A DNA stretch of 64,000 bases from Lactarius indigo. Its lineage: Eukaryota; Basidiomycota; Agaricomycetes; Russulales; Russulaceae. Positions 1 through 64,000 of this stretch are shown here, one piece after another. Each line of letters opens with the position of its first letter. Position 1 is the first letter of the stretch. A program made the translations under genes and the position numbers. The notes beneath the pieces are model-generated. The model was not told where the DNA came from and did not search any database. It saw only the letters and a list, made by a program, of their open reading frames with translations. The stretch lies in the NCBI GenBank assembly GCA_025766275.1, contig JAFKAC010000013.1:62001-126000 (forward strand). The letters are read 5' to 3'.

Positions 1-945
1 CACGGATTTGTCCTGCCCTCGGGATCGTTTTCGGTTTTTGCATCCAACCATGAGGAGTTGAAACAAACCTCCATAACCATGGGAGTACGCCTCTTTAGGT
101 CTTCGATGAATGGCATCCTGGTTATTCCATTTTCAGAATGTTCGTTATGTAAGACACCTCGTTGTGCACCATACCTTAGGATATTCTTCAATCCGAACCA
201 CTACTTCGCAATGTCAGTTGGGGTTTCTCTTAAAATAAGCCTCAAATTTGACGCACCGGAGGAATGTTGAATATAGGAAGACCTCCAGCTGTCGTGACCA
301 CCAAGCTCAGAGAAATAAATCTCTCTGGAATACGATGGGTTAGCTCTGTGAACGATGTCAGAACTACAGTAAAAAGGATTTGGGCCACTACTAACGCACC
401 CAGCGCAATCATACCGCCCATCGACAACCCAACGACATGGACGCTACGGCTCTTGGTCCAACCTACAAAATCGAGCAGTACAATGACATCTTCCGCCATG
501 GCACTCGTCCTGGGGTATATTACGAAATGAGGAAGGAGGTCGAATGGGTGCAGTTGATGAATGTACAGACGAATATGGCCCCATTGGGGTGCCGCTGTTC
601 CCTGTGCCTCTGTTATCGAAGACGAGAATGGTGTATTGCTGAGAGCCGACTAAAGTGCTTCACTTGTGCAGCCCATGCAGTTCAAGCTAGCATATAGTCT
701 GTAAAAGAGCCCCTCGTATTCAGTTGTGATCGTGTGGACATGATGGTGATGATGATGCTCGCCCTGTGACGAAGACTACCATGACAGGCCCCGTGCCATG
801 CTGTTCGAAGTACAGAGAGTGACTTTCCAGAGGCGGGCCCTTGGATCTCGGTTTCGCCACAGGACAGAGTCCCTTGCGAGTGCAGGTGGCCTGGGTCGTG
901 AATACTTAGCCATTGCTGCTGAGGTGCGTCCTGGCTGGGAGTCAT
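1..945 (-). pseudogene. Decayed alpha/beta-hydrolase copy (3' end cut by window edge)
   Basis: This is a second copy of the plus-strand hydrolase at 7516-8872, in inverted orientation. The first exon begins at the ATG at 943-945 and keeps the Gln-rich start and the IHDP block, but an extra base follows at once and shifts the frame. The exon corresponding to FDNRG carries further one-base insertions. The nucleophile-elbow exon at about 370-500 is well kept: it encodes MAEDVIVLLDFVGW and the GLSMGG elbow. It is followed by an intron and the RIPERFISLSL block at about 255-350. The first intron has a GC instead of GT donor. Homology to the other copy also covers about 150 bp upstream of the ATG (to about 1100) and continues to base 1, where the 3' part leaves the window. 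Several independent indels make this a pseudogene even allowing for sequence error. Confidence 0.7.
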
Positions 946-1805
946 GACGGTTTGCAAGAGAGCAAGTACTGAGTGAATCCATGTGATTGCAGCCTTTTTG
1001 AATGGACACGAACGCCACTGCTCGGTTCGGGTCTGTCTGTCTGCCTCATGGTCAGAGGGGACTCAGAGAGAGGTCATGCATGGTCATGAAGTCATGCCAG
1101 TGGAGTGGTCCGTGGAGGTTCGGTCCGTGGGAAATTCCAGGAAACCTTTACAGTAACACGAGCTCTCTCCTTTGAAGTGTTCATTTTTTCGTCTCTGAAG
1201 CGCACACTTTCACATCAATTACGCAAGGGGAAAAAAAAAAGCTGATGTTACGATACGGAACCATAGCTTCTGGAGGAAGGGGCCGTGGTGACGTTGACGT
1301 CGCGCGTGATATGACGGGCCTACCAAATAGAAAAAGAAGAAAAAAAACCTCATTGAACGCAAGGTCGACCCTGTCGTCGTTGTACTTTGCGTTGGGTTGG
1401 ACGCATGAACCGAGGACCAGCTAACCCGGCGTCGGTAGCATGACCCACCAAGTTTGGTCATGAGAAAAACGTTGGCCGCGCAACCTATGACGGTGGCAGA
1501 CAGTTTCCAAGTGCACGGCATGGAACTGCGCATGCGAGGATTTTCCCAACCCATGCGTCTCTCGACTGGCATTGCTCTACAAACCTGCCATGGTGACAAG
1601 TCCCATACCACTTGCACTTGCCTTGGAGTTTCTCTAAGGATCATTGATCAGAACGGCACTCCCGCATCAGAAGTTATATATTTCGTCTTTTACACTGCAA
1701 ATGGATATCGGATCTAGGTATATTAATCGTACAGATAGTCCGTATAATAAATAAGCTGGATGTCCGTCACTCTTACACTCACACCATTAAATCGAACAAT
1801 AGATG
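946..1805. other. Intergenic stretch, no gene recognised
   Basis: The first roughly 150 bp (to about 1100) are the duplicated upstream flank of the hydrolase copy and can be matched to the sequence at about 7430-7515. Beyond that I see short open frames without codon structure or recognisable domains, and two A-rich tracts near 1230 and 1335. Confidence 0.4.
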
Positions 1806-4800
1806 TCATACCCGTCCACTTCTTCGGACAATAATCGTACAATCCTCTGCTGTTCCGAGTCCCAGTCGCTGACAGTCTTCCCGCTGTTGTTGCTGCGCAC
1901 CTGTGCATCCGCATACCGCCGGTCCCAACAACGCACACGCAACGTCAAAGTCTCCATCTTCTGATGTAAAGTGTGATGACGTAGACCTGGATCCGTAAGT
2001 CGCTTTGAGCATCGGCCTCTACATCATGATCGAGAAGTATCTGAGTGATCCCGCGGTGCCCATTGGCAGATGCGATATCCAATGGAGTGTTTCCACTCTT
2101 GTCGCGCGCATGTACATCCTGCACCGTGGTCCAACAATAACGAAACAACGTCGAGTTCTCCCTCCTCCGAAGCAAGGATGTAATGGGGTAGATCCGCAGT
2201 CGTTCTGGGCATTGACCCCCGTGTTGTACTCGAGCAGTATTCGAGCAATCCTCGACGAGGGTGTTGATCGCCGCTTGGTGCAGTGGGGTGTTTCCGCCGT
2301 TGTCGCGTGCATCCGGGTCCGCACCACGGTCCAACAATAGGCGCACAAGGCCAAGCTCCGCTTCATCCGGATGCGCAACGTAACGGGGTATATCCTTCGT
2401 CAGTCCCTGGCGTTGTACTCTGCACTGCGGTCGAGCAGTAACTCGGCCACCCCGAGGTGGCCGTAGGCGGCCGCGTAATGCAGTGGCATTTTCCCGCTGT
2501 TGTCGCGCGTGTCCACGTCCGCGTTGCTTGTCCAGAAGTAACCGTACGACGTCAAGCCCTCCGCCCACCCCTTCCAGTGCAAGCGTACAATGGGGTACAT
2601 CCCTCGACGTCCCGGGCGCCGACGTCCGCCTTGTGCTCGAGTAGCGTCCGAGCAACGTCGAGGTGCCCCTTGAGAGCCGCAGAATGAAGAGCAGGTCTGG
2701 CCGTCCTGCCCTCTGGGCAGTTCACGTCCGCGCCGTGGTCGAGCAGCCACTTCGCGGCATCGAGACGCCCGTGTCGCGACGCGACGTGAAGCGGCCTCAC
2801 TAGAATATGTGCCGGGAGCATTCACGTCGGCGCCATGCGCAAGCAACAGCTCGGCGATCCCGATGTGTCCCCCGTGTATCGACGAATGCAATGGAGTGCC
2901 GTATTCCCCGCTACAAGCGTTCACGTGCTGCGGGTGCTTGACTATCGTGCGTTCCACCAGACCGCGGAATCCGCAGTAGGCGGCGAAGTATAAGGGTACT
3001 GCCGAAGGAACTATCGGCGTCGCAGAGTCGGCGGGTACCTCCAATAGATCTTGTAGGCGTTGCATTCGGACCCATGCTGAGAAATGTGGCTTAGTCCGCG
3101 TCGAAGAAGGAATCGAGTGCGTCCTTGATGTCGGTACGTGATTCCACGTTTTCGAACTGCGCGTGCTTGAGCCAGCATTCGGCGGCGTACGGGAAGAAGC
3201 GGGTCGGTTTTGGAACTGTCTCCGTCCGTGTGTTCGTCCAGGCGGAGCAAGACGCTGAGACAAGCGTGGGAAAGAATGGCGTGGGCAGACTCGAGGGAAA
3301 TGTGGAACTGGGACAGCCCTTCGTTAGTCGAATTCGCGAGTCGATCCGATATCAGGAACTCTTTAACGGAGAAGTGCGAGAATTGAACGACCTGGTCTCT
3401 GCCCGTCGGTGATTCACGGACACCAGACTGGAACAGGCCAGTCAGCACCTGCGTCCTTTTGCTCTTCCCAGCGCCAACCCGTGTTCGCGCCTCCGGCATT
3501 GAACTCGATCGCAAGCACCTCCGCGAGCTCCTCGACCCGAAGTGGCCGAGCGGCCACCGTGAGGCACTGCAAAAGTCGATGGGCGGGCTTTCGGTTCGCC
3601 TCGTTGATCCCCTTCAGGATGCGCTCGTATGTTTCGTCCAGTGAATCGGGCAGTTCCTCGAGCAGACTGACGCAAGTTCGATTGGAAAACAATTCCGCAG
3701 GACCTCGACCTGACAGAAAACCCATTGAAACCTAGGTAAGAAAGGGCGTAAGAATATAACCACGATCGATTGGAGATGTCCTTACATTCCATCGGCTTTC
3801 TCTGTGAGTTTTTCAATGACCATCTTCTGGTCCTCGACTGACCATTTCTTCATTCTACTTGTCGGAGCGAACGACAAAACTAACGTAATCGATAATGTCC
3901 TGTTTTTGTCCGCTCTCATCGTGGAGAGTAACTTTCTGGGTTGCCAATGGTTCAAGTACGGTACTGATGTCGTATTCTTGACGACTCGTGACACATAGGT
4001 GCAGATTTGGATGGCGGAGCTCGACGAGTTCTTCGACAAGGTCTAGCACCTGTTCACGTGGCGGTCGCTTTCCCGGCTCGGAATCCGTAGGACACTCGTC
4101 AAGAGCATCCAAAATAAGATAAACTGGCACTTGTCCCGCGATAGAGAGCATGTCCTTGAGACATCGCGCAAGTGACTTGATAGCCTGGTCGTTCAGTTCC
4201 ATTTTGATGTTCAAGGACAACCCGCGAAGAATCTCATAGAATCGGTCGGATTGACTGGCGAGCTGGACAAGGAGGGACGATAATAAAGCACGAGAGTCCT
4301 GTTTTTCTGGTGCCTGGAAATCGAAGTAGAAATAGGCCATGTGGGCCGAGCCGGCGTCGGACATGGCCTTGATATCCCGGATGATCACAGAGCTTATCGT
4401 TGGTATAAGTTCAGCACGGACGCGGACTCGTCAGGAAGCCACACACCTTACAACGCTCTTCCCAGAGCCAGCTAGGAAACCAAGAGGTTGTTAACAGCGA
4501 TTGAAAACCCAGTGCGTAGTAGGAGACCGTACGTTTTCCGTGAATCCACAACAAGGAACCAGACGCCTTCCACTCAGCAAAGGTGTTGCTTTGGGTACAC
4601 CAGGCCGCAGTACCCTCATGATGAGCGTCGCATGCAGCGTTGTAATTTTTGGACTGGATCGGGGGGAGAGATCCAACTGCCAGTGCAAACTTCTTTGCGT
4701 ACATCGTTTCCTGCGAGGACTGCCTAAGCATTCGTGGTCGGCAAGTGTGAGGTCACGAGGTCACGAACGGTTTAGATCGCTGACTTGGTTTGTTATCTGT

Positions 4801-5857
4801 TGAATAGCAATTCTTGTCTCCTTTCGATCTAGCCGAGTAAAAGGGTCAAGATATGATGGGCCAGCTAAACTAGGTACACCTCACCTTCAATGATTGAACT
4901 GAGTTCGTCCGTCGACGCCATGTAATGTGTCCTCGACGTCTTGCAGCTTAGTCGTTGAAACCTTGCAAGTTTCAGATCAACGACTTGTATCCCCTGATCT
5001 ACTTCCTCCAAATTCTCTTGCACGCCCTTCACTCCATTGTCAATTCCGCGAGTGATCTTCAGGTTTTCTGCTGCCGTCATAAGAGCTTCCTCTTGCGTCA
5101 ATCTGTCCAGGCTCTGTACGGCGTCCTCCACTGGCGTCCCACCCAATCCAAATAGCTTCTTGATATACTTCTCTGGGAACGAAGGTCTATTTCGGAGGAA
5201 TTGTCAACAGGAAAAGACATACTCGGACGCCTCTCCCCGATCTCCTTTGTTACTATCCCGAGTATCGAGAGTACCTCAGCCATGACCTCAACAAGGATGT
5301 CTGTCAGGGCCTGGGTCGGTTGAATGTTCACGTATATCTCGAACCGCCTGAAAAAGCCCTCGATGCGGCCAAAGAGGTCGACGAGAGTACGTTGGCTAGC
5401 ACGGACATCCTTGATGGCCTAAGAGATATGTGTTACGAGGACCCACATGCTCGGTCAAGGACGACACTCACCTGGAGGAGGACACCAATTCCGGCAAATA
5501 TCACGGTCGCAGGTGGGAATGCCTGTGTGACTGCACGTTAGAGGACAGGATCTCGAGTGGGCCTAACTTTCGCGTAATTACCAGCCCAACTGCGTTGCCG
5601 ACGGTCTCAGAGAATGCGAGCAAGACGTTGACGGTTGGATCCAGCCACTTTGTCAACTTTTCGTCTGCGCTTTGGGATCGAACGAACACCTGGACTTGGG
5701 CCCGGAGCACGGCGAGAATGTCACTTGGATTGTCGCAGGATTTCAGCTTGGCGGCCAAGGGATGCGTGGCAATGTTTGTCTTTGTCCGCTTCTCGTACGC
5801 CTTCATAGCAACTCTGAAGATCTCCCCAGAGGGGGTGGAAGGCGGAACTTGGGGCAT
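1806..5857 (-). pseudogene. NLR/STAND gene: Goodbye domain - NACHT - ankyrin repeats, frame-broken in its 3' half
   Basis: Read from the ATG at 5857. The N-terminal exons (5857-5568, 5522-5472, 5418 onward) encode a fungal STAND N-terminal Goodbye-type domain followed by the helical LDRLTQEEA segment. The Walker A motif at about 4450-4540 is split by an intron; splicing joins HGK to PGSGKSVV, a good P-loop. The NACHT core continues at 4388-3855 with the Walker B region VYLILDALDECP and the CVTSRQEYD sensor. LLEELPDSLDETYERIL, HFSVKEFLIS and a PHFSAW block follow (3725-3000), then ankyrin repeats (about 2900-1950) with HGADVNAPG, TPLHQAA and TPLDIASANGH signatures. From about 3200 downstream the frame changes repeatedly: after LLRLDEHTDG, just before PHFSAW, and several times inside the ankyrins. 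NLRs of this type are known in fungi as non-self recognition receptors; no effector domain is visible. Pseudogene status is likely, but some breaks could be sequence errors. Confidence 0.72.
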
Positions 5858-7515
5858 GGTACTTGTTGAAGGGGGCTGCTACGGTGCCGAGAGGTTATAT
5901 TAGGGAGAGAAGGGCACCCATCTTATTGTGTGGTGTGCCAGTCAAAGTCATGTACAACGCCTTGCGAACACAACACAGACAGTCGTCACCAACGAAAGTT
6001 CGCATAGCACATAACTTGGGCGACGAATAAGACGTCTTGTGTAAAGTTAATTCCGTGGCAGATAGCCGCCGAGGTATCGTTATGGCGCCAGCGAGTCAGC
6101 GACCATATCAAATATGCAAAGACATGAGATTAAATTCTGCACAAAGTGAGATAGACAGCAAGAAATACGCGACACCCATACAGTATGCATTGATTAGGAC
6201 AGAGTCCGACAGACGCAAGTGTTCTTGGAAGTGTTCCAGGATCGACGTGAGCACAGGGCGCGTGGGTGGTGGCGATTAGCTCATCGCCCTATATGGAAGT
6301 GAATCAACTGTTACCGTAACGACGATCAAGTTAGGACACAAGGGCTTTGCACGCGTTGTTCGATGCATTGGCCTCGCTAATACAATAACTAGAACCCGTT
6401 CTTATTATCAGTCGAGGCTCGGATGTGGACATAGGTCCTTGTTGGGGCCCGTGTTATTTCGGATCCACACATGGCACAGCCCACCACCTTGTTTAATTCT
6501 TTGTCAGGAACATCCTCACGTTTGTCACCACTGGCAGCAAGCTGTTTGACCATCGACAGGCTCACAAGGTCCGTCGGGAGCGACCGTCGAGTAGGATGAT
6601 GCGTGTGGCGCAGGTGAACCAGTGTGCAGCCGAGGCACACTGGCAACAGGACAGCGTGCGTAGAGAGCTGGACGCGTGGAATGTGGAGCAGCGCGCGATC
6701 GAGGACGCGTGGAAGAGCTACTGTAACTTGGGCCCTGCCCTGGCCCTGGCAGAGCACACAACTGGACAAGCACCGCGTGCAGCTGCTCATCGACAGGGTG
6801 AATCCTGCGTTCAATGGGGCGTGCGTGTTTTTTTTCTGTTTTTCTGTTTTGGCAGGCGCGTCGCATCGCGCGTAATATCATCACGTCCCCTTCCTGTAGT
6901 TCTGAGTCATAATTATCAGTTTGATTTTTCCTCACGTAATTGTGGCCGGTCACCGGTCAGTCTTTGAGTGAACGGATGGGGCAGCACCTGTTCGTTCCTC
7001 CTTTTCGTATCCCCATCCACCTTCCTAAGCTCTCGACTGGTTCAAGGAACCGAAACAATTTTATTTCGCCCACCTGCCACACCCAGTAATTTGCCAAGGG
7101 TTCGGTTGATGAGGCCTCATCTCCGATCGAGAAGCACTTCGTCCTCCAGCCTAATCTCTGCGCAGTCCGCCAGCTTAGCTGTTTTCTGACCACTGCCTAT
7201 TACTATGCTCAAGTACACTTTTCTGCACCATGCGCCGGCCCTCTTTCCCTCTTGGCGCCATATCAAACCTAAAAGGAAGAGCGAAGCCACCACTAGTGAC
7301 TCGCGAAAAGTGTGAGAAATTTGAGATGAAACGGACTTTTAGAGAGCTTGTCAAAACCGGAATCTCCCACGGACCGAACCGTGACCCAGCGGCCTGCGAC
7401 TGACCACGACCCTGACGCCCTCTTTGATTTCCCTCTGACCTCGAGGCAGACCGGCTCGTGTTTTCAACGCGCGTTCACATGGATTCACTCACCAATCACT
7501 CACTCACAAACTATC
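5858..7515. other. Intergenic stretch, no gene recognised
   Basis: Between the divergent NLR and hydrolase genes. A plus-strand open stretch near 6600-6800 could encode a helical Ala/Gln-rich peptide, but there is no supporting start, intron or domain. About 60 bp before the hydrolase ATG the sequence matches the flank of the inverted hydrolase copy. Confidence 0.35.
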
Positions 7516-8872
7516 ATGACCACCGGCCAGGACGCAGCTCAGCAGCAGCAATGGCCAAGTATTCACGACCCAGCTACCTGCACTCGCAAGGGACTCTGTC
7601 CTGTGACGAAATCGAGAGGCCAGGACCTGCCTCTGGAAAGCCACTCTCTGTACTTCGAACAGCATGGCACAGGGCCTGTCAAAGTAGTATTTATCACAGG
7701 GTGAGCATCGTGCCTACATGATTCTTCTTACCATCACGAATTAATACGATGGCTCTACAGACTATATGCTAGCTTGAACGCATGGGCTGCACAAGTGAAG
7801 CACTTTAGTCAACTCTCACAATACACCGTTCTCGTCTTCGATAATAGAGGCGCAGGGAACAGCGGCACTCCAACGGGGCCATACTCGTCTGTACCTTCAC
7901 CAGCTGCCTCCCATTCGACCAAGGCTGATAACATACTTCCTCGCTCCGTAATATACCAAAAAAAAAAAACTTCAGGACGAGTGCCATGGCGGAAGATGTC
8001 ATTGTACTGCTCGATTTCATCGGTTGGACCGAGAGCCGTAGTGTCCATGTTGTTGGGATATCGATGGGCGGTATGATTGCACAGGGTGCGTTAGTGGCCC
8101 AAATCTGTCTTAGCTCAGGCGTCGTTAGATCATCCACAGAGCTAGGCCTATCGTATTCCCGAGAGATTTATTTCTCTGAGCCTGGCGGTAACGACAGCCG
8201 GAGGTCTCCCCATATTCAACATCCCTCCGGTACGTCGAATCAAGGCTTATATTTTGAAGTGCGACCGAACTGAGATTGTGAGTAGTGGGTCGGGTTGAAT
8301 AGTGTCCTAAGGTATAAGTGCAACGAGGTGGCATACAGAACGGGCATCTGAAAATGAAACCAGGTTACCATTCATCGAGGACCTGAAGAGGCGTGCTCTC
8401 CTCGTTGTCGACGTTTCTTTCAACTCTTCGTGGTTGGATGCGAAGACCGAAGACGATCCTGAGGGCAGGACAAACCGCGAGGTTCAGATCATGGTGCGTT
8501 GCTCAGTCAAGTAAGGTCGACCCATCGTGTTGATGCCTTCGCAAGCAACATGACGAACGTGTGGCCGTAACACGCGACCAAGAACCCCTCGGGGCTGTCT
8601 CGCAGATGTGGGCGGGGTTCACGCACCATGTGGGGGCCAAGCGTCTCGCACAGATATCCAAGACCATCCCCAAGGTATTGATCCTGACCGGAGATCAGGA
8701 CCATCTAGTGAGGCCATCGAATTCGGCGTATTTGAGTAAGTGCATGCCCGAGGCAGAGTACGTGGTGTGGACGGAAACGGGACATGCCTTGAATATGCAG
8801 CACGTAGAGAGGTTTAATGCGCTCTTGGAACGAGTTTTCCTCGAGGGCCAGGCGAGGCTAGTTGGGTCCTAA
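7516..8872 (+). CDS. Alpha/beta-hydrolase fold protein (better-preserved copy, one frame break)
   Basis: Starts at the ATG at 7516 (7516-7700, MTTGQDAAQQQQW). Exon 2 is 7761-7886 and encodes the SLNAWAAQVKHFSQL and FDNRGAGNSG (oxyanion-region) blocks. Exon 3 from 7976 encodes MAEDVIVLLDFIGW and the nucleophile elbow GISMGG. An intron at 8086-8139 follows, then the RIPERFISLSLAVTTAGG block. The last exon (8546-8872) has VPKVLILTGDQDHLVRP style Asp context and the His in ETGHALN, so a Ser-Asp-His triad can be traced. The protein resembles soluble fungal alpha/beta hydrolases; the substrate cannot be told. Compared with the inverted copy, one extra G near 8143 breaks the frame after the elbow, unless a different splice pair (donor near 8094, acceptor near 8145) bypasses it. 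The joint at about 8230-8375 is unresolved. It may be functional or a recent pseudogene. Confidence 0.6.
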
Positions 8873-10302
8873 TATACGTCTGTTGTGTCCGTTGGAAAGC
8901 AAACTCGGCTAGATGCAAAATCTATGCCAATGACACCGGCTCAGAATCCGAACACTGGCGATTGCGGCAGTTATGGGTCACCCAGCCGACGACACCAATG
9001 GGGATCCACAAGAGGACTTTGCACATCCCAGAGAAGCCCCAATAGAAATCATGGTGATAGATTAGGACCAGTCCGTCCAGTGCACTGTTGGGGGTGGGAC
9101 AAGGGCAGAGCTAGGATGAGGAAAGACCCGAAAAAAAGGATGATCCCAAAGGCAAGACAAGACGGGAGAAGACTGTGGATTATGGGAAGTTCTCGGGGAG
9201 CTCGGAACACGCGCAGGACGAATAAATGAATGAGACGACTCAGGAATCGCGCATGTAACTTACGAGCGATGTTCTGAGGTACTAGGTACGAGTGTCAAGT
9301 GAGCAAGGGTATTTAACCACGAGACAAAAATCGAAAGTGTACTACTATAACGCTAGCGAGTATACTAAAATCGACTGGACAGATGAACGTTCTACTATTA
9401 GACCGGGCTAAAGTAGTCTGAACGCGGAACCGAATAACGTCCAGCACTCAATCTCGACAGAGACTACATGGTCGAAGAATGCGGACAAGAAAAAAAAAAA
9501 ACACCTTAGAGAGCTTGTTTCATTTCACAGGGCGAGAACTGAGACTCTATATGTATATATGAATCAGGAATCATCATTGTATAGATGGCATTCTAATGGG
9601 TCGCTTTGGACGACAGCTAGCTGGTCTGAACGGTATACTGGAGTAGGTCTTGGTGTGGAACTGGCACAGTCGATAGCGATATAGTGACTATGCGGACCAG
9701 GCCCAAGAGATATAGATTCGAAAGGCGCCGCGCGGGCCATATATGCGTAGCGTGCAACTCTGACACAAGACTCTGATGTGACCATCAGCCACTGTGGTGC
9801 ATATATATGCGGACAAAACAGTTGGGACCAGGGCCAATCCGCAGCCCCCAGAAGTCCGCAGCGTTTCGAGACTGACTTTCGCTGAGATGTGGGTTGTGAG
9901 ATAGTTATTTTGCGGTTTTTGCTTTTTCACGTGTAACCACTAGGTGGTGGAGGAGCACTCTGGTCCGGGAGGTATGATTACAGTGAGAGAAAGAATGGTT
10001 GGCTGCGATTCCGAGGCTCTGCGCGGGTCCGTTCCCTTAGTAAGCCATCGTTGTACGAAAAGAGATTATGCGAGTTGAAGGCACAGCATGATGGATATAA
10101 CGACAAAAAGAAGAGAGCATGAGAACATGTTGACCTAATCATAGTACACTTATACTCCAAGAGCGGAAAAAAAGATAAAGAAAAGGAAGGGAAGGAAAAA
10201 AAGACAGCACGCGGGACAGGGAATATACAAGCATGCCGATCAAGTGCAAAAGACCATCCATCCGCCACCTCTCATTCATCACCGACCGACGGCAGCTCTC
10301 CC
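8873..10302. other. Intergenic stretch, no gene recognised
   Basis: Only short unrelated open frames occur. The region around 9290-9560 is AT-richer with an A-run at 9491. The stretch 10090-10300 probably contains the 3' UTR and downstream flank of the sorting nexin gene on the minus strand. Confidence 0.35.
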
Positions 10303-11024
10303 TCACGCCCATTGCGCCTTGTCCCAATCCGGGTCCTGCAAGAATGCGCACAAGACCTTGCTGCCCGTCTATTCCGGGAAACAATCAGTTTGTTTGATAA
10401 TACGTGGGAGGACGAGAGGAACGAAACGCACCTGGAGCAGCGGGTGGCCTGCCACGATGCTGAGGAAGCGCTCGAGGCCCTCCCGTCGGGTCTCGATGAC
10501 CTCATCTGAGAAGCGGTTCGTGAAGACCTTGCCCGGGAGCGGGGGGATGTTCACGCGGGTCGACTCGTGCTCGAGGATATCGCGGAAGGCCTCAAAGTCC
10601 GAATAGCGCCGGCGCACAAGCGAGTGGCGTAGTTTGAAGGCAGGAATGTTCGTCTGAAATACAAGTTTTGGAGTGGGGAAGACTCGTAAGGAAACATTGG
10701 AGGGATCTAGGGTGACGAGACGCACCTTGCATATAATCTCATAGTCTGTGTACATCTTACGACCGAAACCTGGATGTTTTGATTGGTAAAAGTGGGTAGG
10801 GATAAACGCGACAGTAGACCAATAGGCACCATGCGTCTGGGGATTGCGCACTTCTATCTCTAAGAAACTCTCGGGGACGCTGTACATTTCCTCAATCTAA
10901 CGTAAACCTGTGAGCTGGACAGACGAGAGCTGGCCCGGATCTTGATACGCACGGTTTGCTCACGACCTTGGAGACGAGGTTCGTCGAATGCGCTACTACG
11001 GGCAAAAGGGGAGACGGTAGTCAT
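10303..11024 (-). CDS. SNX3: Sorting nexin 3 (Grd19/SNX3-type PX protein)
   Basis: Five exons give an uninterrupted 156-residue protein: 11024-10953, 10896-10830, 10769-10726, 10653-10432 and 10368-10303. Introns are 56-72 bp, all GT-AG. Nearly the whole protein is one PX domain: [17 protein letters not shown], then [16 protein letters not shown], the phosphoinositide-binding [17 protein letters not shown], the IPPLPGK loop, [18 protein letters not shown], and a short tail ending [10 protein letters not shown]. Length and order match SNX3/Grd19, a PI3P-binding cytosolic protein on endosomes that acts with retromer in recycling cargo to the Golgi. The ATG was chosen because it gives [10 protein letters not shown] immediately before the conserved exon; the in-frame codon further upstream is not ATG. 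No frame break is needed, unlike the neighbouring genes. Confidence 0.9.
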
Positions 11025-11219
11025 AGTGGTGGTGGACAGCAAAGCGTAGGCACAGGACTTCGGACAAAGATGATCGCAGCGCGGGCAGAGCCAGCCGCGT
11101 CAGACCAGAACAAGTCTCATAACTTCGGTAATTTCCGTCCGCCACATCCATTTACGTAAAACTACGCATAATTAATTATACAGTTAATTGTCACTGTACG
11201 AGGCTTCCAATGTCCAAGT

Positions 11220-11652
11220 TTAAGAACTGGGTCGGTTAAGGTCCTGCTGCGTCTGCCCTTCTCTTGCTGGACGTTCCCTACATCGCTGTGTTAACACGCG
11301 CATGATTTGACAAGGCAAATAATGAACTAACCAGACGCCTCTTGTGCACGGTCACCAGTGACAGCGCCGACAATGGTGTCTTTCTTCCCGCCAACGCGGT
11401 CGAGGGTGCCATCGACGTAACCTTTGGCTTGCGCAGCTTTGTACTCAGCTTCGCCGGCGGCGTGCTCCTGCTTGCCAGACTCCGTCCAGGACTTGCTACC
11501 GGTTACATTCCCAATCCGTCTCGACGAGAGTACCCTTAGCCGAGTGGAGCTGGCCAGAAGCTTTGCTATATTAGGTGACGACGTCAGAGTAGCGCGTATC
11601 AACACAGAGGAGACGCGTACGAAGGTTCGTTGTTGTTGTTGTTCGCGGACAT
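11220..11652 (-). CDS. CsbD-like small stress protein
   Basis: Begins at the ATG at 11652 with [11 protein letters not shown]; the AAC repeat explains the GTTGTT tract on the plus strand. Exon 2 (about 11565-11332) encodes the CsbD-like core: [29 protein letters not shown], then [18 protein letters not shown] and [15 protein letters not shown] third exon (11277 to about 11220) encodes GNVQQEK and a Gln-rich tail. CsbD-family proteins are small, hydrophilic and general-stress induced in bacteria and fungi; no molecular function is established. Two frame problems are visible: one extra G in the ACGGATT stretch between VET and IGN (near 11520), and a probable missing G after QQEK. Either the gene is broken or the consensus is wrong here. 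Terminal coordinates are approximate. Confidence 0.65.
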
Positions 11653-11897
11653 GTTTCGAGGGTGTTTATGGTAAGAGAGTGAAAGAGAGTGATGAGCGTG
11701 GTGATGAGAACCAGTGCCCGCAAACCTCCCAGCTTTTATACGGTAGGACAGAGAGCTCTTGTGGCGGTGAAGTGACGCACTCCATGACGCGTCTCCAAAA
11801 AACCAAACACCTCTTTTCACAAGCTTGTCACGATTGATGGAGCCGTAATGATGTCATGTCATTGGTCTAACTAACTACAACAGATGGAATTCATGTT

Positions 11898-14800
11898 TCA
11901 ACCACACCACTGCCGGGCATTCAGGAACAGCCGGAACCAAGGCCCCACACCGCCCCACGTCTCCTTCATTTCGGGAGGATACCAACTATTGCTCTCCAAC
12001 GTGACGACACGCTCGGGATGAGGCATCAACGCGAGAACGCGTCCGCTCGGCGTTTGCACACCCGTGAGCCCGCCCGGGCTCCCGTTTGGATTGAGAGGAA
12101 ATACTTCCGTTGGCTTACCCGTTCCATCCACATAGCGCACTGCTCCAAGGCCCTGAGAATCGAAAGCTTCCTGCGCACCCGGGACGAACGCTGCGCGACC
12201 CTCGCCATGGGCGACCGCCACTGGAAGCCGCGAGCCACCCATGCCACGAAGGAACACCGAATCCTGCGTCGCGGTGCTGTCTACCACCTCCACGAGCGCG
12301 ACGCGCGCCTCGAACCGCCCACTACGGTTCTCCTTGAAATACGGCCACCACTCCGCGCCGGGAATCACCTCACGCATGTGGCTCAGGAATTGGCACCCAT
12401 TGCACACGCCCAGTGCGAACGCGTCGTCGCGCGCGAAGAACGCCGCGAACGCCGCCCGTGCCCCGCCGTGCAGTAATGCCGCGTGTGCCCACCCTGCGCC
12501 CGCGCCAAGCACGTCGCCGTACGAGAACCCCCCGCAAGCGGCGAGCCCGCGGAACTCACCGAGGTCGACCGTGCCCCCGACGACGTCGGACATGTGCACG
12601 TCTACCGCGTCGAACCCGGCAGCCGTGAACGCCCACGCCATCTCTGCGTGCCCGTTCACGCCTTGCTCGCGCAGGATCGCCACTTTGGGCCGGCGGAAGA
12701 GTGGGTGGTTCGGGGTTGGCGTGAATGTGAGATCGTATCTGAGCCCCGCTGCGTGTGTCTCGTCCGCGATCAGCGCAAATTCTTCGGCGGCGCAGTCTGG
12801 GTCGTCGCGCAGCGACTGCATCTGGAATGACGTTTCTGCCCAGAGTTGCTGGAGGACGGCGCGCGTGCTCGAAAATACGACGTTGCCTTGGTGTACGACC
12901 GTGAATGACTGATCTTTGGGGTCGGACAGGACCTTGCCGATGGCGTGAATCGACGTTGACTCGAAACCGTGCGCGACGAACACCTCCACGAGGCGCGCAA
13001 CGCGCGATTGCTGTACTTGTACGACCTGCACCTAAGTTCTTCGTTAAAGAGCACCTCCACCGGACCCTCTAAGCCGTGCAACGCATCCAGGTTGAGTTCC
13101 ACTCCTACACGACCTGCAAATGCCATCTCTGCCACCGTCGTGAAAAGGCCGCCATCTGAGCGATCGTGGTACGCCAGCACGAGCTCGGGGTCACTCTGCC
13201 GCACCCGTCTGACACGCATTGAAGAACGCCTTGAGTAGCTGAGGGTCCTCGACGTCCGGCACCTCCGCGCCAATTTGCCTGAAAACTTGCGCGAGTGCCG
13301 ATCCTCCCAGGCGCTGCTTCCGACAGGCGAGATCGAAGAACACGAGTGCTGTCGGGCCATCTACGTCTGTGCGCAACTGCGGTGTCCACGTCGCGCCAAC
13401 ATCCTCCACACCCGCAAACGCCGTGACAATGAGGGACAGCGGCGCCGTCACAGAGCGCTCTTCGCCACTCTGCCCATCGCGCCACCGCATCGCCATGGAC
13501 ATCGAGTCCTTCCCGACGGGAATGCCCACGCCGAGCGCAGGACAGAGTTCCATGCCCACCGCGCGCACCGCCTCGTACAGCGCGGCGCCCTCACCGGGCA
13601 CGCTTGCCGCGCTCATCCAATTCGCGCTGAGCTTGACGCGCCCAAGAGAATGCACACGCGCTGCGGCGAGGTTCGTTAGTGCTTCGGCGACCGCCATGCG
13701 CGCAGAGGCTGGCGCAGAGAGGAGCGCGAGGGGTGTGCGCTCGCCGAGGGCCATCGCCTCGCCTGCGCGGAGGCCGAAACCGTACGACGCTCGCGTGACG
13801 GCCACGTCTGCGACGGGCACCTGCCACGGGCCGACCATCTGGTCCCGCGTGACGAGGCCCGTGACGCTCCGGTCCCCAATGGTGATCAAGAACGCTTTGG
13901 ACCCGACGCTCGGCAGACGCAGCACGCGCGCAGCTGCCTCGACGAGTCGCACAGGGCAGGCGCGGTTCTGCGGGCAGGTACGTGGTGAGCGTCGCGTCGA
14001 ACGGGACGCACTCTGGAACCTGAGCGGCATCGTTGCGCGCCATGCGCGGAGGCTTGCCGAATAGAGTGGACATCTTCATCCGGATCACGTCGGCGCCGAA
14101 CAGTCGATCCGTCACGACGAGTTCGTCCGTTTCTGTAGCGGCGCCGACGACGGCAAACGGACATCGTTCGCGCGCGGCGATAGCGCGGAACACGTCTTCG
14201 TGTGCGGGGTCCACAGCGAGGACGTAGCGCTCCTGTGATTCGTTGCACCATATCTCCATTGGGGAGAGCGACGCGTCAGCGAGGGGCACGTCGCGGATCT
14301 CGAACGTCGCGCCGAGGCCTGAGTCATGCACGAGCTCCGGCAGCGCGTTGGACAGCCCACCCGCGCCGACATCATGGATGCTCTGAATGGGATTCTCCGC
14401 GCCACGCTCCACACACGCATCGATAACTTGCTGGCACCGCCGCTGCATCTCCGCATTCTCCCTCTGCACCGACGCAAAGTCCAGCACCGCGTCTCCCGTG
14501 CCCAGAGCCTGACTCGACGCCTGCGCCGCCTCCAAGCCCAATCAGCATCCCAGGGCCGCCGAGGACGACGAGCCGTGCACCAGGCGCGATCTTGGACTTG
14601 CGCGCGAACTGCGGGCGCACGGTGCCCAAGGCCACCCGCGAGCATGATGGGTTTGTGATAGCCGCGCACAGCGCCGGTGCCAGGGGACGCGCTCGGCGAA
14701 AGCACGGAAATACCCCGCGAGAGCAGGCCTGCCGAATTCGTTGTTGAACGCCGCGGCGCCGAGGGGCCCATCGAGCATGATGTCGAGCGCGCTGGCGATG

Positions 14801-15995
14801 TGCGCGGGGCGGCCAAAATCCTCTTCCCAGGGCTGTACGTAGCCCGGAACGAGTAGGTTGGACACTGAGAAGCCCGCGAGGCCCGCTTTGGGCCGCGAGC
14901 CGCGCCCGACGGCGCCCTCGTCGCGGATCTCGCCTCCTGAGCCCGTCGCGGCGCCCGGGTAGGGCGATACGGCGGTAGGGTGGTTGTGCGTCTCGACTTT
15001 GATCAGCACCGGTACGGGCGTCTCTTCCTTGCTCTCCCTGTACAGACGCTGGATGTTGGGATTCGGGGACGACGGCAGTGCGGGAGAGACGCCGAAGCGC
15101 GAGGTGGTAGCCCCCTCGAAGACGGCGGCGTTGTCAGAATAGGCGGAAATGGTGCCCGTAGGGTTCAGCTTCTCCGTGTTGCGGATCATTTGGAATAGAG
15201 AGGCCGACTGGGGTGTGCCGTCGATCGTCCAGGAGGCGTTGAAGATCTTGTGCCGGCAATGCTCCGAGTTTACCTGCGCGAACATGAAAAGCTCTGCGTC
15301 GGTCGGATTGCGTGCGACTGGGGCTACTACCCGATACGAACGCGTCGACGAGGTAGTCGATCTCGTCAGGGGCGAGGGCCAGGCCAAGCTCCTTATTCGC
15401 GCGCTCCAGTTTCTCCCTTGGCGAGATGTCGGACGACGGAGAGATGTCGACGGTGCGGAGAGGGCCTGGCTGGGACTCGAGAAAGATCGCGTCCTGGGAG
15501 GGGCGCGCGAACGACGCGGTCTGCGTCATGCGATCGTGTATGTAGTGAGAGAATAGATCGAGGTCATTTTGGGAGAGGGCGGCCCCTGTGTCGCTCGCCT
15601 CTGTTCGTACAACAAAGGCGATTCCGCGTTCGAGGCGCTTGACGTGATCGCCTAGCTTGCATAGCGTACAGATGTCCGTGGCCTTGCTCGACCAGGGAGA
15701 GACGGAACCGGGTCTGGGAAGAACGTAGATCACACCGGGGCTGCCTTCGTTGAAGGAGCGCCGCGTGTCGGAGAACGAGACGTCATCCCCGTAAGACAGG
15801 AGGCGGTCGAGCGTGCGACGCGGGGGCGAGTCGAGCTGCAGAAGTTCAATTTCGGCATCTTCAGAGATGGAGTGCACGAAGTGGATGTAGATGGCGTCTA
15901 TGGATATGACAGCCTGGGACCTGCTGGCGGATTTGCGCAAGCAAGGCGCTGCGCTTGGACGCCGATAAGGCTGATGAACCTGGGAGAAGGAGCAT
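11898..15995 (-). CDS. ADE6: Phosphoribosylformylglycinamidine (FGAM) synthetase, purine step 4; frame-broken in this sequence
   Basis: About 1366 codons without introns, matching the usual size of eukaryotic single-chain FGAM synthetase. It uses glutamine and ATP to convert FGAR to FGAM in cytosolic de novo purine synthesis. Start at 15995 gives [11 protein letters not shown] followed by the PurS-like N-terminus. Then come [18 protein letters not shown] and [20 protein letters not shown] (first AIR-synthase-like half, ATP/Mg site), [32 protein letters not shown] and [13 protein letters not shown] (second half). The C-terminal class I glutaminase has the nucleophile Cys in [12 protein letters not shown] and the His-Glu pair in LMPHPERV. 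Every segment is well conserved, yet the frame changes about eight times (near 15912, 15335, 14684, 14626, 14522, 13970, 13210, 13028). Several are cured by removing a single G/C. An essential gene this well conserved between breaks is more likely mis-assembled than dead. Confidence 0.88.
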
Positions 15996-16189
15996 CCCTG
16001 TCGACTGGTGAGATCTGCCTCTCGCATCAGATCCAAACGTATTTACCTGGATCTGCTTTTTTTTAAAAAGTGACGTTTCGTGGATGGGCGTTTCTTGCCC
16101 CTGCTGCGATTCAATCCGAGTCGGCATCGGTTTGATCTTAATCTCGACGATGACACGTGGACCGATCATTTTAAGTTACTAGAGAGCCA

Positions 16190-16760
16190 TGGATTATTGG
16201 GCCGTGGGGGCCGATGACGATGAAGGTGTACTCAATGCACCTTCGGTCGACAAACAGAGTAGACAAGCTGCAACTCTCCACGATACTACTAGAAGCTATA
16301 CGTGCTATATCTGTGACGCCGGCTGGGTCTGATCTGAATCTCATGGGCAGATCAGGAGGTCTTGAGGACAATGAGGATGGTGTCACATATCCTTCAATTG
16401 GGCGGAGATTGTGTCGATCTGGCTGAAAGTGTACTACTACGTCTCTGCTACTCATTGCGTGCTTCAGTGCTGCAGCCTTCGGACTTTCTCGTCACCATGA
16501 TATAGACCTTCTTGGTGTCCAGCAAGCATTACTTGGACGGTGACGTCGGAGGCGTGAAGCCCCCTCATCTGCAGCCTCCACTGCGGCCCCCACTATAGAG
16601 GGTGTGGATCTTCTCCGCGATTTGGGAGTCCGTGACGCGACGTCTCGACAAAATCACGTTTCATGACATTGATTGCTCTAGTCTGAATTGGTTGCCGCAT
16701 TCCGCGTCGTGTACATCAGCAGTCCCAATTTTGCACGTAGGCCCGGGCAGAGAAGGCCGA
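16190..16760 (+). pseudogene. Decayed tandem copy of the ATG11 5' exons
   Basis: This stretch aligns base by base, introns included, with the 5' part of the downstream ATG11 gene (about 17270-17860). Shared blocks include the intron-2 end plus GGTCTTGAGG-like exon 3 start near 16340, the YLDGD-like block near 16520 (ATTACTTGGACGGTGACGTC), the LQPP-like CTGCAGCCTCCACTG block near 16570, and GACGCGACGTCTCGACA near 16640. It carries many substitutions and stops and cannot encode a protein. It sits between the ADE6 start at 15995 and the real ATG11 start, so it may lie in a shared divergent promoter region. Confidence 0.6.
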
Positions 16761-17272
16761 ACAGCTCGTTGCCCAGCTTCTAGAGATCTCCGTTGCAAGT
16801 TAGGAATGAGATCAACCCGCTCCGCTCCCGAAACAGCACTCTCCGGTGGCGGTCCTAGGGAGTAGAAGGAAAGGGAGGTCTCATCAGAGTCAGCGCTAGT
16901 CTAGTGGTAGTTAATGTGCAGCCTATTACAGGTAGGTCGGGTTAGAAAGGTAGGCATACTCGTGGGCTGTTGGACCTAAGTAGTTCTGCTCTTGGTTGTG
17001 CTTCCAAGTCTGCTTCCATTGTCGGGGACTGTGTTAGGTGGGTTTTAGTGGTGGGTGGGCTGTATGTTTCTTGGTCCTGGTGTCCTACTAGCATATGTGT
17101 TAGGTTTGAGGTTATTAGGTCTTGCACTTATGGGTTGTGTTTGCGACTCTTGAATTTCACAAACAGCATTTCGGCACTCCTCTGACCAGCGTGGGAGTTT
17201 ACAGCATCCACGAATGGCTCGTGCGGACGGTATGCCGATCCGATCATCTCAGTTGAGGCCACGGCTCCGAAA

Positions 17273-20200
17273 ATGATTCGTATTTGTAGGGCCGAAGACG
17301 GCGAAGTGTTCCACGTTCGTCTGCTGCTCACTGGAACACCGAGATACCTCCGCTGACAGACATAACAGACAAACGCGACTGTTCATGACATAGAAGGGTA
17401 CAGCCACACGTGTCATCTGCGACGGACTGGGCCTGGGCTAAATCTCACGAGCAGATCAGGAAGTCTCGAGGCATTTCTTCGCAGGGAGATAGGAATCGAG
17501 GAGGATGCGGCCCTTGCATATCTCTCAGATGGGCGGAGGCTGGGAACGGACAACGTGTCGAATCTGGCCGAGGTGCACGACCAGGTATGGTCTCTCGTCT
17601 CTGCTGCCTGTTTAATTTTCCTAATTATCCCATAGACCATATTTGTATTCAACAAATATTACCTGGACGGAGACCTCGACGAAGTGGCAAAGCTTCTCCA
17701 TATGCAACCTCCACTGCAGCCACCAATAGAAGGTGTGCTCCCCCCTCACCAGTCTGGATGCTCGTGACGCGACCTCTCGACAGAATCGTCTCTCCGGACC
17801 CTCTGAGTTGGGTGCCGCGTTCCACCGAGCAGCGCAGACGCACATGCAATCCATCAGCCGCATCGTGGATTCCATGCAGCATCAGCGCTCCGCCCTGCGA
17901 CTAGCATCGAGCGTCGTCGACTTTCACGTGCTCAATCGTCTCGGACGTCGTCACAGACGCGCGTCAAGAACTCGACAAACGTGCCTCCCTCGTCGCCGGT
18001 GTCGACGCGGACACGGAACTGGCCTCGCGCGTCCGGATTCATCGCGATTTTTTACCCCCTGTAGTGCAGAGGGCCATGGACGCCGGAGGCCCGGCGCGCA
18101 CGCTCGATCACTACGTCTCTGGTGACAGGATACGCCGCGCTGTAGAAGAGTGTCGTAAGTCGCATGGTTTTCGTGTGTGCGAGTGCTCATTTCGTAAATA
18201 AAAGGTGGCCTACAAGAACGCCTCCGTCACATGGAGGCGACCGTGAAGCAGCTTATCGACGGCGCGGCTGACGTGAGATCGATTTGTGCCGATGCTGGGT
18301 ACGTCGGCGGCTAGAGCGTTTGAATTTGGCACACACACACGTTTATTTCTCATTCATGATCTGAACTTAGATCCCTAAATACTGCCGTGGCGCTCGAGTT
18401 GTCTTCGCAAAATTTGCATGGCAGAATTACGGAAGTCACGTCTCCTCTTAATGGTAATGGTAATTTCTGTCTGCGGCGGTTGCGCCATTTTCGATCACTT
18501 ACACCTCCATCCAGTCCCCGTTGTGGATCTAGGGCCAATCCTACAAGGTAAGACTCATCTCTCAAATCAATTGGACGCCGCCTGACTCTTTCCTTAGAGC
18601 TTCGTTCGTTGGACGTGTCAATCAGAGGGAAACCTGTCATCTGTCGTGGAGTCAAAGGTGCATTAGCTATTTGCAGGCTTTCTCTTTCTCACGTCGCCAT
18701 AGAATGCATACACAAGCCAATGTCTGCGTGCCTTTCGCCAAATCCACACGCTCAACGCGGGTCTTGTCGCACTTCCTGACGATTTTACTGGCCTTCAGGC
18801 TAGCCTCGAGACCAAGGGCACGTTCGCTGATATTGAGCGGTTACACAATATGGTCTATACCTATGGCGCTACGATGGTCGAAGTCGTTCGTCGGAAAGAA
18901 TTCTGTGTGTCATAGCGACGTCTACTCCGAGGAGATTGACCTGATTGCGTCTCCATAGCAAGACATTTCCACAGAAAGTGCCAAGGTTTCTCGGAAGTGA
19001 TGTCGAACCTTTCGTGTGTATAGATTCGGTTCCATTGTACACCGGTTCAACTTATGCCCTGTCAAGTGCTGCCGAGACCGAGCGTCGTCATGCGTTTCGT
19101 GACGAGATACTTGACCAACTTCCGTTTGATCTCATTGGCATGGATGACTCCCTACCCTCCGTCGAAATTTCTGCTTCTGGGGGAGAGGATACAAACAATC
19201 ACTTTACTCTCGAGAGGCACGATATTAGTGGTGTGTACCCGATCTCTTCCTTGAATAGATATAATGTCCGAATTGTCCTTGATGAAACTGAAACGTAGAT
19301 CTGCTACGCGTCTTGGAAGACTCGCGGCTAGGCGCCGAACAACAACGAAGCGGTACCCGTGAGAGCCCAAGAGGTGTGCACGAAACTTAAAGGACTGGTC
19401 GACAAAATAGACGCTCTTGAATCCGGTTTCACGGACCAAGCGGAACGATCACGTACGTTGTCGTCGCCAGTCCGCCCCTTTCCCCCCGAGACGACCGGTT
19501 CCCCGCAGTATTTTCGTCGTCTAAACAGGCCGTATCGAGGATTCCCCGTGGGTAGGCTCCTGTCGATCCAGATATCGTCATGCTGATGTTCGACCTAGCG
19601 AAACGGGCCTTTAAAGAGCCCGCCCAGAACGCCCCGGAACCCGAGGTGGTTTATCTCGGAGAGCCACTCCAGGCAACCGTCAGTGACCACGAACGCATAG
19701 AGCGGCTCGAGCGCGAGCTCTCCCTCGCGCACGCCAAGTTAGAGAGCGAGACTACCGCACGCCGTACCCTAGAAGATCGGCTCAGCGGTCTCCGTTCGAC
19801 CTTCGAGCAATACAGGCAAAGACGGAGCGTATTGGTCACAGCAGCAGAGAAGCAAACGAGAATCACGGAGTACTTCCGGCAGACAGGCGGCAGCAAGGTG
19901 GGTACCAGCGCAGAAAAGGGTGAGGCGCATGGTGCCGTCGCCGAGGCCAATGGAAGGCGGGACCAAGACGCGCTTGAAGCATGCCGAGCTGCGAACGGTG
20001 ATGGAAGCCGTGGAAGCGACAGCTCGCGGGAGACGGGGCGGGGCGGGCAGATGCGGACATCCGATGCACCGAGCGCGAACTGCAAGAGGCGGACGTGCTC
20101 CTCGTCGAAACCACGCGCAACGCAACCGCTACAGGTGGATAGCAGCCTAACCAGCTCGTCGGGCAGCTCTTGGAGGTCGCCGCCGCGTACCGCAGGACCA

Positions 20201-21009
20201 GTACCAAGGCGCTGACCCTGGCTCAGGCGCAGAACGTCGTCGCTGTCCCTTCCGCACCCGATAATAACTCGGAGGTCGAGGATGTCGAGGGTCTGTTGTC
20301 AGTACGGCAGCCCCCTCCGGTCGAACTTGACTTGACCGATCCTGTGGGCGCAATTGAGGTGTTACGCTCGTTCGATCACGACGGCTTCCTGGAGGCAATT
20401 GCGAAGACTGGCAAGACGATCCGCAAGTGGCAGAAGCATTGTCAAGGGTACCGCGAGCGTTCAAAGACGAAGATATCGTTTCGGAACTTTGCCGAAGGCG
20501 ACCTGGCGCTTTTCTTGCCCACCCGTAACTCCCCGCGACCAGTGGGCTGCATTTAACGGTACGTGAGGAGGAGTAGTGCCTCCTGAGGTAGTCCTAACCG
20601 TGGTTACTGACTTGGCTCGGCTGCAGTCTCATTCCCACATTATTTCCTCCAAGGTAACAGGTCGCCTTGCGGAGCAGCTGAAATCGCGCGAGTGGATCGT
20701 CGCGCGAATCACGTCCATCCTCGAGCGGAGTAGTCGAACCAAACTGTGCGTAGCCTGCTGCTTCTCGCCCATCATTATCGCCACCCGCCCGTGCGCCCCC
20801 ATCTGAATCCTGGTAATCCTCTTCCAGGACCCCGAGAGCAACCCTTACGGCCTCGGAAACGGTGTCAAGGTATTACATGGTACAAGTCGAGGATTGGAAT
20901 CAGTCCCAAACAACGTCCTTCCAAGACGTCCGGTCCTGGGTCCGCCCCTGCGGCGGTGGTGGCGGCGGCGGCGGGCGCAGGGAAAGATGCGGAAGTCCCC
21001 GAAGAATAG
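17273..21009 (+). CDS. ATG11: Autophagy-related protein 11 (selective-autophagy scaffold), with frame breaks
   Basis: Exons 17273-17314, 17369-17397, 17455-17584 and 17636 onward encode a ubiquitin-like N-terminus (MIRICRAEDGEVFH, GSLEAFLRREIGIEEDA, YLSDGRRLGTDNV) and FVFNKYYLDGDLDEV. SELGAAFHRAAQTHMQSISR and RQELDKRASLVAGVDAD follow, with a long coiled-coil middle (about 18200-20350; ERLERELSLAHAKLE near 19710). The Atg11 C-terminal domain at 20460-20900 shows KISFRNFAEGDLALFLPTRN, then LKSREWIVARITSI and NPYGLGNGVK with YYMVQVEDW. Atg11 scaffolds cargo receptors and the Atg1 kinase at the phagophore assembly site. At least three breaks vanish if one base is removed from a short run: C6 near 17740, near 17935 and GG near 20875. 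Others in the middle exons are unresolved. The 3' end at 21009 is tentative. Confidence 0.8.
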
Positions 21010-22013
21010 AAGGTGGGCAGACTGGGACTTCTCTTCGCTGTCGCGAGCTATCACGCGCGTGCACAATGCACATGATCCTCCCTGCAGTCCTAGAGGGGCA
21101 CTGTACTGTATGCGGCCAACGGAAAAAAAAATAAAGCCGTTTCTAGACGAGTCGAGGCACTTTCGCGATGCCCATCAATGTAGCACGGACTGGCACAAAC
21201 GGGGGATCCCCTCATCGCCGAGATTGGCGCCTCGTTGTGTGTGAATGTGGCCCGAAAAATGTGAATATGCCAGGCACCCGCCTTCAGAAGGGGGGGGGAC
21301 GCGCTAGAAGCGGGAAGTTCCCGTGTGGCTCCCCTCATATACGTACTGTACGTATCGCCATCACTACAGCTGGAACCCGGGCGACGGAACGGCCTAGTAG
21401 AGGTTACTCAGTTCGTTCGCGGTTCTGTTCTGGAGCCTTTCTAGGTGGGTTCGTAATACGTCCACAAGGTATGAAATGTGGCATCACATTCTCGCCGAGC
21501 TTTTGGGACGCTGTTGCAAGACGGCTCCAACCTCGTTTGGCCTGCAGGTCCATGCGCGCGTGCATGTGGGCAGATGTGTGACATTAGTTAAATATTAGAC
21601 TTGGGCAGAACAGACAAACGACGTGAGTGGCTGCGTGAGTAGATGAATACAGAACAGAATTGGGGAGAGATTGTAGGCAAAGAGATATGAAGTGGACATG
21701 GTGAATGATAAGAAAGAGAACTCGAGAAGAAAAGGACCACGTATGCGTGTATGCGCGATGATGGGTGGGGATAGGATGGATAATGACATCAGATACCAAA
21801 AGACAACAGACTATACAGCTCCTCGAATGCTCGCTGTCAATCACCCCAGCTTCGCGAGAGCGACCCAACGTTCTGGATCGTAAACGCCATACTGGGTATA
21901 TGCGCAGGCCCCTGCGCACTGGCGCTGGCAATCGCACCCTATCGCACAAGCAATCAAGCTCAGCGAAAAGCGACCCAGAGGAAATGGAACACAAGCATAC
22001 CGTGGCCGCAGTA
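21010..22013. other. Intergenic stretch between convergent genes
   Basis: 3' flanks of ATG11 (plus) and of the small minus-strand gene at 22014. There is a G-run near 21290, and no domain or codon structure that I can support. Confidence 0.4.
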
Positions 22014-22777
22014 TCATGCTGCTCTCCCCCGCTGCCCCCCATGGGGGCCTTCAGACTGAGTCCCCTCAGCCTCAGCCCTAAGGTAATGTCCCTGTTGCTG
22101 CTGTTGGAGCTCCGATGATGACGGCGCAGCATCACGTGTGATGGGTCGCCCGCGGGCAAGTGCGCTGCCGGGGCGTACGATGCGCACATTCAACACTGGC
22201 CGGCGCGTCATCTCCTCGTCTATTTCTTGCGACGGCGATGCCGATGCTGACGCTGAGCTCAGGACTGACTGACGCTCCATATCGAAGGAGGGCTGCGGCG
22301 AGCTTGCACGCGCGCGAACGCGGTCGAGCCTCGGTTGCTGCTGCGGCTGCGCATGGTGGTGGTGCGGTCGGTGTGTCGTGTTGTTATTCAGGTTGAAAGG
22401 TAACGGCGCGTTGACATTGACCATTTTCCTTCGGAATCGGAAGTAGAAATAATTTTGATGGACGTGTAGGGGGGAACAGGGAAGCTCACCCCTCCTTGGC
22501 ACGGACGATCACGCCGAGGCGCTCTTTCATGCGCTGCTGGTCAATGATAACATGTCGTGCGGCTGGTCTGATGGAAATAACGTCAGTGTCCGACGAAAAA
22601 GAAGAGAAAACACAAGTGACAGACGGGACGTCCTCTGATGCAGGGATGAGTCGAGAATTTTCATTTGGCTCGTCCTGGAAGGATATGTTAGATACTGTAT
22701 AAGGAGGAGAAAGAAATACAGACAGAAGAGGACGATCGAGGCCGTAAGCAGCAGAAGAGGAAGGAGAGAAGAGACAT
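22014..22777 (-). CDS. Small conserved protein with a Cys-containing N-terminus (possible lipid-anchored LAMTOR1/EGO-type adaptor)
   Basis: Three exons (22777-22724, 22674-22490, 22428-22014) give an intact 217-residue frame; introns are 49 and 61 bp. It starts MSLLSFLFCCLRPRSSSS, a hydrophobic stretch ending in a Cys pair that suits palmitoylation. There is no Gly2, so no N-myristoylation. Next come DEPNENSRLIPASEDVPS and the most conserved-looking block, RPAARHVIIDQQRMKERLG followed by VIVRAKEG and MVNVNAPLPFNL. The C-terminal half is His/Gln/Ser-rich and probably disordered. The arrangement (Cys-rich tip, acidic NSRLIP, one amphipathic helix) resembles LAMTOR1/Meh1 adaptors that anchor Rag GTPases to the vacuole, but I cannot confirm membership. 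The gene model is firm; the function is an inference. Confidence 0.6.
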
Positions 22778-25018
22778 GGACGGGTTGACCAAGCAAGCCA
22801 GGACGGAGACTACAGCACATTTGAACGACACGGACTCTTCCGAATGGATGACATCATCGTTCAAACATGCTCCCAACACGCTGCTTACGCGTGTCCCCCT
22901 GCCCAGTGCTATCGACGAATCAACTTGCCCAGGTGCGTGGGTGCGCCGCTCTCCACGATAAACTACGATAAGCTCACTTGTCCCACTTCCTCACATTGAC
23001 TGTGTATCTGTCCCTACGTCCCAGATTAAACGCCGAGAATCCCGACGCCGTGTCTTGACTCCATTTGCAAGGTACGCGATAATTGAAACAATAAAAAAAA
23101 AAAGAGTAACATGGGCGCGCTCCCGCGCTCGTTCGCTCGCTTCACCCAGCGTTACGGGTTTACCCCTACATCCGCCCCAGACGGCTTTGGCGTTTTCTGG
23201 CTACTGTATCCTCTCGTACAATTCTCTCTGTTTTGAAACGCGTGCAACTGGATGCTTGCTAGGACAAAAGGGGAAGTGGAAATGGTCGCAACGCTGGTAA
23301 TACAAGGCAACGCATCCCACCGCATTCTGTTGTGGAAACCGTGTTCTGCACGACAAGGGCTTTCCCAACTTGTCAGCACCCGAAAAGGGCGGACAGGTTG
23401 CTTACGTCCAGGTCCTTTGCCCTTTGGGAACCCTACAGGCATCTCAGTACCTCTCCGTTGGTGCACGCCAATAGAGCTGTGGCAGATCAATACGCATTGG
23501 CCAATCGATGAATGAACTGCATAACTGGCCATTGGCTGCTCCCAACCAGTCACTTCCCCACGCTTCTCTGTCTATCTGCCTGTCGAAGCTCGCTCGGATC
23601 TTGCTGGCATAATTATAGTACAACCTGTTTGAAGTGCTGCTTCGTCCGTATCTTATAGGTGTGTTCGGTCTCACCTTGACCCTTGACTTCGCTAGGTCAA
23701 ATGAAATTAGGGGTGAGACTCGATGAGACGCTCAGCATCTGCAGTGACCCATGTGGGTGGTGGTGTATTACAGGCACGGCACCATATGTAGGCGGCACCG
23801 GTGTGCCTGTGGGTTTCCGTGTTTACCCATCTTATTCCACTCTGATCTGGACCGAGAGCCCCACCCACCTTAGGCTCGGCCAACCTGTTGGTGCAAGCTT
23901 GGTGTCACCGTGGCACGCCCCGGGGTCTTGCCCAATTGTATATGGCGCGTTTTGGTAGCAAAATGCAGCTAGGTGCGCACGGAGAAGGCTGGGTGTTGTT
24001 TAAGTGACCGAGTGACCGGGACAACAAGAGTTCCGGAACAGCGCGGGAAAAATTGCGCGTTTATGAGGTGGAGGCAGAGTCCCTGGGGAAAGGGGGGGGG
24101 CGTTCTACGTATCGCTAGGGGGCACACATCCCCGCGGAAAAGATGGGACGGTTCCGGATGAGGCAAGAACGGGGTGCGAGCTCGCGGAGATTACGAATGT
24201 CACCCGCATGGCCGGAGCGTGGCCCCACATCAAACCAGGGCCACCAGATTGGCGCGCCTGCTTTTTTTGCTTTTACGTTCTGGAAACTGTAAAAGGCAAG
24301 TATCTAGATGGGCAGGTGGAATTGGAACAACCATAAACTGAAAGCAGAAGCGTAGCCCTTTCTCCTCCACTGCAAGGGCGATTCTGCCCAAGGTTTCTCC
24401 GGTGAATGACCGACTCTGTCAATTTCGAGTCGACGTTGTAACTGACTTTACCCTGGAACGTGTGGAACGTTGCCCGGAAAAATATCGGTCACGTGGTAGA
24501 AGAGCCAGCGCCGAGTCGATTGGCACGCACGGCCCCCGACTTCAAGTAGAAAGACTGTTTGCCCTTGTTCCTACTTCTCGTCCGTCCGTCTCCGACTTTC
24601 AAAGCCGCTTGCCCTCTCTCTCTCTCGGGTTTCCTTCATTATTTCGCAAATATAAAAGCGATTAAGCAAAAATCCAATCCTCAAAAGGCTATCGTTTATT
24701 CAGGCTTCTGTCGATCTCTCTCTAGCCGCCAACAGCTTTGACGGCCACTGGGAGGTGTATGCACGAAGAGGTCGATCTTTCTTTCTTTCTCTCTGATTCC
24801 CACTCTTTCTATATGTATCATGTATGACTCTGTTTTGTGACCACTAAACCCCCATGGGCATGAGAGACTCCTAAGCTCCATCCCTTAAACGCGTGCCCTT
24901 TTCCAGTCCTGCACTCCTACTCCACCCATCCCGACTTGTGCTTACCTTCTCTGTTCCTTCATTAGCAGTTCTCCTTGCGGCTCCTGCCCCCTGCCCTTTC
25001 CTCCCCTCTCTCCCTAGC
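22778..25018. other. Intergenic stretch, no gene recognised
   Basis: Contains short open frames only. There is a G-run near 24095 and CT-rich tracts at 24600-24800 (CTTT and CTCT repeats), likely part of the promoter and 5' UTR region of the downstream transcription factor. Confidence 0.4.
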
Positions 25019-28000
25019 ATGGTCGCGAGTTCAAATTATGAACAGTATTACTCCCTTTCCGAGGGGCGTTATCCCACTCGAGCTCGAGGGTTGCCAGTCC
25101 AGTGAAGAAGAATCAGAGCTCCATTCTCCATTCTTTGACCAGCCGCTCGCTGCTTTTCTACCCACGGAACGTGCGTTCATTAGTCGATCTCCTTTCTAGT
25201 CTTCACAATCCCGCTCACCTCATCCACTCATAAAGCCCGATATCAGTCAATAGCCCCCGCGTCCATATTGCCTCCCGATAGCCTTATCGCTCCTCCTCAC
25301 AACTCTCAGTACTACGCACAATCTCAGGGTTTTGGGGCACACCTTGATGAGTACCCCAAAGAACCTCCGAACACAGCCATGCCTTATAATACTTCCGTCC
25401 AATTACGCACCCAGTCATTTACTTCTTCTGCCTACGAGCTTGCCATGCCGCATTGTTTTCCCTTGCTCATGAATCCGGCTTTCAATAGGTTCCCCACTTC
25501 AGTTGACGCCCCTCCAGTCTGTTTCCCAGATCACTTCATCAACTTCACACTTCAACTTGTCCCACCCGTCTTCCTCTGCTGCAAGTGCCCCTATACCACA
25601 ACCACCTCTGGCCTCTCCTTTGGTACTGGACACCATGGACCCCCCCAAGCCCGCTGCCCCTCCTGGACTCCCAGATACATCTGGAGCGCCACCATCTCCA
25701 AGATCTGCTCCCGCGCGCAACATCCCTTCCGGCGTTATTGCTTGTCGCCAGTGGTGAGTAATCTCTCGGCCGTTTTGTATTGTTTTTGGTTTCGTTTTCC
25801 ACTTAAAAAGCCCCGCTTCTACCATACCATTCTATTCTCGCCGGTGTCTATAGTCGGTCACGCAAGATAAGGTGCGACTCTACTCGCCCGAAGTGCCAAA
25901 ATTGTCTCAAGCGGGGTAACGATTGCGCTTATGACAAAGTCCCTAAGCGACGGGGGCCAGATAAACGTCCTGGCACGCGCAAACGCTCCTGCAAGAAGCG
26001 TCAATCGGACGGATCTGAGCCCAATCAGCCAAAGAAACAACGGCGCGGAGACCCATTCGATGAGGACACTCCTGCGCGTGCCGATTGTAAGCAGAATGAG
26101 ATCTCTCCCATGACCCTCCCGGTATTCGTCCCGGCACATCACAAGGTCAACAAGCCTGAGACCGATCCCCCCGCCCCAGCTTCCTCATTTGTAGTTGGTA
26201 CTCCGTCGTTCCCTGACGGCTACTATGTAAAGGTAAGTTCTCCCCGAATCCCTCTTCCTGGTCCTCCCATTCCCCCTTCTCTCCATTTCTATGTGTTCCA
26301 CCACTCACGAAATGCCCCCGTTAAAGAGGCAGCCATCGCCTTCGCATGCGAAACTAGCATCGACATCACAGCATACCTTGAAGAGTGAACTCTCGCCAGA
26401 GCTACCGCTCTCTCACCAGTTTTGAGTCGGATCTTCGTTCCCCAGAGACGCCGTCATACGACGATCCTTCGCCACCCCCCGCCGACGATCCTGTCGTTAA
26501 TTATACCCGCAAGTCGTGGTGGGATGAGCTTCTTGATGCATATGCCCCCACACGTGAGCAAGCGTAGGTGATGCACGTGTTTTATACCAACCTCCCGCCT
26601 GACCATTTGTCGACCATTTACGTCCGTTGTGGACCCCTAGGCTGAAAGATATTGCCAGCGACTTGAAAGTCCTGTAAGTGTCTAGGTACTACCCCCCACC
26701 CCCCCTCGGCGATCGCCACATCTATCGTACCCGAACAACCCCCGCTTACCATCACTGATCACCCTTATCTCCGCACTTACAGCTCCACGTCTTCCGGACA
26801 CTGGCTGACCTTCTTCAATGTCGATTGGTTCCTTCCTAATCTCTTTGACACACACGCCCGTGCACACCTTCAGCCAGCGCTCGTGTACGCCTACCTAGCA
26901 ATGGCCAGGTTCGTTCGGTCAAGCGAGATCGAGTTCGGCGCTTGCGGGCGCTTGCAAGCGCTGAAACTGCGCGACCTGGCGAAGACGCACCTGCAGGAGT
27001 CCTGGAGCATGCAATGGGTCGACCTAGGGCTCGCCGAGGCAGCGATGGTGCTCGCGCTCTTTGAGACGTCCTGCACACCCGCAAGCACAACGACGCGAAG
27101 CGCGGACGATGCGTTGCTCCTTCTTGACAAGATTATCCAGACGCTGCAGCTCACGGTACTCGACGCGCGCGACCATGACACTCTCGATTACTCGACCGGC
27201 GTGCCGACCGTCGCGCAAGGGCACACGCTCAAGCGCTGCGAGTGTACCGCCGCGCCCGCGGACAACACGTCCTCGTGGTCGTTCCAGCCCGCGTGGGACC
27301 CGCTGTGGTCCGCGGATGAGGTCAGAGCGGAGGAGACACGCCGCTTGTGCTGGAGTGCGCTCGTGCTTGTCGCGAACCATACTGTCGCGCGGGCAGCCGA
27401 GCAGCGCGAGCCACTCTGCCTCTTTCTGATCGAGTCTTCCAATGTGCGCACATGATCCGCATTGACAGTATAACAAAGACCTCATCTAACGAAAAAAAAA
27501 AAATTAATTCTAGTTCCAGCTACTCTTTCCGGGGGAGTATCAACAGCCCGGAGAATACGCCGTTGCAGCTGCGCAGTCGGGGAAGGATTCGGTGTGGGCG
27601 CTGTATTGCCGCAGCATGCTTCTGTGGAACTGCACCGTGCGCTTCTGGGACGAACATCTCTCCACGGAGGACCGCACCCGAATCGCGTGTGCCGCATTTG
27701 TGGAGACACGGGTGGTCGAGGAAGCATTAGATGCGCACGTCTGCAACATTGATACGGCGCTCATCTACATGTGTCGCGAGTTCATTTCCAAGTGAGCCGT
27801 CGCCGCCGCCACCGCCACCCGAAAGGGGGAGGGGGGCACACAACGCCATGTTCCTTTGGGCTGACTATGTTTTTTTTCTTGTGTAGCACTCGTCTCGAGG
27901 TGACATATCTCACGCAAAGGTAAACGAGTCTCACCCCCATCTTTGATCACGCGGAAAAGGTTTGAATTTTTTTTTCCGATAAAGGTTACTCCTTGATCTA

Positions 28001-28771
28001 GACGTGAGAGCGAAGCCTGTCTGGAACCGCCGACTGGCCGAGGAGTGGCGTGAGTGACTGATCCCTTCTTGCTTCTTCTTTCCTTTCTCTATCTTTGTCT
28101 CGCGCTCATCTCGGTCTTCTCACCATTTATGGATGCTGTTTTCTTTTCATTTCTGATCGTTAGCGCTTTATCTGTTTTAATTGACTGGAATGTTTTTCTT
28201 TTTTTTTTGGTTCTTGCACAAAAAAAAAGTGTTTTATCAGGAACAAGTAGCGAAGCGTGTCAAGAACTCACTACTCCTTACACGTCATGGCGCGGGAGAT
28301 AGGGTACCCTCCGTTCCCGCCAATACCACATCTCCCACCGCTGCGCACATCTTTCTCCGGCGTCCATTCGAAATCGGCTGGTTCACCAATCAAGTTGAAA
28401 CGTGCGTCATCCCTCCCCTCACCCGCTGGCCTTGGCACGCATTTATTCCGTCCGTTTGAATTATTTTTTTTAGGTGCCTCGCGCTGTGGGAGGGTGACAG
28501 AGACCTTCTTCATGCGCTAGAGCTCGCAAAGACATTCCTCGCGCCGACAGAGGTGCTTAACGCCCTGTGGCCCTGCGCGGCGTTCCACGCCCGCGGAAAG
28601 GCGCTCCGTGCGAAGCTCTCCCAAGCCTGCGCGAACTCCGGGATACCGCCGCCGCCCCCCTCGAGGGCGTTGCCTCCGCTGCCCTCGCTAGCACCGCTTC
28701 TGCCGTCTTCTGCCTCAAGCTCAAGCTCAAGCTCAAGTTCGAATCATATGATGGGTCCTTCACGATCGTAA
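25019..28771 (+). CDS. Zn(II)2Cys6 transcription factor with fungal-specific middle homology region
   Basis: The zinc cluster is split by the 25754-25853 intron: ACRQ and the next Cys join to RSRKIRCDSTRPKCQNCLK, spacing C-x2-C-x6-C-x6-C-x2-C-x6-C, followed by the basic RRGPDKRPGTRKRSCKK. The regulatory region follows in exons ending 27443, then 27514-27791, 27887-27919, 27985-28049, 28230-28401 and 28474-28771. It shows HWLTFFNVDWFLPNLF, ALVYAYLAMARF, LLDKIIQTLQLTVLD, RRLCWSALVL, VWALYCRSMLLWN and ALWPC, and ends in Pro- and Ser-rich tails (CTCAAG repeat at 28709-28738). It is a nuclear sequence-specific regulator with unknown targets. Start at 25019 (MVASSNYEQYYSLSE) is favoured because Tyr-rich N-termini are usual for this type, but it needs one G less in the run near 25064. 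A shorter start at 25635 (MDPPKPA) is the alternative. Confidence 0.82.
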
Positions 28772-30594
28772 CGAGTCGAGCAGCATGATGTCCTCGTTTT
28801 TTATTTTATTTTCTCTCCTCTCCCGATACCTTGTTGCTTTCGCTCTTGCTCTCGCATTTATCATGTATCGCATATATTTTCTTTTTTGCTTTGAGTATCT
28901 CTTCCTCCTGCACTTTTATTCTCGCTTTTTCTCTGCAATAATCGTACACCAAGCGCCCATTTACGGCAGTGCGCCGCATCACGTTTTAGCAGTAGTAATC
29001 ATTCATATATATATATCCGTAAATATCTCACGAAGGCACGATGACTTCGCTTCTATGTAAGTGTAACTGTTGTACTGTAACCCTTTTTTTTCTGAGCACT
29101 GTTCATGATCAATTATTTTTGGTGAAGGTACTGCGTCCTTCTCCTGTTCTAGGCCCTCTCCTCTCGCTTTGAATGGTTTCTGCCAATGCTTTGTATTCAA
29201 ATGCGGTAGGACACGTCCGAGTCTGAGCAGAGCGCATGATATGTACTATATATGTATATTTCTGTGCGAGCGTACACTGGTATCGTGTTCCGTTGGATCA
29301 CACTGGCCCCTCATCCATCCATCATGATAGAACTACGCCACTCGAATGTTTTTGAATCCTGAAGCTTGAACTGTGAGCTCGAACTCGGACTCATACTTCC
29401 GACTCATCATCATCGAAGTCGTGCCTGGTCTTAAATTACAAGCTGCAGTAATTATAGGTGCTTACCGATAGTTTATGTTTTCAAAATATTTTCGAGGCAG
29501 AATTCTCGAGCATAAGTGTGTCCTATCAGAGTACGAAAGGAATCGGTTATTTTCTCTTCCGCGCGACGCCCGTGCACTGTCCGTGTAAGTTCGTCTTGAA
29601 GTTCGTGCGGATCCTTGCCGCATCTCAACTTTTTTGTTTTTCTGGTAATATAAACTGTACTAATGGCGAGCCTGTGGAGCCAATGATCGAAGTGGGAAAT
29701 ACGGGTTATTGGGTAATTTAGCCTCGGTTATCTCGGGCTTGCAGTTTCTCGAAAGAACCCCGATTGGTCGGTCCCCGGTCACCGATCACCAGACAGCTGA
29801 GACGCACATTTGGATTTCGAGAACAGTTGACTTACGCTGATGCGCCTTCCCACTGGCACCCATGCCGTCATCAACGTGTCATTGTCATTGTGCAACTCAG
29901 AACGAATATTATGAGTGTGTGGTAAATATGTAACGTCACTGTTCGCAGAAGGTCCATGATGACTGTCTCTCTGTCCTCTGGTCTGGGGACGTGGGTAATC
30001 CAGACCCGGTACCCAAAGAAGGAAATAAAGGGGAAAAAAATGATACCGATGCCGATACGCCAACCACCATCTCTCTCGGATCGGCCGTGGGCAAGGCTTA
30101 GTTCTCTTCCGCACTGAGGGGAGATGCGATGCGAGCGAGAGAACAAGCTGGGTAGTTTGTGGCTACCCATCAGCTCTCTGGATTCAACCGGCCACTTACT
30201 ATACTATGTCTCACTCCCCCCAATTGCCAGCCGGGAATCCAACGCGACTGCAAGACGATCGAATGCAGATGAAAAGTCTCACCGGGGGCACCAAGGGGCA
30301 GGAAAACGATAGTGGCGGGTAGGAACGACGGTGTCGGAGGGCAGGCGGCGGCAGCCGAATCGGCAGCTGCGGGGTATCGCTTTGGTTTCGTGACACGTAA
30401 GGTTTCTGCAAGGCGATGACTCGGAGTGAGTCGGGGCTGTACATGGGCAGGCTGGGTGCCGACGTACACAAGATAGGTTAATGGTATACAGTGCCCAGGG
30501 TATATAACAAGCGGTCGAGTCGAGTGAGACTTGAGCTTGAACAAGAAAGAATATGGGTTGAGCAAAAAAGGGAATCCGGGAGCAACGAGGGCGG
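28772..30594. other. Intergenic stretch, no gene recognised
   Basis: AT-rich 3' flank of the transcription factor (28790-29060, with ATATATATAT near 29009), then unrelated short frames. Nothing supportable. Confidence 0.4.
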
Positions 30595-30816
30595 TCAATA
30601 GCCGGACCGCCGGCCACCGACTGGTCTCCTCGGTCCCCCTCGAGACTGCGTAACATGTTGTGCTGGGTATGCTGGATACTGTGCTGGGTATTGGTAATAG
30701 GGATTCATGGGTGGGGGCGCGTTCTGTGGGGGGCGTGCTGGTGGTTGCGGAGACACGTAGTACCCCCCGTTACCGCGTTGCGGCACGCCTGAAGATGGTG
30801 AGGTAGGAGGACCCAT
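30595..30816 (-). CDS. Short Pro/Gly/Tyr-rich ORF, possibly a terminal exon
   Basis: A 73-codon ATG-initiated frame with strong composition bias: MGPPTSPSSGVPQRGNGGYY, a PQPPARPPQNAPPP stretch, then Tyr-Pro repeats (YYQYPAQYPAYPAQ) and an RGG/RRP tail ending GRRSGY. The low-complexity text resembles the ends of RNA-binding or wall-associated proteins. I see no convincing upstream exon, so it may be an independent small protein or the last exon of a larger gene. Confidence 0.35.
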   Translation of the reverse strand: MGPPTSPSSGVPQRGNGGYYVSPQPPARPPQNAPPPMNPYYQYPAQYPAYPAQHVTQSRGGPRRPVGGRRSGY

Positions 30817-31506
30817 TCGTTATTCGATAGCGGAAGAAGGCTGGCTTGTGGTGGAGGAACGTGGATAGGTGAATTGACTCGTTTCCGCTATGCCATTCGC
30901 GAGCTGCTGCAATTAAATGCAAGTGAAATTGTGCCTGCACGGCCCTACGGCTATGCAACTCTAGCTAGTCAACTCGTAGCGCAGTCATATCTGTGTTCGG
31001 GGCTGTCGGCGACAGTGCTGCGCAACCTGACTCGACCCACTGTACGAATGGTGCCAGTAAGGAACTACGGTACCTCCGGGATGAGAGTTGGCAGACTCGG
31101 TTGTTGCATAGTAATGAGTCAGTTGCTCCGGAACCATAGCCACGTTTCACTGACTGCGGTCATTGGTCGACCCCTCATCGCTGTGCCAGAATGCTGTGGT
31201 CTGTGGTATGCAGAGTCAGACTATCACTGTATTCACACGGGAATAACCTGCCCGAGTGGATGACAAAGCTGTCCACGTATTCGGCCCTATTCGGCCTTGC
31301 TCTTGGCAGTTCCCCGACCGAGCCCGAGTCGGAGTCATCATACGGGACCGACAGGGCCTAATTCTCAAAGGAGAATGAGATTCCCACACACAATAATACA
31401 GACAATGTGAATTAATTTGGCGGGCGGGCCGTTATACATTAAACGAGAACATTATGACCGCATGACCAAAAAAAAAATAGACCTGGTGCAAGCTGAGAAG
31501 CCTTTC
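30817..31506. other. Intergenic stretch, no gene recognised
   Basis: One plus-strand open frame (30874-31263) has no recognisable features. The rest appears non-coding, with an A-run near 31470. Confidence 0.35.
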
Positions 31507-32310
31507 TCACGTATTCAGAGTCGCAATATATCGCATGATGAGTAGCGAAGCGAGAAACTCTGACACAAAGACGGTGATTAGTAGTGAACAAACCGGGCTT
31601 AGAGGGATTGGACCACGGCGCTTACCTACAGCGAGATGCGGATATTGCTCCTCGACGCCAAACGCGCAACCCGACGAAGTCTCGTACACTTCACCGGGCA
31701 CCCCCAACGCATACCACGCGACGGTTTCCCCGTTCGAGTTGACACACTGACCCGTCGTGCGTTCAGAACCCGCTCGCGCAGCAGAAGCAGGCGCTACGCG
31801 CGCGAAAACTACTCACGGTCCACTCCTCGAGGCTATCTTGAGTGTTCGTTCGCCAGCCCCAGATGTACTCTTTCTCATCAGAAGCGGTGAATTTGCGATG
31901 GACGGGGACTAAGACAGCGCGTGATTTTGCGGAAAAAAACGAAGCGTCAGCACAATCGCATAATTGACAGTAGGCGTGGTGGGGAACACAAGAAAGACAA
32001 CGACGACAACTTACCCTCCAACCACCGTGAGAAACGAGCTCATCTCGTGTGTCCGTGGTGAACCGCCAGGGCCAGCGAACGTGACGGTACCGAGGGCGCC
32101 GCCTGGGCCATAATCGAGGGTTGCGACGGGTGAGTTGAACGGCGTCACGGGGGCGTTGTATATCCCGTACTGGGCCGCGCCGTCGGAATCGCGGCGCGTT
32201 CGGCACACGCACAAGTACATGCGATCGTACAGCTCAGAGAATTCTGAGCCGAAAACCGACCCCGTCCTGTCCGGGAACATGAGCGGGAGGAACATCCGAC
32301 TCGTCGTCAT
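31507..32310 (-). CDS. Conserved fungal protein of unknown function (DUF6593-like layout)
   Basis: Start at 32310 gives MTTSRMFLPLMFPDRTGSVF, then YDRMYLCVCR, DGAAQYGIYNAPVTPFNSP and LGTVTFAG before a donor at 32014. A second exon (to about 31815) carries KFTASDEKEYIWGW and a Trp-ending DSLEEW. A third (about 31760-31625) has CVNSNGETVAWYAL and VEEQYPHLAV. The last ends with FLASLLIMRYIATLNT at 31507. The order (short beta-rich N-part, a FTASD..EY.W core, a C-terminal helix with an I/LMR motif) is shared by many lineage-expanded Agaricomycete proteins without known function; DUF6593 is my best but unverified label. The joint between exons 1 and 2 is one base out of phase by my reading, so the acceptor there is uncertain. 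Confidence 0.55.
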
Positions 32311-35300
32311 GGCGTAGGGTGTGTGCGCGGTGGAGTTGCACAAGCTTAGATGAAGAGGGGTGTACGGTGCGTGCGGGTGTGTGAGAGAGAAGGCTAAGAA
32401 CACACAAGGCTTGTGAGAGGGGATGAACGACGAATTTCGGAGGCCCTTTGTAACCTCCCTTTTGTATCGGTGAAGAGCAAAGAGCAAGCGTACGCGCGTA
32501 TGTGACGCACGTACGCTTGAAGAGGTATGTGCTGGTGCCCGTATCCGTATAGACAACGCGGATTAGCACGGAATGAATTCCGATATGTTAGTTCTGTCCC
32601 ACATTAATTCCATGGATAATATGAAGGTCGCCTGCGTGCGCTGTGAGGAACTCCGCAGTAGGGGTGCGTTGGTGACCGCTAAGGGGAGAAGACGGGCGCA
32701 TGCACGTGCCGGAGTGGCCCAGTGCTATCGATGAAAGAGATGGAACGGGAAGCCGGCCTATCAGTTGCGCGAGGCAGGTAAAACCGCCGGGCGACTGATC
32801 AGCGGTGCCCATATGCGGATCGTGGCAGTCGGTCGACTGGGAACGTGTTGCGTATCGCCAAAAGGGAAAGTAGGGAAATGAGATAGTCGGTAGGTGAGCC
32901 GCCGCGAATGCTACTCCGTCAGGAAGAAGAAGGACGAGCGTGATGACCGGAGGTTTGTCGGTCACAGGCACGCACATCAGGTGAGGCCAAAACGACATTT
33001 ACAAAGGCTGATGGTATCGTCAATAGTCCCTGATGCGGAAATTATGCACAAAGAAGGATCGAAGGGGTTGCACCAGCCGTCGCAAATGAGTCGCAAATGG
33101 TTTAGTCTGTCTTTAGGCTTGCCGAAATGCACCATAAGCGTTCAACGCAGCTGCGACGATCGTCATGAGTTAGTGACCGACTGACCAAGGACGTCATGTT
33201 TCGGAGTGGTCGTCTATATTCCCCCAGGCCACGACTCACTAATTGTGACCGCCTGTTGCGTGTATACGCAACCACATCTTCTGGAGAAGGTTGTCGTGTG
33301 ACCTTGTACTTCCCCTGCTGACGACAAAAGACGACGACATGAACCTCGCCCAGAATGCCGCCGCAGCCAGCGGGAACACTGAGGGGGGATGTCTCCTCTT
33401 GTTCTTGGCACTTTCGGCCTCTTTCTCGCTAGTGGGGAGTTCTGATCGTCGGAGGACAGGGGACCATGCATGGAAATACATGGCACGAGGTGGCTCTACT
33501 TTTGCGAAACAAGGGGAGAACAAGCTGCGTGTGTGAAACCGGGGAACACACGACACGACATTGCAAACCAGGACTGACGATAAAAGGTCCGCAGGGCGAG
33601 GGACAAAGTACGAATTAGAGGGTTTTGCGGCGTTTGGCCGATATTTGGAGACTGCTCAAATCAGACGAAGGCGAGAAATCAACGCGGGGGGCCAATTCTG
33701 CGAAGTTTGGAAGGCTAAAGACCCGTCTCAATGAGGAAGAATAGACCCACGCTGTATCGACAGTAATTTGTGCTGCTTTTTATGTACCAATGGCATTAAT
33801 ACCCGCAACGCAAAGCTATGCCTCATGGTTATCGACCAAATAGGCATAGAGAGAGCGCTGCTTGAGAGGACGGATTCTGGTTTGGAACCAGCGAGGTGTT
33901 CGCGAAAAAAGGAACCCTATCACAGAAGGCGCAATTGGGTTACTGTATGACTGCCTTTTTGCTAGCCCCACAATTGGGGCTTCTACAACCTATTTTGTTA
34001 TCCCCAGGTAGACGCAAACCTCCCTCTTCTTCCCAAGACATATGCAATCCCGGAGATTGCTCCAATGCGGTGGCTAGACCCAGATAGGATATATTCCCAG
34101 AGATATGCGATCTTGGGCATGCGCCAATTATTTGTCCCGGTGACGAATAGTCTCGAAATGCAGTGGTAGAGCGTGGGCGTGGGTTGTGCGATCGCCGGTT
34201 TTTTTTTGGCCAGCAGAAAGGGCATCCGCGGTAGCATTCGGGCCACCATAACACCAGGGAGACGGACCCCGAAGCAATATTTGAAATAGTGGTCAGATAT
34301 TACCGTGGGACTCACAAGCAAACCTAGTAGGTGCCACTAGTGCATGCAACAGAGGGCATGTAACATCGGTGTACCACGGCCAGAAGAATGAATGTATTTC
34401 TTGGATCGCATCACGAGCTATCGCGACCTCGACCGGGTCTTGGGACCAATAAAAACTGCGTAGCCGCCCTCTCGTCGCATGACACCCCTGGTCCATGTTG
34501 TTTGGGAGCTGGTGTCACTTGTGCCTAAATGTGAAGCTGTATTGGGCGCCAGGTAAGGGAGACCGTAGCCCTGCAGCGGTGATTGCGCGCCGATTTCGCT
34601 TCTCCCTGCTCTCGTGAGGCTGTTTCCTGGCGAATGAAGGCCCTATCTCTAGTCAGTTGCTCCTTGGGACAATTGTGCGGAAAGCAAGCTCGAAAATGTG
34701 TTGTTCCCCCCGAGAAGAGATCCTAGGTTTACCTCTGGTTCCTTCTGCCCGACCCTATGACAAGTTCTATGCAGCCAATTTTGGCATGTACAACGTCATC
34801 ACCGTCTAGCTCAGCCTCTCGTAGATCACGTAGTGTAGGCGGTGAAACATACGGTCCCGGTCACTCCAACCCGGTACGGACCATAGCTGGGTTCAAGTAC
34901 AAGCGAGTGGGGCCCATAGGATGCGGTATAACAGTGCGTGCGTGCTTGGAAGCGATGCCGGAATCGAACTCCCCTGATCGCAGTGGTAAAACAAGTGAGC
35001 GATGATGAAGCGTCTGATGTGCCCTAGCACCGAACAACCCGACAACTAACCCAATGTGAAGTAGTACAAGATCGTCCTGGTCTATCCTCGACAACGGGGT
35101 ATTTTGACAAACAGGGGCTGCTACCATTGCCTCCTATGATACGCTGCAGTGCAAAATACATGCAAGGGCTGGCCCACATAACGCCATACATGAATGCCTC
35201 ATGGGCCACAACTGAAACAGGGCAAAACGATAAACTATGCATGGGGAGAGCACGGGTGGTAGACACACCTCCTAAACTAATCGTCCGCTCACCCGACCCC

Positions 35301-35324
35301 CCATTGCCCACTTTCAGCAAGCAT
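32311..35324. other. Long stretch without a recognisable gene
   Basis: About 3 kb with only short frames and no domain I can identify. The minus-strand sequence at about 34960-34995 has a T-arm-like GTTCGATTCC, but no cloverleaf forms (see rejected items). Confidence 0.4.
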
Positions 35325-36270
35325 CTATCGCCTGGCATTGTGGTTCCGTCGCTCCCGGTCTCTGGCACGTTCAGGCTCGCGTTCAGGGCCACCGTATCTA
35401 TCATTAGGGGAAAGTCGACGTGGTGGCAACTCCGAACGTCTATCAAATTCCCGCCGTTGTCGTGAATGCGAGCGGTCGCGGTCGGTGTCTCGATAGCGGT
35501 CGCTGCGGGGGCTATGGCGGTCACGCGGAAATTGGTATTCACGACCACGAGACTCATCGCGACCTGCTCCGTCGCGGGAGCGGGAGCGGCGTCTTTTGGG
35601 AGAAGGCGAGCGGCTGTAGCGTCGCCGGCGCACGGGTGTCAGCGAGCGTGAACGCGAACGCGAACGAGACGAGGACTCGTCACGGCGTTCACTCTCGCGC
35701 GGGTAGCGTTGCTCCTTGCGTGCCAACTTTTCGGCTTTCCTAGCTGCCTTCTCCTCCCTGCGTTCTGCTCTCCGTCGTTTCCGTTCTGCTTTCTCGGCAG
35801 CCTTGACAGCTGCATCCGGATCAACATCTGCATCGGCCACTGCCCGGGTAGGGATAGGTATGGCATTCGTGCCTGTACCCGGCGCACTCGACGATCCTTC
35901 CTTTTTGGATGGACCAAAGCCACTATATGAAGGGGGGATTGAATATTCGGGAAAAAGAAGCAGGAAGTGTGAGTGACCCACAGAGCGACTGAGAGGGCCT
36001 CCGCCTCTGCTTCCTTGATTTTACGTATTTCTTCGGCGCGCTCCTCCTCCGACTTTTTAAGGTCACGACTATACCAATGAATATCCTTGTTTTTCTGCCA
36101 CCGACCAGTGGGGGCGTTGGTACTGTGGCCGAGATAATTCTAAACGGGTCAACCCTCAGTAAGAACAGATTATGATGGATGCACACCTCGCGATCCTTGT
36201 CAGCAGAGACGTCTGACCATTTGAATTCGGCTTGACCACCGCGAGTGCCGCCGCGGATAGGCTCAAACAT
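35325..36270 (-). CDS. MMTAG2-like protein with Arg/Ser-rich tail
   Basis: Three exons (36270-36187, 36139-35982, 35922-35325; introns 47 and 59 bp) give an intact 279-residue frame. The N-terminus MFEPIRGGTRGGQAEFKW, then SADKDRENYLGHS, APTGRWQKNKDI and HWYSRD, is the hallmark of the MMTAG2 N-terminal domain (human C1orf35 has the same GGxRGGQ...RENYLG...VGRWQKG order). It is followed by a Glu/Arg helix (EERAEEIRKIKEAEAEAL) and ALGFGPSKKE. The rest is a long basic helix (KAERKRRRAERREEKAARK) and an RS-type tail (RSRSRSRSLTPVRRRR), which suggests a nuclear, splicing- or RNA-related role. Molecular function is not established for the family. Confidence 0.8.
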
Positions 36271-36722
36271 GATTGTCGTTGGTGCTGCTGAGGTTGACCC
36301 TGACCAGCGCCAGCAACTATATGCGTTTCAAACTCCGCTCAACAATTGTTATTTTATTTATTTCGTAATGGGCATTTCGCCCTAATGTCTTGTTACGAAA
36401 TTATACTGGGACTTTGCTGCCTTGTGCTGTCCTGCTTGTGTATAATTTTTATTTAATTTTTGAGACGACCCCAGGGTGGTTTGAAGAGCGCGATGGGAAC
36501 TCCCACGGACGCACGGGCCCTCGAGCATGTGAACGGCAACTTCCGGATGATCAGTCTGGAAAAAGCCGAGGCCGGGTTTGCTCGTCTTCCTGTCAACGAC
36601 CTGACCACCGTTTGCCTTCGCCCGCGCCTTGTCCCCTTTCTTCGCCTCCACCTTTGTTCCTCAACTCCCGTAGTTTTCTTCCACATTTTGTGACGCGACT
36701 TTGCCTACGCGTTCAAAGCACC
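36271..36722. promoter_or_regulatory. Divergent intergenic region between MMTAG2-like and PWWP genes
   Basis: 452 bp separate two divergently oriented start codons (36270 minus, 36723 plus), so both promoters must lie here or overlap the first exons. No clear TATA box is seen at the usual distance from either ATG. Confidence 0.4.
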
Positions 36723-38189
36723 ATGGTTAAGGGGTCAAAGTCGGATAAGGAGACTACATATGAGTTTCGCGATATAGTCCTCGCGAAGGTACGCGGATAT
36801 CCCCCCTGGCCGGGCATGGTGCGCTCTTCTTTGGTCATCTTCCTGAACTGCTCGCTCACCTATCACCCTTTTCTTTCTTATGCCCCAGGTTGTGGACCCC
36901 CAGGCTGTCTCAAAAGAGGTGCTTAGAGAACGCCCTCAGAACAAAAAATCATCCTTCTACTGTGTACGGTTCTTCCCCAAAGGAGACCAGTAAGTTCCAT
37001 ATTGTACCCATTTTTGCTGTTTCTTAAAATCAGCCAAGCGCGTGGCTTGTCTCGAAGGACATTTCACGGTTGAAGACACACGAAATCGAAGCGTTCATAA
37101 ACGAGCCCAGCAAGCGCAGCGGCGAATTACTTGACGGATACAAAGTCGCCCTGAACCCTACCAAATGGGAGGAAGAGCAAGAACTCAAGCGCGCCCATGC
37201 AGAGGAGGAAGAGGCAAATGCCGAAGTTGATCAACTCGATGGCGAGATGGACGGGTTAGACGCTGATGGCGACGCCGACGCCGACGAGGCTCCATCTAAA
37301 TCCAGGAAGCGCAAGCGCGAGTCGGAGACGAAAGCCAAGGCGCGCACCAAGAGCTCTGCTAAGAAGGACAAGGACTCGGATTCCACGAAGCGCAAGGCAG
37401 CTGGTAAGCGCAACGGCGCCAGGAGCAAGGCGCTCGTCGAGTCTGAGGATGATGGAGCCGCAGAGGCTGATGGGGATGATGATGATGATGCAGGCCCAAG
37501 CAAACGCGCGGCTTCTCCGCCTGCCGCGAAAAAACCAAAAAAAGATGACGATCGTTCGTATTCATGTGCCTCCAGCCCCTTCACCTTTCTTTACTCATGC
37601 CCCTTCTATAGCTTTAGCAAGCGATCCAGAAGCAGTCCGGGTCAGAGACTGGCGACACAAACTCCAGAAAACGTTCCTGAACGATAAGGGGACTGGCCCC
37701 AAGCCGGAGGTCCGTATCTCCTATGCTTGTTTGTTCTCTCGACCGATGAGGTTATTAGGAAATGCCCGCATGCAACGACTTGTTCACTGCCATCGAACAA
37801 TATGACAAGATGAATATCCATTATCTCTCCGTTCGTCTCCTACTCTTCCCGCGTCTCAGCTCGTGTTCACAGTCCCGCAGTACTCGAAAATAGGAAAAGT
37901 AATGCGCCATATACACCTGCAGCCATCGGATAAGATCCCGCGCGACGACGAATTCCACTTCCGTACGCGTGCTAAGGCGCTTGTCGATAAGTGGCACGTT
38001 ATCCTCAGCGCGAATAAGGAGGCGGGACCCGGCGCAAATGGTACGCCAGCTGGATCAAGCCCTACTGCGCCCTCCAAAGCAGACAAAGCAGAAGAGGATG
38101 CGCCGAATGGAGCTGCCGCTACCTCAGCGGCAGATGTTTCAGCGGCAGACGGAACAACATCAGTAGACGTGACTATGGCGGAGGCGTAG
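36723..38189 (+). CDS. PWWP-domain chromatin protein with LEDGF/TFIIS-N-like C-terminal domain
   Basis: Exons 36723-36818, 36889-36989, 37039-37553, 37612-37709, 37759-37830 and about 37881-38189, without frame breaks. The PWWP domain is at the N-terminus: FRDIVLAKVRGYPPWPGM, then VDPQAVSKEVL, YCVRFFPKGDHAWL and VSKDISRL. The middle is disordered, with mixed Lys/Arg-rich blocks (SKSRKRKRESETKAKARTK, likely nuclear localisation) and acidic blocks (GDDDDDAGPSK). The C-terminal helical region, VRDWRHKLQKTFLNDKG, FTAIEQYDKMNIHYL, SKIGKVMRHI and FRTRAKALVDKWHVIL, resembles the TFIIS N-terminal/LEDGF-type bundle. PWWP modules usually bind methylated H3K36 nucleosomes, so a role in transcribed chromatin is likely by family. 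Use of acceptor 37880 rather than 37860 for the last exon is uncertain; both keep the frame. Confidence 0.82.
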
Positions 38190-40289
38190 ACGGACCCATC
38201 GATTCTCAAATCCGTATGTGCGTGCCTTTGTCCCTAACTATCTCCAAGCGGCCCATGGAACCCGAATTTAATTCATACGTGCTTTATCGTGACCTCGAGT
38301 TTGTGTTTTTTCTTGTTGTATATGATTTGTACTTGTCCGCTGTGATCGTTGTCATTTCTTTCATCCGTTTTCTTCTATTCCTTTTTTTTTTCACGTATCG
38401 TATGCTGCAATAAACATTGTTGATAGCAGCTTGCGATGGTCATTTCCTCACAGAACTTATGTTGTTTACTTATCCAGATTATGCAATATGCAACGGGTAT
38501 GCAGCGGCTCTGTATGGCTTTCACGTCCGATTCGTCGGAGGAATTATGTTATGTGCTGGTGATCTCTCTTGTGAAGCGCCTCGCCTGACATGCCCGTTTC
38601 GGTTGCCTGTTGTTGTAGCTTCGGCTTCTAACACCGTTCCAATACCTATCGCATTGATACCCCTAACGTCCACACGTGTACTGGGCGGTCGCTCCGAAAT
38701 GAATCAGCCACTTCTTGTCAAAGGGATGCGAGAAAACGTGAAATAAGTGGAGAGGTAAAGCCGCAAGGAGGGCCGGCGCCAGCGACGCGAACCAAAATTG
38801 GGATGATCCGCACGCTGCGATTGTGACAGAGAATTCGAATACACACGCGGGCACCGGCAGCCGTGCTGTTGGCACGACATGAGCTTTGTAAGGGCGCCTG
38901 AATACCCGGATTCGATCACACCCACGATCAATGCATGTACGGTGCATTGCGTCACCTAGGTGGATGGCGGCGCCAGTGGGTGGGGTTATTAATGTTCATG
39001 TTCGAGCTCCTTCCGAGCGCGAGGGTGTCTCGTGCCAGTAGGTGCCGGTGAGGACAGTCAGCCCATCGGACATGCGGCCACTTCTGCGATGCACATGATT
39101 TTTCCTTTCCTCATGTCCCCCCGGGCTCGCCTAGAAAGCTGTGGAGATAAATTCAGTTAGTCATATCATTGTCCTCGCACCTTGGAGGGCCATTGGAGGA
39201 TTTACTGTAACCTCTGGGTTAGTGGTGTCGTCATTCCATTACAATGAGACCAGGAGTTAGCAAGGCACATACCGATAGTCCTTCAAATCCTATTGACCGA
39301 ACTGCCAGTGGCTTACCTCTTGGCCGCGAACAATATCTTGGATCAGTGGTATGAGACATTGTTGGGGTTAGTGCAGTAGCCTCGGAACCACTGCGGGAAA
39401 GACTGCGGGCTTCCTTCCGCTGTTACTACTACTATCGTTAATCTGACACAGCAGCCAAACAAAACCAACCCCAGAGATGCAACGCCAACTGATTCGCCTA
39501 CACACCATATTGAGGCATCAGAATGTCGAGATCGAGGATTCACGTATCAGTATGTCTTGGTCAGGTACTTGTTCTGCAGCTCGAAAAGTGTGCCAAAGGT
39601 GTGCTTCATGACTGGGTGACTTCTCCGAGTCATGCTCAGAAAGTGGGATCAGGAATCAGATCAAAAACAAAGATTACGCACAATAATCCGCAGATCAGAC
39701 TTCGACACTCTCATGGAGTAATCCACCTTCGATAGTATGATACTTGGTATGAAAATCAGTGACGACATTCAGTTAGAGCGAGTGTACTTCAAGCCCAGCA
39801 TTCTTCGTGTCTGGGCTGCCTGCCCAAAAAGGATGTCCGAACTGCCTGGGCTTCACATTGTGACCAAGTGTGACGCGTGACGCGTCACTCGTGCCAGTCG
39901 CTGCATCTCCAAGTTGAACTTAAATGGCGGCAGGCTCAAACACAATCATATCACGTCCAATTTGTCTAGATCGTCGGTGCTCTGCTAGTGCAGCATTGCA
40001 ACCCGCAATACCTTTTATATCTTCATTTTTTTTGTGGTCATTGACTTCCAGTGTGGTTACATTTCCAAGTGTTATCGTCAGAATGTGCCCCGTGCCAGTG
40101 GCTAAGTATACCAGTTTGTTATGGCACTCCCCCCTTTTCATCTCCTTTTCCTGCCAACGAATCAGGCGGTTATGGAGCTGAGGCTGCGCAACCTCCCAAC
40201 TAATGCTAGAGAACAGTTGGTAGAACCACGATCCGACCTGCACACTTGGTTTTCTACCGGCACTGAAGGCATGGAGCTCGAGTAGTGCC
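38190..40289. other. Intergenic stretch, no gene recognised
   Basis: 3' flank of the PWWP gene with a T-run near 38390, followed by about 1.9 kb of short frames. No domain recognised. The last part (from about 39950) might hold further, unrecognisable remains of the GH15 relic. Confidence 0.35.
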
Positions 40290-40930
40290 CCTGACCCGAC
40301 TGCAGAAGTACCCATTATGGTATTTGTTCTCAACTTCGACCTGACCTTGGGATGTGATTCGGCGACATTACAGCCCCGTTCTGATCGGGCGCTATCAAAC
40401 CTAAAGGTCATCGGGGAATGCCTTCGCGAAAATATTCACCGTCGTCCAGAATTTCCCTCCTGATGAACCCAGAGCATTTTTCGGTTTTTACCCCAAAGAG
40501 CAGAGTTTCAGAGGTCATGTGAGACTATGACACCATCTGATTTATTGGATGCATCGGCTGAATTACATCTCTCTAGATTTGGGACTTTGCATAACGTATC
40601 GCAAAGGTTCCAACGTGTACGAGAACCTGGCGAACGTGATCACAAACTGGGCGGAGAAGGCGCTCCTCCTTGCTGATCGCACGCCTAACGACCATGTCCT
40701 CCTCCTGGCCATGGATAAAGAGATCGCGGAGCCTGTGGGCCCACGATGCACCCTTCCCAGCCTTGTTCCTGCGCTTAACGTGTATGGCTCATACAATGAC
40801 CTAATCCCACCATCGTGGGCCCTACCTGGTGTGTGTACCTTATCAGCTCACTCTGCAATTCCGCCGGTTTTCATTGTGGCGAGGCTGGTTGGTGTTGGTG
40901 GGACGTCTGGTCCGGTATTGAGAGCCAGTT
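40290..40930 (+). pseudogene. GH15 glucoamylase-like relic (C-terminal half)
   Basis: Matches the C-terminal half of the GH15-like gene at 48895-50717. Around 40300-40390 the plus strand reads through a block equivalent to VLNFDPTLGCDSATFQP and its Ser/Arg-rich continuation (LNFDLTLGCDSATLQP here). Later, 40580-40830 encodes KGSNVYENLANVITNWAEKA, then VLLLAMDKEIAEPVGPR and YNDLIPPSWA, aligned with SKTYERLTQAIRVWAENQ, LPWTMNKTTGEPYYGPR and YNGLIPPSWA of the full gene. The N-terminal half is missing and stops interrupt the rest. It is a dispersed, decayed duplicate. Confidence 0.65.
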
Positions 40931-41201
40931 CAATGTTGGGCTCTAGGCGGCCGACGTTAAGGGACTGATAATCATTTCTATGTAATCGTAAACTTGAAAG
41001 AAAAAGGACAAGCGCTGTGTATGTGTATATGTCCTACATTTGTAACAAACTAGCATTGAAGGAACGGTCCTTTGGATCGTCCTTTAGAGTGCAACAGATT
41101 TCATAAGTGTTTGCTGCATGTGAAACGATAGTGGTCCGTATCATGACGCATGATGTATATAGGTGTAAACCGCGACTAGATTGGGGTATCTGACCGCCAC
41201 C

Positions 41202-42520
41202 ATGCCCCAACCACTCCCCGAAAATGTCCCTCCCCATCTCGGTCACTCAGAAAAAATAGAGGGGATACGTAAAGCCTACTCTACACTCTTGAAGATACAA
41301 GAGGCTATCGGCACCAGGGAGTCTCGTGAGAGTCATGAACAAAAATTGATACACGTCAGGATACTCGGCTATCTTATCCGGGAGGGTCCTTCCTTGACGG
41401 CCAGCGAATTCGTCGCCGAAGAGGTCAATTCATATGAGGAGGACGAAGACCAGATCGACAAAGCCGGCGAGCGGTACTACCTCCATTATCTCCGCCCTTG
41501 TGCGTCGCCTCCGCAGGTTCTATTTCATTCATTCATTTTTTAAGAACTTCGTCACAGTCAAGAGATACAGAGGCCGTACGCCAGAATCTTCGCATTCTTC
41601 GTGCCACACATTTGAGACGAGAAAGGAGATGATGATGGAAATGCTCCGCCAAGCTGATAAGCCTCCTCGAAACCACAGCGCGGCCAAAAAAAAAGTGGGT
41701 GCAGCCTTTCCGCGGTTCCGACTTTGATTTTAAAACCTAGCTTGATTTTCTGAAGGCTCTTGTCCGGGATGACTATCAATGCATCGTGTCTGGAAGATAC
41801 GATCCTAAATTCGTGATGAAAAATGATGAACTCAAGGCAGAAGTTTTGAGCTCTCGCTTGCCGATAGGTGTCACTCAGTGCGCACACATCATGCCTGATT
41901 CAATCAACAGGAATATATCGGATTCCAAAGACAAGGTATGCTTTCATAACCCCGCTCTTTTAAGATTATCGACCAGATCGACGTGGCTGTAGCACGAGCA
42001 TGCGGCGTCAATGTGGGCCATCTTGAGCTGTTTTGGCTATGAGGACCTCCCGGATAGGTTGAAAGGAAGTGAAATTCATGGTCTCGATAATGTAATGACG
42101 TTAGACCTTTTTCACCATCACTGGTTCGATCGGCTCGACCTTTGGTTTGAGGCTGTGGTGCGTACTTTTTGTTGTTGTTTCCGGACAACCGTCATTGAGA
42201 CTGAAGGTCCACAGGAAGGATCACCTAACACTTACACGATCAAAGCAACTGATACGGTGTACCTCGTCTCATGCAAAGCGGACGATCGCAGGATCACCTT
42301 AACAAGTGCGTTCGCAGACCTCCCTTTACCAAACCCGGTCTATTTCGAGATCCATGCTGCTTGCTGCAGAGTCGCTCACTTATCTGGGGCCGGCGAATAC
42401 ATGAATAAGGTATTAGAAGATATGGAGGACACCAGTGTCCTGTCTGAGGATGGCTCGTCGGCGCATATACTGTCGTTTGTTCTTCAGCAAGAAGCAATAC
42501 ACCAATGGACCACCGTCTAA
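41202..42520 (+). CDS. Fungal HNH-endonuclease-like domain protein
   Basis: Starts at 41202 (MPQPLPENVPPHLGHSEKIE). An N-terminal helical region (LIREGPSLTASEFVAEEV) is followed by RYRGRTPESS, then across an intron KALVRDDYQCIVSGRYDPKF, TQCAHIMPDS, and after the 41936-41992 intron HEHAASMWAILSCFGYEDL and LDNVMTLDLFHHHWFDRLDLW. The C-terminus is VYFEIHAACCRVAHLSGAGE and YMNKVLEDMEDTSVL. The pattern (DxYxC, AHI, GLDNVMTLD, FxxHxxFD) matches the HNH_2-type domain found in large families of Agaricomycete proteins. The Cys and His/Asn metal-site residues appear present, but nuclease activity is unproven for these families. The joints around 41515-41550 and 42157-42215 are approximate. Confidence 0.7.
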
Positions 42521-43799
42521 CACTTGGGACATCCCTTTCATTTTCAGCCATGTTTCCATACACCTGTATTAGTAACATGAATACGTTGTTTGGCAGCCAT
42601 GTCAACGCCACGTCCTGCATGAACCTTGTCTGAACTTTGTCGGGCTCCGCTACATGTTAGGGAAGCTCCCTACTGAACTTAACGACGCTACTTGGGCAGG
42701 GGGATTGACGATAGCGTCGAGGCCACATAGGCCAGATTCCTAAAACTCCTTGAATTCTCTGTTCAGTATCAGTGGGGGCCCTTTTGATAATTTGGTACAC
42801 GCTCATGGCGAACGTATGGATGTCTCCTTGGATGTCGGCCACTCTTCCTCATCCAAATATTCTGGACGGTGGACGAAACAGTGTGGAGGGGTGAGCGACG
42901 GAGGGTAGTGCGCATGGATGTCACCCAGTGTGAACATGTTAAAGACGCAAATGTAACGCCGTACGTACATCCATAATATCCCCCATGAACATGAAATGAT
43001 AATCACGGCGCGCGGGGCTTTGCACATGGACGCCTGGCTGGAAAGGGACCACCTGTAACGCGATCGCATCGGCACAAGTATGTTTGTCGTCGTAACTATA
43101 CCTTGGCGTGGATGTGATTGACTCTAGGTGGGACTTCTTCGGTTTCGTGACGCTTCTGATAGCATAGGCCTCCGAACACATGCGTCCCAGTTAGTAGCTG
43201 TGCAGCAGTTATTGTCGCGTCAGAAAATACCGTCTCAATGGGTCCCGATATAATTCGAGGATGCTGAAACAACGCGCGTGCAGACAGATATGCTGATCCG
43301 GGATCGAGGCAGCTATGGTCCTTCCCGGGGGGGTATCATCGTGGCATCGGCAGGTCACGTCAGTTTCTGTGAATGCGGCTCTCATGGATTGAGGTAGAAA
43401 GAGCAAGGTGAAATTGACGGGACTCGGAAGGTTGGGTAGCGTCGATCAACAGATCTGGCGTTCTCCACGCGCTTTTCTTATTTCGACAGAATGATTTCGA
43501 CGACTCCCGGAACTGTATTTGGTTTGCGCCATTATGGGAAAGGAAATGGCCTTATCTATGTGTCCAATCAAGATTGATACAGTACGATCTTGACAAGCCC
43601 CCACGATGACCATATAAAGTAGGAACCTACATGGAGGGCTGGTTCTTCGTGTTATAGTTCTTCATTTTCTGTGATTGAATTTGTTCTATAATATCTCTGG
43701 AAGGAGAAGTGACAGCCCCCTTGGCCTATCTCATGCACCATCGGCCGCGTACGAAGCAGCAGGGCTCAAATTCTTGGAATGATGATACGAACTCCAACC
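42521..43799 (-). other. Gene-poor stretch with a doubtful protein-kinase relic
   Basis: On the minus strand around 42780-42880, YLDEEEWP and DIQGDIHTFAMSVYQIIKRA lie in adjacent frames. Together they recall kinase subdomains VIII-IX (a D-x-x-x-F-x-M-x-x-Y-E/Q pattern), but the invariant HRD and DFG motifs are not visible upstream. Most likely a strongly decayed fragment; the rest is featureless. Confidence 0.2.
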
Positions 43800-44704
43800 T
43801 CATAAGACCGCATGCCCCGTTCCACGCTCGAAGTACGTGGCGTGATAGTCCCCTAGGCGGTACTGTAGCGCTTGGCTGCGCGGTATGACACGCAGCGGCT
43901 TGCCGGAGAGGGCCACGCCTGCGTGCAATGCCATCTGTAGACGTGCGCCTGTTGTATAATGTAAAGAACGTATATGAGCCTCAACGCACCTCGCCGCTGA
44001 CGGAACCACTCTTCCCGCTGGAAAGTGGGAGCACTTCGATATGGTATGCTGAGAGCTGAAGCAATATCCGCAGGACGCTATCGAGGTCGCCCGACGCGGC
44101 GGCGATGTGGTATCGTACCACTAGCGAAATGGAGCCCTGAAAAAGCATATAATCTTGAAGTACAACAAGAGAGGGATGTGATACTCCACTTGCCTTCGCG
44201 CAATAAGCTACGAGCGCACGAGCAAAGCGCGAGATATCCAACGCGGAGTGACCGATCCATTCGAACGTGGCGAGTTCGTCGAAAATGACAAGGGTATTTT
44301 GGGCGTCATTTTCCCTTTCTACACAGCTTCGTATGAGGTCAAGCAATGGTAAAAGGGAGGCTCCATCGGATAGAGAGAGGTCGGGAAGTTGAGTCGGGAC
44401 GTCGACGAAGATGATCGAGCCCTGTTCTAACTTTTGAGCTAGATTGAGGCCCTGCGTTGATTATAAATGTAAACGCGGAATATAATTACAGACTGCAGCG
44501 TCGACTCACTGAGCGTGAGGAGATTACCTTCCACTTTAAGAGGTCCTGAGCGGTTGAGATAATGATGCACTTCGCGTCGGGCGAGCTCTTCACATATTCT
44601 GATAGCAACTGGTGCAAAAGAAAATCTGCAGGGGAGGCTAGCTGATCAGTGATCACAACAGGACCACTCGATGTTACAAGCTCATTGACAGAAAACCAAG
44701 ACAT
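43800..44704 (-). CDS. ELP6: Elongator complex subunit Elp6
   Basis: Four exons (44704-44528, 44451-44194, 44136-43986, 43948-43800) give an intact 244-residue protein, the usual Elp6 size. It has a RecA-like fold without Walker A: VVITDQLASPADFLLHQLL near the N-terminus, then GLNLAQKLEQGSIIFVDV, TLVIFDELATFEWIGH (Walker-B-like strand), VRYHIAAASGDLDSVLRIL, and GKPLRVIPRSQALQYRL near the end. Elp4-Elp5-Elp6 form the hexameric ring of Elongator, needed for wobble-uridine modification of tRNA. The second intron (44137-44193) uses a GC donor (AAG|GCAAGT), and the last uses GTTGAG. It is divergent from COG3 with only 96 bp between start codons. Confidence 0.85.
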
Positions 44705-44800
44705 TTCGAGTGCTGGTGGAAGTTGAAATTGAGATAAGATAAGATTGCGCTCGTCTGCCAGCGCCGCCAGTTGACTGAGTCGGAAATTGGAAGCTGGTTG
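44705..44800. promoter_or_regulatory. 96 bp bidirectional promoter of ELP6 and COG3
   Basis: Start codons at 44704 (minus) and 44801 (plus) leave 96 bp. Transcription start sites probably overlap, suggesting co-expression or promoter sequence within the first exons. Confidence 0.6.
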
Positions 44801-47786
44801 ATGGCGGCCGGTCGTTCGAACACGCCTGCTCTGAACATTCGCTCTCCAAATCCACGATCAACACTCACAATCGAGGAATGGGAGGCTAAGGCACCACTGG
44901 GCGATGTTGAGATCAAAAGCGTGGCGGCAATGAAGGCCGCCTGCGAGCTGAGACCCGTTTTACAACCATCCGTTGTCAGAGTCGGCCCATCGCCATTCCG
45001 CTCTTCTTAAAATGCCAGGCTAACAAAGAACTACTCTAGGCCTTTCCAGAAGAGACTGGTCCCGCGTCACGCCCAGCTACTCCACTACAACGTGTCAAAC
45101 TCGGTCCTGGCTCACGCCCTTCCACACCTCTCGCGCGTCCGCCAGCCAGCGCGCATGCGCATGCGCTTCACCCGGGACAACCAGTGCAGACCCCGCAGCA
45201 ATTCTACGACTGGTTCGCGTTGATAGATCGCTCTGTCGCCCATAGCCAAGAGGCGCACTTTCGGCAGCATCTGTTGCGTGTCTCAGAGCACCTGGACATG
45301 TGCGACAGACTCGTCAGTCGCATCGACCAAGTCGATGCCGAAGTTGCAGGAATGATGGATGCGTGGAAAAGCGTGGAGGAGGGTGGAAAGAGTCTCCAGG
45401 ACGCGAGCCAAAAGTTGCTTGATGAAAGGGTGAGTTCGTGGACACGGAAGCTGGCTGCCCGAGAGATTGTACGATGTTCCGTCGTTCAGGACAGGTTGGT
45501 GGAATTACAGGGGGCCATTGGGACGACCTTGGAGTATTTCCTCGAACTAGAGCACGCAACGCGTCTACTCAATCACCCCGGGGAGTCTCTCGTCCTTCAA
45601 ACGGACTTCCTCTATATGGTCGAACGTGTGGACATCTGCATTGAGTTCCTCAAATCCCATGTACGATCGCTTTCTGCTTCAGCTCCAGAAGATCTTACTC
45701 ATGTACTTGTAACAGCGCAATTATAAGGAGGCGGAAATATACCTCTTGCGTTTCCAGCAATGCATGACCCGCGCGATGACACTTATCAAAATGTACTTTG
45801 TTGGCTCGCTTCGCGCGCTCACACAGGACGTCTCACGACGGCTGTTTGAACAGGTGCGTTTTAGTGACGTATTTTCTCATTTTTCTTTGTGTGCTTAACT
45901 CTACATAGGATGTCTCCGACACAGCCCAAATGCATCTCCTGTACACGCGTTTCACAACGGTATCTGGGCAAGTTTCCCCTCTCCTCGGAGAGCTCGAACG
46001 TCGCGCCCGTGCCCACCCCGACGAACTGGGAGCGTTGCTATCCGAATGTCATGCCGCATACTTTAGCGCTCGCAAGAATTTGCTTGTTTCGCGTCTTACT
46101 GAGCAGATCCGCGGACTTGATCCAACAAGGACAGAGCTTGTTGAACTCGTGCGTTTTCCTCTTCCGCGGTCTCCCTGAAGCCGGATGGTTATGAGCCATA
46201 TGTAGACACGCGCCGGATGCAGCTACCTAAAACAGATCTGTACTGAAGAGTTTGACCTATATCGTACGTTCTTCAGCTCAGGGAAGGAACGACTTTAGTG
46301 AGTACATCCTCTCCTGTGATGAGTCAATTTGACCGCCTGCCTATAGCCAGTACTTGGAAACGCTTTGCGACTATCTTTACGACGACCTGCGTCCTCGCAT
46401 CCTACATGAGCCCCGGCTCACCGTCCTTTGTGAAGTCTGCACAGTGCTTCAAGCGTTGATGGTGCTTGATCAGTCGATCGATGATGAGATCGATGAGGAT
46501 GGCGAGAGCGACGAGCTTGGGCGGTTACATATTCGACAACTACTGCAGATGGTTTTGCAAGACGCACAAACGAGACTATTCTTCAAGGCTCAGTCAGTGA
46601 TACAGTCAGAAATACGATACTATACGCCGACTGCCCAAGACCTCGCATATCCAGATAAGCTCGTTGGTGAGTGACGTCGTTTTTATCTGCTGAGCCTTCC
46701 CTGAGAACCAGTGTAGCCACACAGGGAACGCCGACAGGATATGAAATTCGTGAAAAGCAGAGCACCAGCCGCCTATTCGAAGGCGCAGGGCTCAACCAGC
46801 GAGAGACTTGGTTCCCGACAGTTTCCAAGACCGTCTGGGTACTCTCACAGCTACACGACTTTGTTCAAGTAAGTTTCTCAGAACTCTCCTACTGTCCGTC
46901 ACTTCTGAGCGCATGTTATGTAAACTACTCAGCCAGCCATTTTCAACGACCTCGCCCAGGAAGCTGTAAGCCTGTGCCGTGCCTCGTTACTAAATGCTGC
47001 AGACTCGCTTGGGACGAAGAGCGCTTTTGACGGCCAACTATTTCTTGTCCGTCATTTGCTTATCCTGAGGGACATCGCGCGTAACGTCGACCTCGCGCAA
47101 AAGGACGAGCCCCGAGCAGTAGGAGCCGATGCGTATAGTATGACGGGTGGGTACACTCTTTGGCCTATGCGGGTCACCCAGGGTCTGGGAGATTAACTGG
47201 GTCCGGATGGGTCATCACAGACACACTATCTTCCGTACTGTCGCGCACGTCGACGCTCCTACCAGGCGCGCTGTTCACATCCCTTCCTGGTGTTCGTGCA
47301 GAACAACTCTCTGACGCAAAGCGTGTATGTGTCTCCTCCCTTTTGTTGCCCTTACGACCATCCTTACATGGGCCCACTCCGTCATAGGGCATCGACCAGG
47401 ACCTGAAGCGTGCCTGCGAGACCGTCATTTCCACCGCATCGGAGCCGCTCTGCGCACCGTTGCGCGCCTTCACGGGACGCCCAGCGTCGGCCGCTGAGGC
47501 TGCGGTGCTAGACGAAGCGTTTCGCAGTGCGTGTGCGCGCGACCTGCGCGCCAGTCTTTTGCGGATCCGGTTGTACGTGCCTGATGTGCGCACCGCCAAC
47601 GTGCTCGTGAACCACGCGCGGGGCCGCGTCGAGGATGCGTACTCCGCTTTTCGACTCGCCGCGAGACAGGTAGGCGCACGTGCGGGGACGGGTCAGACTG
47701 GGTTGTTGGACAACGAGTCTCTCGAAAAGATACTGCAGGAGGTCTGCGGAGAAGACATAGACGGAGCTGGCACGGCTTCAAATTAG
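44801..47786 (+). CDS. COG3: Conserved oligomeric Golgi complex subunit 3
   Basis: Starts at 44801 (MAAGRSNTPALNIRSPNPRS, then LTIEEWEAKAPLGD). Exon 2 begins at about 45040 with a Pro-rich linker. The Sec34 core follows: QQFYDWFALIDRSVAHSQEA, LEYFLELEHATRLLNHPGES, QTDFLYMVERVDICIEFLKS, YLLRFQQCMTRAMTLIKMYF, DPTRTELVEL, YLKQICTEEFDLY and YLETLCDYLYDDLRPRILHE. In the C-terminal half are ETWFPTVSKTVWVLSQLHDF, GQLFLVRHLLILRDIA and RASLLRIRLYVPDVRTANVL. The protein ends at 47786 after GEDIDGAGTASN. About ten short introns (e.g. 45429-45492, 45855-45908) join cleanly with no frame break. COG3 is a lobe A subunit of the COG tether at the cis-Golgi, needed for retrograde vesicle docking and glycosylation. 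Length (about 850 residues) fits the family. Confidence 0.9.
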
Positions 47787-48894
47787 GGCGCTTTCGGGTC
47801 CTGGACAAGAGTACAGCACTTGTACAACTACAGCTGGTTCCATAACGATTATCCCATGGTGACCGTTTTTGGGACATTGAGGAGGTTTGAATGGGTAACT
47901 CCGTCACCAAGACAACACAGCCATTCCATAACCCCAATTGTTACAAGATAGGTATTCTGTAACCCTAATTCTGCGAGATGATCCGATTTCCTAAGAATTT
48001 CTCCCTCGACTCAATTATGTATCCCGCTCTCGAGCTTGGGCATCCGACTATGTTCTCAAAATGGCAGGGGACAATCGTTATGGAACCAGCTATAAGCCAT
48101 CGACTCCGTGAAGCGCTTGTATCCACGGCTTCCCTTTCAAGTTCTATACAGCATTCAGAACGTTTGTTTATTTTCCCGGAGAATTGCGCTACATTGAGGC
48201 ACAGGACGGTCTAGAATCTGATGATTAATTTACGGTAGGGCTGTAAGTTCCATTGTTGCTACACAAACAATCCGGCCGATTCGAGCCTCAGAAGTCCCAT
48301 ACATACTTTGAAGTTCCGTAACGGTTCCGTAGTGGTCCCGCCTTGGGTCCCACGGCCCGAGTTGAAGAAGAGCAGCACTTGCAATGTGGATCACGACTCA
48401 AATGGATGCCCTTGTGGACTCGGATGCCTGCAAGTTATTCATAGCACTGTTCTCGGACCGGGACTGGGCTGAGAAGCCCCTGGCCTTTACTGGCGTGCAT
48501 CAAGCACCAAGCTTCGATTCCATGTTTGATTGGCCATACGACAAAGCAAGCAGACAAAGCACTCGAGGGCCTGGTTCAATCTACGCAGTTGGCCGAAACT
48601 TGGAAAGCAAGAGCATGCCCCCAAGAGCTGATTAAGACCACTCTGATCGGGCGAGTTTGTATGATGCTCTTGGGTGCTGCACGTAAACGGCCATCACAAT
48701 GTTTTTGTGATCATTTCGTCTCGATGAATACTGTACGACGTCCATGCCTCCAACCGTTGGGACCTCTGACTACAATACCTTCTAGGTCGAGCTGGAAGAA
48801 GTACTCTATAGAACCAATCTGCACTTCTGGGGTGGGACCAAATGTATAAAGGAAGGGGCAGGCGTGCTCGAGTCCGACTGCTATCTATCCCACC
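47787..48894. other. Intergenic stretch with a TATA box for the GH15-like gene
   Basis: No gene recognised. A TATAAA at 48844-48850 lies about 45 bp before the GH15-like ATG at 48895, a suitable core promoter for a highly regulated gene. Confidence 0.45.
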
Positions 48895-50717
48895 ATGCGT
48901 CTTCCGATGTCCCTCTTGACTACCGCTGCCCTCGCGGTAGAATGGGTAGCAAGTGGCCCTGACGGTTCCAAAAGCACTGGAAACAAGAACAAGAATGACC
49001 AAGTCCTCAATTATTTCAGCAATCTCCTTCCCGTGGCCAACCACACTATTCTCCACGAATTAGGAGGACCAGAGATTGGAGCGGCAGTAAGCTAGAATCC
49101 TCTCTCTCCTTGCCCAAGGTCATGTTTTCTGATTTGGTTTTACTTTCGACAGCCTGGTGTTGTTCTCGTCCTCTTGCCTGACCCTAAATTTCCGGATTGG
49201 TCATTGTTCTGGTTCCGCGATGCTGCCCTCGTCTGGCATGTCTGGCTCAATAGGCTCATTGTCACCGGCGACAACTTTTTCCGCCCCCTCGTGGATGACG
49301 CAGTTCATGCCATCATCAAGACTCAACACGTCACAAACCTCGCCGGAAACGTCCTCACTGGAGGACTCGCAGAAGGTGTCTATGACCGTCGCATTCAAAA
49401 AGTATTGCGTGATGAAGCCCGTGTTGGGACCCCCGGCGGCGGTACGCTATCAATGGTATTGACTTGTATCTGATTCATTCAACCGCATAGATTCGGCGCC
49501 CCTGCGCGCTTCGGTACTTTTAAAGTATGCGGACTGGCTCACTGAGCCCGAACAGAATAATGGCACCTGGGCGGCAGATGTCTTGTGGCCAGCCATCGAC
49601 CTCGATCTCCAGTGGATCTCTTTGCACTGGAACGAGAGCTCGTATGTCGACCAGCTTCTGGTCCGTGTCCATTACGAAGTTAAGCTCACTTTACAGCTAT
49701 GACGTCTGGCTTCCACCCGTATGGGCAGGAAACTACTGGACATCTTACCTCCAGTATCGTGCACTGAAGCATGGAGCCTATGTTGGCCGAAAGATTGGCC
49801 GCGGGGAAGATGCTTCTGATTTCGAAGGCCGGGCGTCGTTGATCCTCGACTATCTCCAGGAACGTTATCGCCTCAGTATTTTTTTGGTCATTTTAACTGA
49901 GACATTTCGACTCTGTAGACATTTTGGAACGAAGAGGAGGGATGGATGGCCGACACCACGGTTACAGACGTGGCCACTGGCGGGCGATCGGGCATTGGAG
50001 CTACATCTCTAGCTATGTCTGTTTTGAACTTTGATCCGACGCTGGGTTGTGATTCGGCCACATTTCAACCTTGCTCCGAGCGCGCGCTTGCGGGCCTGGA
50101 GTTTCTTGTTCGCCTTTACAGGGAGCACTTCCCGGTCAATCGTCAAATTCCCAAAGACCAACCCATACTAATTGGTGCCTTTCCTGAAGACCAAGTTCTC
50201 GATGGTGGTGTGAGTTCATACTGATTCCTTCCTGTCTTAGAGCACTGACTGAACTTCCTTCCAGCCTCTTTATTGGGTTACGTACAATTCCGCAGAGCAG
50301 CTACTCGACGCGCTCATCACATGGGACCTCATCGGCAACCTCCAAGTTACAAAGAGATCTCACAAGTTTTTCCAGCAATTCGACGAGCAGGTCAAAATCG
50401 GGACGTACCCCCGAGGTTCCAAAACGTACGAGCGTTTAACCCAAGCCATCAGAGTGTGGGCGGAAAATCAGATTCTCCTGGTCGCCAAATACACGCCCAG
50501 TGACTACGTCCTTCCGTGGACAATGAATAAGACAACCGGCGAGCCTTACTACGGGCCGCGGGGTCTAGCTCATAGCTTCGCTTCTGCGTTTACTGTCCAC
50601 GACGCATATAATGGTCTCATTCCGCCTTCGTGGGCGCATGGCAAATACAAATACAATCACCGTTGCGGCAATGGGGATATATATAGGGCCGGAGAGCAAT
50701 ATCGCATGGGTTTCTGA
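48895..50717 (+). CDS. GH15 (glucoamylase-family) protein, catalytic acid apparently lost, no starch-binding domain
   Basis: Exons 48895-49086, 49153-49441, 49491-49641, 49697 to about 49868, about 49920-50209 and 50265-50717. MRLPMSLLTTAALAVEW may be a weak signal peptide. GH15 landmarks: DWSLFWFRDAALVW (the family's W-x-RD-x-ALV block), LTGGLAEGVYD, APLRASVLLKYADWL, then DLQWISLHWNESSYDVW, TSYLQYRALKHGAYVG and GRSGIGATSLAMSVLNFDP. The C-terminal MNKTTGEPYYGPRGLAHSF aligns with the segment holding the catalytic base Glu. At the catalytic-acid site, glucoamylases have DLWEEV after the Tyr; here the text is DVWLPPVWAG, so the acid Glu is missing. No CBM20 follows. The intron ending at about 49919 is one base out of phase in my reading. 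Probably a secreted GH15-like protein with altered or no hydrolase activity. Confidence 0.75.
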
Positions 50718-51299
50718 GTTGCATAATTTAGGAGATGGAAGTTGTGAATCGATAGAGTAGTACCACAAGTATTGCTGAAGGACTACTAGTACTGTAATTG
50801 TAGTTCCGTCTTGCTGCAGTGACGATGGCCGAAGAGCTGAAGGTTAGTACTGGACTGTGAGATCTATGTCAGCTGTTGCATAACTAGGATACACAGAGTT
50901 TCGGTCAAACACACCTGAAACAGTTTTGGTGCCTCGCCAACACACACGGCAGCCTTTCTCCGCCTCTCTAAACCTTTACTGTGCTCTGTCTAAGTCTCAG
51001 TCACGTTGTCCTATCTTAGGCTCGAAATTACTACTTGTTGCTTGAACGCCCCTCTTCCTCTTCAATTGACGCGTATGTTTCTTGCGCGTGTTTCAATAAG
51101 GTTCTATAGAGAGATGACCAAGGCGCTACTTAGCCACATTGTTCATGGGTCCCCAGTGCGGCCGCTGCTAGGTGCTCGCTAGAGGTACAAAAGGACCGAG
51201 TAATCACCACCATTCCATTTCCTTGGCCCTGAAAGTTACGAGTTGAATCCATACGCCTTCTTTTCTCGCGGATATCCTGGCCGAACTGTACACCACACG
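50718..51299. other. Intergenic stretch
   Basis: 3' flank of the GH15-like gene and upstream flank of the first RRM duplication unit. No gene recognised. Confidence 0.4.
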
Positions 51300-52760
51300 G
51301 GCGCGTTTATAATCGCGCGTGGAGTGCAACAGATTTGGACAGGGCAGGCCCATGTCGATCACCTGTTCTGGGAATTGAAGGTGCCAGCAACGGTACAGTC
51401 TTCGATCCCACACCATGCGGGCTCGCAAAGAGCTAGTATATGTCATGTCATTAGGAAGCACTGCTGTATGTCTCCAACAGATCGTATCTTCGCTGGGAAT
51501 GGCGCAACAAATGGAGATACAGGAGAACAAGAAACCACAGGCACCAGGAATTCAGAGAACCACCATCCGGTTCGGGTGGAAGAAAAGCGGTGGAAGTGGT
51601 ACCGTAATCGTACATCTGGTCGATTATTCAGCGCATCGCCGAAATTCCAACGCTGAGAACGGTGTTTGAAGCGGGAATTGAAATGTGAAACACTAGTATT
51701 TAATCCCACCATCACGCCACCAGGGTTCACACCCTTCTCTTACCGTTTGATCGATATCGATTCGGTCTGTCCCTGCTATTGCAATCATGAGCGCAAAGAT
51801 TTATGTCGGGTCCGTCTTGTGTGCTTGTGACACTTTCTGTTCCGCGTTACTTCTTCTCGTGAATCGGGGAGGAGTGCGGCCACTGATGTTCATCTTACAT
51901 GCTCCATCAGCAACCTGAGCTGGAATACTACCGATGATAGCCTGAACGCAGTTCGTTCGATGATATACGAGTTCATCGGCCCTTTCCTTAATTCGCGTTT
52001 CTGTTTCTTCACTCCCTGTTAGGCCTTTTCAGAATTTGGGCAAGTTCTTGACGTACGCGATTTCGACTGCATGAATAGGGTGTAATAATGTGATTTTCTT
52101 TTTTACCTTATCTTCCCTCCAGGCAATCGTGATGCGTGACCGTGACACTGGTCGTTCCCGTGGTTTCGCTTTCGTAACATATGGTTCGGAAGCGGAAGCC
52201 AACACCGCCGTTGAGAATATGAACGAGCAGGAACTCGATGGTCGCAGGGTCAGAGTCAATATAGCCAATGCTCGTCCCAGTGGTGGCGGGGGAGGTCGTG
52301 GTCTGTTCAACGCCCCTTATATGTCGTAATTGTCCTCATTGCTCTATTTGGCTGTAACGGCTATCCAGGCTCAGGCGGCTACGGACAACAAAGGAGCTAC
52401 GGAAACAGCGGAGGATACGGGAGCTACGGAGGAGACGGCTACCAACAGGGACAGGGCTACTAATCTGTCACTTTCCGTCGATAAACAAGTCTCTCTCGTT
52501 CGTTGTTGTACATCACAGCTGCAGGATCTGACTAGCTACCCACTTATGAATTCACATCTCCAATCCTTCTATCAAAAACCGTCGTATTTTCTGAATCTGA
52601 TCTATCTGATCCTTTCTTACCCTTCTGCACACCATGATCCGTCACGCCTCTGTCTTCTGTTACAAGTAACCTTTGTCCTCGGGTAATTCCTGAGGTCTAG
52701 GCTGGTGTTCGAGGCTGTTGGTAATCACAATACGACTTGCGTCTTCCGATGTTGCCTGCA
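51300..52760. repeat. Tandem duplication unit A (RRM gene with flanks)
   Basis: The unit matches 53095-54365 in order and orientation. Shared marks are the upstream GCGTG-CAACA block with a TTCTGGGAA stretch, GAAGCGGGAATTGAAA, TAGTATTTAAT, TATTGCAATCATGAGC at the start codon, all four intron positions, and a 3' flank with GACTAGCT-CCCACTTATGA. Confidence 0.75.
51787..52463 (+). CDS. Glycine-rich RRM RNA-binding protein, copy A
   Basis: Five exons (51787-51809, 51911-51950, 52023-52052, 52123-52300, 52369-52463) give exactly 121 residues. One RRM fills most of it: [20 protein letters not shown] (RNP2 KIYVGNL), [30 protein letters not shown] (RNP1), and a final [12 protein letters not shown] Gly/Tyr/Gln tail follows ([19 protein letters not shown]). 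The layout is that of small glycine-rich RNA-binding proteins (plant GRP/CIRBP-like), often stress- or cold-regulated. A TATTTAA at 51697-51703 lies about 85 bp before the ATG. Retaining the last intron gives an in-frame short end, GLFNAPYMS then stop, so an alternative C-terminus is possible. A paralogue lies 1.6 kb downstream. Confidence 0.85.
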
Positions 52761-53094
52761 GTGCCTCCTTGTTCCACGCTCTCTGAGTTTGTGGGAAAAA
52801 AAAAACACTGAGTAGTTTTGCTGCCATGCCATACGTGCGCTTCGGCTTTTTCTCCCGCTACCCTTGAGCTATTATTACGTGTCCATGTCCCATCACTCTG
52901 GTGGATACTGTATCGTATTTTCGGAGCCCACACTCTCGAAGTGGGCATGCTTAAAGGATAAATAACGGTACAGTAACACGATGCACTTATAGGAGTGGGT
53001 TCCCAAGTCTCTGCCAGAGGTTTTCTGGTGTCCTGAGACGGGGAAAACAGGCAAAAATCAATGATGACTGTAACGTAATGTCCAATTACTGATG

Positions 53095-54365
53095 GTCTAT
53101 TAGTCGCGTGCAACAAATTTGTACGGAGCAAGTCCACGTCAGTCTCCATTTCTGGGAACCGGAAGGCACCAGGAATAGTGCAGACCGTGATTCTAGATGA
53201 GCTGTACGTCATTAGCGAGCACTGTGTAGAGTAAGTTCCCAATAGCTTGCGGGTCGTGAATAGGAACGGGTTTTGAAGCGGGAATTGAAAAGTGATACGC
53301 TAGTATTTAATCGCACACCATCGCCACTTTACCTTCTAGTCTCCTCCTTCCATTTGATCGACATCGATTCGGTCTTTTTCCCCCTACTATTGCAATCATG
53401 AGCACAAAAGTTTTTGTCGGGTCCGTCTTGCGTGCTTGTGATACTTCCTAATCCGCGTTGCTTCTTTTCGTGAACCTGCGAGGAGTGCGGCCACTGATGT
53501 TCATCTTACCTGCTCTATCTTAGCGGCCTAAGCTGGAATACTACCAATGACAGCCTTCACGCAGTTCGTTCGATGATATACGGGTTCATCCGCCCTTTTT
53601 AAAAGTCTCTAATTCGCCTTTCTGCTTCTTCACCCTCCCTGTTAGGCTTTTTCAGAATATGGGCAAGTCGTTGAAGTACGAAATTTCGACTGCATGAACA
53701 GAGTGTAATAATAATGTGATCCCCTTTTTTCTCACCTATCTTTCCCCTTCCCCCTCCTGGTCAGGCAAACGTAATAAATGATCGCGAGACTGGTCGCTCC
53801 CGTGGTTTCGCTTTTGTCACATATTCTTCTGAAGAGGAAGCCAATGCCGCCATTGCACACATGGACGGTCAGGAATTCGAGGGTCGCACGATCAAGGTCA
53901 ATATTGCGAACGAGCGTGGTAGTGGTGGTGGCGGGGGAGGTCGTGGTCTGTTCAACGCCCCTTATCTGTCATAATCGTGCTCACTACTCCATCTGGCTGT
54001 AACGGCTATCCAGGCTACGGACAAAATCGCTACGGAAGTGGCGGAGGAGGAGGCGGCTACAGGGGAGATCGCTATTAATCTGTTGAAACGAGTGTCTCTC
54101 GTAGTCGTACCCCCGCAGCTGCAAGATTTGACTAGCTCCCCACTTATGATTTTCCCATCTTCCGGCCAATGCCGTTATTAAAAGTCGTTGTATTTTCTGA
54201 AAAATCTGATCTCTCCGATCCTTTCTTGTTGTCCCTTCTGCATGCCACGATCCATTCTGCCTCTGTTTACCGGCTTCTGATACGAGCCTCTTCGAGTGAG
54301 TAATTCTCAGGAGTCAGGAGATCTAGACTGGGTATTCACAATACGCCTTGCCTGCCGCCTTGCTC
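53095..54365. repeat. Tandem duplication unit B (RRM gene with flanks)
   Basis: Second copy of the 51300-52760 unit, diverged by many substitutions and small indels, mostly outside the exons. Intron positions and phases are preserved. Confidence 0.75.
53398..54078 (+). CDS. Glycine-rich RRM RNA-binding protein, copy B
   Basis: Exons 53398-53420, 53524-53563, 53646-53675, 53765-53945 and 54014-54078 give 112 residues: [77 protein letters not shown] and a tail ending YRGDRY. The first three exons have identical lengths to copy A; exon 4 is one Gly codon longer. RNP2 (KVFVGGL) and RNP1 (RGFAFVTY) are intact and there is no frame break. As in copy A, retention of the last intron gives a short in-frame end (GLFNAPYLS, stop). 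TATTTAA at 53304-53310. Both copies look functional. The amino-acid differences and lower Gln content of the tail suggest some divergence. Confidence 0.85.
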
Positions 54366-54672
54366 CGTGTTCTGATTATTTCAAATAAAAACCAATCCGT
54401 TGTCAGTTTCGTGGTTATCTGATGCGTGCGTTTCAGTCATTTCACCCGTCGTGTTTGAGTCGTGTCATATCACCGCTTTATCGTGTTCTCGAACCCCGTC
54501 CTGACACATAGAGATGACATAAAAGGTAAATAATAGAAAGCACTGCTCATGTGAACGCGGATCACGTGAACAACACCAACCGCGACACCATTCATGCTTT
54601 AGCGCTTTACTAGCTTCACTAATAGGACAGGTGCCCACAACGCTTCCACTGCCCGACTGTGCCCAACCCCAG
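54366..54672. other. Intergenic stretch
   Basis: 3' flank of RRM copy B and promoter region of the next gene. No feature recognised. Confidence 0.4.
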
Positions 54673-56839
54673 ATGGCTTCTCGGCGGAGTTTTTGTGCAG
54701 AGTTCACTATTCCCAGAATTAACAGGCTTTTACGACCTCTACGGAATAAATGTGCGATCCTGGCCTCCTGTACAACATCTGGCCAGTCTAGCTCGACCGG
54801 TCCTGCTACAGTCACTTATGGATCTACGTCCTCAAAATTGTCCCGTGCTCCTCCCTCTCTAGGCTTATTACGTGATCCCAAGCTTGTCATTCCTCATGCA
54901 CATCTGGAGAGCAAGTCCTTGGATGCTTTGGCACGCCAAATCTACGCCGTATCTGATGCGTATCGAAATGTGGTGCAGGCAGCCTTTACAAACGATCTTG
55001 GCGGGAGCTATCGCGGAGTCTTATCCCTGGCTGATATGTGTGCCGCAACGGTCGGTCGGAACCTCCAAGCAGAGGTCGTACAAGCCCTGGCTGCGTTGGA
55101 TGACGAGACTGACGAAGCCGTGGAGATGGCCCTCTCCGGTGGGCTATATGAGTCTGTTCCGATGCACTGTCGAAGGTACGATGCATCTTTACGCTACCGT
55201 ATCAACGCAAACATAACGTACTTGCAGATGGACCCTCGTCGCACATGCAACATCCCTGGTCATCGACGCCTGCCCCAATCATCCGTTGCTCCTGCTTAGT
55301 CTTCTTGGTGTTGCATTATCCCACGGCTTTATAACAGAATCCAAGATCTTCCTTCGATTATATCTTACTGCTCTTATCCGCCCATCACGCAACGGTATAC
55401 CATCCGCTATCACCCATCCCATGAACCCATCCTACCTCGTCGAACTTTGCAACGAGTGGACTTGTCTGCCTCCGGTAGCCTGTGTCGGCGCGTTTACACG
55501 TCGGGCTTTTGCGGCGATTACACTGGAAGTACTAGTTGAGCATGGTCCCAGACAAGCATGGACGTGCAAATCGGTTACTCGCCTCGCACAACTTTTCCGC
55601 ACGCAAGATTTCGAATGTTTCCTCAGCTTTTTGCGAGGTTTGATCGAAGCGATCGCCAAGTGGTCACAGCTTGCGGTCCACGAGCACGACGAAGACAGCG
55701 CGCTTCTTTCACGCCTCGCCAAGTGGACGGGCGTTATCGCCTCCGATTTCTTCCCCATTGCAGATGAAGGCGCAGATAGACCGAGTGATACCCACGCAGA
55801 GCAATTCGACTCGATCGTGGAGATACTCGTTTCGGCTTTCGACGCTGGGATACATTCGCAATTACCCACAGACGACAGTGACGACAACACGGACATTCGC
55901 AGCCATCAAGCGGCACTCGTCTGCGCAGCGACACTCTGTCTCTCCACATCTCTTTTCTCTCAAACCAGCGCACGGAAACAGCATGCGCTCCTCGCATTAC
56001 TTCGGGACGCCACGCCAGACTACTCGACGACATTCGGTAGCATCGCTCACCGCCCGCTCGCTCACCTACGCGCTGTCGCAGGACATCTACGCTCACACGA
56101 TCTCGGCGCACTCGAAGTGGCCCTGTGGGCACGTGCCGTCGAGCACTCGGGCCGCGCAGAGCCCAGGACGGATCCCGCTAGCCACGCTGCCCTCGTGGAT
56201 GCGTTGAGTGCCGCGGAACGGAGGTTTTACACGGCACACGAGGGAGAGTGGGAGTGGGAGGACATGGTTGGGAGCTGGGTGCGCAAGTTGTCCCCCGTGC
56301 GAGGGCCACCGAGGAAGCGCGCGCGTCGCGAGACGGTGCCGAGCCGGGCAAAGCGACGACGCCTACAATCACGTCCACCGCCGCCGCCGCCGCCGACATC
56401 GTCCTCAGCGACGTCTCGCTCAACGTCCATATCCGCAGAGCGTACGCCGTCTCTGTCGTCGGCCAGCCCGTCGTCCATGTCCTCCTCCTCGACTCCATCT
56501 TCACCTTCATCCCGTTCCAAGTCCCCATTCTCGGTGCACACAGAGTCCGACTCCGGATCTCGGGACATCCGTTCTGCCAGGGTGGCAAGGAATACATTGA
56601 CTACGGCTAAATTGAGGTCGGTCCTCGCGGACGCCCTTAGGACGCGTATAGACCTCAGAACTGAGCGGGCAGCGTCATAATTCGCCACGTGTCCTCCGCC
56701 GGAGTTGCTCGGGGTGGTCAGGAACGAGGAGAGGACGATGCATGGGACGACTCGGAAGAGTTTCAGGTCGCCACTGCGTTGCCAAGCGAAGGCGATGTCT
56801 TGGATATGTTCGCGTATGACGACGACGACCCCCTCTGAG
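54673..56839 (+). CDS. Large unrecognised helical protein with basic/Ser-rich tail and acidic end
   Basis: Exon 1 (54673-55175) and exon 2 (from 55228) join cleanly through a 52 bp intron, giving an open frame to about 56680. The first part is globular and helical: IPHAHLESKSLDALARQIYA, VSDAYRNVVQAAFTNDLGG, ATSLVIDACPNHPLLLLSLL, IFLRLYLTALIRPSRNG, VACVGAFTRRAFAAITLEVL and FECFLSFLRGLIEAIAKWSQ. Then come a WVRKLSPVRGPPRKRARRE nuclear-localisation-like stretch, Pro and Ser runs, and a final short exon (about 56736-56839) with EDDAWDDSEEFQV and DMFAYDDDDPL. The repeated hydrophobic helices suggest an alpha-solenoid scaffold. I do not recognise the family. The start and the last intron are tentative. 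Confidence 0.6.
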
Positions 56840-57216
56840 AATGGCGAATCAAACAGTCAATCGAGCTCATCGACTTCACCATCTTACAATGTTATTGTAC
56901 AAATTGTATTTTTACTATCTAATAACATATAGCCAGTTCTTGTATAATTAAACGACTTGTTTCAAAGAGTATGACCGGAATGTAATTATCAGGGATGCGG
57001 TCCTCCCTCGACTCGGAGTTTTGCGGCATTAGACAACAAGGGTGTTGACAAGTTGTGAGAAAGTCTGACCAATCGAACTAATGGCCGTTACTCAACAAGT
57101 CGAGTCGCGAGTGGCACCTCTGCTGTGTTCTTTCTTTCAAACTTGAACAAGTTCCACTAGCTTCAACCCAGCCGCCCGTCCCCGCTCTACAAAAACAACT
57201 CGTCCAAAAAAAAAAA

Positions 57217-57796
57217 ATGACCACGTCTACCACAGCACCCACTTCGACTGCGTAAGTGCTACACGTTTGCCTCCCTCGCGTCGCGTCCCGTTTCTTCCCA
57301 TACGCGCGCCTAAGACCCAGCGTTGACTCACTGGATGTCACACCGAACAGTAGCAACTCCTCGGCGAAGCGACGCTCTGCGAGTCCTGCCAAGCCTGCAT
57401 CTCCAGGAAAAGACAAGGGCAAGAAAACAGCCACCAATGATGTGCACCGCGTTGAAGATGATGAGGATGATGAGGAGGATGAAGAGGAAGACGACGACGA
57501 CGATGAGGAGGACGAGGAGGAAGATGACGACGATGAAATGGAAATGGATGACGAGGAGGAGGAGGAGAGTGGGAACAAAGAGGTAAAACTTTTCGTCCAC
57601 TCTTATCGCGCTACCCTTTTTCTCGTCGATGACTGATTTCACTGTCCCTCACAGCGGATCGATCCTAAGGCAATCCTTCCCCCTGGAACGCGTCGCAGCT
57701 GCGCGTGTACAGAAGATTGACTACTCATCCGCCGAAGCACTCAAGCGTGCCGGGCTGAAGAAGGGCGAAGACGAGGACGACGAGATGCACGAGTAG
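57217..57796 (+). CDS. CHZ1: Histone H2A.Z chaperone Chz1-like
   Basis: Exons 57217-57251 (MTTSTTAPTSTA), 57351-57582 and 57655-57796. Exon 2 has a basic Ser/Pro/Lys stretch (AKRRSASPAKPASPGKDKGK), then a long acidic run. Exon 3 carries the CHZ motif: RIDPKAILPPGTRR followed by VQKIDYSSAEALKRAGLKK and a DEDDEMHE end. Chz1 is a small disordered nuclear chaperone that delivers H2A.Z-H2B to the SWR1 remodeler, and the acidic run plus CHZ motif are its defining parts. One frame shift lies inside the motif, near 57690-57700: the IDP half and the KIDY half are in different frames. Removing one base there restores a continuous motif, so I suspect a sequence error. Confidence 0.75.
57456..57576 (+). 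repeat. GAT/GAG/GAC-rich acidic codon repeat inside CHZ1
   Basis: Imperfect triplet repeat encoding an Asp/Glu run. The antisense strand reads as a long Ser run, which is a shadow and not a gene. Confidence 0.85.
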
Positions 57797-60610
57797 TTGT
57801 TCTTATAGCCCGTCGTGTCGTGTAATGGAGGATGAGACTGGTCCGTCATACTGCTTTCCTGTTTGTTGTTATTGTAAACGACAAATAAAACCCCGTATTG
57901 TGACTCTACTTTCAACTCTTCATATCCGCTCGTTTGGTGGCACCGCGCTCCGTCAACTTGTAGCACAGGGCAGGGCACCCATCACCTCTCGGACAGCAGT
58001 GCGCATGGCAACAAGTTCACGGGAAGCGTAGCATTTCTCTTGGCTCCCCGATCACCAAGGTCGGATGACGATTGCCATGCTTCAATGTTCTTCCCTAGCG
58101 CCATGAAATTTTTGTGCACGAGGTTGCAAAATCCCATCTCGCACTCCTCTGGTAGGCGGGCCACTATCTAGAGCCACGTAGCAGCCATGCGCCCTCTGCG
58201 GTTGCGAATTGGATCAACTCCTTTATAACTCAGCGTCTTTGTTTTCAATACGATCTGCGGAACGAAAAATGGGCTGATGCCGTTCACCGTATACAGTACC
58301 GCATGTGGTTCTCAACTTTGTCGGACTTCCCAGTCGCGTCGTATTGACTCCGCGGTTGTGCCCTTCAGAGTTCTGTTCCCACGCTGAGATCCACCATCCA
58401 ACGATATAAACTCGCTGTGCAATCCCCATCACTCTTCGTATCGCCTAAAAATTACGCGTTACCATCGGGTCTCTGTGCTCACCGTCCTCGCCACCAATCC
58501 CCCACTTGCTCAACCACTGTGGGACATGCGCTCGAAGAAGCACTTTCTGAATCGCCATCCTGGAGAACTGGGAGTGCCTGGGCCGCCGGTCAGCCGGGAA
58601 CCTCCACATTTCGCTCAAGTCCCACCGCGAGAACGCCCAGATTGGCGCGCTCTACGAGGTCAGCGATCCAAAGAACGTCTTCTCCACTATCCCCGCATGT
58701 ACTCACGCTGCTCTGATGCAGGGTATAGGTGCACACCCGCCCAAGGAAGCAGGTCGCTCCGCGCCGACGCCTTCTCGAGCTCGTCCATTCCTGGGTTTGA
58801 GCACCACCGCGTGCCCTCGTCGTCCCAGTGACACACAGCGTGGGCCCTCGCTGACGCAGGCGTCACCACCTCCCAAGCTTATGATTTTGGGAGTCCTTGG
58901 TCAATTCTATAAGGGATGTCGAGACGACCTAACGAGACCATTAATCCGTACGATCAGCTATCGGCTTCCCCCGCGGTGCTGCATGGGTACGTGCTGACCG
59001 TGGCACCGCAACAGCGACGTACTTTGCGCCTCCCCGCGCAAGCACTCCGGCAGGGAATAGAGGAGCCAACCCCGGCTTCAAGGGTTGGACCAATTCGCAA
59101 CCTACGTACGCGGCCTGTCGGCGCGCGCGTGGCGTCTCTTCGTGAGAAGCGAAAGGGACTACAAGAACTACGATTCGACGGCTCTGTCCAGTTCACCCGG
59201 GCCTCTCCCTCTTTCCCCGAGACCTGTGCATGTGGCGGTTCCTTTCTTTTGATTGCAAGCAGTACATGAGCGCGGGTGCAAGCGGCTCACCAAAAAAAAA
59301 GCCACGCATTCGCAGGGTCACTATCGGCGCAGCGAGCCCCTCTTCCTAGTCGTGGCGGCGGCTTTCTCAAAACTACTTTGGGCGATCGAGAGCTATGTTT
59401 TTTTCGGGAGCCAGGACCTTCCTCCAGTCCAGAATGATCCCCGGCCCTGTAAGAGTGAGTGTTGTTTGCTGTCCGTGACCCCCATTTTTTTTTTTTTACA
59501 TTGTAATTTGTGCAGCACACCCAACTTACCGCATGAATTTCGGGGAAACTCATAAAAAGGAACGAGATGAGTGCGTTTCTAGAGTAACCCAGCTAGACGT
59601 CAAAGTCCAGACCATGGCGAGCATTTTCTCGGTGCTTAATGGACGGACGTCTATGTTCGGCAGGGAGGGCCTCGCTCAGTCTATGGGCCTCAACGACGTC
59701 ACGCCTGGCCCAGACCCGGGCTGCAGCACTGATGGGTACACTGCTATCGCCGGTTTAATTCCTACGCGTCTCGTCTCGCCAGTCTTGTGTCCATTTGCTA
59801 GTTTGCTGACTCTAGGCACCGTAGGTCGCTGGATGCCTGGCTTCGAGCACCCTTTATATATAATCGATCCACTCCTTAGAAAACTTGAACTAAGAATAGA
59901 TGATGGTAGCGCATATGCACCATTGTATTATTCATAGGCCAGTTTATTGCCAATGTCTCAAATTATCGTGGATCCTATGATCCCGTAGTGACATTCACTG
60001 TGTTGGCGTCAGACAATAAGCAGTGGTAGGTATTTAGGTAGGAAGAAGCCTTTCTTATTGCAATGTCGACCCTGACGCATCTGGCCCAGTTGCGGTTTTG
60101 GTACGAGTCAGCTTACGCCTAACAAGCCGAGGAACGCCTTCCAAGTCACACAGAAATATCCGCAACCACGCTCCTATATAGTAAAACCTCAGACGTCTAC
60201 ACAATGCGAAACTGTCCTACGATCCATCTCAGGAATGACCATCCACCAATTGCCTGTAGGGAAGCCAATCTCGACGACTTGAACAGGCGATAACATGACA
60301 AAAAGAACGCCATTGCAACGTACAGTCAGTAGCGAACCAGCGCCGACCCGCGCTCACCATCACAACACACGCGTCTCTCAACCCCGAAGGGGAGAATCGC
60401 AGTGGCACAATGGGAACAGCGGGACGGGTAAGAGCCACAGTCAATACGTGCGCAGGCCCACCCTCTGTGCATATACGTCGCCAGTGCACTCGATGCCAGT
60501 GCACTCGATGGGAAAGGAAAGGAAAGGAGGTGGGTAAAGTAGGGAAATGAAGAAATCGCGTAGGTCTGAGTAGACTTGAGAAACGGTGCGGATAATTAAG
60601 AGGATGTGAG
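57797..60610. other. Long stretch without a recognisable gene
   Basis: Several 80-130 codon frames exist at 58417-58830, 58916-59270 and 59533-59937, but none shows a domain, a credible intron set or a family resemblance. A T-run lies near 59490 and an A-run near 59295. GCACTCGAT repeats twice in tandem at 60484-60509. Confidence 0.4.
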
Positions 60611-61923
60611 TTAAAAAGAGAAAGAATCCGAGACGTCATAGATAGGCCGAGACATAATACCGAATGTGAGATGATGAGCGGATAGAGGCATGAGAGATAC
60701 GAATACAGTGAACTTGTCCTGAAACCCTGGATTTGAAATTTTTAGAACACTGGTTGAGGGAGGCCAATTGATGTCCTCCCACGCGCCAAGGTCCAGCTCA
60801 AGAGGGGTGATGTCGCCCTCTTCATTGGGGAGTGGCACGATGCCATCCATGGTGAGCCCCAGCGTGGCGCCAGGCTCGGACACCAGGTCCAGTAGTCTCT
60901 GCACCTCCTTCTGTACCTCATCCGTATCAGCGTCGGCATTCATGTCGGCCAAACTTGGGTCCTGTCCCGGTACTTCTCCCCCGTCACACATCAGAGACGG
61001 CGGCGTGGAGGACGGCGTGGGGGGCGCGGCCAATATTTCACGGAAGAGTTCGTCCATCGCCGCTTCGTCAACGGTCTCGTCTTCGCCAGTACCAAGGGGC
61101 GTTTGAATGTCCTCGACTGCTTGCATGGGTCCACCCGCTGCAGGGGCACCACCGATGAGGGGGTGCTCACCACCCGTGCTGAGTGGCAAGTGGACTCATG
61201 CGTGAGGTCGAGGATACTCGAGGTATTGGATGGAAGACTGGCATTGGACGGTGAGGGGGAAATGGGGAAAATGGCGTCATCGAGCGAAAATATGGGGTTG
61301 GGCGGTACCATGACAGGGAAGGTGGTCATTGAATGTGATGGTGACGGTGATGGGGAAGAGAGGACCGAGGAGGACGATGATGGTGGTGGGGTGCTCGTCC
61401 GAACTGGGGGCGGTGGTGGTGGTAAGGTAGGGAGACCAGCCATTGTACCTTGTGTCTGAAGGGTGCGAATAATTGCCTCCCACGCAGTCTCGAGTGTCCG
61501 CACACGTTCACGCAATGCGCGAGTCTCTGCTTCACGGGCAGCATCTACCGCACGTTGTTGAGCATTGTCGATAGCTACTGGGTGAGAGTGGGCAATGCCG
61601 GCACGGAGGGCTCTATTCTCAGCTTCGAGCTCGCCAATGCGGGCCTCGAGGGCAGAAAATTGCGCCTTGCGCTTGTCACGACTGTTCTGGGCCGCAATTC
61701 GGTTGCGGTGTGCACGAGCCTCCTTGCGCTCGTCAGCAGTCATATCAGAGCGGGACCGTTTTCGTGGGGCTGCATCTTCGTTGGATGTGGGCGCAGGACG
61801 GGACTTGGCCGGGGGCTTGGAGGAAGTTGATGAGGAAGGGGATGGAGACGATTCTGGATCGTGGTATGGTGGCGATGATGGGAGAGCGAGGTTGGAAACT
61901 GAAGTTGAGTCGACGATAGCCAT
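60611..61923 (-). CDS. HAC1: Hac1/Xbp1-type bZIP transcription factor (unfolded protein response), two overlapping frames
   Basis: Start at 61923 gives MAIVDSTSVSNLALPSSPPY. The bZIP follows at about residues 55-110: KRSRSDMTADERKEARAHRN, RIAAQNSRDKRKAQF (N-x7-R basic region), LEARIGELEAENRALRAGI zipper. The basic region is of the HAC1/XBP1 class. This frame (310 codons) runs to a stop at 60991. From about 61190 a second open frame encodes an acidic C-terminus, GPMQAVEDIQTPLGTGED, ETVDEAAMDELFREILAA, LGLTMDGIVPLP and LELDLGAWEDINWP, to a stop at 60611. Removing the 38-nt segment 61141-61178 joins the two into about 424 residues with an activation-type tail. Hac1-class factors are made active by Ire1-mediated cytoplasmic splicing on ER stress. 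The identity is from sequence; the splicing is inferred. Confidence 0.82.
61132..61148 (-). promoter_or_regulatory. 3' splice-site stem-loop with 7-nt loop CTGCAGC
   Basis: mRNA sequence TGCCC-CTGCAGC-GGGTG: five pairs (three G-C, two wobble) around the loop CTGCAGC, the same loop sequence as the XBP1 3' site, cut expected after CTG. Confidence 0.65.
61141..61178 (-). promoter_or_regulatory. Candidate 38-nt Ire1-type unconventional intron
   Basis: On the mRNA the segment starts after CACTCAG with CACGGG and ends with CCCCTG before CAGCGGG. Borders are not GT-AG. Removal changes frame by two and joins the bZIP frame to the acidic frame at HSA. A boundary three bases later (41 nt, 61138-61178) gives the same frame. 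The alternative GT-AG pair inside it (GTGAGC...CTGCAG, 33 nt) does not change frame and is too short. Confidence 0.65.
61170..61186 (-). promoter_or_regulatory. 5' splice-site stem-loop with 7-nt loop CAGCACG
   Basis: mRNA sequence CCACT-CAGCACG-GGTGG: five pairs (three G-C, one A-U, one U-G) closing a seven-base loop. The loop fits the CNG|CNNN pattern of XBP1/HAC1 sites, cut expected after CAG. Confidence 0.65.
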
Positions 61924-62400
61924 AACTCTAGGGGAGTGTAGATAGGTTAAGAGAGGGGGAAGAGAATCCGACGTAAAATGTAGAGGGAGCGGATGACTGC
62001 GGAGACGCAGGACGTACGTGGCCGTAGGTGAAGAAGATGGTCGCCACGTATGCCTCTCCTAATTTAATCCTCACGTGAGCTCACGTGCCTCAGTCGCGGC
62101 CGGCCCGCGGCGTAACTTACTACCTAGAACAGAACCGTGATGTCTCCAATTCGGCTTTTGGCAAAAAAAAAAAAATTCTTTGAGCTGAGCCAGCCCGGGG
62201 AGAGGGATTCGAGTCAGCGTCATCGCAACTGTGCCTTAACCCCTTTACTTGATCGCCCTGTTTTATTTCCCAATTTCTGGTTGCCACTGGTAATGAAGGC
62301 CACGATGGTGCAACAACACTGCTCTCTGAAGTTGGGAGAAGCTACTTCTTCCAAGCTGGTCCTCATACTTCCGCCAGCTGGCTTATTCCCACGAAGACTC
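61924..62400. promoter_or_regulatory. HAC1 upstream region with paired CACGTG boxes
   Basis: CACGTG occurs at 62072-62077 and again at 62082-62087, ten bases apart (one helical turn), about 150-165 bp before the HAC1 ATG. TACGTGGCC at 62017-62025 on the plus strand is a further ACGTG core. Such ACGTG cores are bound by bZIP factors of the Hac1/Xbp1 class as well as by bHLH proteins. Confidence 0.5.
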
Positions 62401-64000
62401 GCCACTTAACGGACATGTACTGCCATCAGGCCTACCCCTCCAGCACGCGCGCGATCAAACGTCCTTATGGTGGAGCGCACAAGTAAAGTCTGGCTTAACC
62501 CTCCGATATCCTCGGAGCGCAGTGCTACTTTCGCCGTGAACTTGGGCCCCTCCCTAAGTCACTGGGTCTCGCCTTCGGCGCCTCACTATTCTGTTCAGAT
62601 TACCTCGGCTATCATTTTGACATTCTCCTCGAAGTTCGCTTGTGGAAGAATCAGACGCGACAACGCGGCAGGCTAGTGGCGTAGCGCAACCCCCGGAGAC
62701 ATAACCTGTTGCGAAGAAGCGACTGCTTGGCCATTGGGCGACGGCGCGCACCCGCTTCTAGTTTTATTGATGGACGGCGCGGAAGACCATCGCAACCCTG
62801 ATCATGCTTCCGAAAACTCTCGGTCGTTCGATATTATATCCGTTCTTCCGTAATCGAGACTCGGTGGCTATCATGTCCAGAGCTCCTTCTCCTTCCCAAG
62901 ATAGATATGGCGCCGTCACAGGTAATTCAGGAATTCGCAAAGAGACGCCATGGACGCTCTTTGGCACTTCACTGCTAGGTGCACAATTATGTACAGCGTG
63001 CCGAAACATAGAAGCAGCTCAGAAACAACAAGCGGTTCGCGTACGGTCTTGGTCACCTCCGGTATTTGCGTATCCCTGTGGTTACTCTCAATCTGGTTAC
63101 TCCGTGCGGTTCCCCGTTAAATTTCAAGTTAAGTGAGACGGAAGGGCCGATGGTCGGTCTCGACAGAAGCGCCGTTGTGGTTTCGACGAGCAGAAGCACA
63201 TGGTCGACCTTGCGGTAGCCGGAAGGCGAACACGTTTGTACCTATTAGGAGCCCAATGCGCGCTAGACAACTTCTGGACTGGAGACGATCGAGTGGTACG
63301 GTAGACTCTGGTCTGGTTCCGACTGGAAGAAGGCGCTCTAGAAATGTTTTCACGAATTTCAAAGTTCGTGTGCGCGCATGTAAGCTCCACTCGTTCGTTC
63401 TGAACATTTACTGAACCTGATCCACGCTCCTTAGCCGAAAGGGAAGGCGCAGCTGCCGTGGAGTCGACGCGTGGGACTCTCATCTGTGGCCAAGGAATTA
63501 ACGAACGACGAGCAAGATCTGCCATTGACTGGAATATTAGTCAATGTTTTGTCTCACCTCGCTGTAAGCGAGGGAGAGCTTAATCCAATTCGGTATGCAA
63601 GCGGAATAGCTACAGTAATCGAGACGTTATGTATGCCTTCTTTCCAATTCAAATGACATGACATGACATCCGACCCAGGGTCAGCCAGCAGCTTTTGGAC
63701 CGAGTTCACCCTTAATCAGAGAGGTGCGTCTCACGTACAGGAAAGCGACCCTGATGAATTGCAATTGGACTTGCTTCTCCGTTTCGTACACGTGCAAGCG
63801 CTTATTGGATAATTTGTCATGGACCATAGGATGCTCGTGTTGGATGCCGAATGGAACATGCCAACCTTTGTAGTCACAATTGGCCATGGAACACAAAATG
63901 CTTCCCTATCAGCCTGATGGGCTTGAGAACGCCACCATCAAACAAGGCTAAGAATCAAGAAATTAGAGAATCCGCATGGAAGCTGACTTCAATAATTCCC
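62401..64000. other. Intergenic stretch, no gene recognised
   Basis: Short frames only (for example 62804-63136 plus and 63124-63525 minus), none with a domain I can name. An ATGACATGACATGACAT tandem repeat occurs at 63653-63668. Confidence 0.35.

What the first reader, a model, noticed from the sequence alone, without database searches (positions are those of the whole stretch)
61132..61186. Candidate Ire1-processed unconventional intron (38 nt) in a Hac1/Xbp1-type bZIP gene
The bZIP frame and an acidic C-terminal frame overlap out of phase. Excising 61141-61178 joins them. Both borders sit in five-base-pair hairpins with seven-base loops (CAGCACG and CTGCAGC) cut after CNG, as in XBP1 and HAC1. 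As I recall, basidiomycete introns of this kind are 56 and 65 nt (HXL1, cib1), so 38 nt would be a distinct size. The protein would change from about 310 residues to about 424 with an acidic tail. The caveat is that this window contains single-base frame artefacts, so the frame change alone is weak evidence; the two hairpins are the stronger part.
Basis: partly seen in the sequence, partly recalled or inferred. Interest (0 to 1): 0.92.

Follow-up and report, generated by a model that had tools for sequence, protein, structure and literature searches.

The report
Ire1-spliced stress-response gene in mushrooms
A milk-cap mushroom gene carries a 38-letter insert that looks built to be cut out when the cell's protein-folding compartment is stressed, switching on the gene's activator form; related mushrooms share the arrangement, and some public sequences already show the cut-out form.

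Summary
Confirmed at sequence level and very probably right. The gene is on the minus strand (ATG 61923) of a Lactarius indigo contig. Its bZIP frame (310 aa) and an acidic frame overlap; removing 61178-61141 (38 nt) joins them, and both borders lie in 5-bp, 7-nt-loop hairpins cut after CNG. A local sequencing slip does not explain it: independent relatives show frame A in some genomes and frame B in others. Of 204 listed homologues, 168 keep the 5' site in the bZIP frame and 11 carry exactly the junction that the excision gives ([H/Q]xA|AGG): eight deposited gene models and three short contigs. In the 87 contig-derived proteins, where no gene model intervenes, 83 keep the site, 3 are spliced and 1 stops before it. 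Implied intron length is 38 nt in the 12 Lactarius/Russula-like proteins with both sites, 32-53 nt over 116. The genome holds Ire1 and a Trl1-type ligase. Corrections: the 5' loop departs from the yeast Ire1 consensus CNG|CNGN (no G at +3; U at -3 in 138 of 158 relatives), and the last 54 of 424 residues come from a one-base frame difference from relatives. Stress induction and dependence on Ire1 were not testable.

The parts
60991..61923 (-). Unspliced reading frame (frame A): bZIP protein of 310 aa, Hac1u/Xbp1u-like
   Evidence: Pfam bZIP_2 PF07716 E 2.7e-9 and bZIP_1 PF00170 E 6.9e-9; 85% identical over 96% to Lactarius psammicola 310-aa protein P0001
61179..61923 (-). Exon 1 of the proposed spliced message (N-terminus, bZIP, linker, up to ...HSA)
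   Evidence: block HE[PS]T[CR]H[SL]A kept in relatives
61190..61201 (-). 5' arm of an outer stem GCAUGAGUCCAC
   Evidence: Can pair with 61134-61123 at 11 of 12 positions; same limits as the sub-threshold Rfam RF04247 match 61201-61123
61170..61186 (-). 5' splice hairpin: stem CCACU/GGUGG, loop CAG|CACG
   Evidence: relatives keep [HQ]-x-A-R
61141..61178 (-). Proposed Ire1-type intron, 38 nt
   Evidence: Removal joins frame A to frame B; the four equivalent registers have no GT-AG or GC-AG borders; exact junction in 11 of 204 homologues
61132..61148 (-). 3' splice hairpin: stem UGCCC/GGGUG, loop CUG|CAGC (full consensus)
   Evidence: relatives keep Q-R-V
61123..61134 (-). 3' arm of the outer stem GUGGACCCAUGC; overlaps the 3' hairpin arm by three bases
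60742..61140 (-). Exon 2: acidic C-terminal domain in frame B; relatives end ...QPVF, whose codons lie here up to about 60742 but in another frame
   Evidence: 193 residues of frame B identical to P0005; relatives' ends
61195..61217 (-). 23-nt GT-AG stretch whose removal gives the frame switch seen in the deposited L. indigo model P0005; probably an annotation artefact

Best explanation
This is the Hac1/Xbp1/Hxl1-type regulator of the unfolded protein response of Lactarius indigo. Unspliced mRNA encodes a 310-aa bZIP protein with a basic tail. On ER stress, Ire1 cuts the mRNA in two hairpin loops (CAG|CACG and CUG|CAGC), the Trl1-type ligase joins the ends, 38 nt leave, and the reading frame shifts into an acidic, presumably activating, C-terminal domain. 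Shown: gene, two overlapping frames kept in relatives, hairpins, conserved sites at protein level, Ire1 and ligase genes, and the exact junction in public relatives. Inferred: Ire1 as the cutter, stress induction, ligation by Trl1, activation by the tail.
For: Hairpins and frames. Frame A read past the site to the same end in P0001-P0004 (L. psammicola, L. deliciosus, two unnamed), frame B in P0005, P0006, P0010, P0016-P0021 and P0023. Of the 204 proteins listed by three searches (each showed only its best 120 of 344, 477 and 515 hits), 168 have [TA]x[HQ]xAR in frame A and 11 have the exact junction. Among 87 contig-derived proteins, not chosen by motif, 83 have the 5' site (79 also the 3' site), 3 the junction, 1 ends before it. 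The codons for R-V and two bases of A lie inside the intron, so the spliced protein cannot explain their conservation. A paired change Q-L replaces H-V in 3 of 3 unspliced proteins and fits both sides of the 5' stem (probably one event); P0200, from a 1557-nt contig and 88% identical to P0094 up to the junction, shows that lineage in spliced form. Mycena vitilis P0199 (spliced) is 97% identical to M. polygramma P0114 (unspliced) over 222 residues. Ire1; ligase domains PF09511, PF08302.
Against: The 5' loop lacks G at +3, part of the motif of S. cerevisiae Ire1 (PMC8104961, passages), and 138 of 158 relatives lack C at -3; [quoted passage not shown] The Rfam match is far below its gathering score (19.3 against 41 bits, E 4.7) and is not listed when the whole window is scanned. 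The free fold prefers another structure. No DNA of relatives and no reads were available; loops of relatives are inferred from codons. The outer-stem association P-G against S-G is weak (5 of 29 against 1 of 74, Fisher p 0.006, not corrected for relatedness), and 19 of 116 proteins have P with D, a mismatch.
Confidence: 0.95

Rival explanations
1. The frame switch is a one-base sequencing or assembly error and the gene is one continuous frame.
For: The same gene does show a one-base frame difference from relatives near 60.78 kb, and the FGAM synthase gene in the window is spread over several frames.
Against: Frame A, running past the site to the same end, is found in P0001-P0004, while other Lactarius and Russula models show frame B; 79 of 87 contig-derived homologues run through both sites in frame A.
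Confidence: 0.01
2. A normal spliceosomal intron joins the two frames, as deposited gene models suggest.
For: P0005 uses a 23-nt GT-AG stretch; P0006, P0010, P0017-P0021 and P0023 reach frame B by other joins, whose DNA I could not see.
Against: The joins differ between species (by eye); 23 nt is very short for a spliceosomal intron (recalled); the registers of the 38-nt excision have no GT-AG or GC-AG borders; eleven homologues have the hairpin junction instead.
Confidence: 0.03
3. Programmed ribosomal frameshifting joins the frames, with the hairpins as stimulators.
For: Two overlapping conserved frames with structured RNA.
Against: Eleven homologous sequences lack the intron exactly, three of them read from contigs, which a frameshift on uncut RNA cannot give. 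A slippery site was not searched for.
Confidence: 0.01

Closest known systems
Cryptococcus neoformans HXL1
   Same: Basidiomycete bZIP with an Ire1-removed intron downstream of the bZIP and a changed C-terminus (PMC3154848: section 7 read; other passages)
   Different: Intron 56 nt against 38 nt here; it also has a conventional 55-nt intron, while the bZIP frame here is open from ATG on.
Ustilago maydis cib1
   Same: Basidiomycete Hac1-like gene with an unconventional intron
   Different: Intron 65 nt (PMC8071499, passages)
Ascomycete HAC1/hacA
   Same: Twin hairpins and frame change; 20-26 nt in filamentous species (PMC8071499, passages)
   Different: Consensus CNG|CNGN given there; here the 5' site is CAG|CACG
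Metazoan XBP1; Rfam RF04247
   Same: Match over the whole model with outer stem and CUGCAGC 3' loop (alignment)
   Different: Score 19.3 against gathering 41; more bases between the hairpins; Rfam 15 describes that family as found in Metazoa (PMC11701678, passage)
Agaricomycete proteins named 'X-box-binding protein 1' in UniRef
   Same: Orthologues by similarity, 38-89% identical over the aligned part in the 120 rows
   Different: The name looks automatic; the rows say nothing of an intron

Membership tests
Hac1/Xbp1-type UPR transcription factor | bZIP domain | tested here: met
   PF07716, PF00170 above cut-off
Hac1/Xbp1-type UPR transcription factor | Short intron downstream of the bZIP whose removal changes the frame and C-terminus | tested here: met
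   38 nt, 38 mod 3 = 2; 310 to 424 aa in silico
Hac1/Xbp1-type UPR transcription factor | Both borders in hairpins with 7-nt loops | tested here: met
   not the free-energy minimum
Hac1/Xbp1-type UPR transcription factor | 3' loop CNG|CNGN | tested here: met
   CUG|CAGC
Hac1/Xbp1-type UPR transcription factor | 5' loop CNG|CNGN | tested here: not met
   CAG|CACG: C-3 and G-1 present, G+3 absent. In relatives an Arg codon makes +3 C or A, and Leu makes -3 U in 138 of 158 (by the genetic code). CNG|CNGN is the S. cerevisiae motif (PMC8104961, PMC6037481, passages); S. pombe Ire1 needs only UG|C, so this lowers strict consensus, not mechanism
Hac1/Xbp1-type UPR transcription factor | Conserved in orthologues | tested here: met
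   Protein level only: 83 of 87 contig-derived proteins keep the 5' site, 79 both
Hac1/Xbp1-type UPR transcription factor | Ire1 and tRNA-type ligase in the same genome | tested here: met
Hac1/Xbp1-type UPR transcription factor | ER-stress-induced, Ire1-dependent, non-spliceosomal removal | not testable with these tools
   No reads or experiments; eleven homologues carry the exact junction
Rfam RF04247 bZIP | Score at or above the gathering threshold (41 bits) | tested here: not met
   19.3 bits, E 4.7 in 3.5 kb; not reported in the full-window scan

The most novel reading that the evidence does not exclude
Mushroom-forming fungi share an asymmetric Ire1 intron: a full-consensus 3' loop (CNG|CAGC) with a divergent 5' loop ([U/C]NG|CNCG), so their Ire1 must cut a site that budding-yeast Ire1 should reject. 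This would mean relaxed or differently built Ire1 specificity in a whole class of fungi, perhaps combining splicing with broader mRNA decay.
Probability: 0.5. Interest if true: 0.7.

Novelty: new variant of a known kind. Interest (0 to 1): 0.6.

Why it matters
Among basidiomycetes the papers I saw describe this regulator in a yeast (Cryptococcus) and a smut (Ustilago). For the white-rot fungus Pycnoporus cinnabarinus the authors reported Ire1 and Trl1 but no clear Hac1 orthologue (PMC4101180, passage); P0095, from Trametes cinnabarina, the same species under NCBI taxonomy, is a homologue of the present gene. Knowing the gene and its intron would give a direct splicing marker for secretion stress in mushrooms and enzyme-producing white-rot fungi, explain why gene models of this gene disagree, and make Ire1 loop specificity testable in a new lineage.

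Tried and rejected
Rfam as proof: the match has the right limits but is not significant and is absent from the whole-window list. A second copy or allele in the assembly: none found. DNA of relatives: viral contigs twice and genome contigs once gave none, so no covariance model was built and loops of relatives were inferred from codons. Pairing of 5'UTR and intron as in S. cerevisiae: best run 8 bases, no control, not pursued. Outer-stem covariation from amino acids: weak. Papers: nine searches showed, in the rows listed (titles and starts of abstracts), no paper on this intron in Agaricomycetes; the 2011 survey of Hac1/Xbp1 introns (PMC3225973) and two Cryptococcus papers are not held, so an earlier description cannot be excluded.

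Selection to bear in mind: all 25 sequences also show both motifs, so its invariant H, A, R, Q, R columns follow largely from my choice; the 116 were picked by regular expression for both motifs. The counts not chosen by motif are those over 204 and over 87. The 36 proteins left over were judged by eye: models joined elsewhere, variants of the site, P0200, and the truncated P0022.

Full report
WHAT IS THERE. The finding lies on the minus strand. Frame A opens at ATG 61923 and reads 310 aa with a bZIP domain. Frame B (60611-61195) is acidic and overlaps it. Removing 61178-61141 gives a continuous 424-aa reading. The borders lie in hairpins CCACU-CAG|CACG-GGUGG and UGCCC-CUG|CAGC-GGGUG. Around them an outer stem 61201-61190 / 61134-61123 can pair at 11 of 12 positions, sharing bases with the 3' hairpin arm. 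One pair of CNGC hairpins of this kind occurs on both strands of the window, against 0.2 expected per strand; in Markov sequences of gene length it occurs in 0.1% of 2000.

WHICH ORGANISM. The window's contig is 1,560,789 bases long, the length given for the contig of P0005, Lactarius indigo. 226 consecutive residues of frame A and 193 of frame B are identical to P0005. One match to the gene was found in the 90.3-Mb assembly.

RELATIVES. Three protein searches found 344, 477 and 515 proteins and listed 120 each, together 204; the named ones that I checked are Agaricomycetes by my own knowledge. P0001-P0004 carry frame A through and beyond the intron to the same end; P0005, P0006, P0010, P0016-P0021 and P0023 carry frame B. 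Of 204, 168 hold the 5' motif in frame A and 11 hold [H/Q]xAAGG, what the excision gives in the window (HSAAGG): eight deposited gene models (Russula earlei, Cristinia sonorae, Gelatoporia subvermispora, Trametes maxima, T. elegans, Mycena floridula, M. rosella, M. vitilis) and three contigs, P0176 (1192 nt), P0200 (1557 nt) and P0202 (1344 nt). The other 25 are models joined elsewhere or truncated (by eye). The 87 contig-derived proteins give the cleanest count: 83 with the 5' site (79 with the 3' site too), 3 spliced, 1 ending before the site. If the three short contigs are transcripts they are direct sightings of the spliced RNA; their origin was not stated, and an intronless gene is not excluded, but P0200 has unspliced near relatives (P0094, P0148, P0157, 85-88% identical up to the junction).

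LENGTH. Implied intron lengths in the 116 proteins with both motifs: 47 nt in 46, 44 in 21, 50 in 20, 38 in 16, 41 in 8, 53 in 2, 32 in 2, 35 in 1. All 12 of the fifteen best hits that show both sites give 38; the other four with 38 are P0024, P0119, P0160 and P0170.

WHY RNA, NOT PROTEIN. R-V, and two bases of the A codon before them, are encoded inside the intron and absent from the spliced product; they form the 5' loop and the 3' arm of its stem. Where H changes to Q, V changes to L (3 of 3 unspliced proteins), which lets both sides of the stem still pair; these three may be one event. Four H-L cases (P0095, P0171, P0173, P0187) read into the acidic frame right after the site and look like models joined there.

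MACHINERY. Ire1: an N-terminal ORF that looks like a signal peptide plus luminal domain (by eye), kinase PF00069 E 3.7e-36, RNase PF06479 E 4.2e-23. Its RNase exon ends RNK and the next, after a GT-AG intron, opens KHHY; R1056, N1057 and H1061 are catalytic in yeast (PMC3149027, passages), and the correspondence is by eye. Trl1-type ligase domains lie at two places.

WHERE IT DEPARTS. S. cerevisiae Ire1 shows the motif CNG|(C/A)NGN in a 7-nt loop; S. pombe Ire1 needs UG|C in loops of varied size (PMC8104961 and PMC6037481, passages). The window's 5' loop is CAG|CACG: no G at +3. In relatives the Arg codon fixes +3 as C or A; the residue before Ala is Leu in 138, Ser in 18, Pro in 2 of 158, so -3 is U in 138 (by the genetic code). 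[quoted passage not shown] I could not see those sequences.

HOW IT MOST LIKELY WORKS. Ire1, activated by unfolded proteins in the ER, cuts both loops; the ligase joins the exons; the bZIP protein gains an acidic tail in place of a basic one. The cut sites and the product are supported by sequence; enzyme, trigger and effect are inferred from HAC1, XBP1, HXL1 and cib1.

The last 54 of the 424 residues come from a frame that the aligned relatives do not use: Russulales relatives end ...QPVF or QPVL, and those codons lie at about 60742 in another frame after a one-base difference near 60.78 kb. Intact copies exist in relatives. 38 nt is distinct from 56 and 65 but is one of a range of 32-53 nt.

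LIMITS. No relative's DNA and no reads could be obtained. The Rfam match is not significant, the free fold is not the twin hairpin, and the antisense strand folds as stably. The literature library is partial and lacks the 2011 survey of these introns.

Noticed in passing
window 60742-60800 (-): One-base frame difference from relatives near the end of the same gene; the deposited L. indigo protein shares it because it comes from the same contig, so error and real change cannot be told apart.
   Followed up: partly
window 11898-16042 (-): FGAM synthase (purine synthesis) gene spread over several frames (GATase_5, AIRS_C, FGAR-AT linker); introns or single-base slips, not resolved.
   Followed up: partly
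G000 C226:412570-414920 and C168:436959-439324: Trl1-type ligase present twice although one Ire1 locus and one bZIP copy were found; possibly unmerged haplotypes or a duplication.
   Followed up: no
window 1945-4430 (-): Ankyrin-repeat and NPHP3_N frames, perhaps a fungal NLR-like gene in pieces.
   Followed up: no
P0095, P0174: Homologues from Trametes cinnabarina and T. coccinea: probably the Hac1 that the P. cinnabarinus genome paper (PMC4101180) could not identify; their gene models are joined near the site by other junctions.
   Followed up: partly
window 60991-61140 (-), frame A: The unspliced tail keeps a basic, proline-arginine-rich end in many of the 116 relatives profiled although it is lost on splicing; probably a by-product of frame B, but a function of the unspliced form is not excluded.
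   Followed up: no
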